From an uncultured Geobacteraceae bacterium (GTDB taxonomy: Bacteria > Desulfobacterota > Desulfuromonadia > Geobacterales > Pseudopelobacteraceae), in NCBI GenBank assembly GCA_903875605.1, contig CAIQWT010000087.1, forward strand, positions 1 to 64,000: a stretch of DNA of 64,000 nucleotides. The letters are read 5' to 3'. Each line of letters begins with the position of its first letter. Positions within the stretch are counted from its first letter, which is position 1. Positions 1 through 64,000 of this stretch are shown piece by piece. Position numbers and translations under genes: made by a program. The notes beneath the pieces are model-generated. The model saw only the letters and a program-made list of their open reading frames with translations. It had not been told where the DNA came from and did not search any database.

Positions 1-432
1 CCTTCATGCGGTTCCGAAGTTAAGCAGTATCGGAATCCATTTCCAACTGTAGACATAATTATTGAACTTCCAAGCGGTATCATACTGATTGAAAGGCGAA
101 ATGAACCATTTGGCTGGGCTCTTCCGGGAGGATTTGTAGACTACGGAGAATCTTTGGAATCTGCAGCTGTTAGGGAGGCGCGTGAAGAAACTACAATGGT
201 AATTTCAGACCTGCGGTTATTAGGGTGTTATTCCGATCCGTCACGTGACAGTCGGATGCATACAATTTCGGCTGTTTATGTAGCTACCGGCCATGGTATT
301 CCAGTAGCTGCTGATGACGCTTTAAACCTGGCTATATTCAGCCTTGAAGCCTTGCCGGGAAATCTCTGCTTTGACCATTCCAAAATCCTCGCTGATTATG
401 CTGTATCATGTACAAAAAGCAAATCACAATAA
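1..432 (+). CDS. Nudix hydrolase, 5' end outside the window
   Basis: The reading frame is open from base 1, so the start codon lies upstream. The Nudix box is clear at 139-207: a glycine, five residues, a glutamate, seven residues, then REAREET. The usual final glycine of the box is threonine (EETTM). The family hydrolyses nucleoside diphosphates linked to another group, using Mg2+ held by the box glutamates. The first residues (PSCG) suggest a short upstream zinc-ribbon or linker, but this cannot be seen. It stops 25 bases before the convergent mqnA stop. The substrate cannot be inferred. Confidence 0.85.
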
Positions 433-457
433 TTTTGCAGCGACTGAATATTCAGAC

Positions 458-1276
458 TTAAAGTAATGCAAAATTCAATGTTGGAACATCTTTTATCAAG
501 CCGATTTCAAAACATTTTTCATAGTATAGAATCAACCCTGCTTGAGCACGCTCATCAAGATTATACGAAATATTATCCCGCCAATACGCCATTAACCTGT
601 CCCGTCCCATCCAACCTATTTCCATGGCTTGACTCACTATCTGGTCCAGATATTGTGGGACGAGTTCTTTGGCTTCAATCAACTTAAGGGCAAGAGCCCT
701 AATTTCTAAAGTTTCAGCGACTTCCTTGCGACAAAGCCAGAGCGCGAATACGAATGGAAGACCGGTCCACAAGGACCAAATGTCTCCAAGATCATAGACA
801 AATAAACTTGATTTCTCGAAAGAAGTGCGTAGGGCTGAATCACCAATAAGCAGGAGCGCCGCTGAATCATCGTTAATAGTGGTGGTACTTAATTGTTCGA
901 CTTCGTAGGTACATGAACATCCGAAACGTTGGGAGACCAGTATTTTCAGCAAATTCACAGATGTGGCTGATTCGGAACTAAGCCTTATTTTAAGGCCACC
1001 CAATTCCTCAACCGGCACTTTGGAAAAAAGTAGTACGCTTGCAACTGCACCAAGACTGGATATTGAAAGTTGCGGTAATATTTTAAACTTATCAGGGTGA
1101 TTAGCATATTCAATAGAAGATGAAGGACAAACATCAATTTCTCCCGCTAGGAGTTTTCGGTTGAGTTCGGCAGGAACTCCAGCGACAAACTCATAACTTG
1201 AGCAAGAAAAATGTTCCCTAAGCATGTAAAAAAGTGGCGTACAGTTCGCGTATTCTATCCTGCCAATTTTCAGCAT
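458..1276 (-). CDS. mqnA: Chorismate dehydratase MqnA (futalosine menaquinone pathway)
   Basis: 272 residues, the usual MqnA length, with the family N-terminus MLKIGRIEYANCTPLFY. MqnA removes water from chorismate to give 3-enolpyruvylbenzoate, the first step of the futalosine route to menaquinone in the cytoplasm. MqnD is a relative, but the N-terminal GRIEYANC pattern fits MqnA better. The start ATG overlaps the stop of the upstream TolC-type gene by one base (TGATG) and has no good ribosome site of its own, so it is probably translationally coupled. The pairing with an efflux channel is odd and probably only transcriptional. Chorismate synthase (aroC) lies 8 kb upstream. Confidence 0.85.
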   Translation of the reverse strand: MLKIGRIEYANCTPLFYMLREHFSCSSYEFVAGVPAELNRKLLAGEIDVCPSSSIEYANHPDKFKILPQLSISSLGAVASVLLFSKVPVEELGGLKIRLSSESATSVNLLKILVSQRFGCSCTYEVEQLSTTTINDDSAALLLIGDSALRTSFEKSSLFVYDLGDIWSLWTGLPFVFALWLCRKEVAETLEIRALALKLIEAKELVPQYLDQIVSQAMEIGWMGRDRLMAYWRDNISYNLDERAQAGLILYYEKCFEIGLIKDVPTLNFALL

Positions 1277-2742
1277 CAGCGAATAGCAGAGTACAGCTTA
1301 TCCGCATCCCCTTCCACAACCCGGATTCCTTCACGTTCCAGAAGTTCACCGGTAACACGCCAGTAGTTTGTCATGGCATTGGCATATTCCACTACCGCCT
1401 TGATTTGATTACTTTTCGAAACAGCAAGATCATTCTCAACATCCAGAACATCTTTAGTAGTCGCCAAACCAACCTCATTTTTTCGCATAAAAGCTCTCAG
1501 GCGCTCTTCGGCAAAGGCCTTACCTCTGTCAGCAACCTCAATCTGCTTGTATCCAGTAACTATACCTCTAATTGCAGCTCTAACCTCGTTTGTAGAGCTT
1601 TCTTCAAGACTACGCAATTGCAGTGAGATCTGCTCTGCTTTAAGCTTACTTCTGCGATAATCGTTTTCAGCAGCGCCATTTCCTAGCGGATAACTAAAAT
1701 TGAGACCAATACTCCAGACCGGGTAATCAAGAGTAAGTACTTTGTCCATATTTCGTTGATAGGCTTTATCAAGGCCTGTTAACTGGGCAGATGCGATCAA
1801 GGTCAAGTCGGGGCGGTTTTTTTGGCTCAAGTTTCTGGCCTGAAGATCATTCAACTCCAGATTGCGTTTTTGCTCCCGTATATCAGGACGGTTAAGAGCC
1901 TTTTGAATGGCCACACTCTCGATTGCATCAAACTTTTCACGCGACGGTAAATCGGATGTCTGTATATCACCAGCTTTAGCATCCATCTGCAGGAGCAGAC
2001 GCAAAACATCTACCTGGTCACTCACTGAGCGTTCCGTGTCGATTAGCTCTTTTTCGCGGGTAACTGCACCGAATTCAGCATTAAGAACTTCCATCGCTGG
2101 AAGCACACCAGCTTTTACACGCGCCTGGGTGTCAGAAAGAATCTTTCTGGCAAGTTCTAACGACACCTTTTTGACATCACGTTCTTCTCGCAGGCTATGA
2201 AGCTTATAATATTCAGTGCGTACCTTTGCAACGGTAGAAAGTAGAATTGTATTAAAATGTTCTAGAGATGCAAATTTAGAGGAACGGGATATATTAATAG
2301 AAAACTCAGTTGCCTCACGCCCCACATTTTTTAACAGGGGTTGACTGATACTTACGCCTAAACCGGTTTGCCAGTTTGTTGAAGGCGTGTCCGTATGCAT
2401 ATTGTTAAATTTAACTTCAGCCTTGCCTCCAGTCCATAAAAGTTGGCTTACTGAAGGATTGAGTGTCAATGTATGACCTGATGAGCTTGACGAAAATCCT
2501 GTGACAGCATCAGAATCGGTATACGCTGTTTGAAGCGAAAAAACAGGGTCGTAAATTGCACGATCTCGCTTAATATCAGCCTCAAACTGAGCAGCGGTGT
2601 AAAGCTCTGCCCTTACGTCAAGATTTTTCTCGACGGCCATGCGAATCGCCTCATTTAACTTTAACTCAACTGGAGTATCAAATGAAAATGCCGAGAACGG
2701 CAGAACAAGCATCGAAAGAGATAATAATATCGGTATGCGCAC
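1276..2742 (-). CDS. TolC-family outer membrane efflux channel
   Basis: 488 residues. An N-terminal signal peptide (hydrophobic ILLSLSMLVLPFSAFS) is followed by the two repeated coiled-coil halves of OEP/TolC proteins. Typical phrases are KLNEAIRMAVEKNLDV near residue 28 and NRPDIREQKRNLELNDLQARN near residue 290. It should form a trimeric outer-membrane and periplasmic tunnel used with an inner-membrane pump. No pump or membrane-fusion protein gene is adjacent, so its partner must be elsewhere. The start is GTG at 2742, with AAAGGAAC about 8 bases upstream. It sits downstream of the gcvH terminator and is followed by mqnA with a one-base overlap. Confidence 0.85.
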   Translation of the reverse strand: MRIPILLSLSMLVLPFSAFSFDTPVELKLNEAIRMAVEKNLDVRAELYTAAQFEADIKRDRAIYDPVFSLQTAYTDSDAVTGFSSSSSGHTLTLNPSVSQLLWTGGKAEVKFNNMHTDTPSTNWQTGLGVSISQPLLKNVGREATEFSINISRSSKFASLEHFNTILLSTVAKVRTEYYKLHSLREERDVKKVSLELARKILSDTQARVKAGVLPAMEVLNAEFGAVTREKELIDTERSVSDQVDVLRLLLQMDAKAGDIQTSDLPSREKFDAIESVAIQKALNRPDIREQKRNLELNDLQARNLSQKNRPDLTLIASAQLTGLDKAYQRNMDKVLTLDYPVWSIGLNFSYPLGNGAAENDYRRSKLKAEQISLQLRSLEESSTNEVRAAIRGIVTGYKQIEVADRGKAFAEERLRAFMRKNEVGLATTKDVLDVENDLAVSKSNQIKAVVEYANAMTNYWRVTGELLEREGIRVVEGDADKLYSAIR

Positions 2743-2765
2743 GTATGGTTCCTTTCAAATAAAAC

Positions 2766-2794
2766 AGGGCGAGATCAATTCATGACCCCGCCCT
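2766..2794 (-). terminator. Rho-independent terminator after gcvH
   Basis: Read on the minus strand, AGGGCGGGGTCA and TGATCTCGCCCT form a 12-pair stem with two G-U pairs and a five-base loop, followed by GTTTTATTT. It lies between gcvH and the TolC-type gene and should end the aroC-to-gcvH transcript. Confidence 0.75.
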
Positions 2795-2817
2795 TATATC
2801 ATATTTTATGTAAGATT

Positions 2818-3204
2818 TTAATCCCTGTTTTCAATATAATCGACATAATCATCGGCTGAAAGAAGATTTTTAAGTTCTTCAGGATCATCAAGCGATATTT
2901 CAACTAACCAGGCACCGTCGTAAGGGTCATCGTTTAGAAGCTCGGGGTTATCCAGTACTTCATGATTAATACTCCGCACGGTTCCGGTGAATGGAGCATA
3001 AATGGAAGCAACCGTTTTATGGGCTTCAACTGAGCCCACGGAATCGTCCTGTTCTACTTCATCACCTTCATCAGGCAACTCCACGCCCCTAATTGTACCC
3101 AACTCCTCCTGGGCAAAGTCCGTAATACCTATCACAGCCGAACCGTTTTCAATTCGTACCCAAATATGTTCTTTAGAATATTTCAGTTCATCGGGAAAAT
3201 CCAT
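2818..3204 (-). CDS. gcvH: Glycine cleavage system H protein (lipoyl carrier)
   Basis: 128 residues, full length for GcvH. The lipoylated lysine is K63 in VEAHKTVASIYAP; it keeps the usual spacing to the IYAP turn, although the common ESVKA has become EAHKT. GcvH carries the aminomethyl group between the P, T and L proteins of glycine cleavage and in some organisms is also a lipoyl donor. GGAG lies 8 bases before the ATG. It starts 5 bases after accC, so it is co-transcribed with the biotin carboxylase genes. No gcvT or gcvP is in the window, so a role as a lipoate relay or a second H protein is possible. Confidence 0.88.
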   Translation of the reverse strand: MDFPDELKYSKEHIWVRIENGSAVIGITDFAQEELGTIRGVELPDEGDEVEQDDSVGSVEAHKTVASIYAPFTGTVRSINHEVLDNPELLNDDPYDGAWLVEISLDDPEELKNLLSADDYVDYIENRD

Positions 3205-3209
3205 AGCAT

Positions 3210-4550
3210 TTACTCCAGCACAATTCGTTCAAGGAAAGAGGTGTCAATATCGCCTTCGATAAAGTCTTTATGGGCCATAATGCGCTTATGAAAGAAGATT
3301 GTAGTCTTAATTCCTTCAATCCGGAATTCGTCAAGTGCACGTGCCATCCGCTTGATAGCTTCCTCACGGGTGTCAGCGTGAACAATTAGTTTTCCGATCA
3401 GTGAATCGTAATTAGGTACTACAGAGTACTGATCGTACACAAAAGAATCAACTCGAACTCCAAATCCTCCAGGAGGATGATATGCCGTTATTTTACCAGG
3501 ACAAGGGGTGAATTTAAAAGGATCTTCTGCATTTATTCGGCACTCTATCGCGTGCCCCCTGAACTTTATATCTTCCTGCTTGAAGCGCAATGGTATACCG
3601 GCAGCTGAGCGAATTTGCTCCCTAACCAGGTCCACTCCGGTAATCATCTCAGTTACCGGATGCTCAACCTGAATCCGGGTGTTCATTTCCATGAAGTAAA
3701 AATTATTTTGCTTATCGACAAGAAACTCAACCGTACCGGCACTGTTGTACCCGACTGCAGCAGCAGCCCGAACGGCTGCATCCCCCATAGCCTTACGAAT
3801 TTCAGGCGTAACAACCGTTGATGGTGCCTCTTCAATCAGCTTTTGGTGACGGCGCTGAATTGAACAATCTCTTTCACCGAGGTGAATAACATTGCCATGC
3901 TTATCACCTAAAATCTGAATTTCGACGTGGCGCGGCTTTTCACAGTAGCGTTCAATATAAACTTCAGGGTTGCCGAATCCGGACTGGGCTTCTGCACGAG
4001 CCGTTGCAAAAGCATTCGGCAGGGCAGCCTGGGAATGAACAATTTTCATTCCGCGTCCACCACCTCCTGCCGTTGCCTTAATTATTACCGGAAAACCAAT
4101 TTCCTTGGCGACTTTAACAGCATCTTCAACCGTTTTTACACCCTCTTTAGTGCCGGGTAAAATCGGTACTCCCTGCTTGATAACCGCCTGACGGGCGCTG
4201 ATCTTGTCGCCCATTATACGCATACTTTCAGCAGTTGGACCGATAAAAGTAATGCCGCATTTTTCACACACTTCGGCAAATTTAGCGTTTTCAGATAAAA
4301 ATCCATAACCTGGATGGATCGCCTCGGCATCAGTTAATTCAGCTGCACTGATTATCGCATTTATATTCAGATAGCTTTGGGCACTGGGAGCAGGCCCTAT
4401 ACAGACGCTCTCGTCAGCCAGTTTTACATGAAGAGAGTGAACATCAGCCTGAGAATAGACAGCCACAGTCTTAATGCCCAGCTCCTTACAAGCCCTTATG
4501 ATTCTGACGGCAATCTCACCGCGATTGGCAATTAGTACTTTATGAAACAT
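3210..4550 (-). CDS. accC: Biotin carboxylase subunit of acetyl-CoA carboxylase
   Basis: 446 residues, as expected for AccC. It starts [20 protein letters not shown] and has the ATP-grasp glycine-rich loop [12 protein letters not shown]. Other family motifs are [22 protein letters not shown] and [13 protein letters not shown]. It carboxylates biotin carried on AccB using ATP and bicarbonate, the first step of fatty acid synthesis. It follows accB by 105 bases and precedes gcvH by 5. The carboxyltransferase genes (accA, accD) are not in the window. Pyruvate carboxylase subunit A is a close relative, but the adjacent AccB-type carrier supports AccC. Confidence 0.93.
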
Positions 4551-4655
4551 GAAGGCGAACCCCGCTTTTGTAAGTTAGAAGTTATTTCTGCATTTTTTCC
4601 GGCAACAAATAACTGTTATACTGCTCTTATACCGCTCACCTGCACTAATAAAGAA

Positions 4656-5138
4656 TTACAGTTTCTGAATAACAAACAGAGCATCCCCGAATTCAACAGC
4701 TTGAGCGTTGTCCTTGCACACAGATAAAATCTTGCACTTGCACTCGGCCTCAATCTCGTTCATCAATTTCATTGCCTCTACAATACAGAGCACCTGCCCT
4801 TTTTCAACGACCTGACCAACGGTAACGTAAGGTGCTGCTTCAGGACCTGGAGCTTCGTAAAAGGTGCCAACAATTGGGGAGTTGAGTGTATCGCCAACTT
4901 CAGCTGCCTGAGCAGGAGACGCAGCCGGAGCAGAAGCAATGGCAACAGGAGCGGCTGCCGGGGCAGCCTGATAACCGGGGTGAGCGTACTGCTGGGCTGC
5001 AGGTGCAGCAAGCGTAATATATTCCGGTTTATGGCCGCGTTTGATAATAATTTTTTCGTCTGAATTATCCATTTCAAACTCGGTAATATCTGTTTCAGTA
5101 ACAAGCTTAATCAATAGTTTCAGGTCTTTAATATCCAT
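4656..5138 (-). CDS. accB: Biotin carboxyl carrier protein of acetyl-CoA carboxylase
   Basis: 160 residues. There is an N-terminal domain (MDIKDLKLLIKLVTETDITEFEM), an Ala/Pro-rich flexible linker at about residues 44-80, and a C-terminal biotinyl domain with the attachment lysine K124 in EAMKLMNEIEAE. The usual thumb residues (SPIVGTFYEAP) are present, which marks it as the fatty acid synthesis carrier. It carries carboxybiotin between AccC and the carboxyltransferase. It lies 121 bases downstream of the pepP-like gene. The elongation factor P gene often found between these two in related genomes is not here. Confidence 0.92.
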   Translation of the reverse strand: MDIKDLKLLIKLVTETDITEFEMDNSDEKIIIKRGHKPEYITLAAPAAQQYAHPGYQAAPAAAPVAIASAPAASPAQAAEVGDTLNSPIVGTFYEAPGPEAAPYVTVGQVVEKGQVLCIVEAMKLMNEIEAECKCKILSVCKDNAQAVEFGDALFVIQKL

Positions 5139-5259
5139 TTCGGTTCATCTCCTTTTACATTCAGTTTTGATAGTATTTTATTTATACATTTTAAAGGTCG
5201 GTGATTGTCATATATTTACAATAACCGGATACAAGGTACTACTTAATTTATTCGTAATT

Positions 5260-6330
5260 TTACAGTACAAGAAGTTGTTTATCAGCACAGGTAATAACAT
5301 CACAACCACTACCTGTTACAACAACAGTATCCTCAATCCTTACCCCGCCAAAACCAGGAATGTAGATACCCGGCTCAATTGTAATAACCATGCCTTCTTC
5401 CAGAACAGCAGTACTACGTGGTGACAGTGTAGGCATTTCGTGAATTTCCAACCCTATACCATGCCCTAGGCCATGACCAAAATAATCACCATGTCCACTG
5501 TTACGGATAAAGGAGCGGGCAACTTCATCAAGGTCCTTACAACTCAAGCCCGGTCGGACAGCCTGAATGGCAATATCATGGGCAGCACGAACTATTGAAT
5601 GAATCTCCATAGACCTGACACCAGGCTTTCCGCAGGCTACAGTAACAGTCTCATCCGAATGATATCCGTTTTTTAAAGCTCCAAAATCAATTGTGATCAG
5701 ATCACCCGATTGAATAAGCTTATCACTTGCCCTACCATGCGGCATAGCGCCACGCTCACCTGAGGCGACTATAAAATCGAAAGCCTTGCCATCTGCACCA
5801 CGACGCCGCATTTCAAGCTCAAGAGACAGCGCAATGTCAAGCTCACTAACACCCGGTTTTATATCACCCAGAATATTTGTAAGAGCCTGAGATGAAAGAG
5901 TGGCGACCGTACGGAGCGCAGTTACTTCGGCGGCGTCCTTAAAAAGGCGTATTTCATCTAGCCTGGAACCTATCTCAATTAAATCAATGCCGGGCAACTT
6001 CTCAGACATTCGCCGAAAAGCGCTGACAGTCGTATGAGACGCTTCGAATCCAATCCGGTCAAAGCCATATTCCACAACCAAGGAGGCAATTGTATCAATA
6101 CGAACTGCGCCGCACTCCTTGACTTCAGCCTCTTGAACTTCTTCAAGAGCCTGAAACGTGTACCGCGAATCACAAAAAAACCACGCATGATCTTTGGACA
6201 CCAGTAATGCCCCTTCGGTGCCACTAAAACCGCACAAATAACGAATGTTCCTGAGATCAGTGAATAACACCGCTTTAAGATCATATTCTTCAAAGAACGA
6301 TTTCAGACGACGATGCCTGCTTTTTAGCAT
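5260..6330 (-). CDS. Xaa-Pro aminopeptidase/dipeptidase, M24 family
   Basis: 356 residues: an N-terminal creatinase-like domain (about 1-125) and a C-terminal pita-bread metallopeptidase domain. The metal ligands are visible: Asp in TIDFGALKNGYHSDET (two aspartates), His in GHGLGHGIGLEIHE, Glu in ITIEPGIYI and Glu in VRIEDTVVV. It should be a cytoplasmic enzyme releasing N-terminal residues before proline. It is in the operon between aroQ and accB. Whether it acts as PepP or PepQ cannot be decided from the sequence. Confidence 0.88.
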   Translation of the reverse strand: MLKSRHRRLKSFFEEYDLKAVLFTDLRNIRYLCGFSGTEGALLVSKDHAWFFCDSRYTFQALEEVQEAEVKECGAVRIDTIASLVVEYGFDRIGFEASHTTVSAFRRMSEKLPGIDLIEIGSRLDEIRLFKDAAEVTALRTVATLSSQALTNILGDIKPGVSELDIALSLELEMRRRGADGKAFDFIVASGERGAMPHGRASDKLIQSGDLITIDFGALKNGYHSDETVTVACGKPGVRSMEIHSIVRAAHDIAIQAVRPGLSCKDLDEVARSFIRNSGHGDYFGHGLGHGIGLEIHEMPTLSPRSTAVLEEGMVITIEPGIYIPGFGGVRIEDTVVVTGSGCDVITCADKQLLVL

Positions 6331-6402
6331 AAATGAAACCCTGACTACAAACTGTTTTTACTCTAAGCTGAAAACAAGTGTGTTCAACAGGTAATTTACT
6401 GT

Positions 6403-6846
6403 TTATATTTTTTTAACGTAATTAAATAATGCACGTAAACCAAGAAGATAGCTGTCACAGCCAAATCCACAAATCTGCCCAACAGCAACTGGAGCAATTA
6501 TGCTCGTATGGCGGAAAGTCTCTCTACTGTGAATATTAGAAAGATGGACCTCAACACAAGGGAGACCGACTGCCGACAAGGCATCACGAATCGCTATACT
6601 GGTGTGGGTGTATGCTGCCGGATTGAGCAGTATGCCGTGGCACTCCCCTACAGCAGACTGGATAGAATCTATCAACTCACCCTCACTGTTCGACTGAAAA
6701 AAAGAGAGCTCACACCCTAACTCCGTTGACAGATCACCCAGTGAAGAATTTATATCCGAAAGAGTCTGGCATCCGTAGATGCCTGGCTCACGTGTACCAA
6801 GCAGGTTGAGATTCGGGCCGTGCAGTACCAAAAATTTCTTAGTCAC
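6403..6846 (-). CDS. aroQ: 3-dehydroquinate dehydratase, type II
   Basis: 147 residues, typical of the small dodecameric type II enzyme. It opens with [20 protein letters not shown], which contains the active-site tyrosine region. It also has [28 protein letters not shown] and [17 protein letters not shown] with its catalytic histidine. It converts 3-dehydroquinate to 3-dehydroshikimate, the step after AroB. The ATG overlaps the Roadblock gene stop by four bases (ATGA). Confidence 0.95.
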
Positions 6847-7205
6847 GAAAGCTCCCTCAGTACCTCATATGATTTAAGTTTAAGCATATAGCGCCCTTTA
6901 CCAAAATTACCATCACGTTTCATAATAAGGGCAGCAAAAAGATCCTCGTTTAGTACTCTGACAACAGCACAGGTACGTGATGTAGCAATGGTCACCTCTT
7001 CAAGGTCGCCCATTTTGATTATCTCTACGGCGCGCTTAATTTCCTTAAGCACGGTTGCATATTCAACCGAGAGTAGCTGCATATCAAATTCTGACTGTTC
7101 AACAATAACCTCATCAATAGGAATACCATCGTAGGCCATAATTAACGCTGCCAATGAGCCTTCAACACTACAAACTATCGTGTCCAGTAAATCTCTTAGC
7201 GGCAT
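6843..7205 (-). CDS. Roadblock/LC7 domain protein (MglB-like)
   Basis: 120 residues, a single Roadblock/LC7 fold: [19 protein letters not shown], then [13 protein letters not shown], then [27 protein letters not shown]. In bacteria these proteins dimerise and regulate small Ras-like GTPases, as MglB does for MglA; this is family knowledge. No GTPase gene is next to it. It overlaps the upstream TPR gene by 10 bases and aroQ by 4, so the three are probably made together. The role inside a shikimate operon is unknown. Confidence 0.8.
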
Positions 7206-8224
7206 GATTTAATCCTCCTGATATTCCCAAGCCACTTGTCAAGGATCGAAATGGCTGCGTCAGCACCCCACTGAGAAGAAACATTAGAAGTGCCGTTTGT
7301 GCGATTGGTGACCTCTGAACAGACCTGTTTATTTTCCAGCACAGGCGCAACATCGGCCTCCGACAGAGTAATTTCACCGGACGGCAGAATCACTTCGACT
7401 GCTGGAATATCACAAACAGGCTCGTCCTCTTCATCTTCTTCCACATCAAAAGCATTGTCTAACTCTGAGCACACACTCGGAGTACTCGAATCCATTTCCT
7501 CGAGTTCAGCAACCCGATTTGCCAAGAGCTGATCATTTGGGTTGTCTATCAGAATAAGACGATAAATTCCCAGTGCTTTTCGAATAAAACCCTGCGATAC
7601 ATACAATTCGGCCAGAGTACTTGTAGAGAGTGGGTCGCTAAGAAGAGCCGTAGGAGTATCAGAATCATGCGTAATGCCTTGAAACGGTAATTCCGACGCC
7701 TCTTGATTATCCTCAAATATTTCAAGTTCTTCTAAAATTTCCAGATCATCTAGAATAACTTCATCGTCTTCATCCAGCTCGGCAGTTGCTACCTCTTCCG
7801 CCATTGATAACTCAATTGACTCAAGCTCGATGCGGCACTCAACGTCATCAGGTGCAAATTCCAGGGCACTCCGAAACGCATAACACGCAGCATTCCGATC
7901 ACCTGACTCAAAAAGGAGGCGTCCCAGCAATTTTTGAGATGATATATCCTCTGGCATAGCCTCGGTAATCGCCTTCAATGTAATTATTGCCTCATTATCC
8001 AGCCCCTTAGCATGGCATGCCTCTGAAAGAGCTCTTAGCCCGGACAGATACCTGGGATGTATCATGCACCCCCGACGCGCAACATGAAGCGCATCATCGA
8101 TCAGTCCCACTTTGAGATACACATCAGATAACTTGGCGAAGCAGAACGAGTCAGGCAAGCTGGCAAGTTGATCTTCAAAGGCTTTGATGTCGGTCCAGAA
8201 TGAAGCTGAATCCTGCATGGTCAC
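7196..8224 (-). CDS. TPR-repeat protein with acidic linker
   Basis: 342 residues. The N-terminal half (about 20-130) has helical TPR-like repeats (FAKLSDVYLKVGLIDDALHVARRG and ISSQKLLGRLLFESGDRNAACYAF). A strongly acidic stretch follows (about 145-180), then another TPR pair (STLAELYVSQGFIRKALGIYRLIL). There is no signal peptide or membrane segment. TPRs mediate protein contacts, and overlap with the Roadblock gene suggests the two products interact. It overlaps aroB by four bases. No enzymatic motif is visible. Confidence 0.75.
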   Translation of the reverse strand: MTMQDSASFWTDIKAFEDQLASLPDSFCFAKLSDVYLKVGLIDDALHVARRGCMIHPRYLSGLRALSEACHAKGLDNEAIITLKAITEAMPEDISSQKLLGRLLFESGDRNAACYAFRSALEFAPDDVECRIELESIELSMAEEVATAELDEDDEVILDDLEILEELEIFEDNQEASELPFQGITHDSDTPTALLSDPLSTSTLAELYVSQGFIRKALGIYRLILIDNPNDQLLANRVAELEEMDSSTPSVCSELDNAFDVEEDEEDEPVCDIPAVEVILPSGEITLSEADVAPVLENKQVCSEVTNRTNGTSNVSSQWGADAAISILDKWLGNIRRIKSCR

Positions 8225-9300
8225 GCCTCCAGCCCGCTTAGTTTAAGCAGCTCCTCGGGAGTATGGTGCGACATGGTATACATGCCGATGCCCTTGTTAC
8301 ATATAAAAGTAATAATACCACTCTTAGACTTTTTATCTGAAGCTACCGCATTTAGAAGCGACTGGCGCTCATAGAATGGAATCTCAACCGGCAACCCACA
8401 CCGATTAATGAGTGCACAGATTCTTGTGACATCATCGAGGCTGCACATTCCCTCAGCAGCAGAAACCCTAGCTGCCAGTACCATACCGATTGCAACTGCT
8501 TCACCATGAACTAATCCGCAATAACCAGAGAGTGCTTCAAAGGCGTGCCCGAGCGTGTGGCCATAGTTCAGGATAGCTCGCAAGCCGGCTTCCCTTTCAT
8601 CGAGTTCTACAACTCGTGCCTTCAATTGGCAGCATCTATGAATAATTTCAATCAGTAATTCAGGATTCATCGACATAATTGCAGAAGCATTTTCTTCAAT
8701 AAATTGAAAAAACGGCAGATCAACTGCAACACCGTATTTAACTACTTCAGCAAGTCCGGCACAATACTGACGCCGATCAAGCGTAGCAAGTGTGTTCACG
8801 TCAATTAACACTAGACGTGGCTGATAAAATGCACCTATCAGGTTTTTACCCAGGGGGTGATCAATACCGGTTTTACCGCCTACGCTGCTGTCGACCTGAG
8901 CCAAGAGAGTCGTTGGCACCTGTACAAAAGGGATTCCCCTCATCCAGGTCGCTGCAGCATAACCGGCCACATCACCCACGACACCACCGCCAAGTGCTAC
9001 AACAAAAGATCCGCGATCAACACCTGCCGCAAGAAGATCATCATATAGCTTGTTCAGTGTTGCACTGTTTTTGTATTCCTCTCCGTCCGGTATTTCAAGC
9101 AGCACGGCACTGAAACCGGCAGACTCCAGAGATTCCAGTACAGATCTGCCATACAGGGCCTTTACCGTCGGATTTGAAATAACAGCCGCCAGGCCCTTTA
9201 AACCAATGCCGTGACATCTTTGTCCAAGTGAAGCAAGAGTGCCACGCTCTATAACAATATCATAGCTATTCTCTGCAAGATTTACTGTCAATACACTCAA
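8221..9300 (-). CDS. aroB: 3-dehydroquinate synthase
   Basis: About 359 residues. It has the NAD site (EEYKNSATLNKLYDDLL, VALGGGVVGDVAGYAAATWMRG) and metal-binding residues in AEVVKYG, GHTLGHAFE and VHGEAVAIGM. It converts DAHP to 3-dehydroquinate. The frame is open from a GTG at 9324, but I prefer TTG at 9300. GAAGGGG lies about 8 bases upstream, the product then starts close to the conserved LTVNLAENSYDI, and the TTG overlaps (TTGA) the ancestral stop of the aroK remnant. The longer start would translate through that remnant in another frame. Confidence 0.93.
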   Translation of the reverse strand: MSVLTVNLAENSYDIVIERGTLASLGQRCHGIGLKGLAAVISNPTVKALYGRSVLESLESAGFSAVLLEIPDGEEYKNSATLNKLYDDLLAAGVDRGSFVVALGGGVVGDVAGYAAATWMRGIPFVQVPTTLLAQVDSSVGGKTGIDHPLGKNLIGAFYQPRLVLIDVNTLATLDRRQYCAGLAEVVKYGVAVDLPFFQFIEENASAIMSMNPELLIEIIHRCCQLKARVVELDEREAGLRAILNYGHTLGHAFEALSGYCGLVHGEAVAIGMVLAARVSAAEGMCSLDDVTRICALINRCGLPVEIPFYERQSLLNAVASDKKSKSGIITFICNKGIGMYTMSHHTPEELLKLSGLEA

Positions 9301-9412
9301 GTAGGAAACCCCTTCAAACGGCACAGAATCGATGCCGCGACATCTTCTACGGAATTCCTATCCGTGTCAATTTAATATCGGCGTCGGTATAAATTTGTTC
9401 ATGTTTCTTCAT
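9297..9412 (-). pseudogene. aroK: Remnant of shikimate kinase (aroK), frameshifted
   Basis: The minus-strand translation from 9412 reads MKKHEQIYTDADIK. After a one-base shift near 9371 it continues IDTDRNSVEDVAASILCRL and then KGFPT and a stop at 9297. Together this matches the shikimate kinase C-terminus, Y..ADI.IDTD..S.E.VA..IL. An upstream stop (TAA at about 9419) and the missing nucleotide-binding domain show that only the last third or less survives. It sits exactly where aroK is found between aroC and aroB in related operons, and its old stop still overlaps the aroB start. An active shikimate kinase must be elsewhere. Confidence 0.75.
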
Positions 9413-9436
9413 CCGGACTTACAGAATCAACTGACG

Positions 9437-10597
9437 TCAGGCGTTTCTAACCTGTTCCATATATCCTTTTATGTTGCGCCGAATTTCAAATATAGAATCG
9501 CCGCCAAACTTTTCAAGGAAAGCATTCGCAATTTCAATAGCGACTACAGCTTCCGCGACAACCAGCGCTGCTGGCACAGCACAGGTATCAGAACGTTCAA
9601 CTGTAGCCTCAAAAGCTTCGTGCGTAAGCATATCAACCGAACGAAGGGGTGAGTACAACGTGGGAATCGGTTTCATGGCGGCCCTCACGACAACCGGTTC
9701 ACCATTTGACATTCCACCTTCTATACCACCGGCGTTATTACTGTTGCGATGATAGCCATCTTTATAGAAAATTTCATCATGCACACGTGAGCCTGGCCTA
9801 CGGGCCGCATCAAAGCCGATTCCGACTTCAACCCCTTTAATGGCCTGTACGCTCATCAGTGCCATGGCTAAACGGGCATCAAGCTTACGATCCCACTGTA
9901 CATAGCTTCCTAAGCCTGGTGGAACACCAACAACCTGCACTTCAACAACTCCGCCCAAAGTATCTCCACCTGACTGGGCAGCGTCTATAACCCGCTTCAT
10001 ATCGATCTCTGCCAAAGGATCACAGCAAAACGTTTCTGATTCTGCTGCCCTCTGCCAAAGGATTTCCAGCTGTTCCTGCGGAGTGCACGCACTAATACCA
10101 CCCAATTCCACGACATAACCACCGACTCTGATATCGAATTCAGCCAGTAGCGACTTTGCTATGGCACCAACAGCAACCCGCACGGCAGTTTCTCTGGCAC
10201 TGGAACGCTCCAAGACATTACGCACATCGCTATGGTGATATTTCAACGAACCCGACAAATCTGCATGACCAGGACGCGGGCGGGTCACGGCACCTGAGTC
10301 ATCGCGATGTTCCGGGAGTGTCGACATCTTATCTGACCAGTTTTCCCAGTCACGGTTTATTACAACAATTGTGACAGGAGCACCGATTGTCTCTCCCCAG
10401 CGGACACCGGAAAGCAGTTGAGCGGTATCCTTCTCTATTTTCATCCGGTCACCGCGACCATATCCCTCCTGCCGACGTGAAAGATCATGATTCAGCGTTT
10501 CCACAGATATATGCATCCCGGCAGGAAGACCTTCTACAATGGCAGTCAACTGAGGTCCGTGCGACTCACCAGCCGTCAGGTATCTAAATATGCTCAC
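9437..10597 (-). CDS. aroC: Chorismate synthase
   Basis: 386 residues from the GTG at 10597. Family motifs are [67 protein letters not shown] and an SDTCAVPAA near the end. It makes chorismate from EPSP using reduced FMN. The frame is open to 10621, but TGGAGG lies just before the GTG and the homologous N-terminus begins there. The gene heads the run aroC-(aroK remnant)-aroB-TPR-Roadblock-aroQ. Confidence 0.95.
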
Positions 10598-10677
10598 AAA
10601 AAACCTCCACTTATGATTCAAAGCGGAGGCAAAATAACATTTATGATGTGATCACAGCAAGGTAAAAGAAGTTTTAC

Positions 10678-11559
10678 TCAATAGTATTCTTCCTGATAGG
10701 ATGGGACTTCATCAAGAAAACAGTCTTGAACTCCTGCGGTTATTAGAGCTGCTTCCACATCAGCAATCAGCCGTTCGCGATCCTTGGGATAACTGCCGGC
10801 CAGATTGATAAAATTCGAGACATGATTAGAACGTATAATGGTTTTTGCAGGATGCAGTTGCTGAAGCATTTCTCGTGCTTCCAGCATCAACTCACGACGG
10901 GTACATAGTTGAAGAGTTTTTATATATTCATCATTATGCCGGCTAAACATCGTCAATAAAGAAAAATATTCTGGACTGACAATATTGACCCATTCCGCTG
11001 TAGCTCTTGCATGTTGCAGACTTCTTTCACGCCCTGCTAATCCGAGGATTGCCGTTACTGATATTTTGATTCCAGCTTCACGGGCCTTTGACGCCAACTC
11101 TACCATTTCCGAAGACTTATAACCTTTTTTTACATTCAGGAGAGTCGCATCATCTCCGGATTCTAATCCAAAATAGAGAATTTTAAGCTGTTTTGAGCGT
11201 AACACTATCAATTGCTCTATATTTTTTGTCGTCAGGCTATTGGGAGATGCATATGATGACACACGCGTCAGACGGGGAAATGCTGCTGCCAGGGCATCAA
11301 GAATGGCACAAAGCCCATCGAAAGGGTAAACCAGTGCATCACCATCGGCCAAAAATACCCTGTCAATACTATTGCAGTATTTTGCCGGAATAGCGGCGAT
11401 TTCCGCCAATATTTCGCTTGGTGGGCGTATATGAAATTTTTTACCTTTGTACATACCGCAAAAAAGGCACTGGTTTTGTGAACAACCAACAGTAATCTGA
11501 AAAATCAGGCTTCTTGCTTCACTTGGTGGGCGAAACAGTGGTTCAATATAGAGTGGCAT
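10678..11559 (-). CDS. Radical SAM protein with Cx4Cx2C cluster motif
   Basis: About 293 residues. Three cysteines, C26, C31 and C34 (VGCSQNQCLFCGMYKG), hold the [4Fe-4S] cluster; the spacing is C-x4-C-x2-C, not the common C-x3-C-x2-C. FLADGDALVY resembles the SAM-binding GGDP region, and LYFGLESGDDATL matches the Elp3/HemW-like superfamily. The family opening MPLYIEPLFRPPSEA favours ATG 11559 over a GTG three codons earlier. The substrate is unknown. It is upstream of aroC on the same strand and may be a separate unit. Confidence 0.8.
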   Translation of the reverse strand: MPLYIEPLFRPPSEARSLIFQITVGCSQNQCLFCGMYKGKKFHIRPPSEILAEIAAIPAKYCNSIDRVFLADGDALVYPFDGLCAILDALAAAFPRLTRVSSYASPNSLTTKNIEQLIVLRSKQLKILYFGLESGDDATLLNVKKGYKSSEMVELASKAREAGIKISVTAILGLAGRERSLQHARATAEWVNIVSPEYFSLLTMFSRHNDEYIKTLQLCTRRELMLEAREMLQQLHPAKTIIRSNHVSNFINLAGSYPKDRERLIADVEAALITAGVQDCFLDEVPSYQEEYY

Positions 11560-11579
11560 GGTGTGCACCAGAAATGTGT

Positions 11580-12017
11580 TCAGAATTTAATATCCAGCCC
11601 GATACCAACCGACTGTGGAGGTGATTTTGAATCGCCACGAGGTAGATCCGGGGATATAGAAAGGTATTTATAATCAAGTTTTAAAGTTGAATTTGTATCA
11701 ATGAGGTAGTTAAAGCCGAACTGGGCAGCCACTCCTGCTTTGAACTTTGTTATATCACCATACCTTACATCAGGTTGATAAGTGTACGCCAAGCCCGTTC
11801 CCATATATGGTAAAAAGTCTTTCGCAATTTTAAATCCGTATTTTGCTGTTACAATACCCGGCTCCGGTGCCTTGACATCGGATGGCGCTGCCGTTAAACG
11901 CCCTCCACCCAGCGTGAATTGACCGGAGACATCTTCCGTACGCCCCGGGAAAGCGTACAGAAGTGAGGCGAGATAAATAAAAATATAAAGTGTCTTGTTT
12001 GTTTGTAGATGTTTCAT
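11580..12017 (-). CDS. Small outer membrane beta-barrel protein
   Basis: 145 residues. An N-terminal hydrophobic signal (IFIYLASLLYAFPGRTE) is followed by alternating strands such as KYGFKIAKDFLPYMGTGLAYTYQPD and FGFNYLIDTNSTLKLDYKYL. The last strand ends in aromatic phenylalanine (GIGLDIKF), the usual signal for barrel assembly. The size suggests an eight-stranded OmpA/OmpW-like barrel. Function is unknown. It ends 20 bases before the radical SAM gene. Confidence 0.7.
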   Translation of the reverse strand: MKHLQTNKTLYIFIYLASLLYAFPGRTEDVSGQFTLGGGRLTAAPSDVKAPEPGIVTAKYGFKIAKDFLPYMGTGLAYTYQPDVRYGDITKFKAGVAAQFGFNYLIDTNSTLKLDYKYLSISPDLPRGDSKSPPQSVGIGLDIKF

Positions 12018-12059
12018 TTCTAGAATGGAGACATCCTTATGATCGGCAATAAAATTAAA

Positions 12060-12908
12060 TCAGGTAATTTGAGACGCTCGGGCCAATGTTCGTTCATGCA
12101 ATATCCGCGCATAATCAATCTCACGCATGACACCCTTAACATCTGCCGGGGTGTCACTCTGCACGAAGAGTCCGGTAAGTTCAGAAGTAGGGCTTAGTGA
12201 ACCACTTGCATAAAGTTTCCAGATTTCTCTACCAAAGTCAGTGGAGGAAAGTTCGGGCGCAAAGCGGGCAAAATATGCCGTTATATTTTCAACATCACGC
12301 TCAAGCATACTGCGGGCATTGTTATTACCGGAGGCATTTACTGCCTGAGGAAGGTCGATAATCACAAGACCGTCACGGCCGACAAGCACATTGTACTCGG
12401 ACAGGTCACCATGAATAATTCCAGCACATAGCATTAGAACAATATTTTTAATTACTTCACGATGATATTCACGAGCCTTTGCTGCAGTCAACCGGATATC
12501 ATTTAGCCGTGGAGCCGCACTGCCATCAATATCAACCACGAATTCCATCAGAAGAACACCAGCTATATAGTCATAAACCTCAGGAACCCGGACACCGGCC
12601 TCTGCAAGCGTTCTTAAAGCATCTACTTCTGCGTTTTTCCATGCTTCTTCAGTCTCTTTGCGCCCATACTTAGTGTTCTTCTGCATGGCCCGCGCCTGAC
12701 GACTGTTGCGTCCCTTCCTTCCCTCCTGATACTGAGCCAACTGGCTAAAACTTCGCGTGCGGGCATCCTTATAGACCTTGGCGCAGCAAAGCTCCCCTTT
12801 TGACTGGACAACATATACATCCGCTTCCTTGCCACTCATCAGACGGGATACGACTTCATCTACCTGACCGTTACGAACCAGTATTTCAAAACATTCAGGA
12901 GTTTTCAT
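12060..12908 (-). CDS. RIO-type serine/threonine protein kinase
   Basis: 282 residues. RIO1-like features are the ATP loop GKEADVYVVQ, lysine in CCAKVYKD, the catalytic loop GIIHGDLSEYNVLV (Asp acts as base) and the metal-binding Asp in VIIDLPQAV. An insertion rich in Arg/Lys (SRQARAMQKNTKYGRKETEEAW) matches the flexible loop of RIO kinases. Bacterial substrates are unknown. I chose ATG 12908 because MKTPECFEILVRNGQ looks like the domain start; a GTG at 12935 is possible. Neither has a strong ribosome site. Confidence 0.85.
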   Translation of the reverse strand: MKTPECFEILVRNGQVDEVVSRLMSGKEADVYVVQSKGELCCAKVYKDARTRSFSQLAQYQEGRKGRNSRQARAMQKNTKYGRKETEEAWKNAEVDALRTLAEAGVRVPEVYDYIAGVLLMEFVVDIDGSAAPRLNDIRLTAAKAREYHREVIKNIVLMLCAGIIHGDLSEYNVLVGRDGLVIIDLPQAVNASGNNNARSMLERDVENITAYFARFAPELSSTDFGREIWKLYASGSLSPTSELTGLFVQSDTPADVKGVMREIDYARILHERTLARASQIT

Positions 12909-13073
12909 ATATGAACGACTATAATAGTATTGCACTCAAACTGATACATTTACGATTCCTTTATATGATGTTCAGTACTTATGCAGAATAAACAGTGATG
13001 CCTTTGTGCACTCTATCATTACTATCATATTTACGGCAAGACGGATAAGTATTCTTGATAGTATGAGTAAACA

Positions 13074-13107
13074 CGAAAGGCCCGACATGAATGCACCGGG
13101 CCTTTCG
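13074..13107 (-). terminator. Hairpin terminator after korC
   Basis: CGAAAGGCCCG and its exact complement CGGGCCTTTCG are separated by 12 bases, 26 bases past the korC stop. The minus-strand tail (TGTTTACT) is only weakly T-rich, so termination may be partial. Confidence 0.6.
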
Positions 13108-13132
13108 AGTAACCATTAAATTTATACCTTAG

Positions 13133-13681
13133 TTAAGCACTAGCGGCCAGTGCCCTTTCATAACCAATACTGAAAGCTTTCCTGTTTAGTTCAATAAATG
13201 CCTCTGGGACACTAGAGAGAACGGCTTTTTCAGCATTTTCGCGGCTAACCTGACCTGTCAAAGCAACCATTGCCCCAAGAGCAACGATGTTTGCAACGAT
13301 TTCGCGCCCAACATCCGTTTTGGCAGTATTGATGATCGGGAAAGAGATAATTCTGTAATTACCAGTTGTCGGCAATTTTGTTACCAGATCGGAATCCACC
13401 AGCAGAATCCCACCCTCTTTCAAGTCGTGTGTGTACTTGTCACACGCTTCCTGAGTCATGGCCAGCAGTGCGTCTACCATGGTAGCCTTTGGGTAATCAA
13501 TCGGACCATCAGAAATGATAACTTCCGACTTTGATGAACCACCACGTGCTTCAGGACCGTAACTTTGCGACTGAACGGCCTGCTTACCTTCGTAGATCGA
13601 AGCGGCTTTGGCCATAATAATCCCGGCGGTGATCAGACCCTGTCCACCTGAACCGGAAAACCTGAGTTCATATCTTGACAT
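13133..13681 (-). CDS. korC: 2-oxoglutarate:ferredoxin oxidoreductase, gamma subunit
   Basis: 182 residues from ATG 13681, preceded by AAAAGGAGCG; the frame extends upstream but that part overlaps korB and has no homology. RFSGSGGQGLITAGIIMAKA and SYGPEARGGSSKSEVIIS are standard gamma-subunit motifs, the latter contacting CoA. It completes the KorDABC enzyme, which oxidatively decarboxylates 2-oxoglutarate to succinyl-CoA with ferredoxin and can run in reverse. It is the last gene of the operon. Confidence 0.92.
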   Translation of the reverse strand: MSRYELRFSGSGGQGLITAGIIMAKAASIYEGKQAVQSQSYGPEARGGSSKSEVIISDGPIDYPKATMVDALLAMTQEACDKYTHDLKEGGILLVDSDLVTKLPTTGNYRIISFPIINTAKTDVGREIVANIVALGAMVALTGQVSRENAEKAVLSSVPEAFIELNRKAFSIGYERALAASA

Positions 13682-13709
13682 GAATAAATCGCTCCTTTTC
13701 CTGTAATTG

Positions 13710-14531
13710 TTACTTGGCAGCCTTGGCGCGCTCGATAACTTTAGCGTACTCGGCAGTGTACTCAGGCTTGGATTCTTCCTTGTATAGAACACCAGTCAGA
13801 ACCTTGCCCTGCAGTTGTTCAGCAGTCATTTTTTCTGCAGCTTTAACGGGTACAGCAACCTCTTTCAAGCGGTTCATCATCTCAATGACCGACTTGTACT
13901 TATTACGGCGACCGTAAGTGGTTGGGCAGTCATCAAGAATTTCAACTACTGAAAAGCCCTTATGCTGAATGGCTTCTACAATCAGTTTATCAATCTGGTT
14001 AGCGTGGAATGCAGTACCACGAGCAACAAAAGTTGCACCGGCTCCAATCGCAAGCTTCGCAATATCAAAACCAGGATCAGGATTGCCGTAAGGAGTCGTA
14101 GATGCTTTGTGCCCGGTAGGTGTACATGGAGAAAACTGGCCACCTGTCATTCCATAAATATAGTTATTCATAATAATGTAGGTCATGTCGATGTTACGAC
14201 GACATGCATGAATGAAGTGATTGCCGCCGATAGCAGTTCCGTCGCCGTCACCACCAACCAGAATAACATTCATTTCGGGCTTTGCCATTTTAACACCGGT
14301 AGCAAACGCGGCAGCACGGCCATGAGCTGTGTGCAGTGTACAGCAATCGATATAACCAGGAAGACGTGAAGCACAACCGATACCGGAGACAACAGCGGTC
14401 TCCTCTTTTTTCAGCTTAAGCGTTTCCATCGCACGGATCAGACCCTTCATGACGATACCGTGTCCGCAACCTGGACACCAGATGTGAGGAAGCTTGCCGG
14501 GGCGAATCCATTTATCATAATCAAATGCCAT
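13710..14531 (-). CDS. korB: 2-oxoglutarate:ferredoxin oxidoreductase, beta subunit
   Basis: 273 residues. CPGCGHGIV near residue 20 and VGGDGDGTAIGGNHFIHACRRN with the following NNYIYGMTGGQ form the thiamine diphosphate and Mg2+ site. GIGCASRLPGYIDCCTLHTAHGRA is typical of the 2-oxoacid family beta subunit. It carries out the TPP-dependent decarboxylation. It follows korA by two bases and precedes korC by 28. Confidence 0.93.
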   Translation of the reverse strand: MAFDYDKWIRPGKLPHIWCPGCGHGIVMKGLIRAMETLKLKKEETAVVSGIGCASRLPGYIDCCTLHTAHGRAAAFATGVKMAKPEMNVILVGGDGDGTAIGGNHFIHACRRNIDMTYIIMNNYIYGMTGGQFSPCTPTGHKASTTPYGNPDPGFDIAKLAIGAGATFVARGTAFHANQIDKLIVEAIQHKGFSVVEILDDCPTTYGRRNKYKSVIEMMNRLKEVAVPVKAAEKMTAEQLQGKVLTGVLYKEESKPEYTAEYAKVIERAKAAK

Positions 14532-14533
14532 GG

Positions 14534-15667
14534 TTATTTAACCTCCTTAATCTTCTCTAAAATCTGGTCGGGATTGATCGGCTCACCGTCAACACGGAAA
14601 ATTCCGAGGACTGGAACTTTGCCTTGTGCGCAACGCTCAAGTTCAAGTGAGCACATACCCAAATTCATTTCAGGTATAACGATTCCTTTGACTTTAGATG
14701 CTAATGCCTTAATCTGCTTGTCGGGGAATGGCCAGAATGTTTTGATGCGGAACATACCGGCTTTGACACCCTGTTCACGAGCAATATTTACTGCATAACG
14801 AGCTGAACGGGATGTAGATCCGTAAGCAACAACAACAACATCGGCATCCTCAAGCAGATACTCTTCAAAAGTAACAATATCGTCAACATTGGCATCAACT
14901 TTACGAACCTGGCGCTCTTCCTCAGCCTGTACGATATCGGCCTTTGTTGTAGGGAAACCGTCCTGCATTTTGTTAAGGCCTGTAACATGGAACTTATAAC
15001 CGGAACCAAATGATGCAAGAGGGGGAACATCACCGAAGCTTGTGTCGTAAGGTTTGTACTGTTCAGGAGGTACAGTAGGGGATTTGCGTGGTACAACCTC
15101 GATTTCTCCCTGTTCAGGAAAAACGATACGCTCACGCATATGAGCTACGATCTCATCCGGCATTACCATAACCGGTGTACGATATTTTTCAGACAAATTG
15201 AAGGCACGAATCACTTCTTCGTACGTTTCCTGAACTGAAGCAGGGGTCAGACAGATAGCTGGATGGTCACCATGGGTTCCCCACTTGGCGCACATAACGT
15301 CAGACTGACTTGGGCCGGTAGGCATACCGGTAGATGGACCACCACGCATAACATTGTAGATAACACATGGTATTTCTGCGATGCAGCCATATCCGATAAG
15401 TTCCTGTTTCAGGGACAAGCCGGGACCGGATGTTGAGGTAAGCACTTTTGCACCAGCCAGTGAAGCGCCGAGAATTGCTGCCATGGCACCAATTTCGTCT
15501 TCCATCTGGATGAATTTACCACCAATTTTAGGCAGTTCAATTGACATTACCTCGGCAACTTCGGTCGAGGGGGTGATCGGGTAGCCACCGAAAAAGTCAC
15601 AACCGGCGTATAATGCGCCGTGTGCGGCAGCTTCGTTACCCTGGAGAAACGCTACTTTTTTGGACAC
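14534..15667 (-). CDS. korA: 2-oxoglutarate:ferredoxin oxidoreductase, alpha subunit
   Basis: 377 residues. The alpha (domain I/II) subunit has EAAAHGALYAGCDFFGGYPITPSTE, EDEIGAMAAILGASLAGAKVLTSTSGPG and RGGPSTGMPTGPSQSD. The last two are the substrate and CoA binding motifs of 2-oxoacid:acceptor oxidoreductases. The C-terminal part has a transketolase-C-like fold (DVVVVAYGSTSRSARYAV). With korD, korB and korC it forms the TCA-cycle step from 2-oxoglutarate to succinyl-CoA that yields reduced ferredoxin. Related 2-oxoisovalerate enzymes are alternatives; the mdh/icd context supports Kor. Confidence 0.9.
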   Translation of the reverse strand: MSKKVAFLQGNEAAAHGALYAGCDFFGGYPITPSTEVAEVMSIELPKIGGKFIQMEDEIGAMAAILGASLAGAKVLTSTSGPGLSLKQELIGYGCIAEIPCVIYNVMRGGPSTGMPTGPSQSDVMCAKWGTHGDHPAICLTPASVQETYEEVIRAFNLSEKYRTPVMVMPDEIVAHMRERIVFPEQGEIEVVPRKSPTVPPEQYKPYDTSFGDVPPLASFGSGYKFHVTGLNKMQDGFPTTKADIVQAEEERQVRKVDANVDDIVTFEEYLLEDADVVVVAYGSTSRSARYAVNIAREQGVKAGMFRIKTFWPFPDKQIKALASKVKGIVIPEMNLGMCSLELERCAQGKVPVLGIFRVDGEPINPDQILEKIKEVK

Positions 15668-15688
15668 TGTTCATTTCCTCCTGTAAAT

Positions 15689-15886
15689 TTATTCGGTAAT
15701 TACTTTGATTGCAAAATCAGGACAGCGCAATTCGCACTGCATACATTTAATACAGGCTTCAAGATTTTTGACTGAAGCATAAAAGCCTTTCATCTCAAGC
15801 ACGTCTTTTGGGCAAAATTCGACACAAATGTGACACCCCTTGCAGTACTTCTCAATAATTTCTATTTTTGGCAATGTTTTTTCCAT
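15689..15886 (-). CDS. korD: 2-oxoglutarate:ferredoxin oxidoreductase, ferredoxin-like delta subunit
   Basis: 65 residues with two [4Fe-4S] motifs, CKGCHICVEFCP and CIKCMQCELRCP (both CxxCxxCxxxC). It passes electrons from the TPP site to external ferredoxin. It is the first gene of korDABC, 21 bases before korA, and is separated from mdh upstream by a strong hairpin. Confidence 0.92.
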   Translation of the reverse strand: MEKTLPKIEIIEKYCKGCHICVEFCPKDVLEMKGFYASVKNLEACIKCMQCELRCPDFAIKVITE

Positions 15887-15946
15887 CTTAGAATAACTCC
15901 TTTATTCCGTAATAAAAGGTGGTAAATTCAAGTTCCAGAAAGTAGC

Positions 15947-15978
15947 AAAAGAAGGGCGGATAAGTCCACCCTTCTTTT
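15947..15978 (-). terminator. Terminator between mdh and korD
   Basis: AAAAGAAGGGCGGA and TCCACCCTTCTTTT are complementary apart from one mismatch, with a four-base loop. On the minus strand the stem ends in TTTT directly after the GC part. It should end the icd/mdh transcript, so korDABC probably has its own promoter at 15887-15946. Confidence 0.75.
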
Positions 15979-16006
15979 ATCACTTCCAGATACCTGGAAT
16001 AATACT

Positions 16007-17020
<1,014 letters not shown>

Positions 17021-17027
17021 CTACGTG

Positions 17028-18440
17028 TTACATATTTTCAATCAGTGCATCGGCAAAACCTGAACAGGACAGCAAGGTCGCTCCCTGCATCATTCGTTCA
17101 AAATCATACGTCACCAGCTTCTGTCCGATAGTTCTGGCAAGAGAATTAACTATAAGGTCTGCAGCTTCCTGCCAACCTAAATACTCCAGCATCATAACAC
17201 CAGAAAGAATAACTGAACCGGGATTAACCTTATCTAAATTCGCATACTTCGGAGCAGTACCATGAGTGGCCTCAAAAATTGCATGCCCTGTCTCATAGTT
17301 TATATTGGCCCCTGGAGCAATGCCTATACCACCCACCTGAGCAGCCAAAGCATCAGAAAGCAAATCCCCTTCGAGGTTCATTGCGGCAACTACATCAAAT
17401 TCTTTGGCGCGGGTCATAACCTGCTGCAGAGTTATATCAGCAATCGTATCCTTTATCATCAACAGCTTTTTCATCTGCCCGTTTCCGTGCGTAGGCAGTA
17501 ATTTAAGAGCTGCTTTAACCTCATTACGAATGTCCTGTTGCTGCTGAGGGGACATCATATCATAACCAGGGTCTATCATCTTTGCATTTTCTTCAACAGA
17601 AATTGAGGGATTTCGATCCTGACTCGAAATAATCCAAGATTCACGCTCGGTTACAACCTTAGAGCGGAATTCCGATATTGCCAATGCATAGCCCCAATCC
17701 TTAAACGCACCATCAGTGAACTTCATTATATTGCCCTTGTGGACAATCGTCACTGATTTACGCTTATGTGTAAGAGCATAGTGTATAGCAGCTCTGATTA
17801 AACGTTCCGACCCACTGCGCGATATTGGTTTTATACCGATAGAGGAACTTTCCGGAAATCTAATCTTACTTACACCCATCTCCTTGATAAGAAAAGTTAT
17901 AATCTTATCGCATTCGGGTGTCCCGGTCATCCATTCGATACCGGCATAAATATCTTCGCAGTTCTCGCGAAATATAACCATGTCGACATCTTCCGGTTTT
18001 TTAACCGGAGTCGGAACGCCTTGGAAATAACGAATTGGGCGAAGGCATGTGTACAAGTCCAGTATCTGCCTGAGAGCAACATTCAGTGAACGGATGCCAC
18101 CACCAATTGGTGTCGTCAGAGGACCCTTAATTCCGATTAAAAACTCTCTGAACGCCTGAACGGTTTCGTCGGGCAACCATGCTTTGTCACCCATCTCACT
18201 ATTGAAGAGCTTAAATGGTTTTTCACCGGCATACACTTCCATCCAGCTGATTTTTTTCGTGCCGCCGTAAGCCTTAGCTACGGCGGCATCGAAAACTCGA
18301 ACTGAAGCTTTCCAGATATCAACACCGGTACCGTCACCTTCAATATAGGGAATGATCGGGTTGTCCGGTACATGCAGAATACCGTTGTTTCCCATTGTGA
18401 TCTTTTCCCCTGAAGGGACTGTAACGTATGTATATTCCAT
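17028..18440 (-). CDS. icd: Isocitrate dehydrogenase, NADP-dependent dimeric type
   Basis: 470 residues. It has the isocitrate site [13 protein letters not shown] (with the serine phosphorylated in E. coli Icd), [13 protein letters not shown] and [32 protein letters not shown] carries the Lys-Tyr pair that selects NADP. It is about 50 residues longer than the E. coli enzyme because of an insertion around residues 270-330 ([20 protein letters not shown] onward). It converts isocitrate to 2-oxoglutarate, the substrate of KorDABC. A second, unrelated isocitrate dehydrogenase lies just upstream. Confidence 0.93.
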
Positions 18441-18498
18441 CTAGCTCACTTCGCAATACACATAATAAATTATAAAAGAGCTTTTAAACAGCATGGAA

Positions 18499-20790
<2,292 letters not shown>

Positions 20791-20836
20791 CTAATAACCG
20801 GAACTTCCTAGGTGTATATATGTTGTCCATACCAGC

Positions 20837-20858
20837 TACTTTTTGAACTCAAAAAGTA
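20837..20858. repeat. Inverted repeat upstream of monomeric IDH
   Basis: TACTTTTTGA and TCAAAAAGTA are perfect complements with AC between them, 107 bases upstream of the IDH start codon. It is AT-rich, so it is more likely a protein-binding site or mRNA 5' hairpin than a terminator. Confidence 0.45.
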
Positions 20859-20929
20859 ACATTAAAACACGAGGCGTTTTTTGATAAAACTATATGTTAT
20901 AACGATACTTTATAGCCACGGTAAAAATC

Positions 20930-20946
20930 TTGTATACAGTATACAA
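20930..20946. promoter_or_regulatory. Palindromic operator candidate upstream of monomeric IDH
   Basis: TTGTATACAGTATACAA is a perfect palindrome around a central base, about 200 bases upstream of the IDH gene and 70-90 bases from the second repeat. The GTATAC half-sites resemble those bound by GntR/FadR-type repressors; this is inference. No regulator gene is adjacent. Confidence 0.5.
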
Positions 20947-21021
20947 AACACGTTTAGCTGTCAAGAAAAAATCAGATCATTACAGAGTAGACAGAGACCT
21001 GAAAACAGAGCCTGATATTAG

Positions 21022-21711
21022 TTATTTTTTATTTGAGTAGCGGCGCGCTTCAACCGCTTCATCGCGGCTGAATTTTCGTGGTATGACAAGAACCTGTCCT
21101 GGCCAGAGACGCTTTGGATCTCGAATCTGGTCACGATTGGCGCGATAAATAATAGGCCAGAGAGTTGAATCGTTATAAATTTCTGTGCGGGCTGAGATCT
21201 GTGGCAATGTTTCACCACGACGTACAGTATAAAATGTCGGCAGCAATGGCAGGGGATCTTTAATCTTTTTCTGTACTGATGTAGCAACCTCAGATGAACT
21301 TGCCAGTTGCTGAGCGCTCAGGCGTATTTCAGCTTCTGCTGCGGCACGCATCAACTGTTCTTCTTCAGCTTTTGCAGCAAGTTCAACTATCCGTTGCTGT
21401 CTTTCGGCAGCAAGCCGTTTCTTAACACGAAGAGTATCAGAATGCAGCATTTCTGCTTTCTGAAATGCCAGTTGGTAATATACATCTGCGGCTTTATCAT
21501 CTTCACGTACCAGCAAGAGTGCTTCACCATGCTCAAATGTTTCCAGAAGACTCCTGTATTCCTGAGGAAACAGCGCAGGAGCATCCATATTTCCAAGATC
21601 TTCAACAAGTGGGGCGGTCTTACTGCGCCAGTATGAAACAGGAGTCGAACATGCCGCCAGGACTGCACCCAACAGCAGTATGCACAAAATCTGGCGGCAT
21701 GTTCCAAACAT
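21022..21711 (-). CDS. LysM-domain lipoprotein
   Basis: 229 residues. The N-terminus ILCILLLGAVLAACSTP has a lipobox (LAAC), so the protein is probably lipid-anchored. The middle (about 50-125) is charged and helical (EMLHSDTLRVKKRLAAERQQ onward), likely a coiled coil. The C-terminal LysM domain (about 165-216, YTVRRGETLPQISART and WPGQVLVIPR) binds peptidoglycan glycans. It starts two bases after the aspS stop, so the two are co-transcribed. Possible role: envelope structure. Confidence 0.82.
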   Translation of the reverse strand: MFGTCRQILCILLLGAVLAACSTPVSYWRSKTAPLVEDLGNMDAPALFPQEYRSLLETFEHGEALLLVREDDKAADVYYQLAFQKAEMLHSDTLRVKKRLAAERQQRIVELAAKAEEEQLMRAAAEAEIRLSAQQLASSSEVATSVQKKIKDPLPLLPTFYTVRRGETLPQISARTEIYNDSTLWPIIYRANRDQIRDPKRLWPGQVLVIPRKFSRDEAVEARRYSNKK

Positions 21712-21713
21712 TA

Positions 21714-23498
21714 TCAGACCTGCTTTTCGGCCAGACGCACACCCAACTCGCGGAGCTGCTTAGTATCAACAGACGAGGGCGCCTCAGACATCATACAGGT
21801 ACCCTTCTGGGTTTTGGGGAAGGCAATAACATCGCGGATTGAGTCGCTACCGGTCAGCAGCATAATTAATCTATCCATTCCAAACGCGATCCCGCCATGT
21901 GGTGGTGTGCCAAACTCCAGTGCATCCAGAAGGAAACCGAACTTGCTGCGAGCGTCTTCAACGCTCATTCCCAACAGCTTAAACATTAACGACTGAACCT
22001 GTTCCTGATGAATTCTTATGGAACCACCGCCGATCTCATTGCCATTCAAAACCAAATCATACGCCTTGGCGCGGCAGCGACCCGGATCAGACTCGACAAA
22101 ATCGAGATCTTCATCCATAGGAGCGGTGAACGGGTGGTGTACTGCGCACCAGCGCTTATCTTCGTCATCCCACTCCAAAAGAGGGAATTCAGTTATCCAG
22201 ACAAAACGATAATCTTCCTTACTGGTTAACTTAAGGAGGTTGGCCAGGTGATTACGCAGCTTCCCGAGGGAATCATTGACAACCTTTGGCTTGTCAGCAA
22301 CAAAAAACAGAAGATCGCCCTCTTTGGCATTGAAAGCGCTGTTCATCGTGGAAATCTCTTCTGCAGTAAAAAACTTCGCAATGGGAGAGTGCCACTCTCC
22401 ATTTTCAATTTTAACGTACGCCAAACCTTTGGCACCATAGATTTTAACAAATTCGGTCAGATCATCGATGTCTTTGCGAGAAAATTTCGCACACCCCTTG
22501 GCATTGATACCTTTAATTATTCCACCTTTTGAGGCGACATCCGCAAATACTTTAAAGCCGGAGGATTTGACAATATCGGTCAGGTCACAGAGTTCCATAC
22601 CAAATCGCAGGTCAGGATTATCGAGACCAAAACGACGAATGGCCTCGGCGTAGGTAAGTCGTTCTACCGGCAACGTCACCGTCACGCCCTTTGCCTCGGT
22701 AAAAACACGCGCTATCAGTCCTTCCATGACAGTTATGATATCTTCCTGGTCAATGAAAGACATCTCGCAGTCGATCTGGGTAAACTCTGGCTGACGGTCA
22801 GCCCGCAGGTCTTCATCGCGGAAACAGCGCACGACCTGAAAATATTTATCAAAGCCTGAAATCATCAGAATCTGTTTGAATATCTGAGGGGATTGTGGCA
22901 AGGCATAAAAATGTCCCTGATTAATTCGTGACGGGACAAGAAAGTCGCGGGCCCCTTCCGGAGTGGACTTGGTAAGGAAAGGGGTTTCAAGCTCAATAAA
23001 TCCGTTATCTGTAAGGTATGAACGAGTCAACTGAGCAACCTTTGAACGCAGAATCAGGTTATATTGTAACTGAGGACGACGTAGATCAAGATAGCGATAC
23101 TTCAGACGGATGTTTTCATTAATGTCACTATGTTCGTCCAACATGAACGGAAGTGGCTTGGAACGGTTAAGAAGCTTGCACTCCAACACCTGAATTTCCA
23201 CCTCACCGGTCTTCATGTTCGAGTTTACGGTTCCCTCCGGACGGGGGATAACCGTGCCTCTTACGGCCAGCACAAACTCGCTGCGGACTGATTCAGCGAC
23301 AGCATGCCCTGCAGGATTAACTTCCGGGTCGAACACTATCTGGGCTATACCCTCGCGATCACGCAGATCAATAAATATGAGGCCGCCATGGTCGCGGCGA
23401 CGGAGTGCCCATCCCATCAAAATAACTTCACTACCGATGTCTGCTGCTTTCAGATCTCCACAGTAATGTGTCCGTTTCCAGTTTCCAAGTGTATCCAT
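21714..23498 (-). CDS. aspS: Aspartyl-tRNA synthetase
   Basis: 594 residues, the bacterial long form. An N-terminal OB-fold anticodon domain ([20 protein letters not shown]) is followed by the class II core: motif 2 [23 protein letters not shown], the GAD insertion, and motif 3 [13 protein letters not shown]. An ACAGGAGG site precedes the ATG. It charges tRNA-Asp, and in genomes without AsnRS also tRNA-Asn; which applies here cannot be told from the window. Confidence 0.95.
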
Positions 23499-23591
23499 AA
23501 TAAACCTCCTGTAAGGGTACAGGATTCAGCCTACAGCAAACAGGATTGGTGCAGATCCTTCTTCCGACCGCTGTATCATGCCATCTGAACC

Positions 23592-24257
23592 CTAGTTAAT
23601 TAGTCGTCCAATATTACTAAAACGTGGTCTAAGTTTGTCGCGATCCCACGACCAGTATTTTATAAATGCCAGGCCCTTGATCTGATCGCGACGGACAAAC
23701 TTCCAGAAGCGACTGTCATAAGATCGGTCGCGGTTGTCACCCATTACAAAGTACGAATCTGCCGGTACCGTAATCGGGCCGAACGTATCACGTGGATTCA
23801 TTTCTTTAGGGATAACATCCTTTTCCTTATGCACTTCATGCTTATTTTCGTACGGCTTGCCGTTAACATAGACCTTCTTTTCCTTCCCCTCAACTACATC
23901 ACCCGGGGCACCGACCACCCGCTTAATAAAGTCCTTACTTGGGTCTTCAGGGTATTCAAAAACTATTACGTCCCCTTGACGCGGATCACGAATTGTCAAA
24001 ACCCGCTTATCGGCAAAAGGAATTTTAGTGCCATACATAAACTTGCTAACCAGCAGATGATCACCTATTGCCAGTGTATCCTCCATTGAACCGGATGGAA
24101 TCTTGAATGCCTGAACCAGATAGGTCCGAATCACCAGGGCTAATAAAACCGCTATCGCAATCGATTCGGCATATTCACGAATCAGACCTTTCTTTTTAAT
24201 CGGTTCTTGCTGCACCGGAGTTATTTCTTTTTGTGGTAATTCCTGAGACTCTTCCAT
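23592..24257 (-). CDS. lepB: Signal peptidase I
   Basis: 221 residues. One N-terminal membrane segment (AIAVLLALVIRTYLVQAF) is followed by the catalytic serine S57 in KIPSGSMEDTL and the general-base lysine in KRVVGAPGDVV. Box E (GDNRDRSYDSRFW) is also present. It cleaves signal peptides on the periplasmic face of the inner membrane. It lies between lepA (26 bases upstream) and aspS. Confidence 0.94.
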   Translation of the reverse strand: MEESQELPQKEITPVQQEPIKKKGLIREYAESIAIAVLLALVIRTYLVQAFKIPSGSMEDTLAIGDHLLVSKFMYGTKIPFADKRVLTIRDPRQGDVIVFEYPEDPSKDFIKRVVGAPGDVVEGKEKKVYVNGKPYENKHEVHKEKDVIPKEMNPRDTFGPITVPADSYFVMGDNRDRSYDSRFWKFVRRDQIKGLAFIKYWSWDRDKLRPRFSNIGRLIN

Positions 24258-24283
24258 GCGGATTCCTTTGTAAACTTATTCTG

Positions 24284-26080
24284 TCAGTCGACCTTCAGTA
24301 TCGCCAGAAACGCTTCCTGCGGCAACTCGACGTTACCGACATTTTTCATTCGTTTTTTACCTTCTTTCTGTTTCTCCAGCAACTTCCTTTTTCGTGTAAT
24401 ATCGCCACCGTAACATTTTGCTAAAACATCTTTACGCATGGCTTTGACAGTTTCACGAGCAATAATCTTGTTACCGATGGCAGCCTGAATTGCTACTTCA
24501 AACATTTGCCTTGAAATCAGCTCCTTCATCTTTGCAACAAGATCACGGCCTCTAAAATAGGCCTTTTCGCGATGAAGGATGAGAGACAAAGCGTCTACGA
24601 CCTCTCCGTTTATCATGACATTCATTCTCACCAGATCACTGCGCCGGTATTCAAGGTGCTCATAATCTAGTGAGGCATAACCTTTTGTGATTGATTTAAG
24701 ACGATCATAAAAATCTAGTACGATTTCATTCAACGGCAGTTCATAAATAATCATGACTCGTGTAGGAGTCAAATATTTGATTTCGCGTTGAACACCACGC
24801 TTGTCCTCACAAAGCGCCAGCACACCTCCAACAAATTCATTAGGGACATGAATGTGAGCCAGAATAAAAGGTTCTTCCAGGTATTCCGTACTTTGTAATT
24901 CAGGCATCTGGTTCGCGCTCTGAATAGAGTACACCTCGCCATTCATTTTATGTACGCGATAAACTACTGTTGGGGCGGTAGTAATCAGCTCAAGAGCAAA
25001 CTCCCGCTCCAGTCTTTCCTGTATAATCTCCATATGCAGAAGACCAAGAAAACCGCAGCGAAAACCGAAACCTAGTGCCAGTGACGTTTCCGGCTCAAAA
25101 GAGAACGAAGAATCGTTCAACTTCAGCTTCGCCAGGGCGTCACGTAACTGCTCATATTGAACGGTGTCTATTGGGTACAAACCGGAGAAGACCATCGGCT
25201 TGACTTCTTTGAATCCATCAAGCGCATGCAGGCATTGTCGATGCAGCAGTGTTACCGTATCGCCGACCTTAGCGTCAGCAACGTCCTTGATTCCGGCGAT
25301 AATGAAGCCGACCTCCCCTGCCGCCAGTTCTGCCACCTCAATCATAGCTGGTGCGAACACACCGACTTTAAGGGCCTCAAACGAGCTGTTGGTTGACATC
25401 AACTGAATCTTGTCACCTTTTTTGAGCGTTCCGTCAAAGATTCGCACCAGTATGATGACACCCTGATACTGGTCATACCAGGAGTCGAACAGCAGTGCTT
25501 TGAGAGGAGCATCCACATCCCCGATCGGAGGCGGAATCTTCTTAACTATCTGCTCAAGGATCTCGTGAGTGCCTATCCCTTCTTTGGCACTTGCCAGAAC
25601 AGCATCATGAGCGTCAATACCTATAATGTCCTCAATCTCCTGCTTGACCCGTTCAGGATCTGCAGCCGGCAGATCGATTTTATTCAATACCGGAAATACT
25701 TCCAGGTTTATGTCCAAGGCAAGATAAACATTTGCCAGGGTCTGAGCTTCTACCCCCTGAGAAGCATCAACCACCAGCAGACCACCTTCACAGGCAGCCA
25801 GGGAGCGAGATACTTCATAGGTAAAGTCAACATGACCTGGAGTGTCAATTAGGTTAAGAACATAATCAATTCCGGCGTCAGAGCGGTAATTAAGCCGAAC
25901 CGTCTGGGCCTTGATAGTAATGCCGCGCTCCCGTTCCAAATCCATTTTATCAAGGAACTGGTTCTGTTTTTCCCGGTCGCTCACGGTACCGGTGTACTCG
26001 AGAAGGCGGTCTGCCAAGGTGGATTTGCCGTGGTCAATATGTGCAATAATGGAGAAATTGCGAATTCTACTGATTTCCAT
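24284..26080 (-). CDS. lepA: Elongation factor 4 (LepA)
   Basis: 598 residues, full length. G1 [11 protein letters not shown]3 DTPGHVDF, G4 NKIDLPAA and G5 SAKEG show the GTPase. The C-terminus has the LepA-specific domain ending [19 protein letters not shown]. It is a ribosome-associated translation factor. It is followed directly by lepB, the classic lepA-lepB pair. It is divergent from tadA, with a shared upstream region at 26081-26292. Confidence 0.96.
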
Positions 26081-26292
26081 GAATTCCTTCGTACTCTAAA
26101 AATTAGGACTGTGAACAATAAATAAAGATGCTTGGAAAGTAAAGGATAAAAGGGACGACGCCTCCAGCCTGCCTCCTGGAATTCGTACTTGACAAGCAGG
26201 CGTCGAATGAGGCTTATTCCTAAGCGTTACAAACTTGACTCCGCGCTTTAAGATATTGACAGCGAACTATCAGACCAAAGGGAGTAATACTT

Positions 26293-26814
26293 ATTTCCCG
26301 TACTATACCATACCAAAAACCGGATCATCTCCGCAGTCACGAATACTGGATGCAGCGGGCTATTAAGGAAGCCGGTAAAGCACAGGCCAGAAGTGAGGTT
26401 CCAATCGGCTGTGTCATCGTACACGAAGGCAGAATTATTGCTCGTGGCCATAACCTTCGGGAGACCAAACAGGATCCTGCGGGGCATGCCGAATTAATTG
26501 CCATAAGAAAAGCCGCCAGGAGACTGAACTCATGGCGACTTCTAGGCACGATCCTGTACGTCACTCTCGAGCCTTGTATCATGTGCATGGGGGCTATAAT
26601 TCTTGCCCGAATTCCCACTGTGGTTTTTGGTTGTTACGATAAAAAAGGTGGCGCTGCCGGCTCACTTTTCGATCTTTCCAACGACCCGCGCCTAAATCAC
26701 CGGGTTGAACTTCTACCACGCGTCCTTGAAGATGACTGTTCCTCGTTATTAAGTAACTTTTTCGTTGAATTGCGTTCGCGTAAGCGCATGGCCCGCACTA
26801 CCTGGCGTTCCTGA
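26293..26814 (+). CDS. tadA: tRNA-specific adenosine deaminase (probable ATT start)
   Basis: The zinc site is HAELIAI (His, with proton-shuttling Glu) and PCIMCMGA (two Cys). The enzyme deaminates A34 to inosine in tRNA-Arg(ACG). The first ATG is at 26350, but the conserved family N-terminus RSHEYWMQRAIKEAGKA begins upstream of it. The frame is open from 26260 with no ATG, GTG or TTG. AAAGGGAG at 26277-26284 lies 8 bases before ATT at 26293, the best-placed start. Starting at 26350 would lose the first helix and has no ribosome site. The 3' end overlaps the convergent fdhD-mobA gene by 17 bases. Confidence 0.88.
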   Translation: MSRTIPYQKPDHLRSHEYWMQRAIKEAGKAQARSEVPIGCVIVHEGRIIARGHNLRETKQDPAGHAELIAIRKAARRLNSWRLLGTILYVTLEPCIMCMGAIILARIPTVVFGCYDKKGGAAGSLFDLSNDPRLNHRVELLPRVLEDDCSSLLSNFFVELRSRKRMARTTWRS

Positions 26815-28126
26815 TACCCCCGTATTCTGCAGGTGTATTCACATTCATAAATGAGGTAGATTGACCACTAACGTCTTTCAGCTCACCACAATCAACCGTC
26901 CGTATATTCATCTTGCTTAAAATATCAACAATCTTCCTTTCGCCATGCAGTATGGCGTTTTCGAAGATTTCTTTACATGTTGATAAATAAACCGCATGTA
27001 GTGGCTCCTGCCCCCCCTCACTAATTGGAACCACAGCATCATGCCCCCCCGTACGCAAGCCACACAGGTGACTGACAACGCTCGCACTAATAAAGGGCTG
27101 ATCGCAAGCAGTTACAAATGAATGGGCAGTGTTACTGTGAGTCAATGCCGAGTGCAAACCGGCGATTGATCCATAGCCGGGATAGATATCAGGAACTTTA
27201 CGACAGGGGAGAAAATCATAATCTTGCGGAGAATTTGTGACAACAATCACTTCATGAAACAGGCTGGACAATATCTTATAAGTACGCGTAATTATCGGTG
27301 TACCGTCAACTTCCAGCAACGCCTTGTTACTACCCATTCGACTGGACGCCCCACCGGCTAAAATGATTCCGGTAACGCCCTCTATTTTAACTTTATTCGA
27401 AAAAACTTCAACCATCTCCGGGTGACAATAAACAGTAAAAGATCCGCCCCTGACGTAGCCAATCAGACATATACCGGCCTTCTGGCAGAGCTTGATCGCC
27501 ATATCAGTCGGTGACGTTCGTGAAGCGATCACGCTGATCCCCATAAGTGAGGCTTTAGCCACCATTTCAGTAGAAACGCGACCTGATGTCACTAACTCAG
27601 CCCCGACCATGTCGATTCCATTAAAAAGAGCTTCGCCGGCTATTCGATCGAAGGTGTTATGCCTGCCAAGATCTTCAGCATACAACACAATCCTACCATC
27701 GCGACCTATAGCAGCAGAATGAATACCACCATGTGATCGGTAGTGATCTGCTTTTTGGCTTAATTCATTCATAAGCGAGAATATTTGACGTGGTGATCGT
27801 GGCACATGATGTGCCGGCTGCAGCAGGCTCTCACTGTCCACTGTGGGTAGCGTAAATGTTATGCCGGTGCCGCAACCGGAAGTAAGCACCGGCTTCAACC
27901 GCTCCGGCAGTTCACCCTTTATTCTGACATTGGCAGTGCCAAACTCCTCACAAACGCTGAAGATTTCAAAATCGTGCAACGACGATACAAAGCCCTGTAA
28001 TCGGAGAAAACCAGCAACCAGAAATCTGAGATCGTGAGGTGAACCGATCAGAGTAGCTATCTCGCGACCATTGACAATAAGCTGCAGCGGATACTCATTG
28101 ACAACGGACGCAGAGGTTGGCTCCAT
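26798..28126 (-). CDS. FdhD-MobA fusion protein (formate dehydrogenase maturation / molybdenum cofactor guanylyltransferase)
   Basis: About 442 residues. The N-terminal half is FdhD-like (NEYPLQLIVNGRE, RSHGGIHSAAI, EDLGRHNTFDRIAGEAL, LVTSGRVSTEMV). From about residue 250 it is MobA (GIILAGGASSRMGSNKALL, PDIYPGYGSIAGLHSAL, TACDQPF). FdhD transfers sulfur from IscS to the Mo cofactor of formate dehydrogenase; MobA adds GMP to it. The FdhD loop keeps only one cysteine (TSGCGTG, C85) of the usual two. I chose ATG 28126 because AGAGGCG precedes it; ATGs at 28177 and 28210 are in frame, but 28210 lies inside the lysC terminator. Confidence 0.88.
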   Translation of the reverse strand: MEPTSASVVNEYPLQLIVNGREIATLIGSPHDLRFLVAGFLRLQGFVSSLHDFEIFSVCEEFGTANVRIKGELPERLKPVLTSGCGTGITFTLPTVDSESLLQPAHHVPRSPRQIFSLMNELSQKADHYRSHGGIHSAAIGRDGRIVLYAEDLGRHNTFDRIAGEALFNGIDMVGAELVTSGRVSTEMVAKASLMGISVIASRTSPTDMAIKLCQKAGICLIGYVRGGSFTVYCHPEMVEVFSNKVKIEGVTGIILAGGASSRMGSNKALLEVDGTPIITRTYKILSSLFHEVIVVTNSPQDYDFLPCRKVPDIYPGYGSIAGLHSALTHSNTAHSFVTACDQPFISASVVSHLCGLRTGGHDAVVPISEGGQEPLHAVYLSTCKEIFENAILHGERKIVDILSKMNIRTVDCGELKDVSGQSTSFMNVNTPAEYGGIRNAR

Positions 28127-28191
28127 AAAATCGCCTCTGCAAGTAAAATAAATATTATTTTGAATATCTGGTTTCATGGTCACAATCTCAG

Positions 28192-28226
28192 AAAAAAAGG
28201 GGAGGAACATCGATGTGCCCTCCCCT
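28192..28226 (-). terminator. Rho-independent terminator after lysC
   Basis: On the minus strand AGGGGAGG and CCTCCCCT form the stem, with ACAT/ATGT pairing inside, followed by seven T residues. It lies 33 bases past the lysC stop and ends the tilS-to-lysC gene run. Confidence 0.85.
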
Positions 28227-28258
28227 AAGTGAAACAGATCATCTTACGTAAAGTCTAT

Positions 28259-29473
28259 TCAGCCGGCAAGACCAAAGCTTTCGTGCATGACGCGCACGGC
28301 CAGTTCGGTATATTTTTCATCAATAACGACAGATATTTTTATTTCTGATGTTGATATCATCTGAATATTTATGTTGTTTTGGGAGAGTGCACTGAACATC
28401 TGCGTAGCTACGCCAGCGTGACTCCGCATTCCGAGACCAACGATCGATATTTTACTGATATTTTCATCGGAAAGAACCTCTTTTGCCTGGATGTCCCTGG
28501 CAACTTCGTTCGTGATCAATAGTGCCTGTTTCAGATCCGCCTTCGTAACGGTAAATGTGAAATCAGTCAAACCGTTGTCACTGACATTTTGAACAATCAT
28601 ATCCACCGAAATGGCTGCATCTGAGAGCGGTGTAAGTATTTTCGCAGCAATGCCAGGCTTGTCTGGCACTCCTTTGACAGCAATCTTGGCCTCATTCTTG
28701 TCGTATGCAACCCCTGAAACGAGAATTCCTTCCATATCCTTGTCCTCCCTGGTAACCATCGTACCGGTGTTTTCATTAAGACTTGAGCGAACGTGAACGT
28801 CCACATTATATTTTTTAGCAAACTCAACTGAGCGAATCTGGAGCACTTTCGCCCCGAGACTTGCCAGTTCAAGCATCTCGTCATAAGATATTTTTTCGAT
28901 CTTACGTGCTTCTTTACATACATTGGGATCAGTTGTGTACACACCGTCAACGTCAGTGTAAATCTCGCAGACGTCGGCTTTGAGAGCGGCTGCAATAGCA
29001 ACTGCCGAAGTATCGGAACCGCCACGCCCCAGCGTTGTTACATTGCCTGAAGCATCAATCCCCTGAAAACCGGCCAGAACAATAATGGTGCCTTCTTTAA
29101 GATCAGCACGGATGTTTTCATCACCGATACTCTCAATACGGGCTTTGGACGCGGTAGAGTCCGTAATAATAGGGACTTGCCACCCTTGATAGGATTTGGC
29201 CTTATACCCCTGAGACTTGAGGTACATAGACAAAAGTCCGATGGTGACCTGTTCGCCTGTTGCAACCAGAACATCATATTCGCGACCGTCCGGTATTTCA
29301 CACATTTCATTTGCTAGCGCAACCAGTTTATTGGTTTCACCAGACATGGCAGAAACAACAACAATCACGTCGTTTCCGGCGTCATAGTTTTTTATGATGC
29401 GTTTGGCTACATTCTTAATCCGGTCGGGCGAACCGACCGAGGTACCACCGTACTTTTGTACTACAAGCGCCAT
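28259..29473 (-). CDS. lysC: Aspartate kinase
   Basis: 404 residues. The kinase domain has VVQKYGGTSVGSPDRIKNVA, VVVSAMSGETN and TLGRGGSDTSAVAIAAAL. Two C-terminal ACT domains (from about residue 265, GVPDKPGIAAKIL and MRSHAGVATQMFSALS) bind effector amino acids. It phosphorylates aspartate for lysine, threonine and methionine synthesis. Its 404-residue length fits the single-function ACT-regulated type. AAGGAGAG precedes the ATG. I saw no lysine riboswitch in the 140 bases before it. Confidence 0.95.
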   Translation of the reverse strand: MALVVQKYGGTSVGSPDRIKNVAKRIIKNYDAGNDVIVVVSAMSGETNKLVALANEMCEIPDGREYDVLVATGEQVTIGLLSMYLKSQGYKAKSYQGWQVPIITDSTASKARIESIGDENIRADLKEGTIIVLAGFQGIDASGNVTTLGRGGSDTSAVAIAAALKADVCEIYTDVDGVYTTDPNVCKEARKIEKISYDEMLELASLGAKVLQIRSVEFAKKYNVDVHVRSSLNENTGTMVTREDKDMEGILVSGVAYDKNEAKIAVKGVPDKPGIAAKILTPLSDAAISVDMIVQNVSDNGLTDFTFTVTKADLKQALLITNEVARDIQAKEVLSDENISKISIVGLGMRSHAGVATQMFSALSQNNINIQMISTSEIKISVVIDEKYTELAVRVMHESFGLAG

Positions 29474-29614
29474 ACTTGCTCTCCTTGATGTAAATTGGTG
29501 AAGAGATTTACCGTAACCTAAAAACAGGAAATAATTCGTAAATAAAGCTGTTTTCGACTAAAAAGACGACAGATTCAACATCTTCTTACTAATGACTCAG
29601 CTCTATAACAGATA

Positions 29615-30115
29615 TCATTCTGTCAGGTCAAAGTTTTTTTCTCGAATTAGGTCCGCCAACAGCGCAAGGTAATTAGCAGATTTCTGCCCTGAGCCGGTTA
29701 TGGTGATAAGGCGTTGGTCTTCACCTGCATATTCGAACAGTATAGTCAGCCTATCCGGCGGTAACAGCTCCGTAAGTCGCTCAGACCATTCGGCAACACA
29801 TACTCCATCACCATAAAAAAACTCTTCGAAGCCAAACTCGGAAATATCGTCATCTCCAGCCAACCTATAAAAATCAAAATGGTAAACAGGTGTGTTTCCC
29901 AAATAGCAATTCATAATTGCATAAGTCGGGCTTGCAACCAGATGGGCGCTCTGTGGCGCCAACGATGCCACAATCCCACGAGTCAGGCAGGTTTTACCTC
30001 CACCAAGATCACCTCGCAGAGCCAGAAAAGAACCGGCCTGCAGTAGTGAACCGATGTGAGATCCCAGTATCTCTGTCGCGTCTGCCGAATTGGTTGTAAT
30101 CTGCAGACTGCTCAC
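29615..30115 (-). CDS. tsaE: tRNA threonylcarbamoyladenosine biosynthesis ATPase TsaE
   Basis: 166 residues. Walker A is RGDLGGGKTCLTRGI, followed by the SPTYAIMNCY and VYHFDFYRL motifs and VCVAEWSER of the TsaE family. It works with TsaB and TsaD to form t6A37 in ANN-decoding tRNAs. The GTG start overlaps the CBS gene stop by one base (TAGTG), so it is coupled. TsaB and TsaD are not in the window. Confidence 0.92.
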   Translation of the reverse strand: MSSLQITTNSADATEILGSHIGSLLQAGSFLALRGDLGGGKTCLTRGIVASLAPQSAHLVASPTYAIMNCYLGNTPVYHFDFYRLAGDDDISEFGFEEFFYGDGVCVAEWSERLTELLPPDRLTILFEYAGEDQRLITITGSGQKSANYLALLADLIREKNFDLTE

Positions 30116-30564
30116 TAGCGGTTCATTGAGCGGATAATATCAATTCTTGAAACCATTCCTACCAGTTTTTTCCCTTCAACTACGGGAAGAGCATGCAGTT
30201 TTCTGCTCCCCATGATTTCAGCTACGCTGCTGACAGTATCGGATGGCGTTACGGTGATGAGATCTGTAGAAGCTAGCTCAGAGGCTGTTTGCGCAGTAAT
30301 TTTGTTAAGATTCCTCTGCAGGGCTCCTTCACCCTCAAGAGGAATGATCCAGTCGAACAGAGATATTACTGTAGGTATATGCAGAGGCCTATCCTGTTCA
30401 ATCAAATCTGAAGCTGTAACAATTCCGGTCAAATTTCCGGCTTCATCAACAACCGGAAGTGTGCCAAAGCGCATTGTGTCGAATATACCGGCCATTTCGC
30501 GTACGGTCGTGGAACCTTTTATTGAAACTACTTTACTCGTCATAATATCTGCAACAGTAAGCAT
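30115..30564 (-). CDS. CBS-domain pair protein
   Basis: 149 residues made of two CBS domains (MTSKVVSIKGSTTVREMAGIF onward, and LITVTPSDTVSSVAEIMGSRK onward) with a 25-residue spacer. CBS pairs bind adenine nucleotides and act as energy or ligand sensors. There is no effector domain, so it probably acts on a partner protein. It is preceded by nnr and overlaps tsaE by one base. The ligand is unknown. Confidence 0.85.
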   Translation of the reverse strand: MLTVADIMTSKVVSIKGSTTVREMAGIFDTMRFGTLPVVDEAGNLTGIVTASDLIEQDRPLHIPTVISLFDWIIPLEGEGALQRNLNKITAQTASELASTDLITVTPSDTVSSVAEIMGSRKLHALPVVEGKKLVGMVSRIDIIRSMNR

Positions 30565-30621
30565 GAGAATTCTCCTTATTTTAGCAGGTTGGGGTGATGC
30601 TTTTTGGTAAATAAAAAGACA

Positions 30622-32202
30622 CTAAAGCTCACCAAACATCTTTAGGTTCGACAGCAGGGTATTTTTTACTAACTCATTATAGGCGTAAGGAAGCTTTTCA
30701 AGGACATCAGTGGCATTAATACCTATTTCTCCTTTTTCCTCAGCGACCATATCCGCAGCAAATCCGTGAATAAAAACCCCCATACGGCATGAGTCCCACG
30801 CATCATATCCTTGTCCCAAAAGCGAGACAATGATACCGGTCAGAACATCTCCCATGCCTCCGGTTGCCATACCGGGGTTACCGCTACCGTTTATAGCAGC
30901 GGCTCCAGTTGGCGAAGCGATAATTGTGCGGGCTCCCTTGAGCACAAGATAGACACCATAGTTACGCGCAAACTCCTGAGCTACAGAAATCCGTATCGCC
31001 TCTACATCCGGTATTGAAGTACCCAAAAGGCGCGACATTTCTCCAGGATGTGGAGTCAGAATCACTTGCTCTGATTTTTTTCGCTTTAGAACAGTTATGC
31101 CTTCCGCCAGAGCGTTCAGGCCATCAGCGTCTATTACCAAGGGTAATGTAACTGTTTCCACCAGATTCTGTACCAGTGCATACGTTCCTGGACGGCGGCC
31201 TAGACCAGGGCCAATAGCAACGGCATACTTGCCTGCCAGCAGCTTTTCAATTGCAGGAAATGCACTGCTAGTCAGATGGCCGCTACCGGAATCAGGCAAT
31301 GGAAAGGTCATTGCTTCCGTTGTTTTAATTTCAAGGATGCTATGGATACTTTCAGCCACGGCAAGCGTTACCAATCCTGACCCGGCCCTAACTGCACTGT
31401 TAGCTGTAAGTGCAGCTGCTCCGGTTTTTCCGGAAGATCCTGCAATGATGAGACAATGCCCGAAATGGCCCTTGTGTGCCAGGCGATCACGTCGATGCAG
31501 AAGTGGGCGAATCCTGTCCGCATTCAGAAAGTCATAGCCGGATACGGTTTCCATAAGTTTTTGCGGGATGCCGACATCAACTACCGCCAGGCGCCCGGTA
31601 TGCTCCGCTCCCGGATAGAGTACGTGCCCTAACTTTGCAAAAGCAAACGTAACGGTAATATACGCCCTGACGGCTTTTCCCAACACCCGACCGGTAGTGC
31701 CATGAATACCTGATGGGATGTCTACTGACACAACGGGCCGGCCTGAAGCATTCATCAAGTCAATAGCTTCAAGGTAAACGCCGATAACATTGCTGCGTAA
31801 TCCGGTACCAAGCAAAGCATCAACTATTACGTCAGCCTGAAATATCTCTTCCATATGCAGAGCTGATAACTGCCCTTCATGTGTACAATAATTAATGGCT
31901 GAATCAGGAAGTCTCTTCAGGTTTACCGCTGCATCTCCAGTAACCTGATCAATATCAGCCAGAATAATTATTTTGACACTCCACCCCTTCAGACTCAGCA
32001 GGCGGGCGATGACATGACCATCTCCACCGTTGTTGCCTTTACCTGCCATGACAACACATCTACCGTTTAACCCAAACTCTGCGATAATCTCTTCAACGCA
32101 GCAACGGCCGGCATTTTCCATTAACTGCAGGCCGGGGATGCCACACTCCTGGATGGCCTGATTATCAATTTCCTGCATGGTATGTGCGGTAACAACCCTC
32201 AT
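30622..32202 (-). CDS. nnr: Bifunctional NAD(P)H-hydrate epimerase / ADP-dependent dehydratase
   Basis: 526 residues. The N-terminal YjeF epimerase domain (about 1-215) has [16 protein letters not shown] and VDALLGTG. The C-terminal ribokinase-like dehydratase has [45 protein letters not shown] and [20 protein letters not shown]. It repairs NADH and NADPH damaged by hydration. Its start overlaps acpS by four bases. Full-length fusion, as in many bacteria. Confidence 0.94.
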
Positions 32203-32579
32203 TTTGACTCCAAAAGTACCATTGCAATGGCATTACCACCATCGTGAGACAGAGATAACTGCACACGTGCCAGCTCTTTATCATGAAACTGTTCTGCCGC
32301 TTTCCCGAGCAACTGAAGCTCCGGCTTTCCAAGTGCGTCGTTCGAAATCTCCATATCCTGCCATGAGATGCCGTCACGCAGACCGGTTCCGAGCGCCTTT
32401 AAAAAAGCCTCCTTAGCTGCAAAACGGGCTGCAAAGCAGGCTGCCGTATCTTTCCTGCTCGCACATTTAGAGCGTTCAGTTGGCGTGAAGAGGCGTTCAA
32501 TGAGGGCCGAATTGCCGGCATCCAAGAAGCGCTGAAAACGCTCAATGGCTACGATATCCGTGCCGATTCCATAGATCAT
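32199..32579 (-). CDS. acpS: Holo-[acyl-carrier-protein] synthase
   Basis: 126 residues. [15 protein letters not shown] and [18 protein letters not shown] hold the Mg2+ and CoA site (Asp8 and Glu in AAKEA). [17 protein letters not shown] closes the fold. It moves phosphopantetheine from CoA to acyl carrier protein. Four-base overlaps on both sides place it firmly between pdxJ and nnr. Confidence 0.95.
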
Positions 32580-33295
32580 GCGTACTTGAGCAGCTCAACC
32601 ATATCGCGCACAGCCCGATCCAGTCCGACCAACATGGCACGGGCAATGATGGAATGGCCGATATTGTACTCTTCTATGCCTCCAAGAGCGGTAATTGCCT
32701 TTATATTTGTGTAATTCAGTCCATGACCGGCATTCACTCCCATCCCGACCTTGCGCGCCAGTTTAATGGCAGTATCGATGTTTTCAAGCTCCTGCTGCTG
32801 TTCCACCCAACTGACCGCTTCGGCATAGGCACCGGTGTGAATCTCTATATAATCAGTATCCGTTTTTTTTGCCGCCTTTATCTGTTCCTGATTGGGATCG
32901 ACAAACAGGCTGACGATGATTCCGCCATCTTTTAGACGCTTAATAGTGTCGGTGATCTGCTTGGCATTGACAATGACATCCAACCCGCCTTCAGTGGTCA
33001 ATTCCTGTCGTTTTTCCGGTACTAGCGTCACCTGTTCCGGCTTTACAGCAAGTGCGATACGTACCATTTCCTGTGTAGCGGCCATTTCAAGGTTTAGCTT
33101 ACTCTTTACCGTTTGCCGTAGTATTTCCAGGTCACGATCCTGGATATGACGACGATCCTCACGCAGATGAATGGTTATACCCTCGGCCCCGGCCATTTCG
33201 CCAATTGCTGCGGCCGTTACCGGATCCGGCTCAACGCCACCACGTGCCTGGCGGACTGTGGCTATATGGTCGACATTAAGTCCAAGTTTTGCCAT
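32576..33295 (-). CDS. pdxJ: Pyridoxine 5'-phosphate synthase
   Basis: About 239 residues. [32 protein letters not shown] and [12 protein letters not shown] are PdxJ motifs with catalytic His and Glu residues. It condenses 1-deoxyxylulose 5-phosphate with aminoacetone phosphate in vitamin B6 synthesis. Two ATGs follow each other (33298 and 33295); GGAG inside the glmM end is better spaced for the second. The gene overlaps the glmM stop. Confidence 0.95.
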
Positions 33296-34653
33296 CATTT
33301 TTCTCCAATGTGTTTTTTAACAATGTCACATATTTCATTTGCCCATGTAGTTATTTCGTATTTGTCCTGTCCTTCAATCATAACCCTTAATAGTGGCTCG
33401 GTTCCGGAATAGCGGATGAGAACCCTTCCCTCATTGCCCAGCTTTTCCTCAACATCCCTTATTTTAACGGCCACATCATTAATAGAATAAATGTCCGTTT
33501 TTTCCCGGACTCGCGTATTGCAGAGTACCTGAGGCAGTGGAATCATTATTTCAGCCAGCTCGGACAGAGTCTTTTCATTACGGCGCATAACAGCAAGAAG
33601 TTGTAATGCTGAAAGTATCCCATCGCCGGTAGTATTGTAATCCAGGAATATCATATGTCCGGACTGTTCCCCACCTAGATTGTAGCCACCTTTACGCATT
33701 GCCTCGACAACGTAACGGTCACCGACATCGGTCTTGATAATTTTACCGCCACTCTTACGAAGGGCAATATCAAGTCCCATGTTACTCATTACAGTTGCTA
33801 CGAGCGTTTTTTTTCTGAGAAGCTTACGCTTCAACATATCGCTGGCACAGATGGCCATAATGTGGTCGCCGTCGACTTCATTGCCAAATTCGTCACATAC
33901 AATCACGCGATCAGCATCACCATCAAGGGCAATGCCAATATCGGCGCGATGAAGCTTAACCGCCTCACTGATAACGGAAGGACAGGTTGAACCACACTGA
34001 GCATTGATATTTGTGCCGTTAGGCTTAACTCCGTACGGAATAACCTCGGCACCCAACTCTTCAAATACTGCCGGAGCAACCCTGTAAGCAGCACCGTTAG
34101 CACAATCCAGTACTATTTTCAGACCGGAAAGGTCCATCTCCTGGGGAAAGGTATTTTTAAGATACACAATATAACGGCCGGCCGCATCGTCTATACGATA
34201 TGCCTTACCAACTTCGGTCGCGGTCGGTCGAAGAGCATCGATTTTTTTTGATTCAATAAGTTTTTCGATTTTAAGCTCAAGTTCATCCGGAAGTTTAAAA
34301 CCATCTGCAGAAAAGAACTTTATGCCGTTATCCTGAAAAGCATTGTGCGATGCCGAAATCACGACTCCGGCATCAGCACGCATGGAGGAAGTAATATTGG
34401 CAATGCCTGGAGTCGGCAACGGCCCGACGAGAAGAACATCAACTCCCATTGAGCAGATACCGGCTACGAGAGCATTTTCAAGCATATAACCGGATAGTCG
34501 GGTGTCTTTGCCTATCACAATACGGTGGCGGCGTTTTCTCCCCCCTTTAAAGATATAGGCGGCCGCACGTCCAAGCTGCATTGCCATCTCAGTAGTCATG
34601 GGATACACATTGGCAACGCCGCGAACGCCGTCGGTTCCGAATAGTTTCTTCAT
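33295..34653 (-). CDS. glmM: Phosphoglucosamine mutase
   Basis: 452 residues. [15 protein letters not shown] starts the family. The phosphoserine is S102 in VVISASHN, metal binding is DGDADR, and the substrate loops are [10 protein letters not shown] and [15 protein letters not shown]. It makes glucosamine-1-phosphate for peptidoglycan and lipopolysaccharide. It follows cdaA by 21 bases; the cdaR gene often found between them is missing. Confidence 0.96.
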
Positions 34654-34674
34654 TTTTGTAATCTCCTGTTAAAT

Positions 34675-35463
34675 TCAGTGTTCCAGCGGGGTTGTTACCC
34701 TCGGAGCCCGTCGCCCTTCTATTGCTTTTCGCGATAAACGGCGAATTTCAGCGGGATCAGCATCATAAGTGATCTTCCCTTCATGAACGATGGATATTTT
34801 ACCGGTCTCTTCAGAAACCACCAGTACAAGAACATCCGTCTGCTCGGAGATTCCGAGCGCTGCACGGTGCCGCGTGCCGAAGCTTTTAGCGATGTCCGGG
34901 TTCTGTGAAAGCGGAAGAATGCAGCCAGCTGAGGTAATTTTGTCCCTTTGGATAATAACCGCGCCATCATGAATTGGTGAATACGGTAGAAAAATTGAGT
35001 TAAGAAGTTCGTTTGTCACCTTGGCATCAATCTCGGTACCAACCTGTATAAGGTGATCTATCGACATCTGGCGGATGATCACGATAAGAGCACCGATCCT
35101 TCGTTCAGCCAATTCGTGAAGACCTTTCGCCAACTCATCGACAGTCGTAGTCAGATCGAGATTGTCGTTATCGCCTGGCTTATGTCGTTTCCAGAAGGAA
35201 AAAAGGGCACGCTTTATATCAGTTTGGAAGATTATAGCCAAAATGACCGGTGCAGAGGAAATGAGCAGATGAAACAAGGAGGCAGTTGCAGTAAAACCGA
35301 CTGCTTTAGACAAGAATTCGGCAACAATAAGGGCAATAATAACTGAAAGAAGGCGAAGGGCAGCCTCTTTTTTAAGTATCAGCGTACAACAGTAAACCAG
35401 GCAGGCAACAAGAAGCTTGTCGAGCAGACCTACCATGGTGACGCTGTCGAAAACTGGTGCCAT
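34675..35463 (-). CDS. cdaA: Diadenylate cyclase CdaA
   Basis: 262 residues. Three N-terminal membrane helices (about 12-85) are followed by a DAC domain with DGA (166-168, SPIHDGAVI) and RHR (198-200, GTRHRAALG), the ATP-binding and catalytic motifs. It makes c-di-AMP from two ATP at the inner membrane. GAGGAAAT precedes the ATG. It sits between folP and glmM; in Firmicutes GlmM inhibits CdaA directly, so the adjacency may be functional. No YbbR-domain regulator (cdaR) lies beside it. Confidence 0.94.
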   Translation of the reverse strand: MAPVFDSVTMVGLLDKLLVACLVYCCTLILKKEAALRLLSVIIALIVAEFLSKAVGFTATASLFHLLISSAPVILAIIFQTDIKRALFSFWKRHKPGDNDNLDLTTTVDELAKGLHELAERRIGALIVIIRQMSIDHLIQVGTEIDAKVTNELLNSIFLPYSPIHDGAVIIQRDKITSAGCILPLSQNPDIAKSFGTRHRAALGISEQTDVLVLVVSEETGKISIVHEGKITYDADPAEIRRLSRKAIEGRRAPRVTTPLEH

Positions 35464-35495
35464 ATTTCCTCTTTGAAACCGGCTTAACGCTACGC

Positions 35496-36701
35496 TTAAC
35501 TTTGCATGACAGCATGGGCCATATCGGCAACATCACGCATTGCACGGACATCGTGCACACGCAGGATTGATACGCCATGAGACACGGAAAGAGCCACAGC
35601 AGCTGCAGTACCGAATATCCGGTCTTCCGTTTGAGTTCGTCCGAGGACCTCTCCTATGAACGACTTACGCGAAGGGCCGGTGAGTATCGGCAGGCCGAGG
35701 CTGGTTAATTCAGCCAGTCGCCGTATAAGTTCCAGGTTCCCTGCGGTATTCTTACCAAAACCGATGCCAGGATCTACAGCAATACAACTATCTAAAACCC
35801 CGGCTTCTCGAGCCTTGGCGAGAGAAGTTCGCAGACCGGCAGCTATTTCTGCCATCAGATCGTCATAGCCGGTATTTAGCTGCATGGTTTCCGGCCGACC
35901 TCTTGTGTGCATCAGCACAACACCAGCTCCGCTTGAAGCGGCCAGACCGGCCATCTGAGGATCAAAATTAAAGCCACTGATGTCGTTGATAATTTCCGCG
36001 CCAGCCAGTAACGCCCGATCGGCGACGCTGCTTTTCCAAGTGTCAACAGATATTGCACATTTAAGAGTGCCGGCAAGACGCTCGATTACCGGAATAACAC
36101 GATTCATTTCTTCATCAGGTGATACCGGAGCAGCTCCTGGACGTGTACTTTCGCCTCCGACATCTATGATGTCGGCACCTTCTGCTTCCATCTGTATGGC
36201 TTTTTCAAGCGCAAGTCCAGGGTCGAGACACAGACCGTTATCTGAAAAAGAGTCCGGTGTTATATTTAGGATGCCCATAATTAGCGGGCGCTGGAGTGAT
36301 AACGAGCGGCGTGAGGTTTGCCAGGTTGACGGAGAAGAAGCTACATGTACCAGCAGCGAGTCAAGTTCACCTGTCAATTCAGACAAACCAAACGGTTGTG
36401 CTTTCAACTTTCGGGAGAGCCGTGTGACTTGCTTGACTGTCCCGATTAAAACGCAGTCAGTCCTGTCTATGCTACAGGCAACCGTACCCCGTGCGACGGC
36501 AGCATCCCCACCCAGCGAGAGCATCTCCTGCTTAAGGATATTTGCCTGTCGGCACTCCAGACTGGACAGCAGTATAGAGATCGTCCGCATTTTGGGTGCC
36601 ATTTCCACGATGCCGTAGCTGTCTACGCCAATTCGCCGCAATTCATGCACAGCATTATCAGGAGTAGGTAGAACCAGTAATCGGGGTAAAAAGCGACCCA
36701 C
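35496..36701 (-). CDS. folP: Dihydropteroate synthase with N-terminal extension
   Basis: 401 residues. The catalytic barrel starts near residue 139 with IMGILNITPDSFSDNG, followed by GADIIDVGGESTRPGA, the INDISG loop and DPGIGFGKN. It joins p-aminobenzoate to hydroxymethyldihydropterin in folate synthesis. The first 135 residues are an extra domain (SYGIVEMAPKMRTISILLSS, GGDAAVARGTVACSIDRTDC, VKQVTRLSRKL) absent from the roughly 280-residue E. coli enzyme. I do not recognise a function for it. The GTG start comes just after the ftsH stop. Confidence 0.93.
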   Translation of the reverse strand: MGRFLPRLLVLPTPDNAVHELRRIGVDSYGIVEMAPKMRTISILLSSLECRQANILKQEMLSLGGDAAVARGTVACSIDRTDCVLIGTVKQVTRLSRKLKAQPFGLSELTGELDSLLVHVASSPSTWQTSRRSLSLQRPLIMGILNITPDSFSDNGLCLDPGLALEKAIQMEAEGADIIDVGGESTRPGAAPVSPDEEMNRVIPVIERLAGTLKCAISVDTWKSSVADRALLAGAEIINDISGFNFDPQMAGLAASSGAGVVLMHTRGRPETMQLNTGYDDLMAEIAAGLRTSLAKAREAGVLDSCIAVDPGIGFGKNTAGNLELIRRLAELTSLGLPILTGPSRKSFIGEVLGRTQTEDRIFGTAAAVALSVSHGVSILRVHDVRAMRDVADMAHAVMQS

Positions 36702-36703
36702 GG

Positions 36704-38587
36704 CTATGCTTTTATATCAGTATGTACCACTGCAGGCTCAACAGGCCCAACAGATTTTACCGGGACCGGAATCGGCTCCGGACAGATAAGCGTACCAGTA
36801 GCGATAATTTCATCAACCTGATCACCTGTTAGATTTTCTTTTTCAATCAGACAGATCGAAAGGTTATGGAGCTTCTCTATGCTGTCACGCAGCAGACCGA
36901 GCGCCCGCTCATATGACTCATCCACAATACGCTTAATCTCATCATCAATGTGCTCTGCAGTCTTTTCACTGAAATTCTTGTGCATAGCCATTTCGCGTCC
37001 GAGGAAAATAGACTCGTCTTTTTTGCCAAAAGAAAGCGGCCCCATCTTATCACTCATACCCCACTCACAAACCATTTTGCGGGCCATATCGGTTGCACGC
37101 TCGATGTCGTTACCTGCACCTGTTGTAAAAGTGTTGAATATAATGTTTTCGGCGGCACGACCACCCATAAGAACAGCAATGCGTGCCAGCAGGGATTCAC
37201 GGGAATAGCTGTGCTTGTCTTCGATAGGGAGCTGCATAGTGACTCCCAGAGCACGTCCACGAGGAATAATTGAGACCTTGTGAATAGGATCAGTGCCAGG
37301 AATCATCTTAGCGACCAGAGTGTGACCGGCCTCATGATATGCTGTACTCTTTTTTTCTTCATCAGAGATGACCATACTGCGTCGCTCAACCCCCATCAAA
37401 ACCTTGTCCTTGGCACTATCAAAATCACTCGATTCAGCAACCGTCTTGTTCAAACGGGCAGCCAGTAATGCAGCTTCATTAACCAGGTTAGCCAGATCCG
37501 CGCCGGAAAACCCCGGTGTGCCGCGGGCGATAAGAGCCAGGTCAACTTCAGGAGAGAGCGGCACTTTTTTAGAGTGAACTTTAAGAATCATTTCTCGGCC
37601 TTTGACATCAGGGCGCGGTACAACAACCTGACGGTCAAAACGACCTGGCCGGAGAAGTGCCGGGTCAAGAACGTCAGGGCGGTTGGTTGCGGCAATCAGG
37701 ATTACCCCTTCATTGGACTCAAAACCGTCCATCTCAACCAGCAACTGGTTGAGGGTCTGCTCACGTTCGTCATGCCCACCCCCCATACCGGCACCACGGT
37801 GGCGACCAACAGCATCGATTTCATCGATAAATATAATACATGGTGCACTCTTTTTTCCTTGCAAAAACAGGTCACGAACCCGACTGGCACCTACTCCGAC
37901 AAACATCTCTACAAAGTCAGAACCGGAAATTGAAAAAAACGGGACGCCAGCTTCACCGGCGACAGCGCGAGCCAGAAGTGTTTTACCGGTTCCCGGAGGG
38001 CCTACCAGCAATACTCCTTTGGGGATTTTTCCACCTAATGCAGTAAACTTTTTTGGTTCTTTCAGAAAGGCGATGATCTCTTCCAACTCTTCTTTGGCCT
38101 CTTCAATACCGGCGACATCTTCAAAAGTGATCTTACCCTGTGACTCCGTAAGCAGCTTCGCACGGCTTTTACCAAATGACATAGCCTTGCCGCCGCCCAT
38201 CTGCATCTGGCGCATGAAGAAAATCCAGACACCGACCAGCAGGATCAGCGGAAACCAGGAGATGAATATAGAAAACCAGGAAAATTTCTCTTCTTCCGGC
38301 TTGGCATTAATCGTAACCTTTTTTTCAAGCAGTTTCTTGGTAAGATCCGCATCAGAATATGGCTTGAATGTGTGAAAATCCTTGCCATCCTTACCTTCAA
38401 ACTTACCGGAGATTTCATTACCCTGAATAACAACAGAGGTGATTTTTCCTGTTTCGATCTGCGTCATAAAATCGCTGAAATTAAGTTTTTCAGCTGTCGG
38501 CCGCGGTTTGTTAAACATGTTGAAAAGCAGGATCATCATCAGGCTGATTACCAGCCAGAGTGAGAGATTTTTGTAAAACTGGTTCAA
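36704..38587 (-). CDS. ftsH: ATP-dependent zinc metalloprotease FtsH
   Basis: 627 residues. There are two membrane segments (about 8-24 and 104-124). The AAA domain has Walker A GPPGTGKT, Walker [12 protein letters not shown] and [21 protein letters not shown]. The protease has the zinc site HEAGH. It degrades membrane and regulatory proteins. The tail is Pro/Val-rich ([17 protein letters not shown]). Downstream neighbours follow with only a two-base gap (folP). Confidence 0.96.
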
Positions 38588-38778
38588 AGTAAACCCCCGT
38601 GTGATTGGAACGTATCTTGTGACGTTGAAAATTTTGTAAAACTAGCATACCGGGGGAAAGTTGACAAGCTGAATTGCGGTTTAGTGACCGATGAATGTCG
38701 TGTAACCACCGACAGTTTAAGGCAGGTAGGCCGTTTGTCGGATAACATTTATAACTGCAGCGTACAAGTATCTTCTGC

Positions 38779-40722
38779 TCAGACTTCGATATTGAAGGTA
38801 ACTCCGCCTTCAATATTTTTGGCGGTCAGGCGTCCCCCCATATTTTGTTCGATGATGATCTTGGACATATACAAACCGATGCCAGTGCCTTTGGTTTTTT
38901 CTTTGCTGGTAAAATACGGGTCGAATATCCTGGGCATAATATCCGCACTGATACCGCCGCCGTTGTCAGCAATCGAAACAACGGAACAATTTATTCCTCT
39001 GCTTATACTAATACTAATGCTCGGTTCTGCAATATTTCTCTCCACCAGCACATCTTTTGCGTTACTGAGAATATTGAGAAGGACCTGTGCATATTCATTG
39101 TTGTATCCAAAGACAGTTACTTCGGGCAGTTCTGTAATGGAGATGCTAATTCCCTTGTCATTCAGACTGGGGGTGACAAACTCCACCGCTTTCGCTACTG
39201 CATGATTGGCAGTAAATTCAATTTTTTCTTTATCCTGCCGGAAAAAGTAGCGGAAGTCGTCAATAGTCTGGGACATGTGCAAAATAATGTTCATGATCCG
39301 CTCGATCTCACGGTCCAGTTTTAACTGAGACATTTTGTCGTATTCGGGCAACCCTTGAATGATAAGGCTTATCAGATTTAGTGGCTGGCGCCACTGGTGG
39401 GCAATATTATTAATCATTTCGCCCATTGCTGCAAATCTGTTCTGCTGAATAAGCGCCTGATCTTTCTGACGCAGCTCTTTTACTGTGAATTCAATACGCT
39501 CCTCAAGTGTCCGGTTCAACACCTCAAGCATATGCTGTTTGTCAGCTAGATCTTCTTGTACTACCTGTCGCTCGGCAATTTCGTCTTCAAGCAGCAGTGC
39601 CTTTTCATGTAGCAATAATTGCGACTGATTCAGCTCATCGATGTTCTTTTCAAGAGCACCAGCCATTTCATCAAAAGCACGGGCCAAATCGCCAAGCTCG
39701 CCTCCCCATACCTGATCACCAACCCTGGTATGCAGATTGCCACCGGCTATGAGTTGTGAAACCGACTGTAATTTTTTTACCGGGCCCACAATGGAGCTAT
39801 TACCCATAAGGAGTGCAAAAATAAGGGCTAGTGCTACAAAGGGCACCATGATGGCGATATTGTACAGCAAGCGCCTGTTTGCACTGGCTACAGCTTCTTT
39901 AATAGAGATGCCTGCCCTTACGTACATATAGGGAGTCGATTCATTAGGCAGTCGTAGTTTACGATAGGTTGTTATACGTCTGTCACCATCTGAGCGTACA
40001 AACTCGTTGGTGTCTCTATCAGGACCAGCTTCCATTATTTTCATATCCGCCGGCTGGATTTTTTCTCCCACCCTTCTGCCGGTTTCGCTGCCGCGACTGG
40101 TAATAATGCCAAGATGGTCCGTCAGGATATAGTTAGAATTTAACGGCAACTGTGAGCGTTTTAAAATTGTTTTCAAAATATCAAGATCAAAACTGATAAC
40201 GACAACGCCGCAAAACACTTCATGCACTACAAGAGGATATGCCATTTCGATACTGGGCTTTTGTGATGCATCTCCCATCATAAACTCGCCAGAAGAAAAA
40301 TGTTTTGTTGCCCTGGCATTCTTAAAATAACGCATTTCAGTAAGTGACAGTGGCCGTGCAAGAGGAATAGCGGAGGCCCAAACTGCACCGTCGGCATCAG
40401 CGATTAGGATATTTTGATACTGAATGTTTTTTTTGAGAGTGTTGCGGATAATAGATTGGACTTTGTCAGCATGTTGATCAACCACATCAGGCAATTCGGC
40501 GAGGAATCCACCTAATTGATTGGCATCTCGAATAAGACTTTCCTGTTCAGCTGCAAGGTGGTCAGCAAGCTTTTGGGTTTCAATGCCCGCCTTGTGATAG
40601 TCATCGCTACGCTCTTTAAGGCCGGAATAGACAATTATTCCGAGAGCTGGCAACGTCAATATGACGGCCATTATAATCAGCTGAATTCGTATCGATTGGC
40701 TTGAAAATGAAAAAGAAGACAT
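38779..40722 (-). CDS. Membrane sensor histidine kinase with periplasmic cache-type domain
   Basis: 647 residues from ATG 40722, which has AAAGGAAAC upstream. A first membrane helix (about 10-35), a large periplasmic domain (about 36-280, dCache-like with VWASAIPLARPLSLTEMRYF), a second helix (about 288-306), then HAMP and a coiled coil. Dimerisation is NNIAHQWRQPLN with H442, and the ATPase has NILSNAKDV, DNGGGI and KGTGIGLYMS. The ligand is unknown. No response regulator is adjacent. It sits between tilS and ftsH, two genes that are often neighbours. Confidence 0.9.
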   Translation of the reverse strand: MSSFSFSSQSIRIQLIIMAVILTLPALGIIVYSGLKERSDDYHKAGIETQKLADHLAAEQESLIRDANQLGGFLAELPDVVDQHADKVQSIIRNTLKKNIQYQNILIADADGAVWASAIPLARPLSLTEMRYFKNARATKHFSSGEFMMGDASQKPSIEMAYPLVVHEVFCGVVVISFDLDILKTILKRSQLPLNSNYILTDHLGIITSRGSETGRRVGEKIQPADMKIMEAGPDRDTNEFVRSDGDRRITTYRKLRLPNESTPYMYVRAGISIKEAVASANRRLLYNIAIMVPFVALALIFALLMGNSSIVGPVKKLQSVSQLIAGGNLHTRVGDQVWGGELGDLARAFDEMAGALEKNIDELNQSQLLLHEKALLLEDEIAERQVVQEDLADKQHMLEVLNRTLEERIEFTVKELRQKDQALIQQNRFAAMGEMINNIAHQWRQPLNLISLIIQGLPEYDKMSQLKLDREIERIMNIILHMSQTIDDFRYFFRQDKEKIEFTANHAVAKAVEFVTPSLNDKGISISITELPEVTVFGYNNEYAQVLLNILSNAKDVLVERNIAEPSISISISRGINCSVVSIADNGGGISADIMPRIFDPYFTSKEKTKGTGIGLYMSKIIIEQNMGGRLTAKNIEGGVTFNIEV

Positions 40723-40769
40723 TTGTTTCCTTTGCATTAGTCATTTTTATGCGCGTAAAACGCATCAGA

Positions 40770-42155
40770 TCATTCGCACCAAGTTATCAGGATTGGATTG
40801 GCGGTAGCGTTATCCATACGACTTAGTTCTGAAGCGCATACACCGGCAACCCAGATCAAATCAGCACCGCAAAACAGCAGCGGTAATGTATTACGTTTAG
40901 ACAATGGAATTTTCCGGTCGATAAAAACGTCTTTAACTTTTTTTCTGCCACTCATGCCGAACGGCGTTATGCGGTCTCCGGCTTGAAAGGAGCGCACACG
41001 CCAGGGAAAAGGGGTTTTGTTGAGGTCGAAACTGGCAATGCCGGGGTCTTTTGAAAACGATGCCTTCGTTGCAGGTTCAATCGTTAACTTACCGCCATGC
41101 GGAAGGTGGTAACACCCGGGTTCCGTTATCAGCAGTTCAAAGCCGGTTTTTAGAGCAGCATCGTCAGCTTGCATCATCAATAGCCGGTCATATTCTCTTA
41201 CCGCGGTAATCCCTTGCGGAAGTGCCAGGCGTGAATTCGGACGATCAGAAGCGATAAGACTACAAAGTGCGTCAGCATGACACAGGCTCATCCCCATCAG
41301 GTTACCGACCAACTGCCTGAAGGCATAGCGTAATACTCTACGCTGCATACCCGGACTGAGTGCGCGGAGCTGCCCGATTGCACAAACAACCCTCCCCTCT
41401 ATCAATCGGCATGACTCATCACTTACACGCTCAGTCAGCTCCTCCAGCAGTAAGTTATCTTCACCTATAATAAATGCCGTTGCCGCCAAGGTCGAGCGAA
41501 TGGCAGGATTATATGTTTCCAGAACCGGCAGCAACTCATGGCGGATCCGATTACGCAAGTAAACAGTATCACTATTACTGCTATCCTCGCGCCACTCAAG
41601 CCCAAGGTTGAGCAGATACTGTTCTATTTCGGTGCGAGATATATCAAGCAGCGGCCGCACATAACCACGGGTATTACGGTACGCCATTCCGGATAATCCG
41701 GTCATTCCAGAACCTCGCAACAAACGCATCAGCACGGTTTCGGCCTGGTCGTCGGCGTGATGAGCAAGTACCACCGCTGATGCGGCGTATTTTTCACGGA
41801 TTTCGTCAAAAAAAGTTATCCTGGCGTGACGTCCGGCATCCTCCAGATTTAACCGCCCAGCATCGGCCATCTTTGCAACATCTATACGCCTTACCTCAAA
41901 GGTTATGGCGTAGCGGGATGCCAAACCACGGCAGAATTCCTCATCGGCATCAGATTCATCACTTCGAAGGCAGTGATTCAGATGAACAGCGATGAGCTTA
42001 AGATTGTAATCAGGTATTCGGCTGAGTAGATCAAGCAGAGCGGTCGAGTCGGCCCCGCCGGAAATGGCAACAATCAGGGTATCACCCGGAATAAAAAGAT
42101 GTTGCCGCGAAACCGCACGAGCCACACGGGATAAAATTACAGCAACAGAAGTCAC
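40770..42155 (-). CDS. tilS: tRNA(Ile)-lysidine synthase
   Basis: 461 residues. The PP-loop is VAISGGADSTALLDLL, followed by AHHADDQAETVLMRLLRGSGMTGL and the C-terminal TilS domain (FQAGDRITPFG). It adds lysine to C34 of tRNA-Ile(CAU) so that it reads AUA codons. Its start overlaps the upstream small membrane protein gene by four bases. Confidence 0.94.
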   Translation of the reverse strand: MTSVAVILSRVARAVSRQHLFIPGDTLIVAISGGADSTALLDLLSRIPDYNLKLIAVHLNHCLRSDESDADEEFCRGLASRYAITFEVRRIDVAKMADAGRLNLEDAGRHARITFFDEIREKYAASAVVLAHHADDQAETVLMRLLRGSGMTGLSGMAYRNTRGYVRPLLDISRTEIEQYLLNLGLEWREDSSNSDTVYLRNRIRHELLPVLETYNPAIRSTLAATAFIIGEDNLLLEELTERVSDESCRLIEGRVVCAIGQLRALSPGMQRRVLRYAFRQLVGNLMGMSLCHADALCSLIASDRPNSRLALPQGITAVREYDRLLMMQADDAALKTGFELLITEPGCYHLPHGGKLTIEPATKASFSKDPGIASFDLNKTPFPWRVRSFQAGDRITPFGMSGRKKVKDVFIDRKIPLSKRNTLPLLFCGADLIWVAGVCASELSRMDNATANPILITWCE

Positions 42156-42499
42156 TTTTTTGTACCAAAGACCATATTTAATATAAAACTGAAAAGACTG
42201 AAGAGCAGCGCAGCTAAAAACGCAGCGCCAAAACCGGAAATATGGAATCCCGCTACCAGATGCGCAGTCAGATAAAAAATAACCCCGTTAATCACAAGAG
42301 TAAAAAGACCGAGAGTAATGACGGTGACCGGCAGTGTCAGAAGTATAAGAATCGGGCGAAGAAATGAGTTTAACAGGCCGATCACCAGCGTCGCCAACAA
42401 CAGGTCCTGAAAACGATCAATCTGGACTCCAGAGATCAGCTTCAGTACAAAAAAGAGAGCGCATGAGTTGAGTGCCCATTTGAGTATCAGTCTCGTCAT
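42152..42499 (-). CDS. Phage-holin-family/YvlD-like membrane protein
   Basis: 115 residues from ATG 42499, which follows an eight- to nine-base G run acting as ribosome site; upstream codons overlap corA without homology. Four hydrophobic helices are seen: WALNSCALFFVLKLISGV, LLLATLVIGLLNSFLRPIL, LPVTVITLGLFTLVINGVIF and FGAAFLAALLFSLFSFILNM. NSFLRPILILLTLPVTVITLG is the family signature. The function is unknown. Confidence 0.82.
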   Translation of the reverse strand: MTRLILKWALNSCALFFVLKLISGVQIDRFQDLLLATLVIGLLNSFLRPILILLTLPVTVITLGLFTLVINGVIFYLTAHLVAGFHISGFGAAFLAALLFSLFSFILNMVFGTKK

Positions 42500-42507
42500 C
42501 CCCCCCC

Positions 42508-43581
42508 CTACAGCCAGCGTTTTTTTCTGAAATATGCTACCATCAGCAGCGCCAACGTTACCATCAGGCCCCAAAGGACAAAGTAGCCGTTTTTCCACTC
42601 AAGCTCCGGGAAATGTTTGAAATTCATACCATAGACCCCAACCAGAAAAGTTAGCGGCATGAAGATTGTACCAATCACAGTCAGAAACTTCATCACTTCA
42701 TTGGTGCGGTTGCTGATACTGGAAAGATAGAGATCAAGCATCCCGGAAAGCAGGTCACGGTACGTCTCCACGGTGTCTATCACCTGCACAGTGTGGTCAT
42801 AGACGTCCCGAAAATAGAGCCGGGTGGCATCGTGCAGCAAAGGACTGTCCCCACGCTCCAGAAAAGAGATCGCTTCACGCAGCGGCCAGACGGTTTTGCG
42901 CAGATAGATGATCTCTTTTTTCATAGCATTTATATTGTGGAGAGATTTTTGGTCCGGCGATAGAGTCAGCTCTTCCTCGATATCGACAATGCGCTCGCCA
43001 AAACCTTCAAGAACGGTGAAATAGCCATCGACAATGGCATCAATAAGGGCATATCCCAGATAATCAGCCCCCATGCCACGAATTTTACCTTTTCCATTGC
43101 GGATACGGTCGCGGACTGATTCGAAAGCATCGCCATCAATGCCCTCCTGAAATGTGAACAGATAGTCCGGGCCGAGTATGATACTGAGCTGTTCAGAGGT
43201 GAAATCGCCCTCCTCATTCGAGCGGAGCATTCTCAGTACAATGAAGAGATAATCACCATAATCCTCGATCTTGGGACGCTGCACGGTGTTTACTATATCT
43301 TCCAGCACCAGTGGGTGGAAAGTGTGCTTGTCGCCCAAGGTGCGGATTAACTCTATATCGTGCACCCCTTCAACATTGACCCACAAAACAGCACTATCGC
43401 AGGGATCGTCAAGGTACTGGTCAACATACTGAAACTGCCGTTCCTCGACACCGCCAGGTGAATAGCCAATAACGGATATTTGAACCTTTTTATCCGGCGT
43501 ATCACCTATATGCACCAGAGTGCCCGGTGGAAGACCGTTTTTTACGGAGCGTTTTTTTGTGAAACGGTGGCTTGTGCGCAT
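42508..43581 (-). CDS. corA: Magnesium/cobalt transporter CorA
   Basis: 357 residues. A long cytoplasmic N-terminal domain is followed by two C-terminal membrane helices with the selectivity motif GMN (VYGMNFKHFPE). YFLILGP-like packing (YLFTFQEG) and LMVAYFRKKRWL at the end fit the family. It forms pentameric Mg2+ channels. It lies 8 bases before the YvlD-like gene and 64 after pfkA. Confidence 0.95.
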   Translation of the reverse strand: MRTSHRFTKKRSVKNGLPPGTLVHIGDTPDKKVQISVIGYSPGGVEERQFQYVDQYLDDPCDSAVLWVNVEGVHDIELIRTLGDKHTFHPLVLEDIVNTVQRPKIEDYGDYLFIVLRMLRSNEEGDFTSEQLSIILGPDYLFTFQEGIDGDAFESVRDRIRNGKGKIRGMGADYLGYALIDAIVDGYFTVLEGFGERIVDIEEELTLSPDQKSLHNINAMKKEIIYLRKTVWPLREAISFLERGDSPLLHDATRLYFRDVYDHTVQVIDTVETYRDLLSGMLDLYLSSISNRTNEVMKFLTVIGTIFMPLTFLVGVYGMNFKHFPELEWKNGYFVLWGLMVTLALLMVAYFRKKRWL

Positions 43582-43645
43582 GGCTTAATTCTTCTTGCTA
43601 CTTGGATTTGTATTGCTCACGCTGGAGACCCCTTTGGCCATTCCC

Positions 43646-44608
43646 TCAAATTCCGAGTACCTCAGACATATGGAGCAGGTCCTCATTTAATTTTTTCTGC
43701 CCACCTTTTACTACCATTTCAAGTAGCGTGGTAGTAAGCGAATTTGCCGACAATCCGACCATTACACCTTTTGTTCCGGAAAGCAGTAACTCCACAGACT
43801 TCATGCCGAAGCGGCTCCCTAGCAAACGGTCAAAAACGGAAGGCGCCCCACCCCGCTGATAGTGTCCGAGGACTGTTACGCGAGTCTCAAAACCTACCGC
43901 GTTTTTGATACCGTCAGCAACCTCCTGAGCATGCCCGGCACCCTCTGCCATAATGATCAAGGCGTTAGTCCTGCCTTCGTCATAGCGTTGACGCAGCTGG
44001 TGACACATTTCATTAAGATCAAGCTCCACCTCCGGAACAATGGCAAATTCGGCTCCGGTAGCAATCGCTGTGGTCGAAGCAAGATAACCGGAGTTCCGTC
44101 CCATGACTTCAACAATAAAAGCCCTATCGTGAGAACTCGCAGTGTCCTTGATGCAGTCAACGGCATAGATAATATTGTTGAGCGCCGTATCAACGCCCAG
44201 CGCCATATCGGTATACGCGATATCATTATCAATACTGGCAGGCACGCCTATTACCGGGAAACCCATTTTTTCAAGTGCCAGCGCGCCGTTCAATGAACCA
44301 TCGCCACCGATAACAATCAACCCCTCTACTCTTTCTTTAAGCAGATTATCAAGCGCTTTCCTTCGTCCCTCCTCGGTGCGGAATTCCGCCGAACGTGCTG
44401 ACTGAAGAAATGTTCCGCCACGTTGCAATGTACCGGATACAGCCTGTGAATCGAGAACAATGAAATCGTTTTTAAGGAGACCGGCGTACCCTTTTCGGTA
44501 TCCGATCATCTCGATATCGTTGGCAATAGCGGTACGGGCCGCAGCGCGTATGGTGGCATTCATACCGGAACAGTCGCCACCACTGGTTAGAATTGCAAGT
44601 CGTTTCAA
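43646..44608 (-). CDS. pfkA: ATP-dependent 6-phosphofructokinase
   Basis: 320 residues. It has the nucleotide site GGDCSGMNATIRA, VIGGDGSLNGALAL (a glycine, not the aspartate of PPi-dependent enzymes, so ATP-dependent) and the substrate loop IDNDIAYTDMALGVDTAL. VEVMGRNSGYLA is also present. It makes fructose 1,6-bisphosphate. It lies near glycogen phosphorylase, consistent with sugar storage breakdown feeding glycolysis. Confidence 0.93.
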   Translation of the reverse strand: MKRLAILTSGGDCSGMNATIRAAARTAIANDIEMIGYRKGYAGLLKNDFIVLDSQAVSGTLQRGGTFLQSARSAEFRTEEGRRKALDNLLKERVEGLIVIGGDGSLNGALALEKMGFPVIGVPASIDNDIAYTDMALGVDTALNNIIYAVDCIKDTASSHDRAFIVEVMGRNSGYLASTTAIATGAEFAIVPEVELDLNEMCHQLRQRYDEGRTNALIIMAEGAGHAQEVADGIKNAVGFETRVTVLGHYQRGGAPSVFDRLLGSRFGMKSVELLLSGTKGVMVGLSANSLTTTLLEMVVKGGQKKLNEDLLHMSEVLGI

Positions 44609-44646
44609 AGTAAATCCTCCACATTCATTGGAATATTATCAGCTAT

Positions 44647-45102
44647 TTAGAAAAATAGTTTTGTAAGCGCCGCACTGCGAAAATCAAATATTCGCTTGAG
44701 GCGAGGTGCTACGAACAGACGATTTACAAACCTGGCCATTTGGTCATGGGAGAGCAGATAATGAACAAGATCGTAAATTTCGACTCCCCCCTCAACTTCA
44801 CGAAAACGGTGCTGATGATGCCAAAACCGATACGGGCCGAAACGCTGCTCATCAACAAAGAAGCCGGGGTGTTCGACATGGGTGATTTCTGTTGTCCAGT
44901 TGACAGCTACTCGCAACAGCGGGCGTACTGTATAGGTGATTATCTGTCCTGAATAGATGCTGTTCTGCTGTGGCGACGTAATGCGGAAGTCCATCTCCGG
45001 AGGCGTGATTTTAACCAGATTGGCTGGATTTGAAAAAAACTTCCAAGCGGTTTCAAGCGTAATCGGCAAAATCTGGGTACGTTCAAGAGTAAACGGTTTC
45101 AT
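44647..45102 (-). CDS. SRPBCC (START-like) ligand-binding protein
   Basis: 151 residues. It has a START/Bet v1-type fold (ILPITLETAWKFFSNPANLVKITPPEMDF, then RPLLRVAVNWTTEITHVEHP). Close relatives are called cyclase/dehydrase or coenzyme-Q-binding-like proteins. There is no membrane segment or catalytic motif. Its start overlaps rarA by four bases. The ligand is unknown. Confidence 0.8.
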   Translation of the reverse strand: MKPFTLERTQILPITLETAWKFFSNPANLVKITPPEMDFRITSPQQNSIYSGQIITYTVRPLLRVAVNWTTEITHVEHPGFFVDEQRFGPYRFWHHQHRFREVEGGVEIYDLVHYLLSHDQMARFVNRLFVAPRLKRIFDFRSAALTKLFF

Positions 45103-46439
45103 ATTTTTTTACTCCTGTTTTTAAGCCAATCCATCCGTTCCACTATGCTCTTTTCATAACCATGACCCTTTGGTGCGTAAAATACATGCCCTGTCAGCTT
45201 TTCCGGAAGACACTCCTGGCCTGCGTAACCATCCTCATAGTCATGAGCATATTGGTAACCATTTCCGTATCCCTGTTCTTTCATCAGTTGTGTCGGCGCA
45301 TTGCGGATATGCAGCGGTACTGGCAGAGCCCCGCTTTTACGAACTTCCGCCAGGGATGCATTAATACCGGCATACGATGCATTTGATTTGGGGGCGGTAG
45401 CCAGATAGGTGACCGCTTGCCCCATAATGATGCGCCCTTCCGGCATACCGATAACCTGGAACGCCTGCAGCGCCGCCACGGCCATCTGTAGCGCCCGTGG
45501 GTCTGCGTTACCGATATCCTCCGAAGCAAGAATAATCATGCGGCGGAGAATAAAGATCGGATCCTCACCAGCCTCCAGCATACGTGCAAGCCAGTATAGG
45601 GCTGCATCAGGATCACTGCCGCGCATTGATTTTATAAAAGCAGAGATAACATTATAATGCTCTTCCCCCCCCTTGTCATAAAGCAAAGCCTTTTTCTGGA
45701 GCGCTTCATGAGCAACTCCAAGGGTTATTTCCGTTTGGCCCTGCTCAATTAATCCGGCAGCGACCTCCAGCGTGTTCAATGCAGAGCGGGCATCACCTCC
45801 AGACTGTTCAGCGAGAAAATCAAGGGTTTCATCAGTCGCTGTAAGTGCAAGTTTACCAAGACCACGTTCAGAATCATTAAGCGCCTGCAGCAGCAACTCG
45901 CACACAGCATCAGAATCAAGCTGTCTAAGTGTTAGAACGCGGCATCGTGACAGTAGTGGCGCGATAACTTCGAAAGACGGGTTTTCGGTTGTGGCACCGA
46001 TTACAGTGACAACTCCTTTTTCAATATACGGAAGGAACGCGTCCTGTTGAGATTTATTGAAGCGGTGTATTTCATCGATAAACAAGATAGTTCGAATACC
46101 TTGAGCCGAATAGCGTTCTGCTTCACGGAATGTTTCCCGGATTTCTTTTACGCCTGAGAGAATGGCAGAAAAGAAGATGAAATGTGATTTGGTTTCGGCC
46201 GCGATAATATGAGCCAGTGTAGTTTTACCGCAACCTGGTGGGCCCCATAGTATCAGAGATGCCAGGGAATCAGTTTCAATCATGCGCCTCAGAATTCGAC
46301 CTTCACCGACAAGATGTTCCTGTCCGGAAAATTCGGCAACCGTACGCGGCCGCATGCGCTCGGCAAGCGGTGCATATGGAGATATTTCTGCGGGGATACA
46401 TACTCCGGAGTTTTGCTCCCAAAGATCGGGCGTATTCAT
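45099..46439 (-). CDS. rarA: Replication-associated recombination protein A (AAA ATPase)
   Basis: 446 residues. PLAERMRPRTVAEFSGQEHL starts the family. Walker A is GPPGCGKTTLAHII, Walker B LFIDEIHRFNK and sensor GATTENPSFEV. The C-terminal MgsA domain has YDKGGEEHYNVISAFIKSMRGSDPDAALYW. It acts at stalled replication forks. It starts 13 bases after the glgP stop. Confidence 0.94.
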   Translation of the reverse strand: MNTPDLWEQNSGVCIPAEISPYAPLAERMRPRTVAEFSGQEHLVGEGRILRRMIETDSLASLILWGPPGCGKTTLAHIIAAETKSHFIFFSAILSGVKEIRETFREAERYSAQGIRTILFIDEIHRFNKSQQDAFLPYIEKGVVTVIGATTENPSFEVIAPLLSRCRVLTLRQLDSDAVCELLLQALNDSERGLGKLALTATDETLDFLAEQSGGDARSALNTLEVAAGLIEQGQTEITLGVAHEALQKKALLYDKGGEEHYNVISAFIKSMRGSDPDAALYWLARMLEAGEDPIFILRRMIILASEDIGNADPRALQMAVAALQAFQVIGMPEGRIIMGQAVTYLATAPKSNASYAGINASLAEVRKSGALPVPLHIRNAPTQLMKEQGYGNGYQYAHDYEDGYAGQECLPEKLTGHVFYAPKGHGYEKSIVERMDWLKNRSKKI

Positions 46440-46452
46440 GGCTCAGCCCTTC

Positions 46453-48954
46453 CTATTTCAAGTCTCGTCGGCTGTGACGGCTGATTTTTTCGGGTTTAAT
46501 GTCCCATATTTCACTAGCATATTCGGCAACAGTACGGTCACTGGAAAATTTACCCATAGCAGCTGTGTTAAGAATTGAGGTGCGCGCCCAACGGTTAGGC
46601 TGTTGATACAACATGTCAACTTCGTCCTGACAAGCAATATAGGAAGCGTAATCCGCTAGCAGCAGGTAATGGTCAAGGTTTAGTAATGTATCAACAATCG
46701 GCTTGAAAAGAGTGTGATCATCGCTTGAAAAAGTGCCGTCACCAATCATATCGATAGCCTTTTTAAGCTCTGGATTATGGGTATAGTAATCTTGCGGCTG
46801 GTAACCGGCTTTTTTAAGACCGGCAACCTGATTGGCGTTAAGGCCGAAAATGAAAATATTTTCTCGGCCTACTTCTTCCATGATCTCAATGTTAGCACCA
46901 TCGAGTGTACCGACAGTCAGTGCTCCGTTCAGTGAATATTTCATGTTTCCTGTACCGGACGCTTCAGTGCCGGCGGTGGAAATCTGCTCGGAAAGATCGG
47001 ATGCCGGGAAAATCATCTCCGCCAGCGTAACATTGTAATTACCAAGAAATATGACTTTTAACAGACCATTGACCGCCGGATCGTTGTTGACAACAGATCC
47101 TACAGAGTTAATTAACTTGATGATCAGTTTGGCCATATAGTAGGACGGAGACGCTTTACCACCAAAAATAACGGTTCGCGGCGCAAAGTTGCCTCCAGGA
47201 TTGGCCTTGATGCGGTTATATCTGGTGATGATGTGAAGTACGTTGAGAAGTTGCCGTTTATACTCATGAATACGCTTCGTCTGGCAATCAAACATCGAAT
47301 CGGGTGATACGTCGACACCATTATGTAGAAGAATACAGCCGGCGAGCCTTACTTTGTTGGCACGTTTGACCTCAATCCACTGCTGCTGAAACTCAACATC
47401 TTCAGCCAGTGGAATCAGCTTTTTCAGTTCATCCAGATTGGTAACCCACCCCTCACCTATCTTCGAAGATATCAAGTCGGCCAACCAGCGGTTGCAGTAT
47501 TTAAGCCAACGGCGCTGAGTTATCCCGTTCGTCTTGTTATTGAAGCGTTCAGGCCAAAGTTCGTAAAAATCGTGAAACAGATCATTTTTAAGAATTTCAG
47601 AATGCAATACCGAAACGCCATTAACCGAGTGACTACCGACAATGGCCAGGTGCGCCATGCGTATGAAGCGCCCGCCATCCTCGCCTATGATCGACATCCT
47701 CCGCAGGCGGTCGTTATCACCAGGAAACCGCTCAATTATCTGCTGGATAAAAATTTCGTTTATCCGGTAAATGATTTGCAGATGTCGCGGCAAAATCCTC
47801 TCCATCGTCTCTACCGGCCACTTTTCAAGCGCTTCAGGGAGCACCGTATGGTTAGTGTATGCAAAGGTATTCAAGGCAATTTTCCAAGCGTCATCCCAGC
47901 AGAGCCGCTTGTCATCAAGCAGAATCCGCATCAGCTCCGGAATTGCCAGAGTCGGGTGAGTATCATTCAGCTGAATTGCAACTTTTTCCGGTAGGATATG
48001 AAGATTGTCGTGCTTTTTCTCAAAGCGATAGAAGATGTCTTGCACCGTGGCAGAAGAAAGGAAATATTCCTGGCGAAGACGCAGCTCTTTCCCCTCGGCC
48101 ATATGGTCGGCGGGGTAAAGCACTTTTGAAATATTTTCGGTGTGCATTTTAGATTCAACAGCACCCATATAATTTCCCTGATTAAACGAACCAAGTTCGA
48201 AATCACGTGTCGACTTGGCACTCCATAGCCGCATGGTGTTTACTGTCTCATTACCGTAACCAGGAATCGGGAAATCATACGCCAACGCCATGACATCAGT
48301 GGTATCAACCCATGAATAGCGTATTTCCCCATGTTCATCACGATAGTTTTCAATACGGCCGAAAAATTTTATCTGATGCAGATGTTCCTGACGATCAAAT
48401 TCCCACGGATTACCGTAACGCAGCCAGTTATCGGGATACTCTGCCTGTGCCCCGTTGAGGATCTTTTGATAAAACATCCCGTATTCATAGCGGATACCAT
48501 AACCGTAAGCGGGTAGGCTCATTGTGGCCATTGAATCAAGGAAACAGGCGGCAAGGCGCCCCAGACCACCATTGCCGAGTCCGGCATCCCATTCCTGTTC
48601 CTGCAGCTCCTCAACATCGATACCCATCTGTTTGAGAGCTGTTTGCCATTCCTCCATAATCCCAAGATTGATCAGGCTGTTACCAAGCGTACGCCCCATC
48701 AGGAATTCCATGGAAATATAATAAACCCGTTTGGCATCGTTGATATAATAAGATTGCTGTGTATCAAGCCAGCGGTTGACAAGGACATCACGCACCGCAT
48801 AGGCCAACGCCAGATAGAGGTCCGCTTTTGTGGCGGTAAACTTGTCCTTTACCAGTGTATATTGCAGATGACGTAGGAAGGAGCGCTGAAGATCGGCTGT
48901 GGTAGGCTTTACATCACAGGGCGGATTGGTCTCTTCGTTGGTCATGGCATCCAT
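46453..48954 (-). CDS. glgP: Glycogen phosphorylase
   Basis: 833 residues, full length. [21 protein letters not shown] is the N-terminal family motif and [27 protein letters not shown] holds the pyridoxal phosphate lysine. It releases glucose-1-phosphate from glycogen. It is the first gene of the glgP-rarA-SRPBCC run. Glycogen synthesis genes are not in the window. Confidence 0.96.
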
Positions 48955-49132
48955 CCTTTTAGTTCGTGTTAAAGTGTTTCTCCATTTGAAATAAAAAAAC
49001 TACTTCGATAACGCACATATCCTGTTTATAAAAGGGCGTGACATAGTTTCGGACGAAGAACTATATATATTTCTAACTCTTAATGCAAGGATCAGCATTT
49101 CAATTCAGCATAATCTCTGCTATGGTGAGGGC

Positions 49133-49591
49133 ATGGGCGAAAAACTGATTTGTAATAATAAGAAAGCTTATCACGATTATTTTATAGAAGAAAAGTTCGA
49201 AGCTGGTCTGGTACTGCAGGGGACTGAAGTAAAGTCACTGCGGGCCGGAATGGCAAACTTGAATGATTCGTTCATGCTGGTACGTGACGGTGAGGCATTT
49301 TTACACAACCTGAACATTTCCCAGTATGAATTCGGCAACCGGCAAAATCACCAGACGGATCGCAATCGCAAACTGCTGCTGCATAGACGGGAGATTGACC
49401 GCCTGTTTAGTAGAATACGAGAAAAAGGGCTATCGGTCATCCCGCTGCGTCTTTATTTTAAAGACGGCCTGGTCAAGGTTGAGATAGGGCTTGCTAAAGG
49501 TAAAAAGCTGTACGACAAACGGGAGGATATGAAAACAAAGGACAGCCAGCGTGAGATGGCGCAGGCACTGAAGGCCAGAAACAGGGATTGA
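49133..49591 (+). CDS. smpB: SsrA-binding protein SmpB
   Basis: 152 residues. CNNKKAYHDYFIEEKFEAGLVLQGTEVKSLRAG and the basic tail (KLYDKREDMKTKDSQREMAQALKARNRD) are diagnostic. SmpB carries tmRNA into stalled ribosomes. Its RNA partner ssrA is 3 kb downstream on the same strand, separated by decayed mobile DNA. The ATG follows GAGGGC closely. Confidence 0.96.
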   Translation: MGEKLICNNKKAYHDYFIEEKFEAGLVLQGTEVKSLRAGMANLNDSFMLVRDGEAFLHNLNISQYEFGNRQNHQTDRNRKLLLHRREIDRLFSRIREKGLSVIPLRLYFKDGLVKVEIGLAKGKKLYDKREDMKTKDSQREMAQALKARNRD

Positions 49592-49621
49592 AAGCCTGCA
49601 CTGCATTAGTCCTGAGAGCAA

Positions 49622-50181
49622 TCAAATAAGAATTAACTTTTTACGTTTTGTGACCACCTCAACAATTTTATCAACTGTAGCGTTGCTGCCATACACCGAA
49701 TCAAATTCCTTCAGAGCCACCTTGAGTGCCAAATCAATGTCACGTTGCATAATAGCGTTCGTCCTGGCAACCAGCTTGATATTGATATCAAGAAAATCGG
49801 CCATCGTTTTCCTGTCATCTCTAGTGATTTGTTCGGTATTAAATTGTCGTCCGATAGACATGGCAACATCATTATCATGGCTATCCCCATATACAGTCGT
49901 TGAGAGAATGTCATAGAAAGGGGCTAGCCAGATTCCGGTCTGGCTCAAAAGCATTGACAGATTCTTTGCGTGAGCGTCGGCGTTGCCAATAAGGACATTG
50001 AACGACACCCACTTTAGCAACTGATCGAGATCATCCGTAATGTCGGAACTGTGCTCCCGTATCTTCTGCACACAAAGCTCAAGACTAGGACCACCTTGCT
50101 CTGATACTTAACGCACGGATCCACCCTCAACAACTGACAAAAATCTTCCTGAAGTATCCTTTTCAACTTATCACAAACGAA
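49622..50181 (-). pseudogene. HipA-like kinase, C-terminal fragment with frameshift
   Basis: The intact part (149 codons from GTG 50071) has NVLIGNADAHAKNLSML and LAPFYDILSTTVY, the catalytic and DFG-like region of HipA. Upstream it continues in frame as SEQGGPSLELC, hits a TAA at about 50108, and the preceding match (KRILQEDFCQLLRVDPCVKYQS) is in another frame. So one frameshift separates the parts, and the N-terminal domain and hipB are gone. Intact HipA phosphorylates glutamyl-tRNA synthetase; this copy should be inactive. Confidence 0.8.
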
Positions 50182-50483
50182 CCAAAAGTCCTATTTACGC
50201 TGAGCCAAAACAGAACCTTATCAAAGGGAAAGATGGATATAGTCATCTTTTCGGGAAATTGTTCCAGCGCCACAACAGGAATCATATCACTGCTAACCCT
50301 AAAAGTTGCTTCCACTCATTTCATCACACTCTAGCGGACTCCCTTAAACAACTGGAATGCAATGAGACCGTGATTGTTGAGATTTTAGGGCATCGAAATG
50401 AATCCATAACGACCGGCAGATATGGGAAAAGGTACCATCCGAGAATATTACTCGATGCTCTCCGACTGCTAAATTATTCATAA
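50172..50483 (+). pseudogene. Tyrosine recombinase (integrase), C-terminal fragment
   Basis: The translation reads GKDGYSHLFGKLFQRHNRNHI, then FHSFHHTLADSLKQ and ILGHRNESITTGRYGKRY, ending LLDALRLLNYS. This is the catalytic C-terminus of a phage-type integrase with the box II histidine, GH and the nucleophile tyrosine. The essential arginine of HxxR is histidine (HSFHHT). There is no N-terminal half and no start codon before 50259, so it is a dead fragment that abuts the hipA remnant. Confidence 0.75.
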
Positions 50484-50825
50484 TTATAGTCTTCAGTTAT
50501 GACATCAATGGACTAATGTATTTTTACTGATGGTAATATCACTTTCGCACCTATTCAAATTACTGCCGCTAAAGTTCAAAATCACCACCTAACTCCCCAC
50601 TATCAGCATATTGAACTTAAATAGTGCTTACCATTCTAGTTCTTCCCACTATCTATTACGCTGGTTTTGTAGCAGGTGTGGTTCAATATTGGGTATGGAT
50701 TTATATTTTGTAAAGAAAGTAAAACGTCCTAGAATTTCCATCATTTTATATTTTTGTGTTCTTAATTCCTGAATGCCTAAATATTGGGCATTTCAATATA
50801 TAGTATAGAGTTATACAGAGTAATT
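50484..50825. other. AT-rich gap without a gene
   Basis: I see no convincing reading frame on either strand. A small inverted repeat (AATGCC at 50772 and GGCATT at 50787) lies 35 bases past the stop of the PAS gene and may act in its 3' end, but it has no T tract. Confidence 0.5.
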
Positions 50826-51395
50826 TTATTTCATACCCTTTATCTCAGCCATAGCTTCATCGAAGCAACATTTACATAAACCATGAGTTAGTTGAGGTAC
50901 GCGTTCATTATCAAAGATCTTCAGTGTATTTATCGCTACATCAGTTTCTTCCCACTCAGTTTCTGAGACGGCAATCTTTTTACATACACTACATATTCGG
51001 ATCAGTTTGTCAGATCGCTCGACATCATTATTGAGTAACGCTACTATTTCCCTAGATTCTGTTCTGAGAATTTGGCTTTGAAACTCAATGGTATCGTCTT
51101 CTAGTGGTATAACAGATAGTTGAAGATAGCGGCAGATGCTTGGAGAGTCACATCTAAATAGTAATTTAACCGATTGCTTTCTACTTCGTACTTCCTTTAG
51201 TACTATTTGATACAGGTGTTTAGTTTCATCCCCACTAATGAAGTCCCACAATGAAGAGCCAATAATTTTATCTGGAGTATTGCTCTCAGCACCATTATTC
51301 TCGACAGCAAACGAAAGCCAGTTATCACTCAAACTAATGATATTGTTGTCTTTGTTTACTAAGTAGATGTAGGTTTCATCGGTATTAACATTCAT
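50826..51395 (-). CDS. PAS-like sensor protein with C-terminal cysteine motif
   Basis: 189 residues. The N-terminal part (about 1-115) looks like a PAS fold (YIYLVNKDNNIISLSDNWLSFA, GSSLWDFISGDETKHLY). The C-terminus has CSVCKK and, 35 residues on, THGLCKCC. This CxxC...HGxCxxC pattern follows PAS or receiver domains in other sensors and probably binds a metal. No output domain is present. It is AT-rich relative to neighbours, consistent with transfer. The ligand and role are unknown. Confidence 0.65.
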   Translation of the reverse strand: MNVNTDETYIYLVNKDNNIISLSDNWLSFAVENNGAESNTPDKIIGSSLWDFISGDETKHLYQIVLKEVRSRKQSVKLLFRCDSPSICRYLQLSVIPLEDDTIEFQSQILRTESREIVALLNNDVERSDKLIRICSVCKKIAVSETEWEETDVAINTLKIFDNERVPQLTHGLCKCCFDEAMAEIKGMK

Positions 51396-51560
51396 GTTAT
51401 TCCTTATGGGATTTCAGCTATTTTAGTAATACATTACTCACCTGACAGACTTGCTCACATAGTCGATGAATAACTTCAGAGCATTTTCTGTCACATCCTC
51501 AATCTGGTTATAGACTCGACCTTTTACTGTAAATGATATGGTGAATGGAGCATTGTTATG

Positions 51561-52004
51561 CTATTCCCACTTGTCTTTAACTTTAGCAGTAGCCTTCGTC
51601 TGCCACTGCATATTACTAGGATCATCTTTTCCACCACGTTTAAGAGGCACAATATGGTCAACTACATATCCTGGACGACCGTTTGGATAGCCTGATTGCT
51701 TCATAAAATCATGCTTGGGGGCGGAACTTCTTTTGATTTTTCCTTTGGAATCTCTCTGTACTCCGTAAGAAGCTTTTGAAAAACCTTGTTTATGTGTTTT
51801 AGTGGAATAGCTTCTACTGGTGGGGCTTTTCGGAGAGTAACTACTTGATGAATGACTGATGGATGAATGACCACTACTGGCCTTGTGTCCTCCTCCACGT
51901 GCTGAGGAGATATCAGGTGACATTGTTACTGCAAACATCAGAAGGCAACAGAGCATGACATTATGAACAGATTCCAAAGGTGTCACTCCTAGATGGGGCG
52001 TCAC
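51561..52004 (-). CDS. Putative exported HNH-type endonuclease
   Basis: 147 residues. A hydrophobic segment (MLCCLLMFAVTMSPD, about 17-31) is followed by a long Ser/His-rich stretch (about 36-70). The C-terminus (about 105-145) has YVVDHIVPLKRGGKDDPSNMQWQT, an HNH-like fold with DH, GG and N. Similar short exported HNH proteins occur widely; targets are unknown. The start could be later, at one of the methionines before the hydrophobic segment. In-frame coding-like sequence continues for 40 codons after its amber stop. Confidence 0.65.
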   Translation of the reverse strand: MTPHLGVTPLESVHNVMLCCLLMFAVTMSPDISSARGGGHKASSGHSSISHSSSSYSPKSPTSRSYSTKTHKQGFSKASYGVQRDSKGKIKRSSAPKHDFMKQSGYPNGRPGYVVDHIVPLKRGGKDDPSNMQWQTKATAKVKDKWE

Positions 52005-52049
52005 TACTTTTAAAAATAATCTACTTCCGCCACAGTCACGGTGGTAATA

Positions 52050-52178
52050 TTACATCTTAGGCTTCCAAATTAGCCGTACAAGCTGTTCTTTTCGTTGGCG
52101 AACAACAGATGTAGCATCATCATAATATCCCTTTTGAATTAATAGTCCATTATTTATTTTATCTTGAGTTATGGGCAG
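52050..52178 (-). pseudogene. Gene remnant, 42 codons, family not recognised
   Basis: The minus strand reads ITQDKINNGLLIQKGYYDDA, then TSVVRQRKEQLVRLIWKPKM and a stop. Composition and charge pattern look protein-coding, but a stop precedes it and there is no ATG, GTG or TTG start. I read it as the 3' end of a lost gene. Confidence 0.4.
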
Positions 52179-52304
52179 TTAGGGTCACTGGAATCGTTTA
52201 ACCCTCCCAGTAATGATAATGACACAGCAGGTAGCGGCGGGGGGAGTAACTATATACAACCCTCAGGCTTTAATCCCTCAGGTCGACTGCTCAGCTTTCT
52301 GGAC

Positions 52305-52384
52305 TTATTTAACAAACAGTGCCGGTAAATCAATTTCATAATCCAGCTTGCTCAGGTGTTCCAGTTGCCGTTTTTTTCTAACAA
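52305..52384 (-). pseudogene. Possible second integrase C-terminal tail
   Basis: The minus strand reads RKKRQLEHLSKLDYEIDLPA, then LFVK and a stop. LDYxIDLxxL is a common end of tyrosine recombinases, and the neighbouring fragment ends VDYGI, so this may be a second tail in another frame. The match is short. Confidence 0.35.
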
Positions 52385-52510
52385 TTAAATTCCGTAGTCC
52401 ACCTTCTTCATCACCTCAAGCAGCACCTCTGCCTTGAACCTCTTGCCGTATATGGACATGGTTATGGAGTCACTGGAATGACCAAATAGTTTACCGATAA
52501 TCTCAGCCCG
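52385..52510 (-). pseudogene. Tyrosine recombinase C-terminal fragment, minus strand
   Basis: 41 codons translate as RAEIIGKLFGHSSDSITMSI, then YGKRFKAEVLLEVMKKVDYG. It contains the GH box and the nucleophile tyrosine (SIYGKR). An in-frame TAA lies two codons upstream, and nothing of the N-terminal part is seen. It ends 122 bases before ssrA. Confidence 0.7.
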
Positions 52511-52554
52511 TCTTTAAGGCCTGTATCACTTGCTCAATTTGAAACCGAATTAGG

Positions 52555-52583
52555 TTGCGACTACAATTGATAACAGTTATTAT
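52555..52583 (+). promoter_or_regulatory. Probable sigma-70 promoter of ssrA
   Basis: TTGCGA (52555-52560) and TATTAT (52578-52583) are 17 bases apart. Transcription would start near 52590, giving a precursor about 40 bases longer than mature tmRNA at its 5' end. Confidence 0.5.
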
Positions 52584-52631
52584 AAGTACACACATAAGTA
52601 ACCAAATTTAAAAATAGGCACGATTACAAAT

Positions 52632-53035
52632 GGGGGTGTAAAGGTTTCGACAGGCGAAGATAGATTCTGATTGCGCTGGGAGGATAGTGGTTGGCCTCTA
52701 GAATAATCCACTAAACAATGAATGCAAACAATACAACTGCTGCAGACAATTACGCCTTTGCAGGTGCAATAGCTGCTTAGTACCAGCCTTGGAATCTTCG
52801 GACTCCAAGCGAGCTAGAGGGTAGACTTAACTCCCCGTGTAACCCTTCGGCTGTCAAAAAGAAGTAATTGTAATGGGACGGTGAGGATGGTCCGATAGTC
52901 ACTGTATTTAGGAATCGGTTTTGGGTGCCGTGAGTGATGGCTTACCCTGAGCTTAAAACCATAGTCAATCTATCAGCGTAGACGTTAGCATCGAAGAGCG
53001 TTTGGACGTGGGTTCGACTCCCACCACCTCCACCA
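52632..53035 (+). ncRNA. ssrA: Transfer-messenger RNA
   Basis: About 404 bases. The 5' end GGGGGTG pairs with CACCTCC at 53025-53031, followed by A and an encoded CCA, forming the acceptor stem. The 3' T-arm GGGTTCGACTCCCA is clear. The tag reading frame starts at GCA 52724 and encodes ANNTTAADNYAFAGAIAA, then TAG at 52778. tmRNA with SmpB rescues stalled ribosomes and tags their products for proteolysis. The 18-residue tag is longer than the 10-residue E. coli tag. Confidence 0.96.
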
Positions 53036-53072
53036 TTATTGTCCTTTTAGTCGATTTTATAGCGCTTCAGCA

Positions 53073-53600
53073 ATGTGGCGCTATTTTATTATCTACAAAA
53101 ACGGGTCTTTATTTCCATGGGTATGCACTTTGCAAAACACTAAAACCACTATTACAGCAAATAATTGGCGTCTATCTCATCCTTTAGCGTTTGAGCAACA
53201 TCGAACAACTGCGATGTTTTTGAGTGCAGCAATCTTAATCATGTTATGCATACTCGATTACGTCACCGGCTACGAGTTTGGATTCTTCATCTTTTACTTC
53301 ATTCCTGTTTCCATAGCAGCTTGGTACGGAGGAGAAAAAGAAGGTATGACTATGGCCGTTACTTGCGGAATTTGTTGGTATATTACCGACAGGCTTTCAC
53401 ACCACCCCTACTCACGCTCTTACTTCATATACTGGGAAACATTTATGCGTCTTGCATCTTTCCTTACCACCTCTTTGACACTTTCCAAAATCAGGGCAAT
53501 GGTTCTGAAAGAGGAGAACCTTATTTTGGAACTGCTTGAAACTAAAGAGGAATTAAATCAGTTGCGACAATCGAATCATGTTGACTGTTCTCACGACTAA
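53073..53600 (+). CDS. Small membrane protein with sensor-like transmembrane domain
   Basis: Up to 175 residues. Hydrophobic helices start near residue 48 (MFLSAAILIMLCILDYVTGY, FGFFIFYFIPVSIAAWYGG, GMTMAVTCGICWYITD, FMRLASFLTTSLTLSK). A short coiled coil ends it (EENLILELLETKEELNQLRQ). FYFIPVSIAAWYGG recalls the membrane part of some histidine kinases and GGDEF proteins, but no output domain follows. The first 45 residues have no homology I recognise and the ATG has no ribosome site; ATG 53214 may be the start. It lies just after ssrA. Confidence 0.6.
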   Translation: MWRYFIIYKNGSLFPWVCTLQNTKTTITANNWRLSHPLAFEQHRTTAMFLSAAILIMLCILDYVTGYEFGFFIFYFIPVSIAAWYGGEKEGMTMAVTCGICWYITDRLSHHPYSRSYFIYWETFMRLASFLTTSLTLSKIRAMVLKEENLILELLETKEELNQLRQSNHVDCSHD

Positions 53601-53658
53601 TAATTTTGAGAGCAGTAAATTAGAACATTTTTAACACAAATAACGGAGACGATTGAGT

Positions 53659-54870
53659 ATGACATTGCGGAACCTTATCGACTCCAACCGCCGCGAGTAT
53701 GGGCGCCTGTATGACTTGTTGAATTTTGCCGGCCCTGAACAAATAGCAACAGCAAACGACGAGAGAAATGAACTGCTGCAGTGGCTGGATAAACACGCCC
53801 GTTTCGGCTATGCCGATACCAAAGTCGATTGCAATGAACTTTCTCCAGGTTGCCGCCGCTGCGGCGATGGCGACTGGTCATGCCTGTTCATCAACGGTCA
53901 TTGCAACGGTCGTTGTTTTTACTGCCCCACGTCGCAAGATGATAACGGGCCACCGGTTACCAACGGCCTTGCATTCTCGGGTCCTGACGACTACGCCGCC
54001 TATGTGGCCGCTCTCGGTTTCAGCGGTGTCAGCATCAGCGGAGGTGAGCCATTGCTGACTCTGGAACTGACTCTGTCGTATCTGAGCGCCGTTCGCAAAC
54101 GGTGCGGTAATGATGTCCATCTCTGGCTATATACCAACGGCACCCTGCTGACAACGGATATCTGTAACCGCCTGCGGGATGCCGGTCTGAATGAAATACG
54201 TTTTGACATAGGAGCAGTCCGCTATCATTTGAAAAAATTACGCCTTGCAGTGGGCATAATTCCGACTGTCACTGTTGAAATCCCGGCGGTGCCGGAGGAT
54301 GAGGAACTATTAAAACTGAAGATGGTTGAAATGGCAGAAGCTGGAGTTAATCATCTCAATCTGCACCAGATGCGTCTGACACCGTACAACTTTGGCCCGT
54401 TAACTGAACGCGGCTATACTTTCATCCATGGCGAAAAAGTCACTGTACTGGAATCAGAGCTCTGTGCCCTGCGGTCTGTTCGTTTCGCGCTGGAACATGG
54501 CATTAGGCTCCCGGTGAACTACTGCTCTTTTCCGTACAAACGACGCTTTCAGCATGCAGCAGCCAGGCGGCGTGCAGCCCAGACGGTCTGCGCTTCCGGA
54601 GAAGTTGTGACAGAACCTGGATACCTGAGGACTCTTTCGACAACAGGGGTAAGCTACCATGAAGCGGCGATCCTGCAGAATCCAAGTTACCGTTTTCCCT
54701 TTGAAAAAATCGTGTTGGAGACCGGACGGGCCCTGTACCTGGAACGCCGACCGCTGGCTCCGGAAATAGAGTTATCAGTCGCTGAGCTTGTTTCTCTGAC
54801 AGAGGGCCATCCTCCGGAGCGAATCGCTAGATTTGAGCGGATTGAGAGTGGGTTAGCCGGGTATTTCTGA
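53659..54870 (+). CDS. Radical SAM protein with additional N-terminal cysteines
   Basis: About 403 residues. The SAM cluster motif is C82-x3-C86-x2-C89 (HCNGRCFYC), with SISGGEPLL as the SAM-binding loop. Four more cysteines come before it (C58, C65, C68, C75 in DCNELSPGCRRCGDGDWSC) and could hold a second cluster or zinc. It could be a modifying enzyme, but the substrate is unknown. CGGAGAC lies upstream; TTG 53653 is an alternative start. The next gene, a transporter operon, may or may not be linked. Confidence 0.82.
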   Translation: MTLRNLIDSNRREYGRLYDLLNFAGPEQIATANDERNELLQWLDKHARFGYADTKVDCNELSPGCRRCGDGDWSCLFINGHCNGRCFYCPTSQDDNGPPVTNGLAFSGPDDYAAYVAALGFSGVSISGGEPLLTLELTLSYLSAVRKRCGNDVHLWLYTNGTLLTTDICNRLRDAGLNEIRFDIGAVRYHLKKLRLAVGIIPTVTVEIPAVPEDEELLKLKMVEMAEAGVNHLNLHQMRLTPYNFGPLTERGYTFIHGEKVTVLESELCALRSVRFALEHGIRLPVNYCSFPYKRRFQHAAARRRAAQTVCASGEVVTEPGYLRTLSTTGVSYHEAAILQNPSYRFPFEKIVLETGRALYLERRPLAPEIELSVAELVSLTEGHPPERIARFERIESGLAGYF

Positions 54871-55034
54871 CATTCACCCTTCGAAGAACGCAAACTTTGA
54901 TGATAATTTATTTTTTTTGGGATCAATGAAAAACCACATTGACGTTACTGGAAATTGAGTGATACCCTTCCTCTGTTTTTTCGCCTGCAACAAGCAATCT
55001 ACATCGCTGTAATAATTTATTCAGGAGGTATCAA

Positions 55035-56030
55035 ATGGAAAGAGTGATGAATGTAGTTATTGGATTGTTGTTGTGTGCCATCGTTCCGGCTTCGTCGGTA
55101 ATTGCTGCAGTCCCGCCAAAAAAGGTCGTGATCGGCATCTCCAAAATAGTGGCCCATCCGGCCCTCGATGCAGTTGAAAAAGGTATTCAGGATCAGTTGG
55201 CAGCGGCAAAAATTAGCGCTACTTTTGATTTGCAAAACGCCAATGGCGATATCGGCACAGCAGCTTCTATTGCGAGCAAGTTTCAGTCGGAAAAGGTAAC
55301 CGTGGCTGTCGGTATTGCCACTCCAACCTCGCAGTCGCTGGTTAACACCCTCAAAGGCATTCCGATTGTATTTTCGGCTGTAACCGATCCAGTCAAAGCA
55401 GGCCTCGTTCCGACGCTGAAAGGTTCAAAAAAACCGGTCACAGGCGTATCTGACATGACTCCGGTCAAGCAGCAGATTGAACTATTGCTTAAAATAAAGA
55501 AGATTAAGCGCCTCGGCCATATCTACACAAGTTCAGAAGAGAACGCTGTAGTGCTGGCTGGTGTCATCAAACAGGTCTGCAAGGATTTGGGGCTTGAATA
55601 TGTGGAAACAACTGTATCAAAATCGGCTGAAGTAAAACAGGCCGTTCAGGCTTTAATCAAGCGAGTTGATGCTCTTTATATCAGCACCGACAACACAGTT
55701 GTATCAGCGCTAAGCTCCATAGCTGAAGTTGCCGCAAAGAACGCTGTTCCTATCATGTCAGCAGATCCTAGTTCGGCGGAGAAGTACCCGGTTCTAGCCG
55801 CCTGGGGGTTTGATTATTACAAGATGGGCAGAGCAACCGGAGAAATGATCGTAGAGATTCTGAACGGCAAAAAAGCAGAGCAGATGCCTACCCGTTTTAT
55901 GACCAGAACTTCGGATGTTGATCTTCTTATCAATCTGGATGTAGCGAAAAAACTTGGCGTGACAATACCGAAAGATATTGTAAAAAGTGCTAATAAGATC
56001 ATTGAAAACGGCAAGCTAAGCAGTAAATAA
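55035..56030 (+). CDS. ABC transporter substrate-binding protein (PF04392-type)
   Basis: 331 residues. It has a signal peptide (VVIGLLLCAIVPASSVIAA) and the family start KKVVIGISKIVAHPALDAVEKGIQDQL. ITDPVKAGLV-like (VTDPVKAGLVPTL) and ALYISTDNTVVSAL are typical. Related proteins bind tryptophan or tyrosine (TrpX type), which is only a suggestion here. AGGAGG lies close to the ATG. The permease and ATPase follow. Confidence 0.88.
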   Translation: MERVMNVVIGLLLCAIVPASSVIAAVPPKKVVIGISKIVAHPALDAVEKGIQDQLAAAKISATFDLQNANGDIGTAASIASKFQSEKVTVAVGIATPTSQSLVNTLKGIPIVFSAVTDPVKAGLVPTLKGSKKPVTGVSDMTPVKQQIELLLKIKKIKRLGHIYTSSEENAVVLAGVIKQVCKDLGLEYVETTVSKSAEVKQAVQALIKRVDALYISTDNTVVSALSSIAEVAAKNAVPIMSADPSSAEKYPVLAAWGFDYYKMGRATGEMIVEILNGKKAEQMPTRFMTRTSDVDLLINLDVAKKLGVTIPKDIVKSANKIIENGKLSSK

Positions 56031-56036
56031 TCATGA

Positions 56037-56065
56037 TGCGCGGCACCCTTTGCGGGTGTCGCGCA
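56037..56065. other. Intercistronic hairpin between binding protein and permease
   Basis: TGCGCGGCACCC and GGGTGTCGCGCA form a 12-base stem with one G-T pair and a five-base loop. There is no T tract, so it more likely protects the upstream mRNA end, raising binding-protein amounts over the membrane parts. Confidence 0.55.
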
Positions 56066-56101
56066 ATCTCTACCGATGTGGAAGGTTGAAACGGTTTTGT
56101 T

Positions 56102-57010
56102 ATGATAGAAGGAATTCTGGTTGAAGGTCTGATCTATGGAATAATGGTACTGGGAGTATTCATCACCTTCAGGGTGCTGGATTTTCCGGATTTAACGGTA
56201 GATGGTTCATTCCCGCTCGGGGCAGCTCTGATGGTTCAGTGTATTCTGCTTGGCGTGAACGGATGGTTGGCGCTTCTTGTCGCTTTTACAGGCGGCGTGA
56301 TTGCCGGTTGCGTTACGGCACTGATTCATAACCACCTTAAAGTGCCTAACCTGCTGGCCGGCATTCTAACCATGACCATGCTTTACTCCATCAACATACG
56401 CATCCTTGGCAACCGTGCCAATGTTCCGATCATTGACCACAAGACCATCCTCACAGATGTTTCCAGTCGTTTATCAGGCACGATCCCGGAAGAATACATA
56501 TTGATGTTCTTTTTCATTATCGTAGCGCTTGCTATCAAATTACTGGTAGATCTATTCTTTCGCACCGATCTCGGTATGACCATAGGAGCTATGGGAAACA
56601 ACGAGCAGATGATAATTTCACAGGGAATCAACCCTAAAACTTTAAAAACCATTGGTCTCGGTCTGTCAAACGGACTGGTTGCCGTGTCAGGAGCTTTTGC
56701 GGCACAATATCTTGGCTTTGCCGATGTGGGTCTTGGCCAGGGGATCATTATTTCCGGTCTTGCCTCGGTTATGATCGGAGAGTTTCTAATAATGAAAAGC
56801 AACCGCATCGGTGTTCTTACATTATGCGCGTTGGTCGGCTCAATTTTGTTCCATGCTGTTATGTACCTTGGTCGCTATTACGGATATATAATCAAAATGA
56901 CACCCAATGATCTGAATCTTATCAAGGGACTATTGATTATAATTTTGTTAATTCTGACTCAGACCAGGAAATTCAACATGGCAACACTGAAGGCTATGGT
57001 GCAAAAATGA
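56102..57010 (+). CDS. ABC transporter permease (TrpY/BPD-like)
   Basis: 302 residues, with about eight or nine hydrophobic helices (IYGIMVLGVFITFRVLDFPD, GWLALLVAFTGGVIAGCV, YILMFFFIIVALAIKLL, IIISGLASVMIGEFLI). LDFPDLTVDGSFPLGAA and GLGLSNGLVAVSGAFAAQY are typical of the permease family that works with PF04392 binding proteins. Its stop overlaps the ATPase start by four bases (ATGA). Confidence 0.88.
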   Translation: MIEGILVEGLIYGIMVLGVFITFRVLDFPDLTVDGSFPLGAALMVQCILLGVNGWLALLVAFTGGVIAGCVTALIHNHLKVPNLLAGILTMTMLYSINIRILGNRANVPIIDHKTILTDVSSRLSGTIPEEYILMFFFIIVALAIKLLVDLFFRTDLGMTIGAMGNNEQMIISQGINPKTLKTIGLGLSNGLVAVSGAFAAQYLGFADVGLGQGIIISGLASVMIGEFLIMKSNRIGVLTLCALVGSILFHAVMYLGRYYGYIIKMTPNDLNLIKGLLIIILLILTQTRKFNMATLKAMVQK

Positions 57011-57801
57011 TAGCGCTTAACAATGCTTCCGTTATTTTCAATCAAGGCACAGTTAATGAGAACCAGGCCATAAACAATATAAACCTGAACGTCAAAGAGG
57101 GTGATTTCATCACAATCATCGGCAGCAACGGGGCCGGAAAATCGACACTTTTCAACCTTATCGCCGGAACTATCACCCCTACAGTAGGCTCAATCCATGT
57201 AAATGGCCGCAACGTAAGCCGCGAACCAGAATATAAACGAGCCGGCTATATCGGCAGAATTTTCCAGAATCCGCTGTTGGGCACCGCCTCCAACATGAGC
57301 CTGGAAGACAACATGATGATTACTTATCGCAAAGGGTTCAAGTGGCTTAAACGGAGCCTAAATAACAAAATGAGGGAATATTTCAGATCAGAACTGGTCC
57401 AGCTGAAGATGGGGCTTGAGTTGCGTATGAAGGAAAATCTACTCATGTTTTCAGGGGGCCAGCGGCAGGCCCTGACACTGTTGATGATGGTTCTATCAAA
57501 GCCTTCCCTGATTTTGCTGGATGAACACACCGCAGCACTTGACCCTAAAAATGCCGGGATCGTCCTGGAACTGACGAACAACTTTATCAAAGATTACAAA
57601 CTTACCTCAATGATGATTACCCACAACATGAGCCACGCCATAGAATATGGCAATCGCCTGCTGATGATGGACCAGGGTGAGATCATTTTCGATGTTTCCG
57701 GAGACGCCAAAAAGGAACTTACGGTTGATAAACTAATCGAAAAGTTTCAGGAACTGCGCCACCACGGCTTCGAAAATGATCGGGCACTTCTCTCAGATTA
57801 G
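57007..57801 (+). CDS. ABC transporter ATPase
   Basis: 264 residues. Walker A is GSNGAGKSTLF, the signature is FSGGQRQAL (F in place of the common L), Walker B LILLDEHTAAL and the H-loop MITHNMSHA. It drives import through the adjacent permease. It completes a three-gene importer. Confidence 0.92.
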   Translation: MIALNNASVIFNQGTVNENQAINNINLNVKEGDFITIIGSNGAGKSTLFNLIAGTITPTVGSIHVNGRNVSREPEYKRAGYIGRIFQNPLLGTASNMSLEDNMMITYRKGFKWLKRSLNNKMREYFRSELVQLKMGLELRMKENLLMFSGGQRQALTLLMMVLSKPSLILLDEHTAALDPKNAGIVLELTNNFIKDYKLTSMMITHNMSHAIEYGNRLLMMDQGEIIFDVSGDAKKELTVDKLIEKFQELRHHGFENDRALLSD

Positions 57802-57903
57802 TCGCCTAAAACTAAAGCGACACCATGGAAGCCCAAGGTGTCGCTCATGCGTATCTGGCACGAATCTGAGAATTAGCCGTCCCAATTCTTCAGGGCGAGC
57901 AGA

Positions 57904-59025
57904 TCAAGACCGCCGTGATATTTCCTCAAGATTACTTGCAATAACGGTGGCAGTTACAGCCTGCTCCTCTGAAGCCGTGGCGATCTGAGCTATCATGTCC
58001 TTGATTAATTCAATGGACTGAACAATGGAATTTAGTGATTCCTCTGCTTTATTCGACAGTGCCTCACCCCTTTCTGCTTCATTTTTGCCACGTTCAATCG
58101 ATTCAACAGCTAATTTTGTACCCGTTTGTATCTCCGATACCATCGAGTTGATCTGCTTTGTTGAAGCCATAGTCCTTTCAGCCAGGCGACGAACCTCATC
58201 AGCAACTACTGCGAAACCACGACCCATTTCCCCGGCACGAGCGGCTTCAATTGCTGCATTTAATGCCAGCAGATTTGTTTGATCTGCAATATCGTTAATG
58301 ACGTTGACAAATTCACCGATTTTTTCAGATGTTGCCCCTAAATTTCCAACAATTACAGCTGAGGACCGTACAATTTCAGCGACCTTCTGCATTTCCTGCA
58401 CAGCCTGGCTAACAACTTTTTGTCCTTCATATGCGTTTGCGGAAACCTGTGAAGCCGAATCTGAGGCATTGCTGGTATTACCGGCAACTTCATTTACCGT
58501 CATGCTCATTTCTTCCATTGCTGTCGCGATCTGATGGACTCTCTCTTCAAGATAATTTTTTCTTTCAATTTCTTTGTACTGCTGTTCTTTAACTAATTTT
58601 TCTGCAGTAATATCACTCCAGCATGCCATAAAGCATAGGACTTTACTGCTGTCGCTACTATCCCATATCGGATAGGCTGTAGTTTTAAGGGTGATTGAGC
58701 CAATCGGTATTTCTGCAGTGTGCGGGAGATCTGTGCGTGGATTTGAAAAAAACCTTCTCACTCGGCCAGGATCTTTGTGATACTGATGAATAGAATTATT
58801 GAGGGCATTACTGACATCTGCCCCCCGCAACCCGGCATTTAAATCGGCACGATGTTGCTGCAGCAGATCTTTTGCACGAGTATTCATAAATAATATTTTG
58901 TTTTCGTTTGATGCATCGCAAAGCATGACAATGTTATCGACGTTATCAATCATTTGCATAAGTTTTTTGATTTCGGCATCTTTTTCGATCAATTCTGCTT
59001 TACCACTATTCCCAAAAAAACTCAT
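57904..59025 (-). CDS. Soluble PAS-domain methyl-accepting chemotaxis protein
   Basis: 373 residues with no membrane segment. A PAS-like domain (about 20-145, [20 protein letters not shown], then [10 protein letters not shown]) is followed by a short coiled coil and the signalling hairpin [41 protein letters not shown]. The end is abrupt (NLEEISRRS); many homologues run about 30 residues longer. It should signal to CheA from the cytoplasm. GGGAGAAA precedes the ATG. The ligand is unknown. Confidence 0.88.
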
Positions 59026-59171
59026 AATTTCTCCCCAGTTGACAATGCTTAATAAGGTAGCATTATTATTATTTGAAATTTAGTGGCAAAATCTTACTAC
59101 AGAATAATGAAAAAAAACATCAAATATATTTATCCGCAACGCATCTTGAGTATTTTTTTAATAAGCCCCAT

Positions 59172-60170
59172 CTATCGTACTGTGTGACCAATATTATGAA
59201 GAGGTGTTCCTCCGAGACAGGTGCGTAGATATCTCAGGATGCCGAAAAACTGTGGGTAGACAACAAAGACCGCATGCAGAGCGTAGAGCAGGGCTACAGA
59301 GAAGGTGGTCGAGTATTGCGACATGATACGCGGAATTCGCAGCAACGGTTTCAGGGCAACTGCCAGCGCCAGCAGCAATCCAACAAGCGGTTGCAGGATC
59401 AGTGCCCCACCGAAAATAAGCAGAAAAGGGAACAGTGCCGTAATACTGATTCGCACCAACTCCCTGGCCCAGAGCCTTTCAGGTGAGCTCAAGTGACGCA
59501 ACCCCACCTCTGCGTAGGCGTGGCCACTCCGATAAGCCCGTTTCCAGTACTGAGCAAATTTGGTCATGTTCAGATCGTGCAGAGTCATAGAGTCTGTGAT
59601 GCGCCAGATTGCCCAGCCCTTCCTTCGCAGGCGGGCGCTAAAATCCGGTTCCTCCCCTGCAATCAACAGATCATCAAACCCGCCTTCAGTGATCAGCGGC
59701 TCTCTCCTCGCTATAAAATCCCCCCCGAAATAGCGGCATGGCCCCTGTTCATAGTGCCACTCTACCGAAGCAATGATGTGATAGTTATTTTTATCCGGCC
59801 AGCGCTCACCACGCTTGCCGCAGACCGCCACGATTTTATCGTCAAAATGTCCAAGAGCTGTTTTCAACCAGTCACGATCAAGCAGAGTATCGGCATCCAT
59901 AAACTGTACAAACGGCGCTGTAGCGGCGAACAGCCCCGCATTGCGTCCTCGCCCCGGAGTTGGATGTTCATCTTTTAACTCGATCACCTGCACTCCGGAT
60001 TCCCTGCCAATGGCGACACTACTATCGTTGGAACCACCGTCAACAAAGGTAATTTTCAGCAGCTCTTGCGGATAGTCCGCGTCACGTATGGAAGCGATAC
60101 AGTCGCCCAGATAGCGTGTGACGTTAATTCCGATAATGACGACATCTATTGGAGGAAGATGACTATTCAT
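59172..60170 (-). CDS. Glycosyltransferase family 2
   Basis: 332 residues. It starts IDVVIIGINVTRYLGDCIASI, with DADTLLDRDW as the DxD metal site. The C-terminus (about 230-310) has hydrophobic helices (ISITALFPFLLIFGGALIL, PLVGLLLALAVAL), so it is membrane-bound. It probably adds a sugar in exopolysaccharide synthesis. The start overlaps the fused gene by four bases; all four genes here overlap this way. Confidence 0.85.
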   Translation of the reverse strand: MNSHLPPIDVVIIGINVTRYLGDCIASIRDADYPQELLKITFVDGGSNDSSVAIGRESGVQVIELKDEHPTPGRGRNAGLFAATAPFVQFMDADTLLDRDWLKTALGHFDDKIVAVCGKRGERWPDKNNYHIIASVEWHYEQGPCRYFGGDFIARREPLITEGGFDDLLIAGEEPDFSARLRRKGWAIWRITDSMTLHDLNMTKFAQYWKRAYRSGHAYAEVGLRHLSSPERLWARELVRISITALFPFLLIFGGALILQPLVGLLLALAVALKPLLRIPRIMSQYSTTFSVALLYALHAVFVVYPQFFGILRYLRTCLGGTPLHNIGHTVR

Positions 60171-61813
60171 GACGGTGCAGAGTAAGCTTCCAAGGCAGCC
60201 GGTTTCTTCTTCGGAATCAATTTGGCCGGAATCCCTGCTGCGATGTGATCGTCCGGCACGTCAACCATCAGTACCGTATTGGCGCCGATGTCGACATTGT
60301 TGCCCACGACTATTCTCCCCAGCACCTTGGCACCTGTACCGATATTGACATTGTTTCCCAGTTGCGGAGCACAGGGGTCGTCCACTCGCTTTAATCCTAC
60401 CGTGACGCCGTTCCTTATAATGCAGTCGTCGCCAAATTTCGCAAACCCGCTAACGATAATGTCGCCAAAGTGGTCGATACGGAAATTTTTCCCAACCGGA
60501 ACTTCGCATGGCATTTCAACACCGGCCAGGATCTGCACAACCTTGAATAAAAACTTGTAGGACATGGAAAACGGCATACGTAGCAGCTTGCTGTTAATTG
60601 TGTAGCGCCAGCGCCCTAAGCGGTAGACCAGCATCACCCAGAACCCCTGCCGCCCCCAATCGTAAAAATGAGTGCGATAATCACGTTTTATGTTGAGCAT
60701 CAGGTTGCGATCTTCGTTGACAATCCGGTTCTGCAGCGCCTGCCGTGGCAAACCGTCGGTGGTTGTGTCCAGCGGTGCGTCAAGTGGATTCAGTCGTTCC
60801 GGCGGTGGGTCAGGCATACCAGCCCCCGTTTTCTCGCTTCCGTATCCGTCCTTTTTCAGAGTTACCACTATCAACTCCATTGTCTGGGCGGCATCCTCCC
60901 GTTTGATGCGCGACTGCCCTCCCCCCTTAATGTTGTTTTTCAATCGTATGACACTTTTCCAGAACAGTTCTACACCTGCTGACAGCAAAACTTTTATCAG
61001 ACCGTAATTAGCACGGTAGTAGCGGAACTCACTTTGAACCCGCAGGTAGGTCAACTGCCGTCCGGCCTTCGTAACTTTGCCGGTGGATTCTGAGCTCTGT
61101 CCTCCCAGGTGAATACACTTGGCGAAGGGATAAAATACAACCGGCCAACCCGCCTTTGCTGATTTCAGACAGAATTCAATCTCCTCGAAATAGAGGAAGT
61201 AGCGCTCCTCGTTCAGAAGACCGATGGCGTCAAAAACTTCTCGCCGTACCAGGAAAAATGCACCCGGCACCCAACCGACAACCTTTTCGGTGGAGTGATC
61301 CCACCAGGTGTAATCCGGACCACCAAGGCGCGGCGAATGTTTGTATTTGTTGGCAATACCGGAGATAACTAAAAGCTTCGTCCATGGAGAAGGCAACATC
61401 CGTGCTGAAGGTTGCATGGCATCATCAAGCCCGACCAGCTTTACACCAAGTACGCCCCATTGCGGATTCACCTCCATTGCCTTCAGAGTGCTGGACAGGG
61501 AATCGGGAAACAGGTAGGCATCTGAATTGAGGAGGAGGAGGAAGCGCCCCTTTGCCACGCGGATTCCGACATTATTGCCACCCGCAAAGCCCAGATTCTT
61601 CTCTGTGCGCAGCAGCGTTGCCTGAGGAAATTCTGCAGCTATCATGTCGGCGGAATCATCACGAGATGCGTTGTCAACGACAATAACTTCCATATCCAAC
61701 GCGGCGCCGTACTCATAGACCAGCTTCAGGCACTCGCGTGTGATGTCGCGAGTGTTGAAGCTAACAACGATAACCGAGAGAAGCCGGGAAGGTGCGTGGT
61801 TAATGGCACTCAT
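60167..61813 (-). CDS. Fusion of glycosyltransferase family 2 and left-handed beta-helix acetyltransferase
   Basis: 548 residues. The N-terminal GT2 (about 1-260) has SVIVVSFNTRDITRECLKLV, VDNASRDDSADM and LLNSDAYLFPDSL. From about residue 360 there is a serine O-acetyltransferase-like domain with hexapeptide repeats (FRIDHFGDIIVSGFAKFGDD, GTGAKVLGRIVVGNNVDIGA, VDVPDDHIAAGIPAKLI). So one chain may both add and acetylate a sugar; this is inference. Residues 300-350 look like a linker. Confidence 0.85.
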   Translation of the reverse strand: MSAINHAPSRLLSVIVVSFNTRDITRECLKLVYEYGAALDMEVIVVDNASRDDSADMIAAEFPQATLLRTEKNLGFAGGNNVGIRVAKGRFLLLLNSDAYLFPDSLSSTLKAMEVNPQWGVLGVKLVGLDDAMQPSARMLPSPWTKLLVISGIANKYKHSPRLGGPDYTWWDHSTEKVVGWVPGAFFLVRREVFDAIGLLNEERYFLYFEEIEFCLKSAKAGWPVVFYPFAKCIHLGGQSSESTGKVTKAGRQLTYLRVQSEFRYYRANYGLIKVLLSAGVELFWKSVIRLKNNIKGGGQSRIKREDAAQTMELIVVTLKKDGYGSEKTGAGMPDPPPERLNPLDAPLDTTTDGLPRQALQNRIVNEDRNLMLNIKRDYRTHFYDWGRQGFWVMLVYRLGRWRYTINSKLLRMPFSMSYKFLFKVVQILAGVEMPCEVPVGKNFRIDHFGDIIVSGFAKFGDDCIIRNGVTVGLKRVDDPCAPQLGNNVNIGTGAKVLGRIVVGNNVDIGANTVLMVDVPDDHIAAGIPAKLIPKKKPAALEAYSAPS

Positions 61814-62727
61814 GGGTATAACCCCGACGGCGGTTGCGGTATTTTTTCCAGTCGCGTGCCAATCTTCAGCTTTTCAAACTGCCAGGCGTGCAGCGATTCG
61901 CGGAAACCTGGATCTATATAGCGCGTCATTCCCTCCAACATCGCCTTGAAATAGCCGCAGATGATCCCCAACCCTCCGATAATGAATGGTTTTTCCGCCA
62001 TGCGATAAACACCCATCGGGATAATATAAACGGGGTGCGTACCCATAAAATACTGTCCACGCCCCCAGCGCATGCGGCCATGCCAGATACTTTGGTGGGA
62101 TGATCCCATAAGGCGTTTATGGATGATGTCCAGTTTTGAGTTACGGATACTTCGGGTGCGCCAACCGGTGATACGAGCCTTGTGATAAGCAATGCCGTCC
62201 CAATGTACCTGGCGTACAAAACCACCTATAGCCTCGAAACATTTTCGGCGGTAAAAATTTACCATGCCAGCGACCATCTCGTCGCTGGCACGCTCCTCCA
62301 CCAGACCACCATTTTCTTCAATAAAAACCTTACCGCTACCTGAACCGAGATGTGCGTCTTTCTCAAAATACTCGACAAGAGTGAAAAAATAGTCCGGTCC
62401 GATCTCAATGTCACCATCCATCTTGCAAATATAGTCGTAATCTTTAGTAATGATTTGGTCGTAACCGAAATAAAAGGCCTCAACCACACCAGGTCCAACC
62501 GCCCGCACACCTCTATCCTGACGTTTGACCACCCGTATCCAGGGGTGCTCACGGGAGGCGCGTTCGGCAATAGCAAAGGTTTCATCGGTTGAGCCGTCAT
62601 CAACCAGCAGCCACTCCACCGGCTTCAGCTTCTGAGCAACTAGGGAGTCAATTGTTCCCTGCAGATACTCTGCTTCATCCCTCACCGGTGCGACTATAAC
62701 AATGCGCCTTCCTGCAGACTCACTCAT
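61810..62727 (-). CDS. Glycosyltransferase family 2
   Basis: 305 residues. RRIVIVAPVRDEAEYLQGTIDSL starts the GT2 fold, then VDDGSTDETFA and CKMDGDIEIGPDYF with the DxD. YHKARITGWRTRSIRNSKLD is part of the acceptor region. No strong membrane helices are seen. It overlaps both neighbours by four bases. It probably acts on an exopolysaccharide or lipid-linked sugar. Confidence 0.85.
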   Translation of the reverse strand: MSESAGRRIVIVAPVRDEAEYLQGTIDSLVAQKLKPVEWLLVDDGSTDETFAIAERASREHPWIRVVKRQDRGVRAVGPGVVEAFYFGYDQIITKDYDYICKMDGDIEIGPDYFFTLVEYFEKDAHLGSGSGKVFIEENGGLVEERASDEMVAGMVNFYRRKCFEAIGGFVRQVHWDGIAYHKARITGWRTRSIRNSKLDIIHKRLMGSSHQSIWHGRMRWGRGQYFMGTHPVYIIPMGVYRMAEKPFIIGGLGIICGYFKAMLEGMTRYIDPGFRESLHAWQFEKLKIGTRLEKIPQPPSGLYP

Positions 62728-64000
62728 GGCTTCGATCCTGACAAGATAGATTTGAATAACTGTGACAGTTTTTCAGCGTTTGCTTCTTCCGAAAACTCGC
62801 CTTCGACTTTAAGTCTACCGCCAGTGATACAACGATTTCTAATATCATTTTCCAACAAGCGGATGATGGCATCAGCAAGAGACTGTGGATCTGCCGGCGG
62901 CACAATCAGGCCGGAAATTTCATTTTCAACAAGCTCCGGAATAGCAGAGACATCTGTAGATATAACCGGAATACCTGCAGCCATGGATTCCATCAACGCT
63001 ACAGGAATGCCGTCCATGTCTCCGTTACTGTCCACACGGCAAGCAAGAACAAATTGGTTAAGTCCGCACAACCATCCAGGAACCGTATCATTGGCCATCG
63101 GACCGAGAAATTCTATACAGCCTGAAACACCTTCCTGCTCAGCCTGTTTCAGCAAATCAGCTTTAAGCGGACCGTCGCCGGCTATTTCAATACTAAAATC
63201 TTTGCCGCTCCTGTGTAGAATGCCTGCTGCGGCAACAAGTGTATCGAACCCTTTTTTTTCAACCAGACGACCGAGGGAACCGATGACAAAGGCACATTCA
63301 GCAACATCCTTTTTAGGCACGTCGTTGAGGGCATTTAGCACAGACAGCTTCAGTCTGTTTATCCTATCATCAAAACGCTCAATGTCCACCCCGCAGCGCA
63401 CAATGGCAATTTTTTCATCTTTTGCTCCCTGCAACACCAAAAAGCGGCGATTAAACTTTGAGATGGTCATCGCCTGTGCAGCCCGGAAAACTTTCTCCTT
63501 CAACAACCATCCCCGTTCAAACAGGTCATTAGCGTGGGAAGTGAAACTGAAAGTAATTCCGGCAAGACTAGCAGCGTACATAGCAATATCTGTAGGAACA
63601 TGGGCAAAATGTACGTGCAGATGCCGGCAACCATTTTTTCCCAGGATTCGGGCAAGCCTGGTGGCTGCAAGGAAGCGGTAGAGCAGACCGGCTGAAGCTC
63701 TGCCGAAAAAGCCCACTTTTTTCATATCTCCAAGCAGCATGCAGACAGTAAAAAAGTAGCGTATCGGATGAAGTATTTTGCAGATGACCGCTGCTGTCAG
63801 GAACGATGCAGCACCTTGTGAGTAAAGCTGAATAGTTTCCGCTGCCAACGCCCTGGCGCACTCCTCGGTTGCCGGTGATGCAGGTGGATGAACGGAGATA
63901 GAAAGCACATCAAAGCCCTTTTCACGCAATGCCAGTATCTCGTGATACACAAAGGTTGCAGAGAGTGCCGGTATTTCTGGTGCCAGATAAGCGATACGCG
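62724..64000 (-). CDS. Glycosyltransferase family 4, 5' end outside the window
   Basis: At least 425 residues. A GTG at 63950 could be taken as start, but the frame is open to the window edge. The upstream residues RIAYLAPEIPALSATFVYHE match the usual family start, so the true start is beyond 64000. GT4 features include HLHVHFAHVPTDIAMYAAS, FTSHANDLFERG, VRCGVDIERF, GSLGRLVEKKGFDTLVAA and MESMAAGIPVISTDVSAIPE (nucleotide-sugar site). It probably builds an exopolysaccharide with the three genes after it. Confidence 0.9.
   Translation of the reverse strand, partial: RIAYLAPEIPALSATFVYHEILALREKGFDVLSISVHPPASPATEECARALAAETIQLYSQGAASFLTAAVICKILHPIRYFFTVCMLLGDMKKVGFFGRASAGLLYRFLAATRLARILGKNGCRHLHVHFAHVPTDIAMYAASLAGITFSFTSHANDLFERGWLLKEKVFRAAQAMTISKFNRRFLVLQGAKDEKIAIVRCGVDIERFDDRINRLKLSVLNALNDVPKKDVAECAFVIGSLGRLVEKKGFDTLVAAAGILHRSGKDFSIEIAGDGPLKADLLKQAEQEGVSGCIEFLGPMANDTVPGWLCGLNQFVLACRVDSNGDMDGIPVALMESMAAGIPVISTDVSAIPELVENEISGLIVPPADPQSLADAIIRLLENDIRNRCITGGRLKVEGEFSEEANAEKLSQLFKSILSGSKP

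What the first reader, a model, noticed from the sequence alone, without database searches (positions are those of the whole stretch)
49592..52631. smpB and ssrA separated by a graveyard of integrative elements
At least two tyrosine recombinase tails in opposite orientation, a hipA fragment and several scraps lie between the two trans-translation partners. ssrA is a favoured integration site. The fragments suggest repeated insertions followed by deletion, with two small genes kept.
Basis: partly seen in the sequence, partly recalled or inferred. Interest (0 to 1): 0.55.

Follow-up and report, generated by a model that had tools for sequence, protein, structure and literature searches.

The report
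Bacterial rescue-RNA gene swapped by islands
The junk between two partner genes for rescuing stuck ribosomes is a real scar of mobile DNA, and the RNA gene next to it looks like a foreign replacement: related bacteria show likely intermediate steps in which a mobile element adds a second, different copy and the original is then lost.

Summary
Between smpB (49133-49591) and ssrA (52632-53035) lie a truncated hipA, the end of an IS, two oppositely oriented tyrosine-recombinase tails, and two small ORFs (PAS-like, HNH). Of 30 same-genus genomes measured, 16 have 16-90 bp there and 14 have 0.12-1.3 kb.

The larger finding is ssrA itself. The family norm is a ~353-nt tmRNA (type B). The window has a 404-nt tmRNA (type A) about 60% identical to B, while smpB is about 81% identical. 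Types A, B and C are scattered over the genus almost independently of the smpB/glgP tree. Relatives show likely intermediates: two complete, different ssrA genes in tandem (G044, G046; G013 across contigs), in G046 with an integrase between; a resident ssrA cut to about 120 nt (G074) or 23 nt (G041); and clean swaps. I infer that islands bring whole foreign ssrA genes to the resident ssrA 3' end, after which the resident copy is deleted. Island traffic at ssrA and second ssrA alleles are known; stepwise whole-gene takeover did not turn up in my paper searches.

The parts
49133..49591 (+). smpB, intact
   Evidence: Pfam SmpB E 1.3e-62; 88-95% aa identity in the same-genus genomes, apart from one 55% copy in G022
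49619..50169 (-). hipA fragment (C-terminal part), truncated at its 5' side
   Evidence: HipA_C E 7.5e-21; DNA 77-79% to G001:C42 and G013:C126, where the open frame is 415-416 aa
50168..50214 (.). terminal ~45 bp of a repeated insertion sequence, abutting the cut end of hipA
   Evidence: 87-98% identical copies at many places in family genomes; beside a transposase-like start in 5 of 5 copies inspected (IS3-type by eye)
50215..50483 (+). C-terminal tail of a tyrosine recombinase (tail 1); protein similarity starts at 50262, left limit set by the IS end
   Evidence: Phage_integrase E 2.7e-4; 61% to a 428-aa open frame in G004; 44% to the DUF6538 integrase directly downstream of ssrA in G061
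50826..51395 (-). small ORF of 189 aa, weakly PAS-like, apparently intact
   Evidence: PAS_9 E 0.0014, below cut-off; no NCBIfam or PHROG match at E <= 0.01
51561..52004 (-). small HNH endonuclease ORF of 147 aa, apparently intact
   Evidence: HNH E 2.1e-4, 21.8 bits against a cut-off of 21.4; PHROG HNH families; 70% DNA match in G058 and elsewhere in own genome
52376..52515 (-). C-terminal tail of a second tyrosine recombinase (tail 2), opposite orientation
   Evidence: 86% DNA identity over 52376-52475 to G011:C60 integrase locus; frames read
52536..52615 (+). promoter region of ssrA resembling that of type-B relative G050 (TTGCGA-17-TATTAT at 52555-52583)
   Evidence: local alignment score 27 to G050, 0 of 500 dinucleotide shuffles as high; no such match to type-A or type-C upstream modules; of 35 upstream regions compared only G050 stood out; promoter-like sites no more frequent than in shuffles (3 against mean 1.7)
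52632..53035 (+). ssrA, tmRNA type A (foreign type), tag AADNYAFAGAIAA
   Evidence: ARAGORN; RF00023; 60% mean identity to type B of the same genus
53036..53093 (+). hairpin region downstream of ssrA, shared with other type-A loci (G040, G041, G046, G074)
   Evidence: DNA matches of 87-95% covering ssrA and running on to 53093-53115 in those loci; sequences set side by side

Best explanation
Two layers. (1) The 3-kb interval is a decayed set of mobile elements that landed between smpB and the ssrA promoter: an IS entered a recombinase gene, a deletion fused the IS end to hipA, and a second recombinase was cut. (2) The ssrA body is itself a transplant. An integrative element carrying a complete foreign ssrA recombined with the 3' end of the resident ssrA, giving resident ssrA - element - foreign ssrA. 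A later deletion removed the resident body and the element. When it occurs between the near-identical first ~23 nt of the two genes, the resident promoter is left joined to the foreign body, as the window appears to show. Shown by sequence: the mosaic, the three tmRNA types, the tandem states, the truncated residents and the mismatch with the tree. Inferred: the order of events, site-specific integration as the entry step, deletion between the 5' ends, and that any of it is selected.
For: Types: A-A identity 0.93 and B-B 0.945 within the genus, A-B 0.60, with smpB about 0.81 in all three comparisons. Outside the genus 27 of 30 family genomes with a tmRNA have the 351-355-nt length (type B sequence checked directly in 7 outside-genus loci), against 404 in G074 and 394-395 in G108 and G112, so B is likely ancestral. 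Tree: 6 of 9 starred sister pairs in the genus differ in type: G016[A]/G009[B], G013[B+C]/G041[A], G004[B]/G014[C], G012[B]/G002[C], G022[B]/G039[A], G044[B+A]/G045[B]; 15 changes of type on the 44-row tree against a mean of 17.0 when the 34 genus labels are shuffled, 17% of 1000 shuffles as low. Tandem: G046 smpB - complete C - DUF6538 integrase - complete A; G044 complete B and, 24 kb on, complete A; G013 complete B beside smpB, then an integrase 60% identical to that of G046, with C on another contig. Decay: G074 keeps about 120 nt of B before A; G041 keeps exactly the first 23 nt of B after a spacer near-identical to that of its sister G013, then an A upstream module and A. Clean swaps: five compact A loci have B-like spacers (mean score 9.45; shuffled mean 7.3, maximum of 200 shuffles 8.72), unlike the A module (7.03, within its shuffles). 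G017 also joins a B-like promoter to an A body (37 to G045, shuffle maximum 14). Footprint: 2 of 39 acceptor stems are mismatched, both smpB-proximal copies followed by this pair of related integrases. Cross-genus: A of G074 is 0.92 identical to the genus A at smpB 0.75; B of two other-genus relatives is 0.86 identical to genus B at smpB 0.77.
Against: No phage, plasmid or viral contig carrying type A was found, and no excised circle could be looked for. Only three genus genomes carry two of the types. In G013 the second copy is on another contig and the proximal gene was completed by joining two contigs on a 10-nt overlap. In G046 the distal A lacks the 3' base that a single reciprocal crossover would predict. 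The ssrA of G061, also followed by a DUF6538 integrase, has a fully paired acceptor stem, so the mismatch is not general. In G044 no integrase was recognised by motif beside the distal copy. The same-genus records with names (L058-L074) are all MAGs. No trace of a resident ssrA remains in the window interval. The window promoter matches only G050 of five such relatives tested singly. The tree is poorly resolved in places and G000 is unplaced.
Confidence: 0.72

Rival explanations
1. One reading: islands integrated at the ssrA 3' end, decayed, and left the scraps; ssrA itself is the ordinary resident gene.
For: An integrase sits directly downstream of ssrA in G046 and G061 and by motif in G044 and G020. 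Tail 1 is 44% identical to the G061 integrase; a tail-1 relative also adjoins ssrA in G067, and a fragment lies 17 kb downstream of ssrA in G055.
Against: Debris is on the 5' side, no second copy of the 3' end in the genome, and the ssrA is not the family type. Of the 19 other genomes with a tail-1 match, only G055, G061 and G067 show one on the ssrA contig within 20 kb, where ssrA was located.
Confidence: 0.1
2. ssrA types were exchanged by ordinary homologous recombination of incoming DNA, with no island carrying ssrA.
For: Clean swaps with no element left (G006, G015, G016, G039, G051).
Against: Homology of the window locus to other type-A loci starts at or within 11 nt of the ssrA 5' end; tandem two-type loci and truncated residents need an insertion step.
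Confidence: 0.12
3. A, B and C are old paralogues that stood in tandem in the ancestor and were lost differentially.
For: Tandem pairs exist; types are very divergent from each other.
Against: 27 of 30 tmRNA-bearing relatives in other genera have only the B length; three different pairings occur; A is more alike across genera than B is.
Confidence: 0.06
4. Assembly or binning artefacts in metagenome-assembled genomes.
For: The named genus records are MAGs and several contigs end inside ssrA.
Against: Type A occurs full length in 16 of 98 genomes, with smpB on the same contig in 14 of the 15 genus genomes, G010 being the exception; the G013/G041 spacer match crosses the junction.
Confidence: 0.08

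Closest known systems
Genomic islands integrated in the tmRNA gene (tyrosine or serine integrases; e.g. Dehalococcoides ssrA islands, PMC3146451, passages seen; Islander, PMC4383910, abstract start seen)
   Same: Integrase next to ssrA, use of the ssrA 3' end, tandem arrays, decay.
   Different: In those descriptions the island restores the same gene and is bounded by a short repeat of its 3' end; here a whole, very different ssrA comes with or beside the element and the resident body is lost. In the window the debris is upstream of ssrA.
Second or third ssrA alleles and phage-borne ssrA (PMC4131195, section 10 and passages read)
   Same: More than one ssrA per genome; ssrA on mobile DNA.
   Different: The parts read note them without a locus history; here both types lie at the smpB-ssrA locus with intermediates of replacement. 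No phage, plasmid or viral contig with type A was found.
Prophage excision that inactivates tmRNA (E. coli CP4-57, PMC10107115; Shewanella CP4So, PMC5148205; abstracts read)
   Same: A mobile element at ssrA controls whether the host tmRNA works.
   Different: There the element's departure breaks tmRNA; here an element appears to leave a different tmRNA in place.

Membership tests
ssrA-integrated genomic island (window interval) | tyrosine recombinase gene or remnant | tested here: met
   two C-terminal tails
[quoted passage not shown]
   none in window or genome at up to 3 mismatches
ssrA-integrated genomic island (window interval) | island lies 3' of ssrA | tested here: not met
   debris is 5' of ssrA and of its promoter-like region
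ssrA-integrated island carrying a whole ssrA (G046 locus) | integrase plus two complete ssrA genes in one orientation | tested here: met
ssrA-integrated island carrying a whole ssrA (G046 locus) | 3' ends exchanged as one reciprocal crossover predicts | tested here: inconclusive
   proximal copy has the foreign-looking base, distal copy lacks the reciprocal one
ssrA-integrated island carrying a whole ssrA (G046 locus) | excision and circular form | not testable with these tools
   needs reads or PCR
DUF6538 tyrosine recombinase (G046 ORF) | DUF6538 and Phage_integrase domains over Pfam cut-off | tested here: met
   56.9 and 41.7 bits against 27 and 27.1
Functional tmRNA (window ssrA) | covariance model match, tag frame, paired acceptor and T stems | tested here: met
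Functional tmRNA (window ssrA) | expression, alanine charging, tagging activity | not testable with these tools
   needs experiment
Phage- or plasmid-borne tmRNA | same ssrA on a phage or plasmid record | tested here: not met
   no type A in plasmids or viral contigs; phages only a 48-nt 3' end

The most novel reading that the evidence does not exclude
A mobile unit made of integrase, promoter, complete tmRNA gene and terminator (in G046 about 2.3 kb between the two ssrA 3' ends) invades the host tmRNA gene, leaves it with a mismatched acceptor stem (position 6 C against A in both smpB-proximal copies followed by this integrase type), and supplies a substitute tmRNA with a different degradation tag, so that the host comes to depend on the element's RNA: a selfish takeover of a core translation-rescue gene.
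Probability: 0.28. Interest if true: 0.82.

Novelty: new variant of a known kind. Interest (0 to 1): 0.6.

Why it matters
tmRNA is usually treated as a stable, single-copy core gene, and genomic islands as borrowing only its 3' end. If whole ssrA genes are carried and swapped, then the degradation tag and the tmRNA body can change between sister species while SmpB stays the same. This makes it testable how freely tmRNA and SmpB can be mixed, and whether an island can make itself indispensable by replacing a core RNA. It also warns against using ssrA as a vertical marker in this family.

Tried and rejected
Direct repeats of the ssrA 3' end near the window: none (general repeat list). Remnants of tmRNA types A, B, C and three others inside the 3-kb interval by local alignment: every best score was within the range of 30 shuffles. 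Type A in viral contigs, plasmids and phages: no hit, no hit, and only a 48-nt 3' end in two records of one phage; relatives of the G046 integrase in viral contigs: no hit. G036's 134-nt tmRNA match looked like a mini-tmRNA but by eye is an ordinary 3'-end fragment. Two-tmRNA genomes in the class: 7 of 214 genomes with a match (277 searched) had two. The three outside the family hold same-type copies: G079 97% and G090 99% identical with the distal copy lacking the 5' end, and G133 100% with the smpB-proximal copy lacking its last ~10 nt; they are not counted as type swaps. G022's second pair (SmpB 54%) is on a 5.4-kb contig and was set aside as possible contamination or another element. The first multiple alignment had rows in the wrong orientation and only the correctly oriented rows were used. 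Tree caveats: 15 of 44 rows have under half the columns filled, 11 of 41 inner branches are open, and G000 is unplaced within the genus; in the shuffle test genomes with two types were coded by one type, A before C before B. Genus genomes without a usable smpB or ssrA locus (G018, G021, G024, G042, G048, G052) are in no count of types. One partial tmRNA (N070) was left out of the stem count. A prediction that the clean-swap spacers would match the A module was tested and failed, which is why deletion between the 5' ends is preferred; those shuffles keep base composition only.
Full report
What is there. The window is part of a 151-kb contig (C87) of a 3.58-Mb, 109-contig genome; the closest named relatives are MAGs labelled Geobacteraceae, Desulfuromonadaceae, Deltaproteobacteria and the like, followed by Pelotalea and Oryzomonas. 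smpB and a complete tmRNA gene are separated by 3040 bp. In that interval lie, left to right: the C-terminal part of a hipA gene on the minus strand, 77-79% identical in DNA to copies with 415-416-aa open frames elsewhere in two relatives; a 45-bp piece present at many places in family genomes, beside a transposase-like start in 5 of 5 copies inspected, beginning where hipA homology ends; the C-terminal tail of a tyrosine recombinase on the plus strand; a 189-aa weakly PAS-like ORF and a 147-aa HNH ORF on the minus strand; and the tail of a second recombinase on the minus strand, 86% identical in DNA over 100 bp to a locus in G011. The most economical reading of the left half is that an IS entered the first recombinase gene and a deletion then fused the IS end to hipA.

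Relatives. smpB-ssrA spacing could be measured in 30 same-genus genomes: 16-90 bp in 16, and 123-1298 bp in 14. Where it is long the contents differ: a multihaem cytochrome gene in G017 (Pfam; similar by eye in G044), a GGDEF gene in G012, a Fic-like ORF in G020 (named by eye; its 60-aa fragment had no Pfam hit), or only an upstream module of type A (G019, G040, G041, G043). The interval is therefore a recurrent insertion site. [quoted passage not shown] The 80 bp in front of ssrA resemble the promoter region of the type-B relative G050 (score 27, 0 of 500 dinucleotide shuffles as high). Four other relatives with a separated ssrA do not match singly, and the type-A and type-C upstream modules do not match; of 35 upstream regions compared only G050 stood out. 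So the debris lies between smpB and what looks like a resident promoter, and not at the usual ssrA attachment site.

The tmRNA is of a foreign type. A blastn comparison of the window with same-genus relatives found the tmRNA body either 88-96% identical or not alignable except, in most, for its last ~36 nt. Alignment and typing gave three bodies in the genus: A (about 404 nt), B (about 353 nt) and C (395 nt). Mean identity is 0.93 for A-A (210 ordered pairs), 0.945 for B-B (156) and 0.60 for A-B (194 pairs), while smpB stays near 0.81 in all three sets. In the family, 58 of 76 genomes gave a tmRNA at E 1e-20 or better; of the 30 outside the genus 27 have 351-355 nt, one (G074) has 404 and two (G108, G112) have 394-395. 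G074 is type A and the other two are type C; type B was checked by sequence in 7 outside-genus loci and is assumed from length in the rest. B is therefore the likely ancestral type. Full-length A occurs in 16 of 98 genomes searched: 15 of the genus and G074. A is 0.92 identical between G074 and the genus at smpB 0.75, whereas B of two other-genus relatives is 0.86 identical to the genus B at smpB 0.77, as expected if A moved later.

Types do not follow the tree. On a tree of smpB plus glgP (44 rows; 15 rows with under half the columns; G000 itself unplaced) 6 of 9 starred sister pairs in the genus differ in type: G016[A]/G009[B] 100/100, G013[B+C]/G041[A] 100/100, G004[B]/G014[C] 100/100, G012[B]/G002[C] 99/100, G044[B+A]/G045[B] 100/97, G022[B]/G039[A] 98/91; G005/N070, G007/G047 and G019/G040 agree. 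The minimum number of changes on the tree is 15, against a mean of 17.0 when the 34 genus labels are shuffled (17% of 1000 shuffles as low), so type is close to random with respect to the neighbouring genes.

Intermediates. G046 has smpB, 41 bp, a complete type C, a 539-aa DUF6538 tyrosine recombinase, about 140 bp, and a complete type A. G044 has a complete B and, 24 kb further, a complete A, with a 23-nt copy of the 3' end between. G013 has smpB and type B running into a contig end that overlaps by 10 nt a contig starting with the ssrA 3' end and an integrase 60% identical to that of G046; type C is on a third contig. G074 keeps about 120 nt of a B gene in front of its complete A. G041, sister of G013, has the G013 spacer almost unchanged, exactly the first 23 nt of B, then the A upstream module and a complete A. 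G019, G040 and G043 have the A upstream module and no exact match to the B 5' end longer than 6 nt. In G010 type A sits on another contig while smpB is followed by more than 60 kb without an ssrA. Five compact A loci (G006, G015, G016, G039, G051) have spacers resembling those of B loci and not the A module, and G017 has a B-like promoter before its A body. This points to deletion between the near-identical 5' ends of two tandem genes. The window fits that end state: a B-like promoter, an A body, and downstream sequence shared with other A loci to 53093-53115.

Footprint. The T stems of the 39 tmRNAs examined are all paired, and 37 of 39 acceptor stems are. The two exceptions are the smpB-proximal copies in G013 and G046, both followed by the related integrases and both with C6 facing A. 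This fits a 3' end supplied by the element. Against a general rule, G061's ssrA, followed by another DUF6538 integrase, is fully paired, and in G046 the distal gene does not carry the reciprocal base, so a single simple crossover does not explain that locus fully.

Outside the family. In 277 genomes of the class, 214 had a tmRNA at E 1e-14 or better and 7 had two: G013, G022, G044, G046, G079, G090, G133 (stricter filters, so weak copies may be missed). The last three hold same-type copies, one or other of them incomplete, and are not type swaps.

Literature. Islands at ssrA are well known; passages of PMC3146451 describe islands downstream of ssrA bounded by a 20-bp repeat, and the start of the Islander abstract (PMC4383910) was seen in the listing. 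[quoted passage not shown] The abstracts of PMC10107115 and PMC5148205 report that prophage excision inactivates tmRNA. PMC11915505 was seen in passages; none of those shown described replacement. Searches for two-tmRNA, displacement and related phrases listed no title or abstract start that describes stepwise whole-gene replacement; two searches returned nothing. Most listed papers were not opened, and most subscription papers are not in that library. 'Traffic at the tmRNA gene' (Williams 2003) is recalled and was not read.

Verdict. The graveyard is real and, as such, ordinary. The reading that ssrA in this genus is repeatedly replaced by whole foreign tmRNA genes, probably brought by integrative elements, is well supported as a pattern (about 0.72) and less sure as a mechanism. 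It is a new variant of a known kind.

Noticed in passing
G002, G004, G008, G009, G013, G014, G031 and L070: Contigs end inside ssrA in at least eight relatives, as expected if the ssrA end exists in several contexts within the sampled populations (possible active integration or excision).
   Followed up: no
L046 (G022:C401) 2681-4241: A second smpB-ssrA pair on a 5.4-kb contig, SmpB only 54% identical to the window's, with a tmRNA typed apart from A, B and C; contamination or a mobile pair.
   Followed up: no
L222 (G133:C109) 4829-5178 and 9389-9728: Two identical tmRNA copies 4.2 kb apart; the one next to smpB lacks its last ~10 nt and only the distal one is called by ARAGORN.
   Followed up: partly
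L036 (G010:C24) 633-1037: Type-A ssrA on a contig where smpB was not found; smpB is on another contig with more than 60 kb after it and no ssrA, so ssrA seems relocated.
   Followed up: partly
type-A ssrA T-arm, window 53008-53024 and relatives: Three T-stem alleles occur within type A (GTGGG, CAGGG, CCGAG), always with compensating partner strands.
   Followed up: partly
G055:C3 1386949-1387302 and 1404604-1404773: A fragment related to both window recombinase tails lies 17 kb downstream of ssrA in a three-contig genome of another genus.
   Followed up: no
window 53073-53600: Small DUF4118-like ORF (below the Pfam cut-off) directly after ssrA, before a radical SAM gene (53653-54870); a homologue of the latter also follows ssrA in G049.
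   Followed up: no
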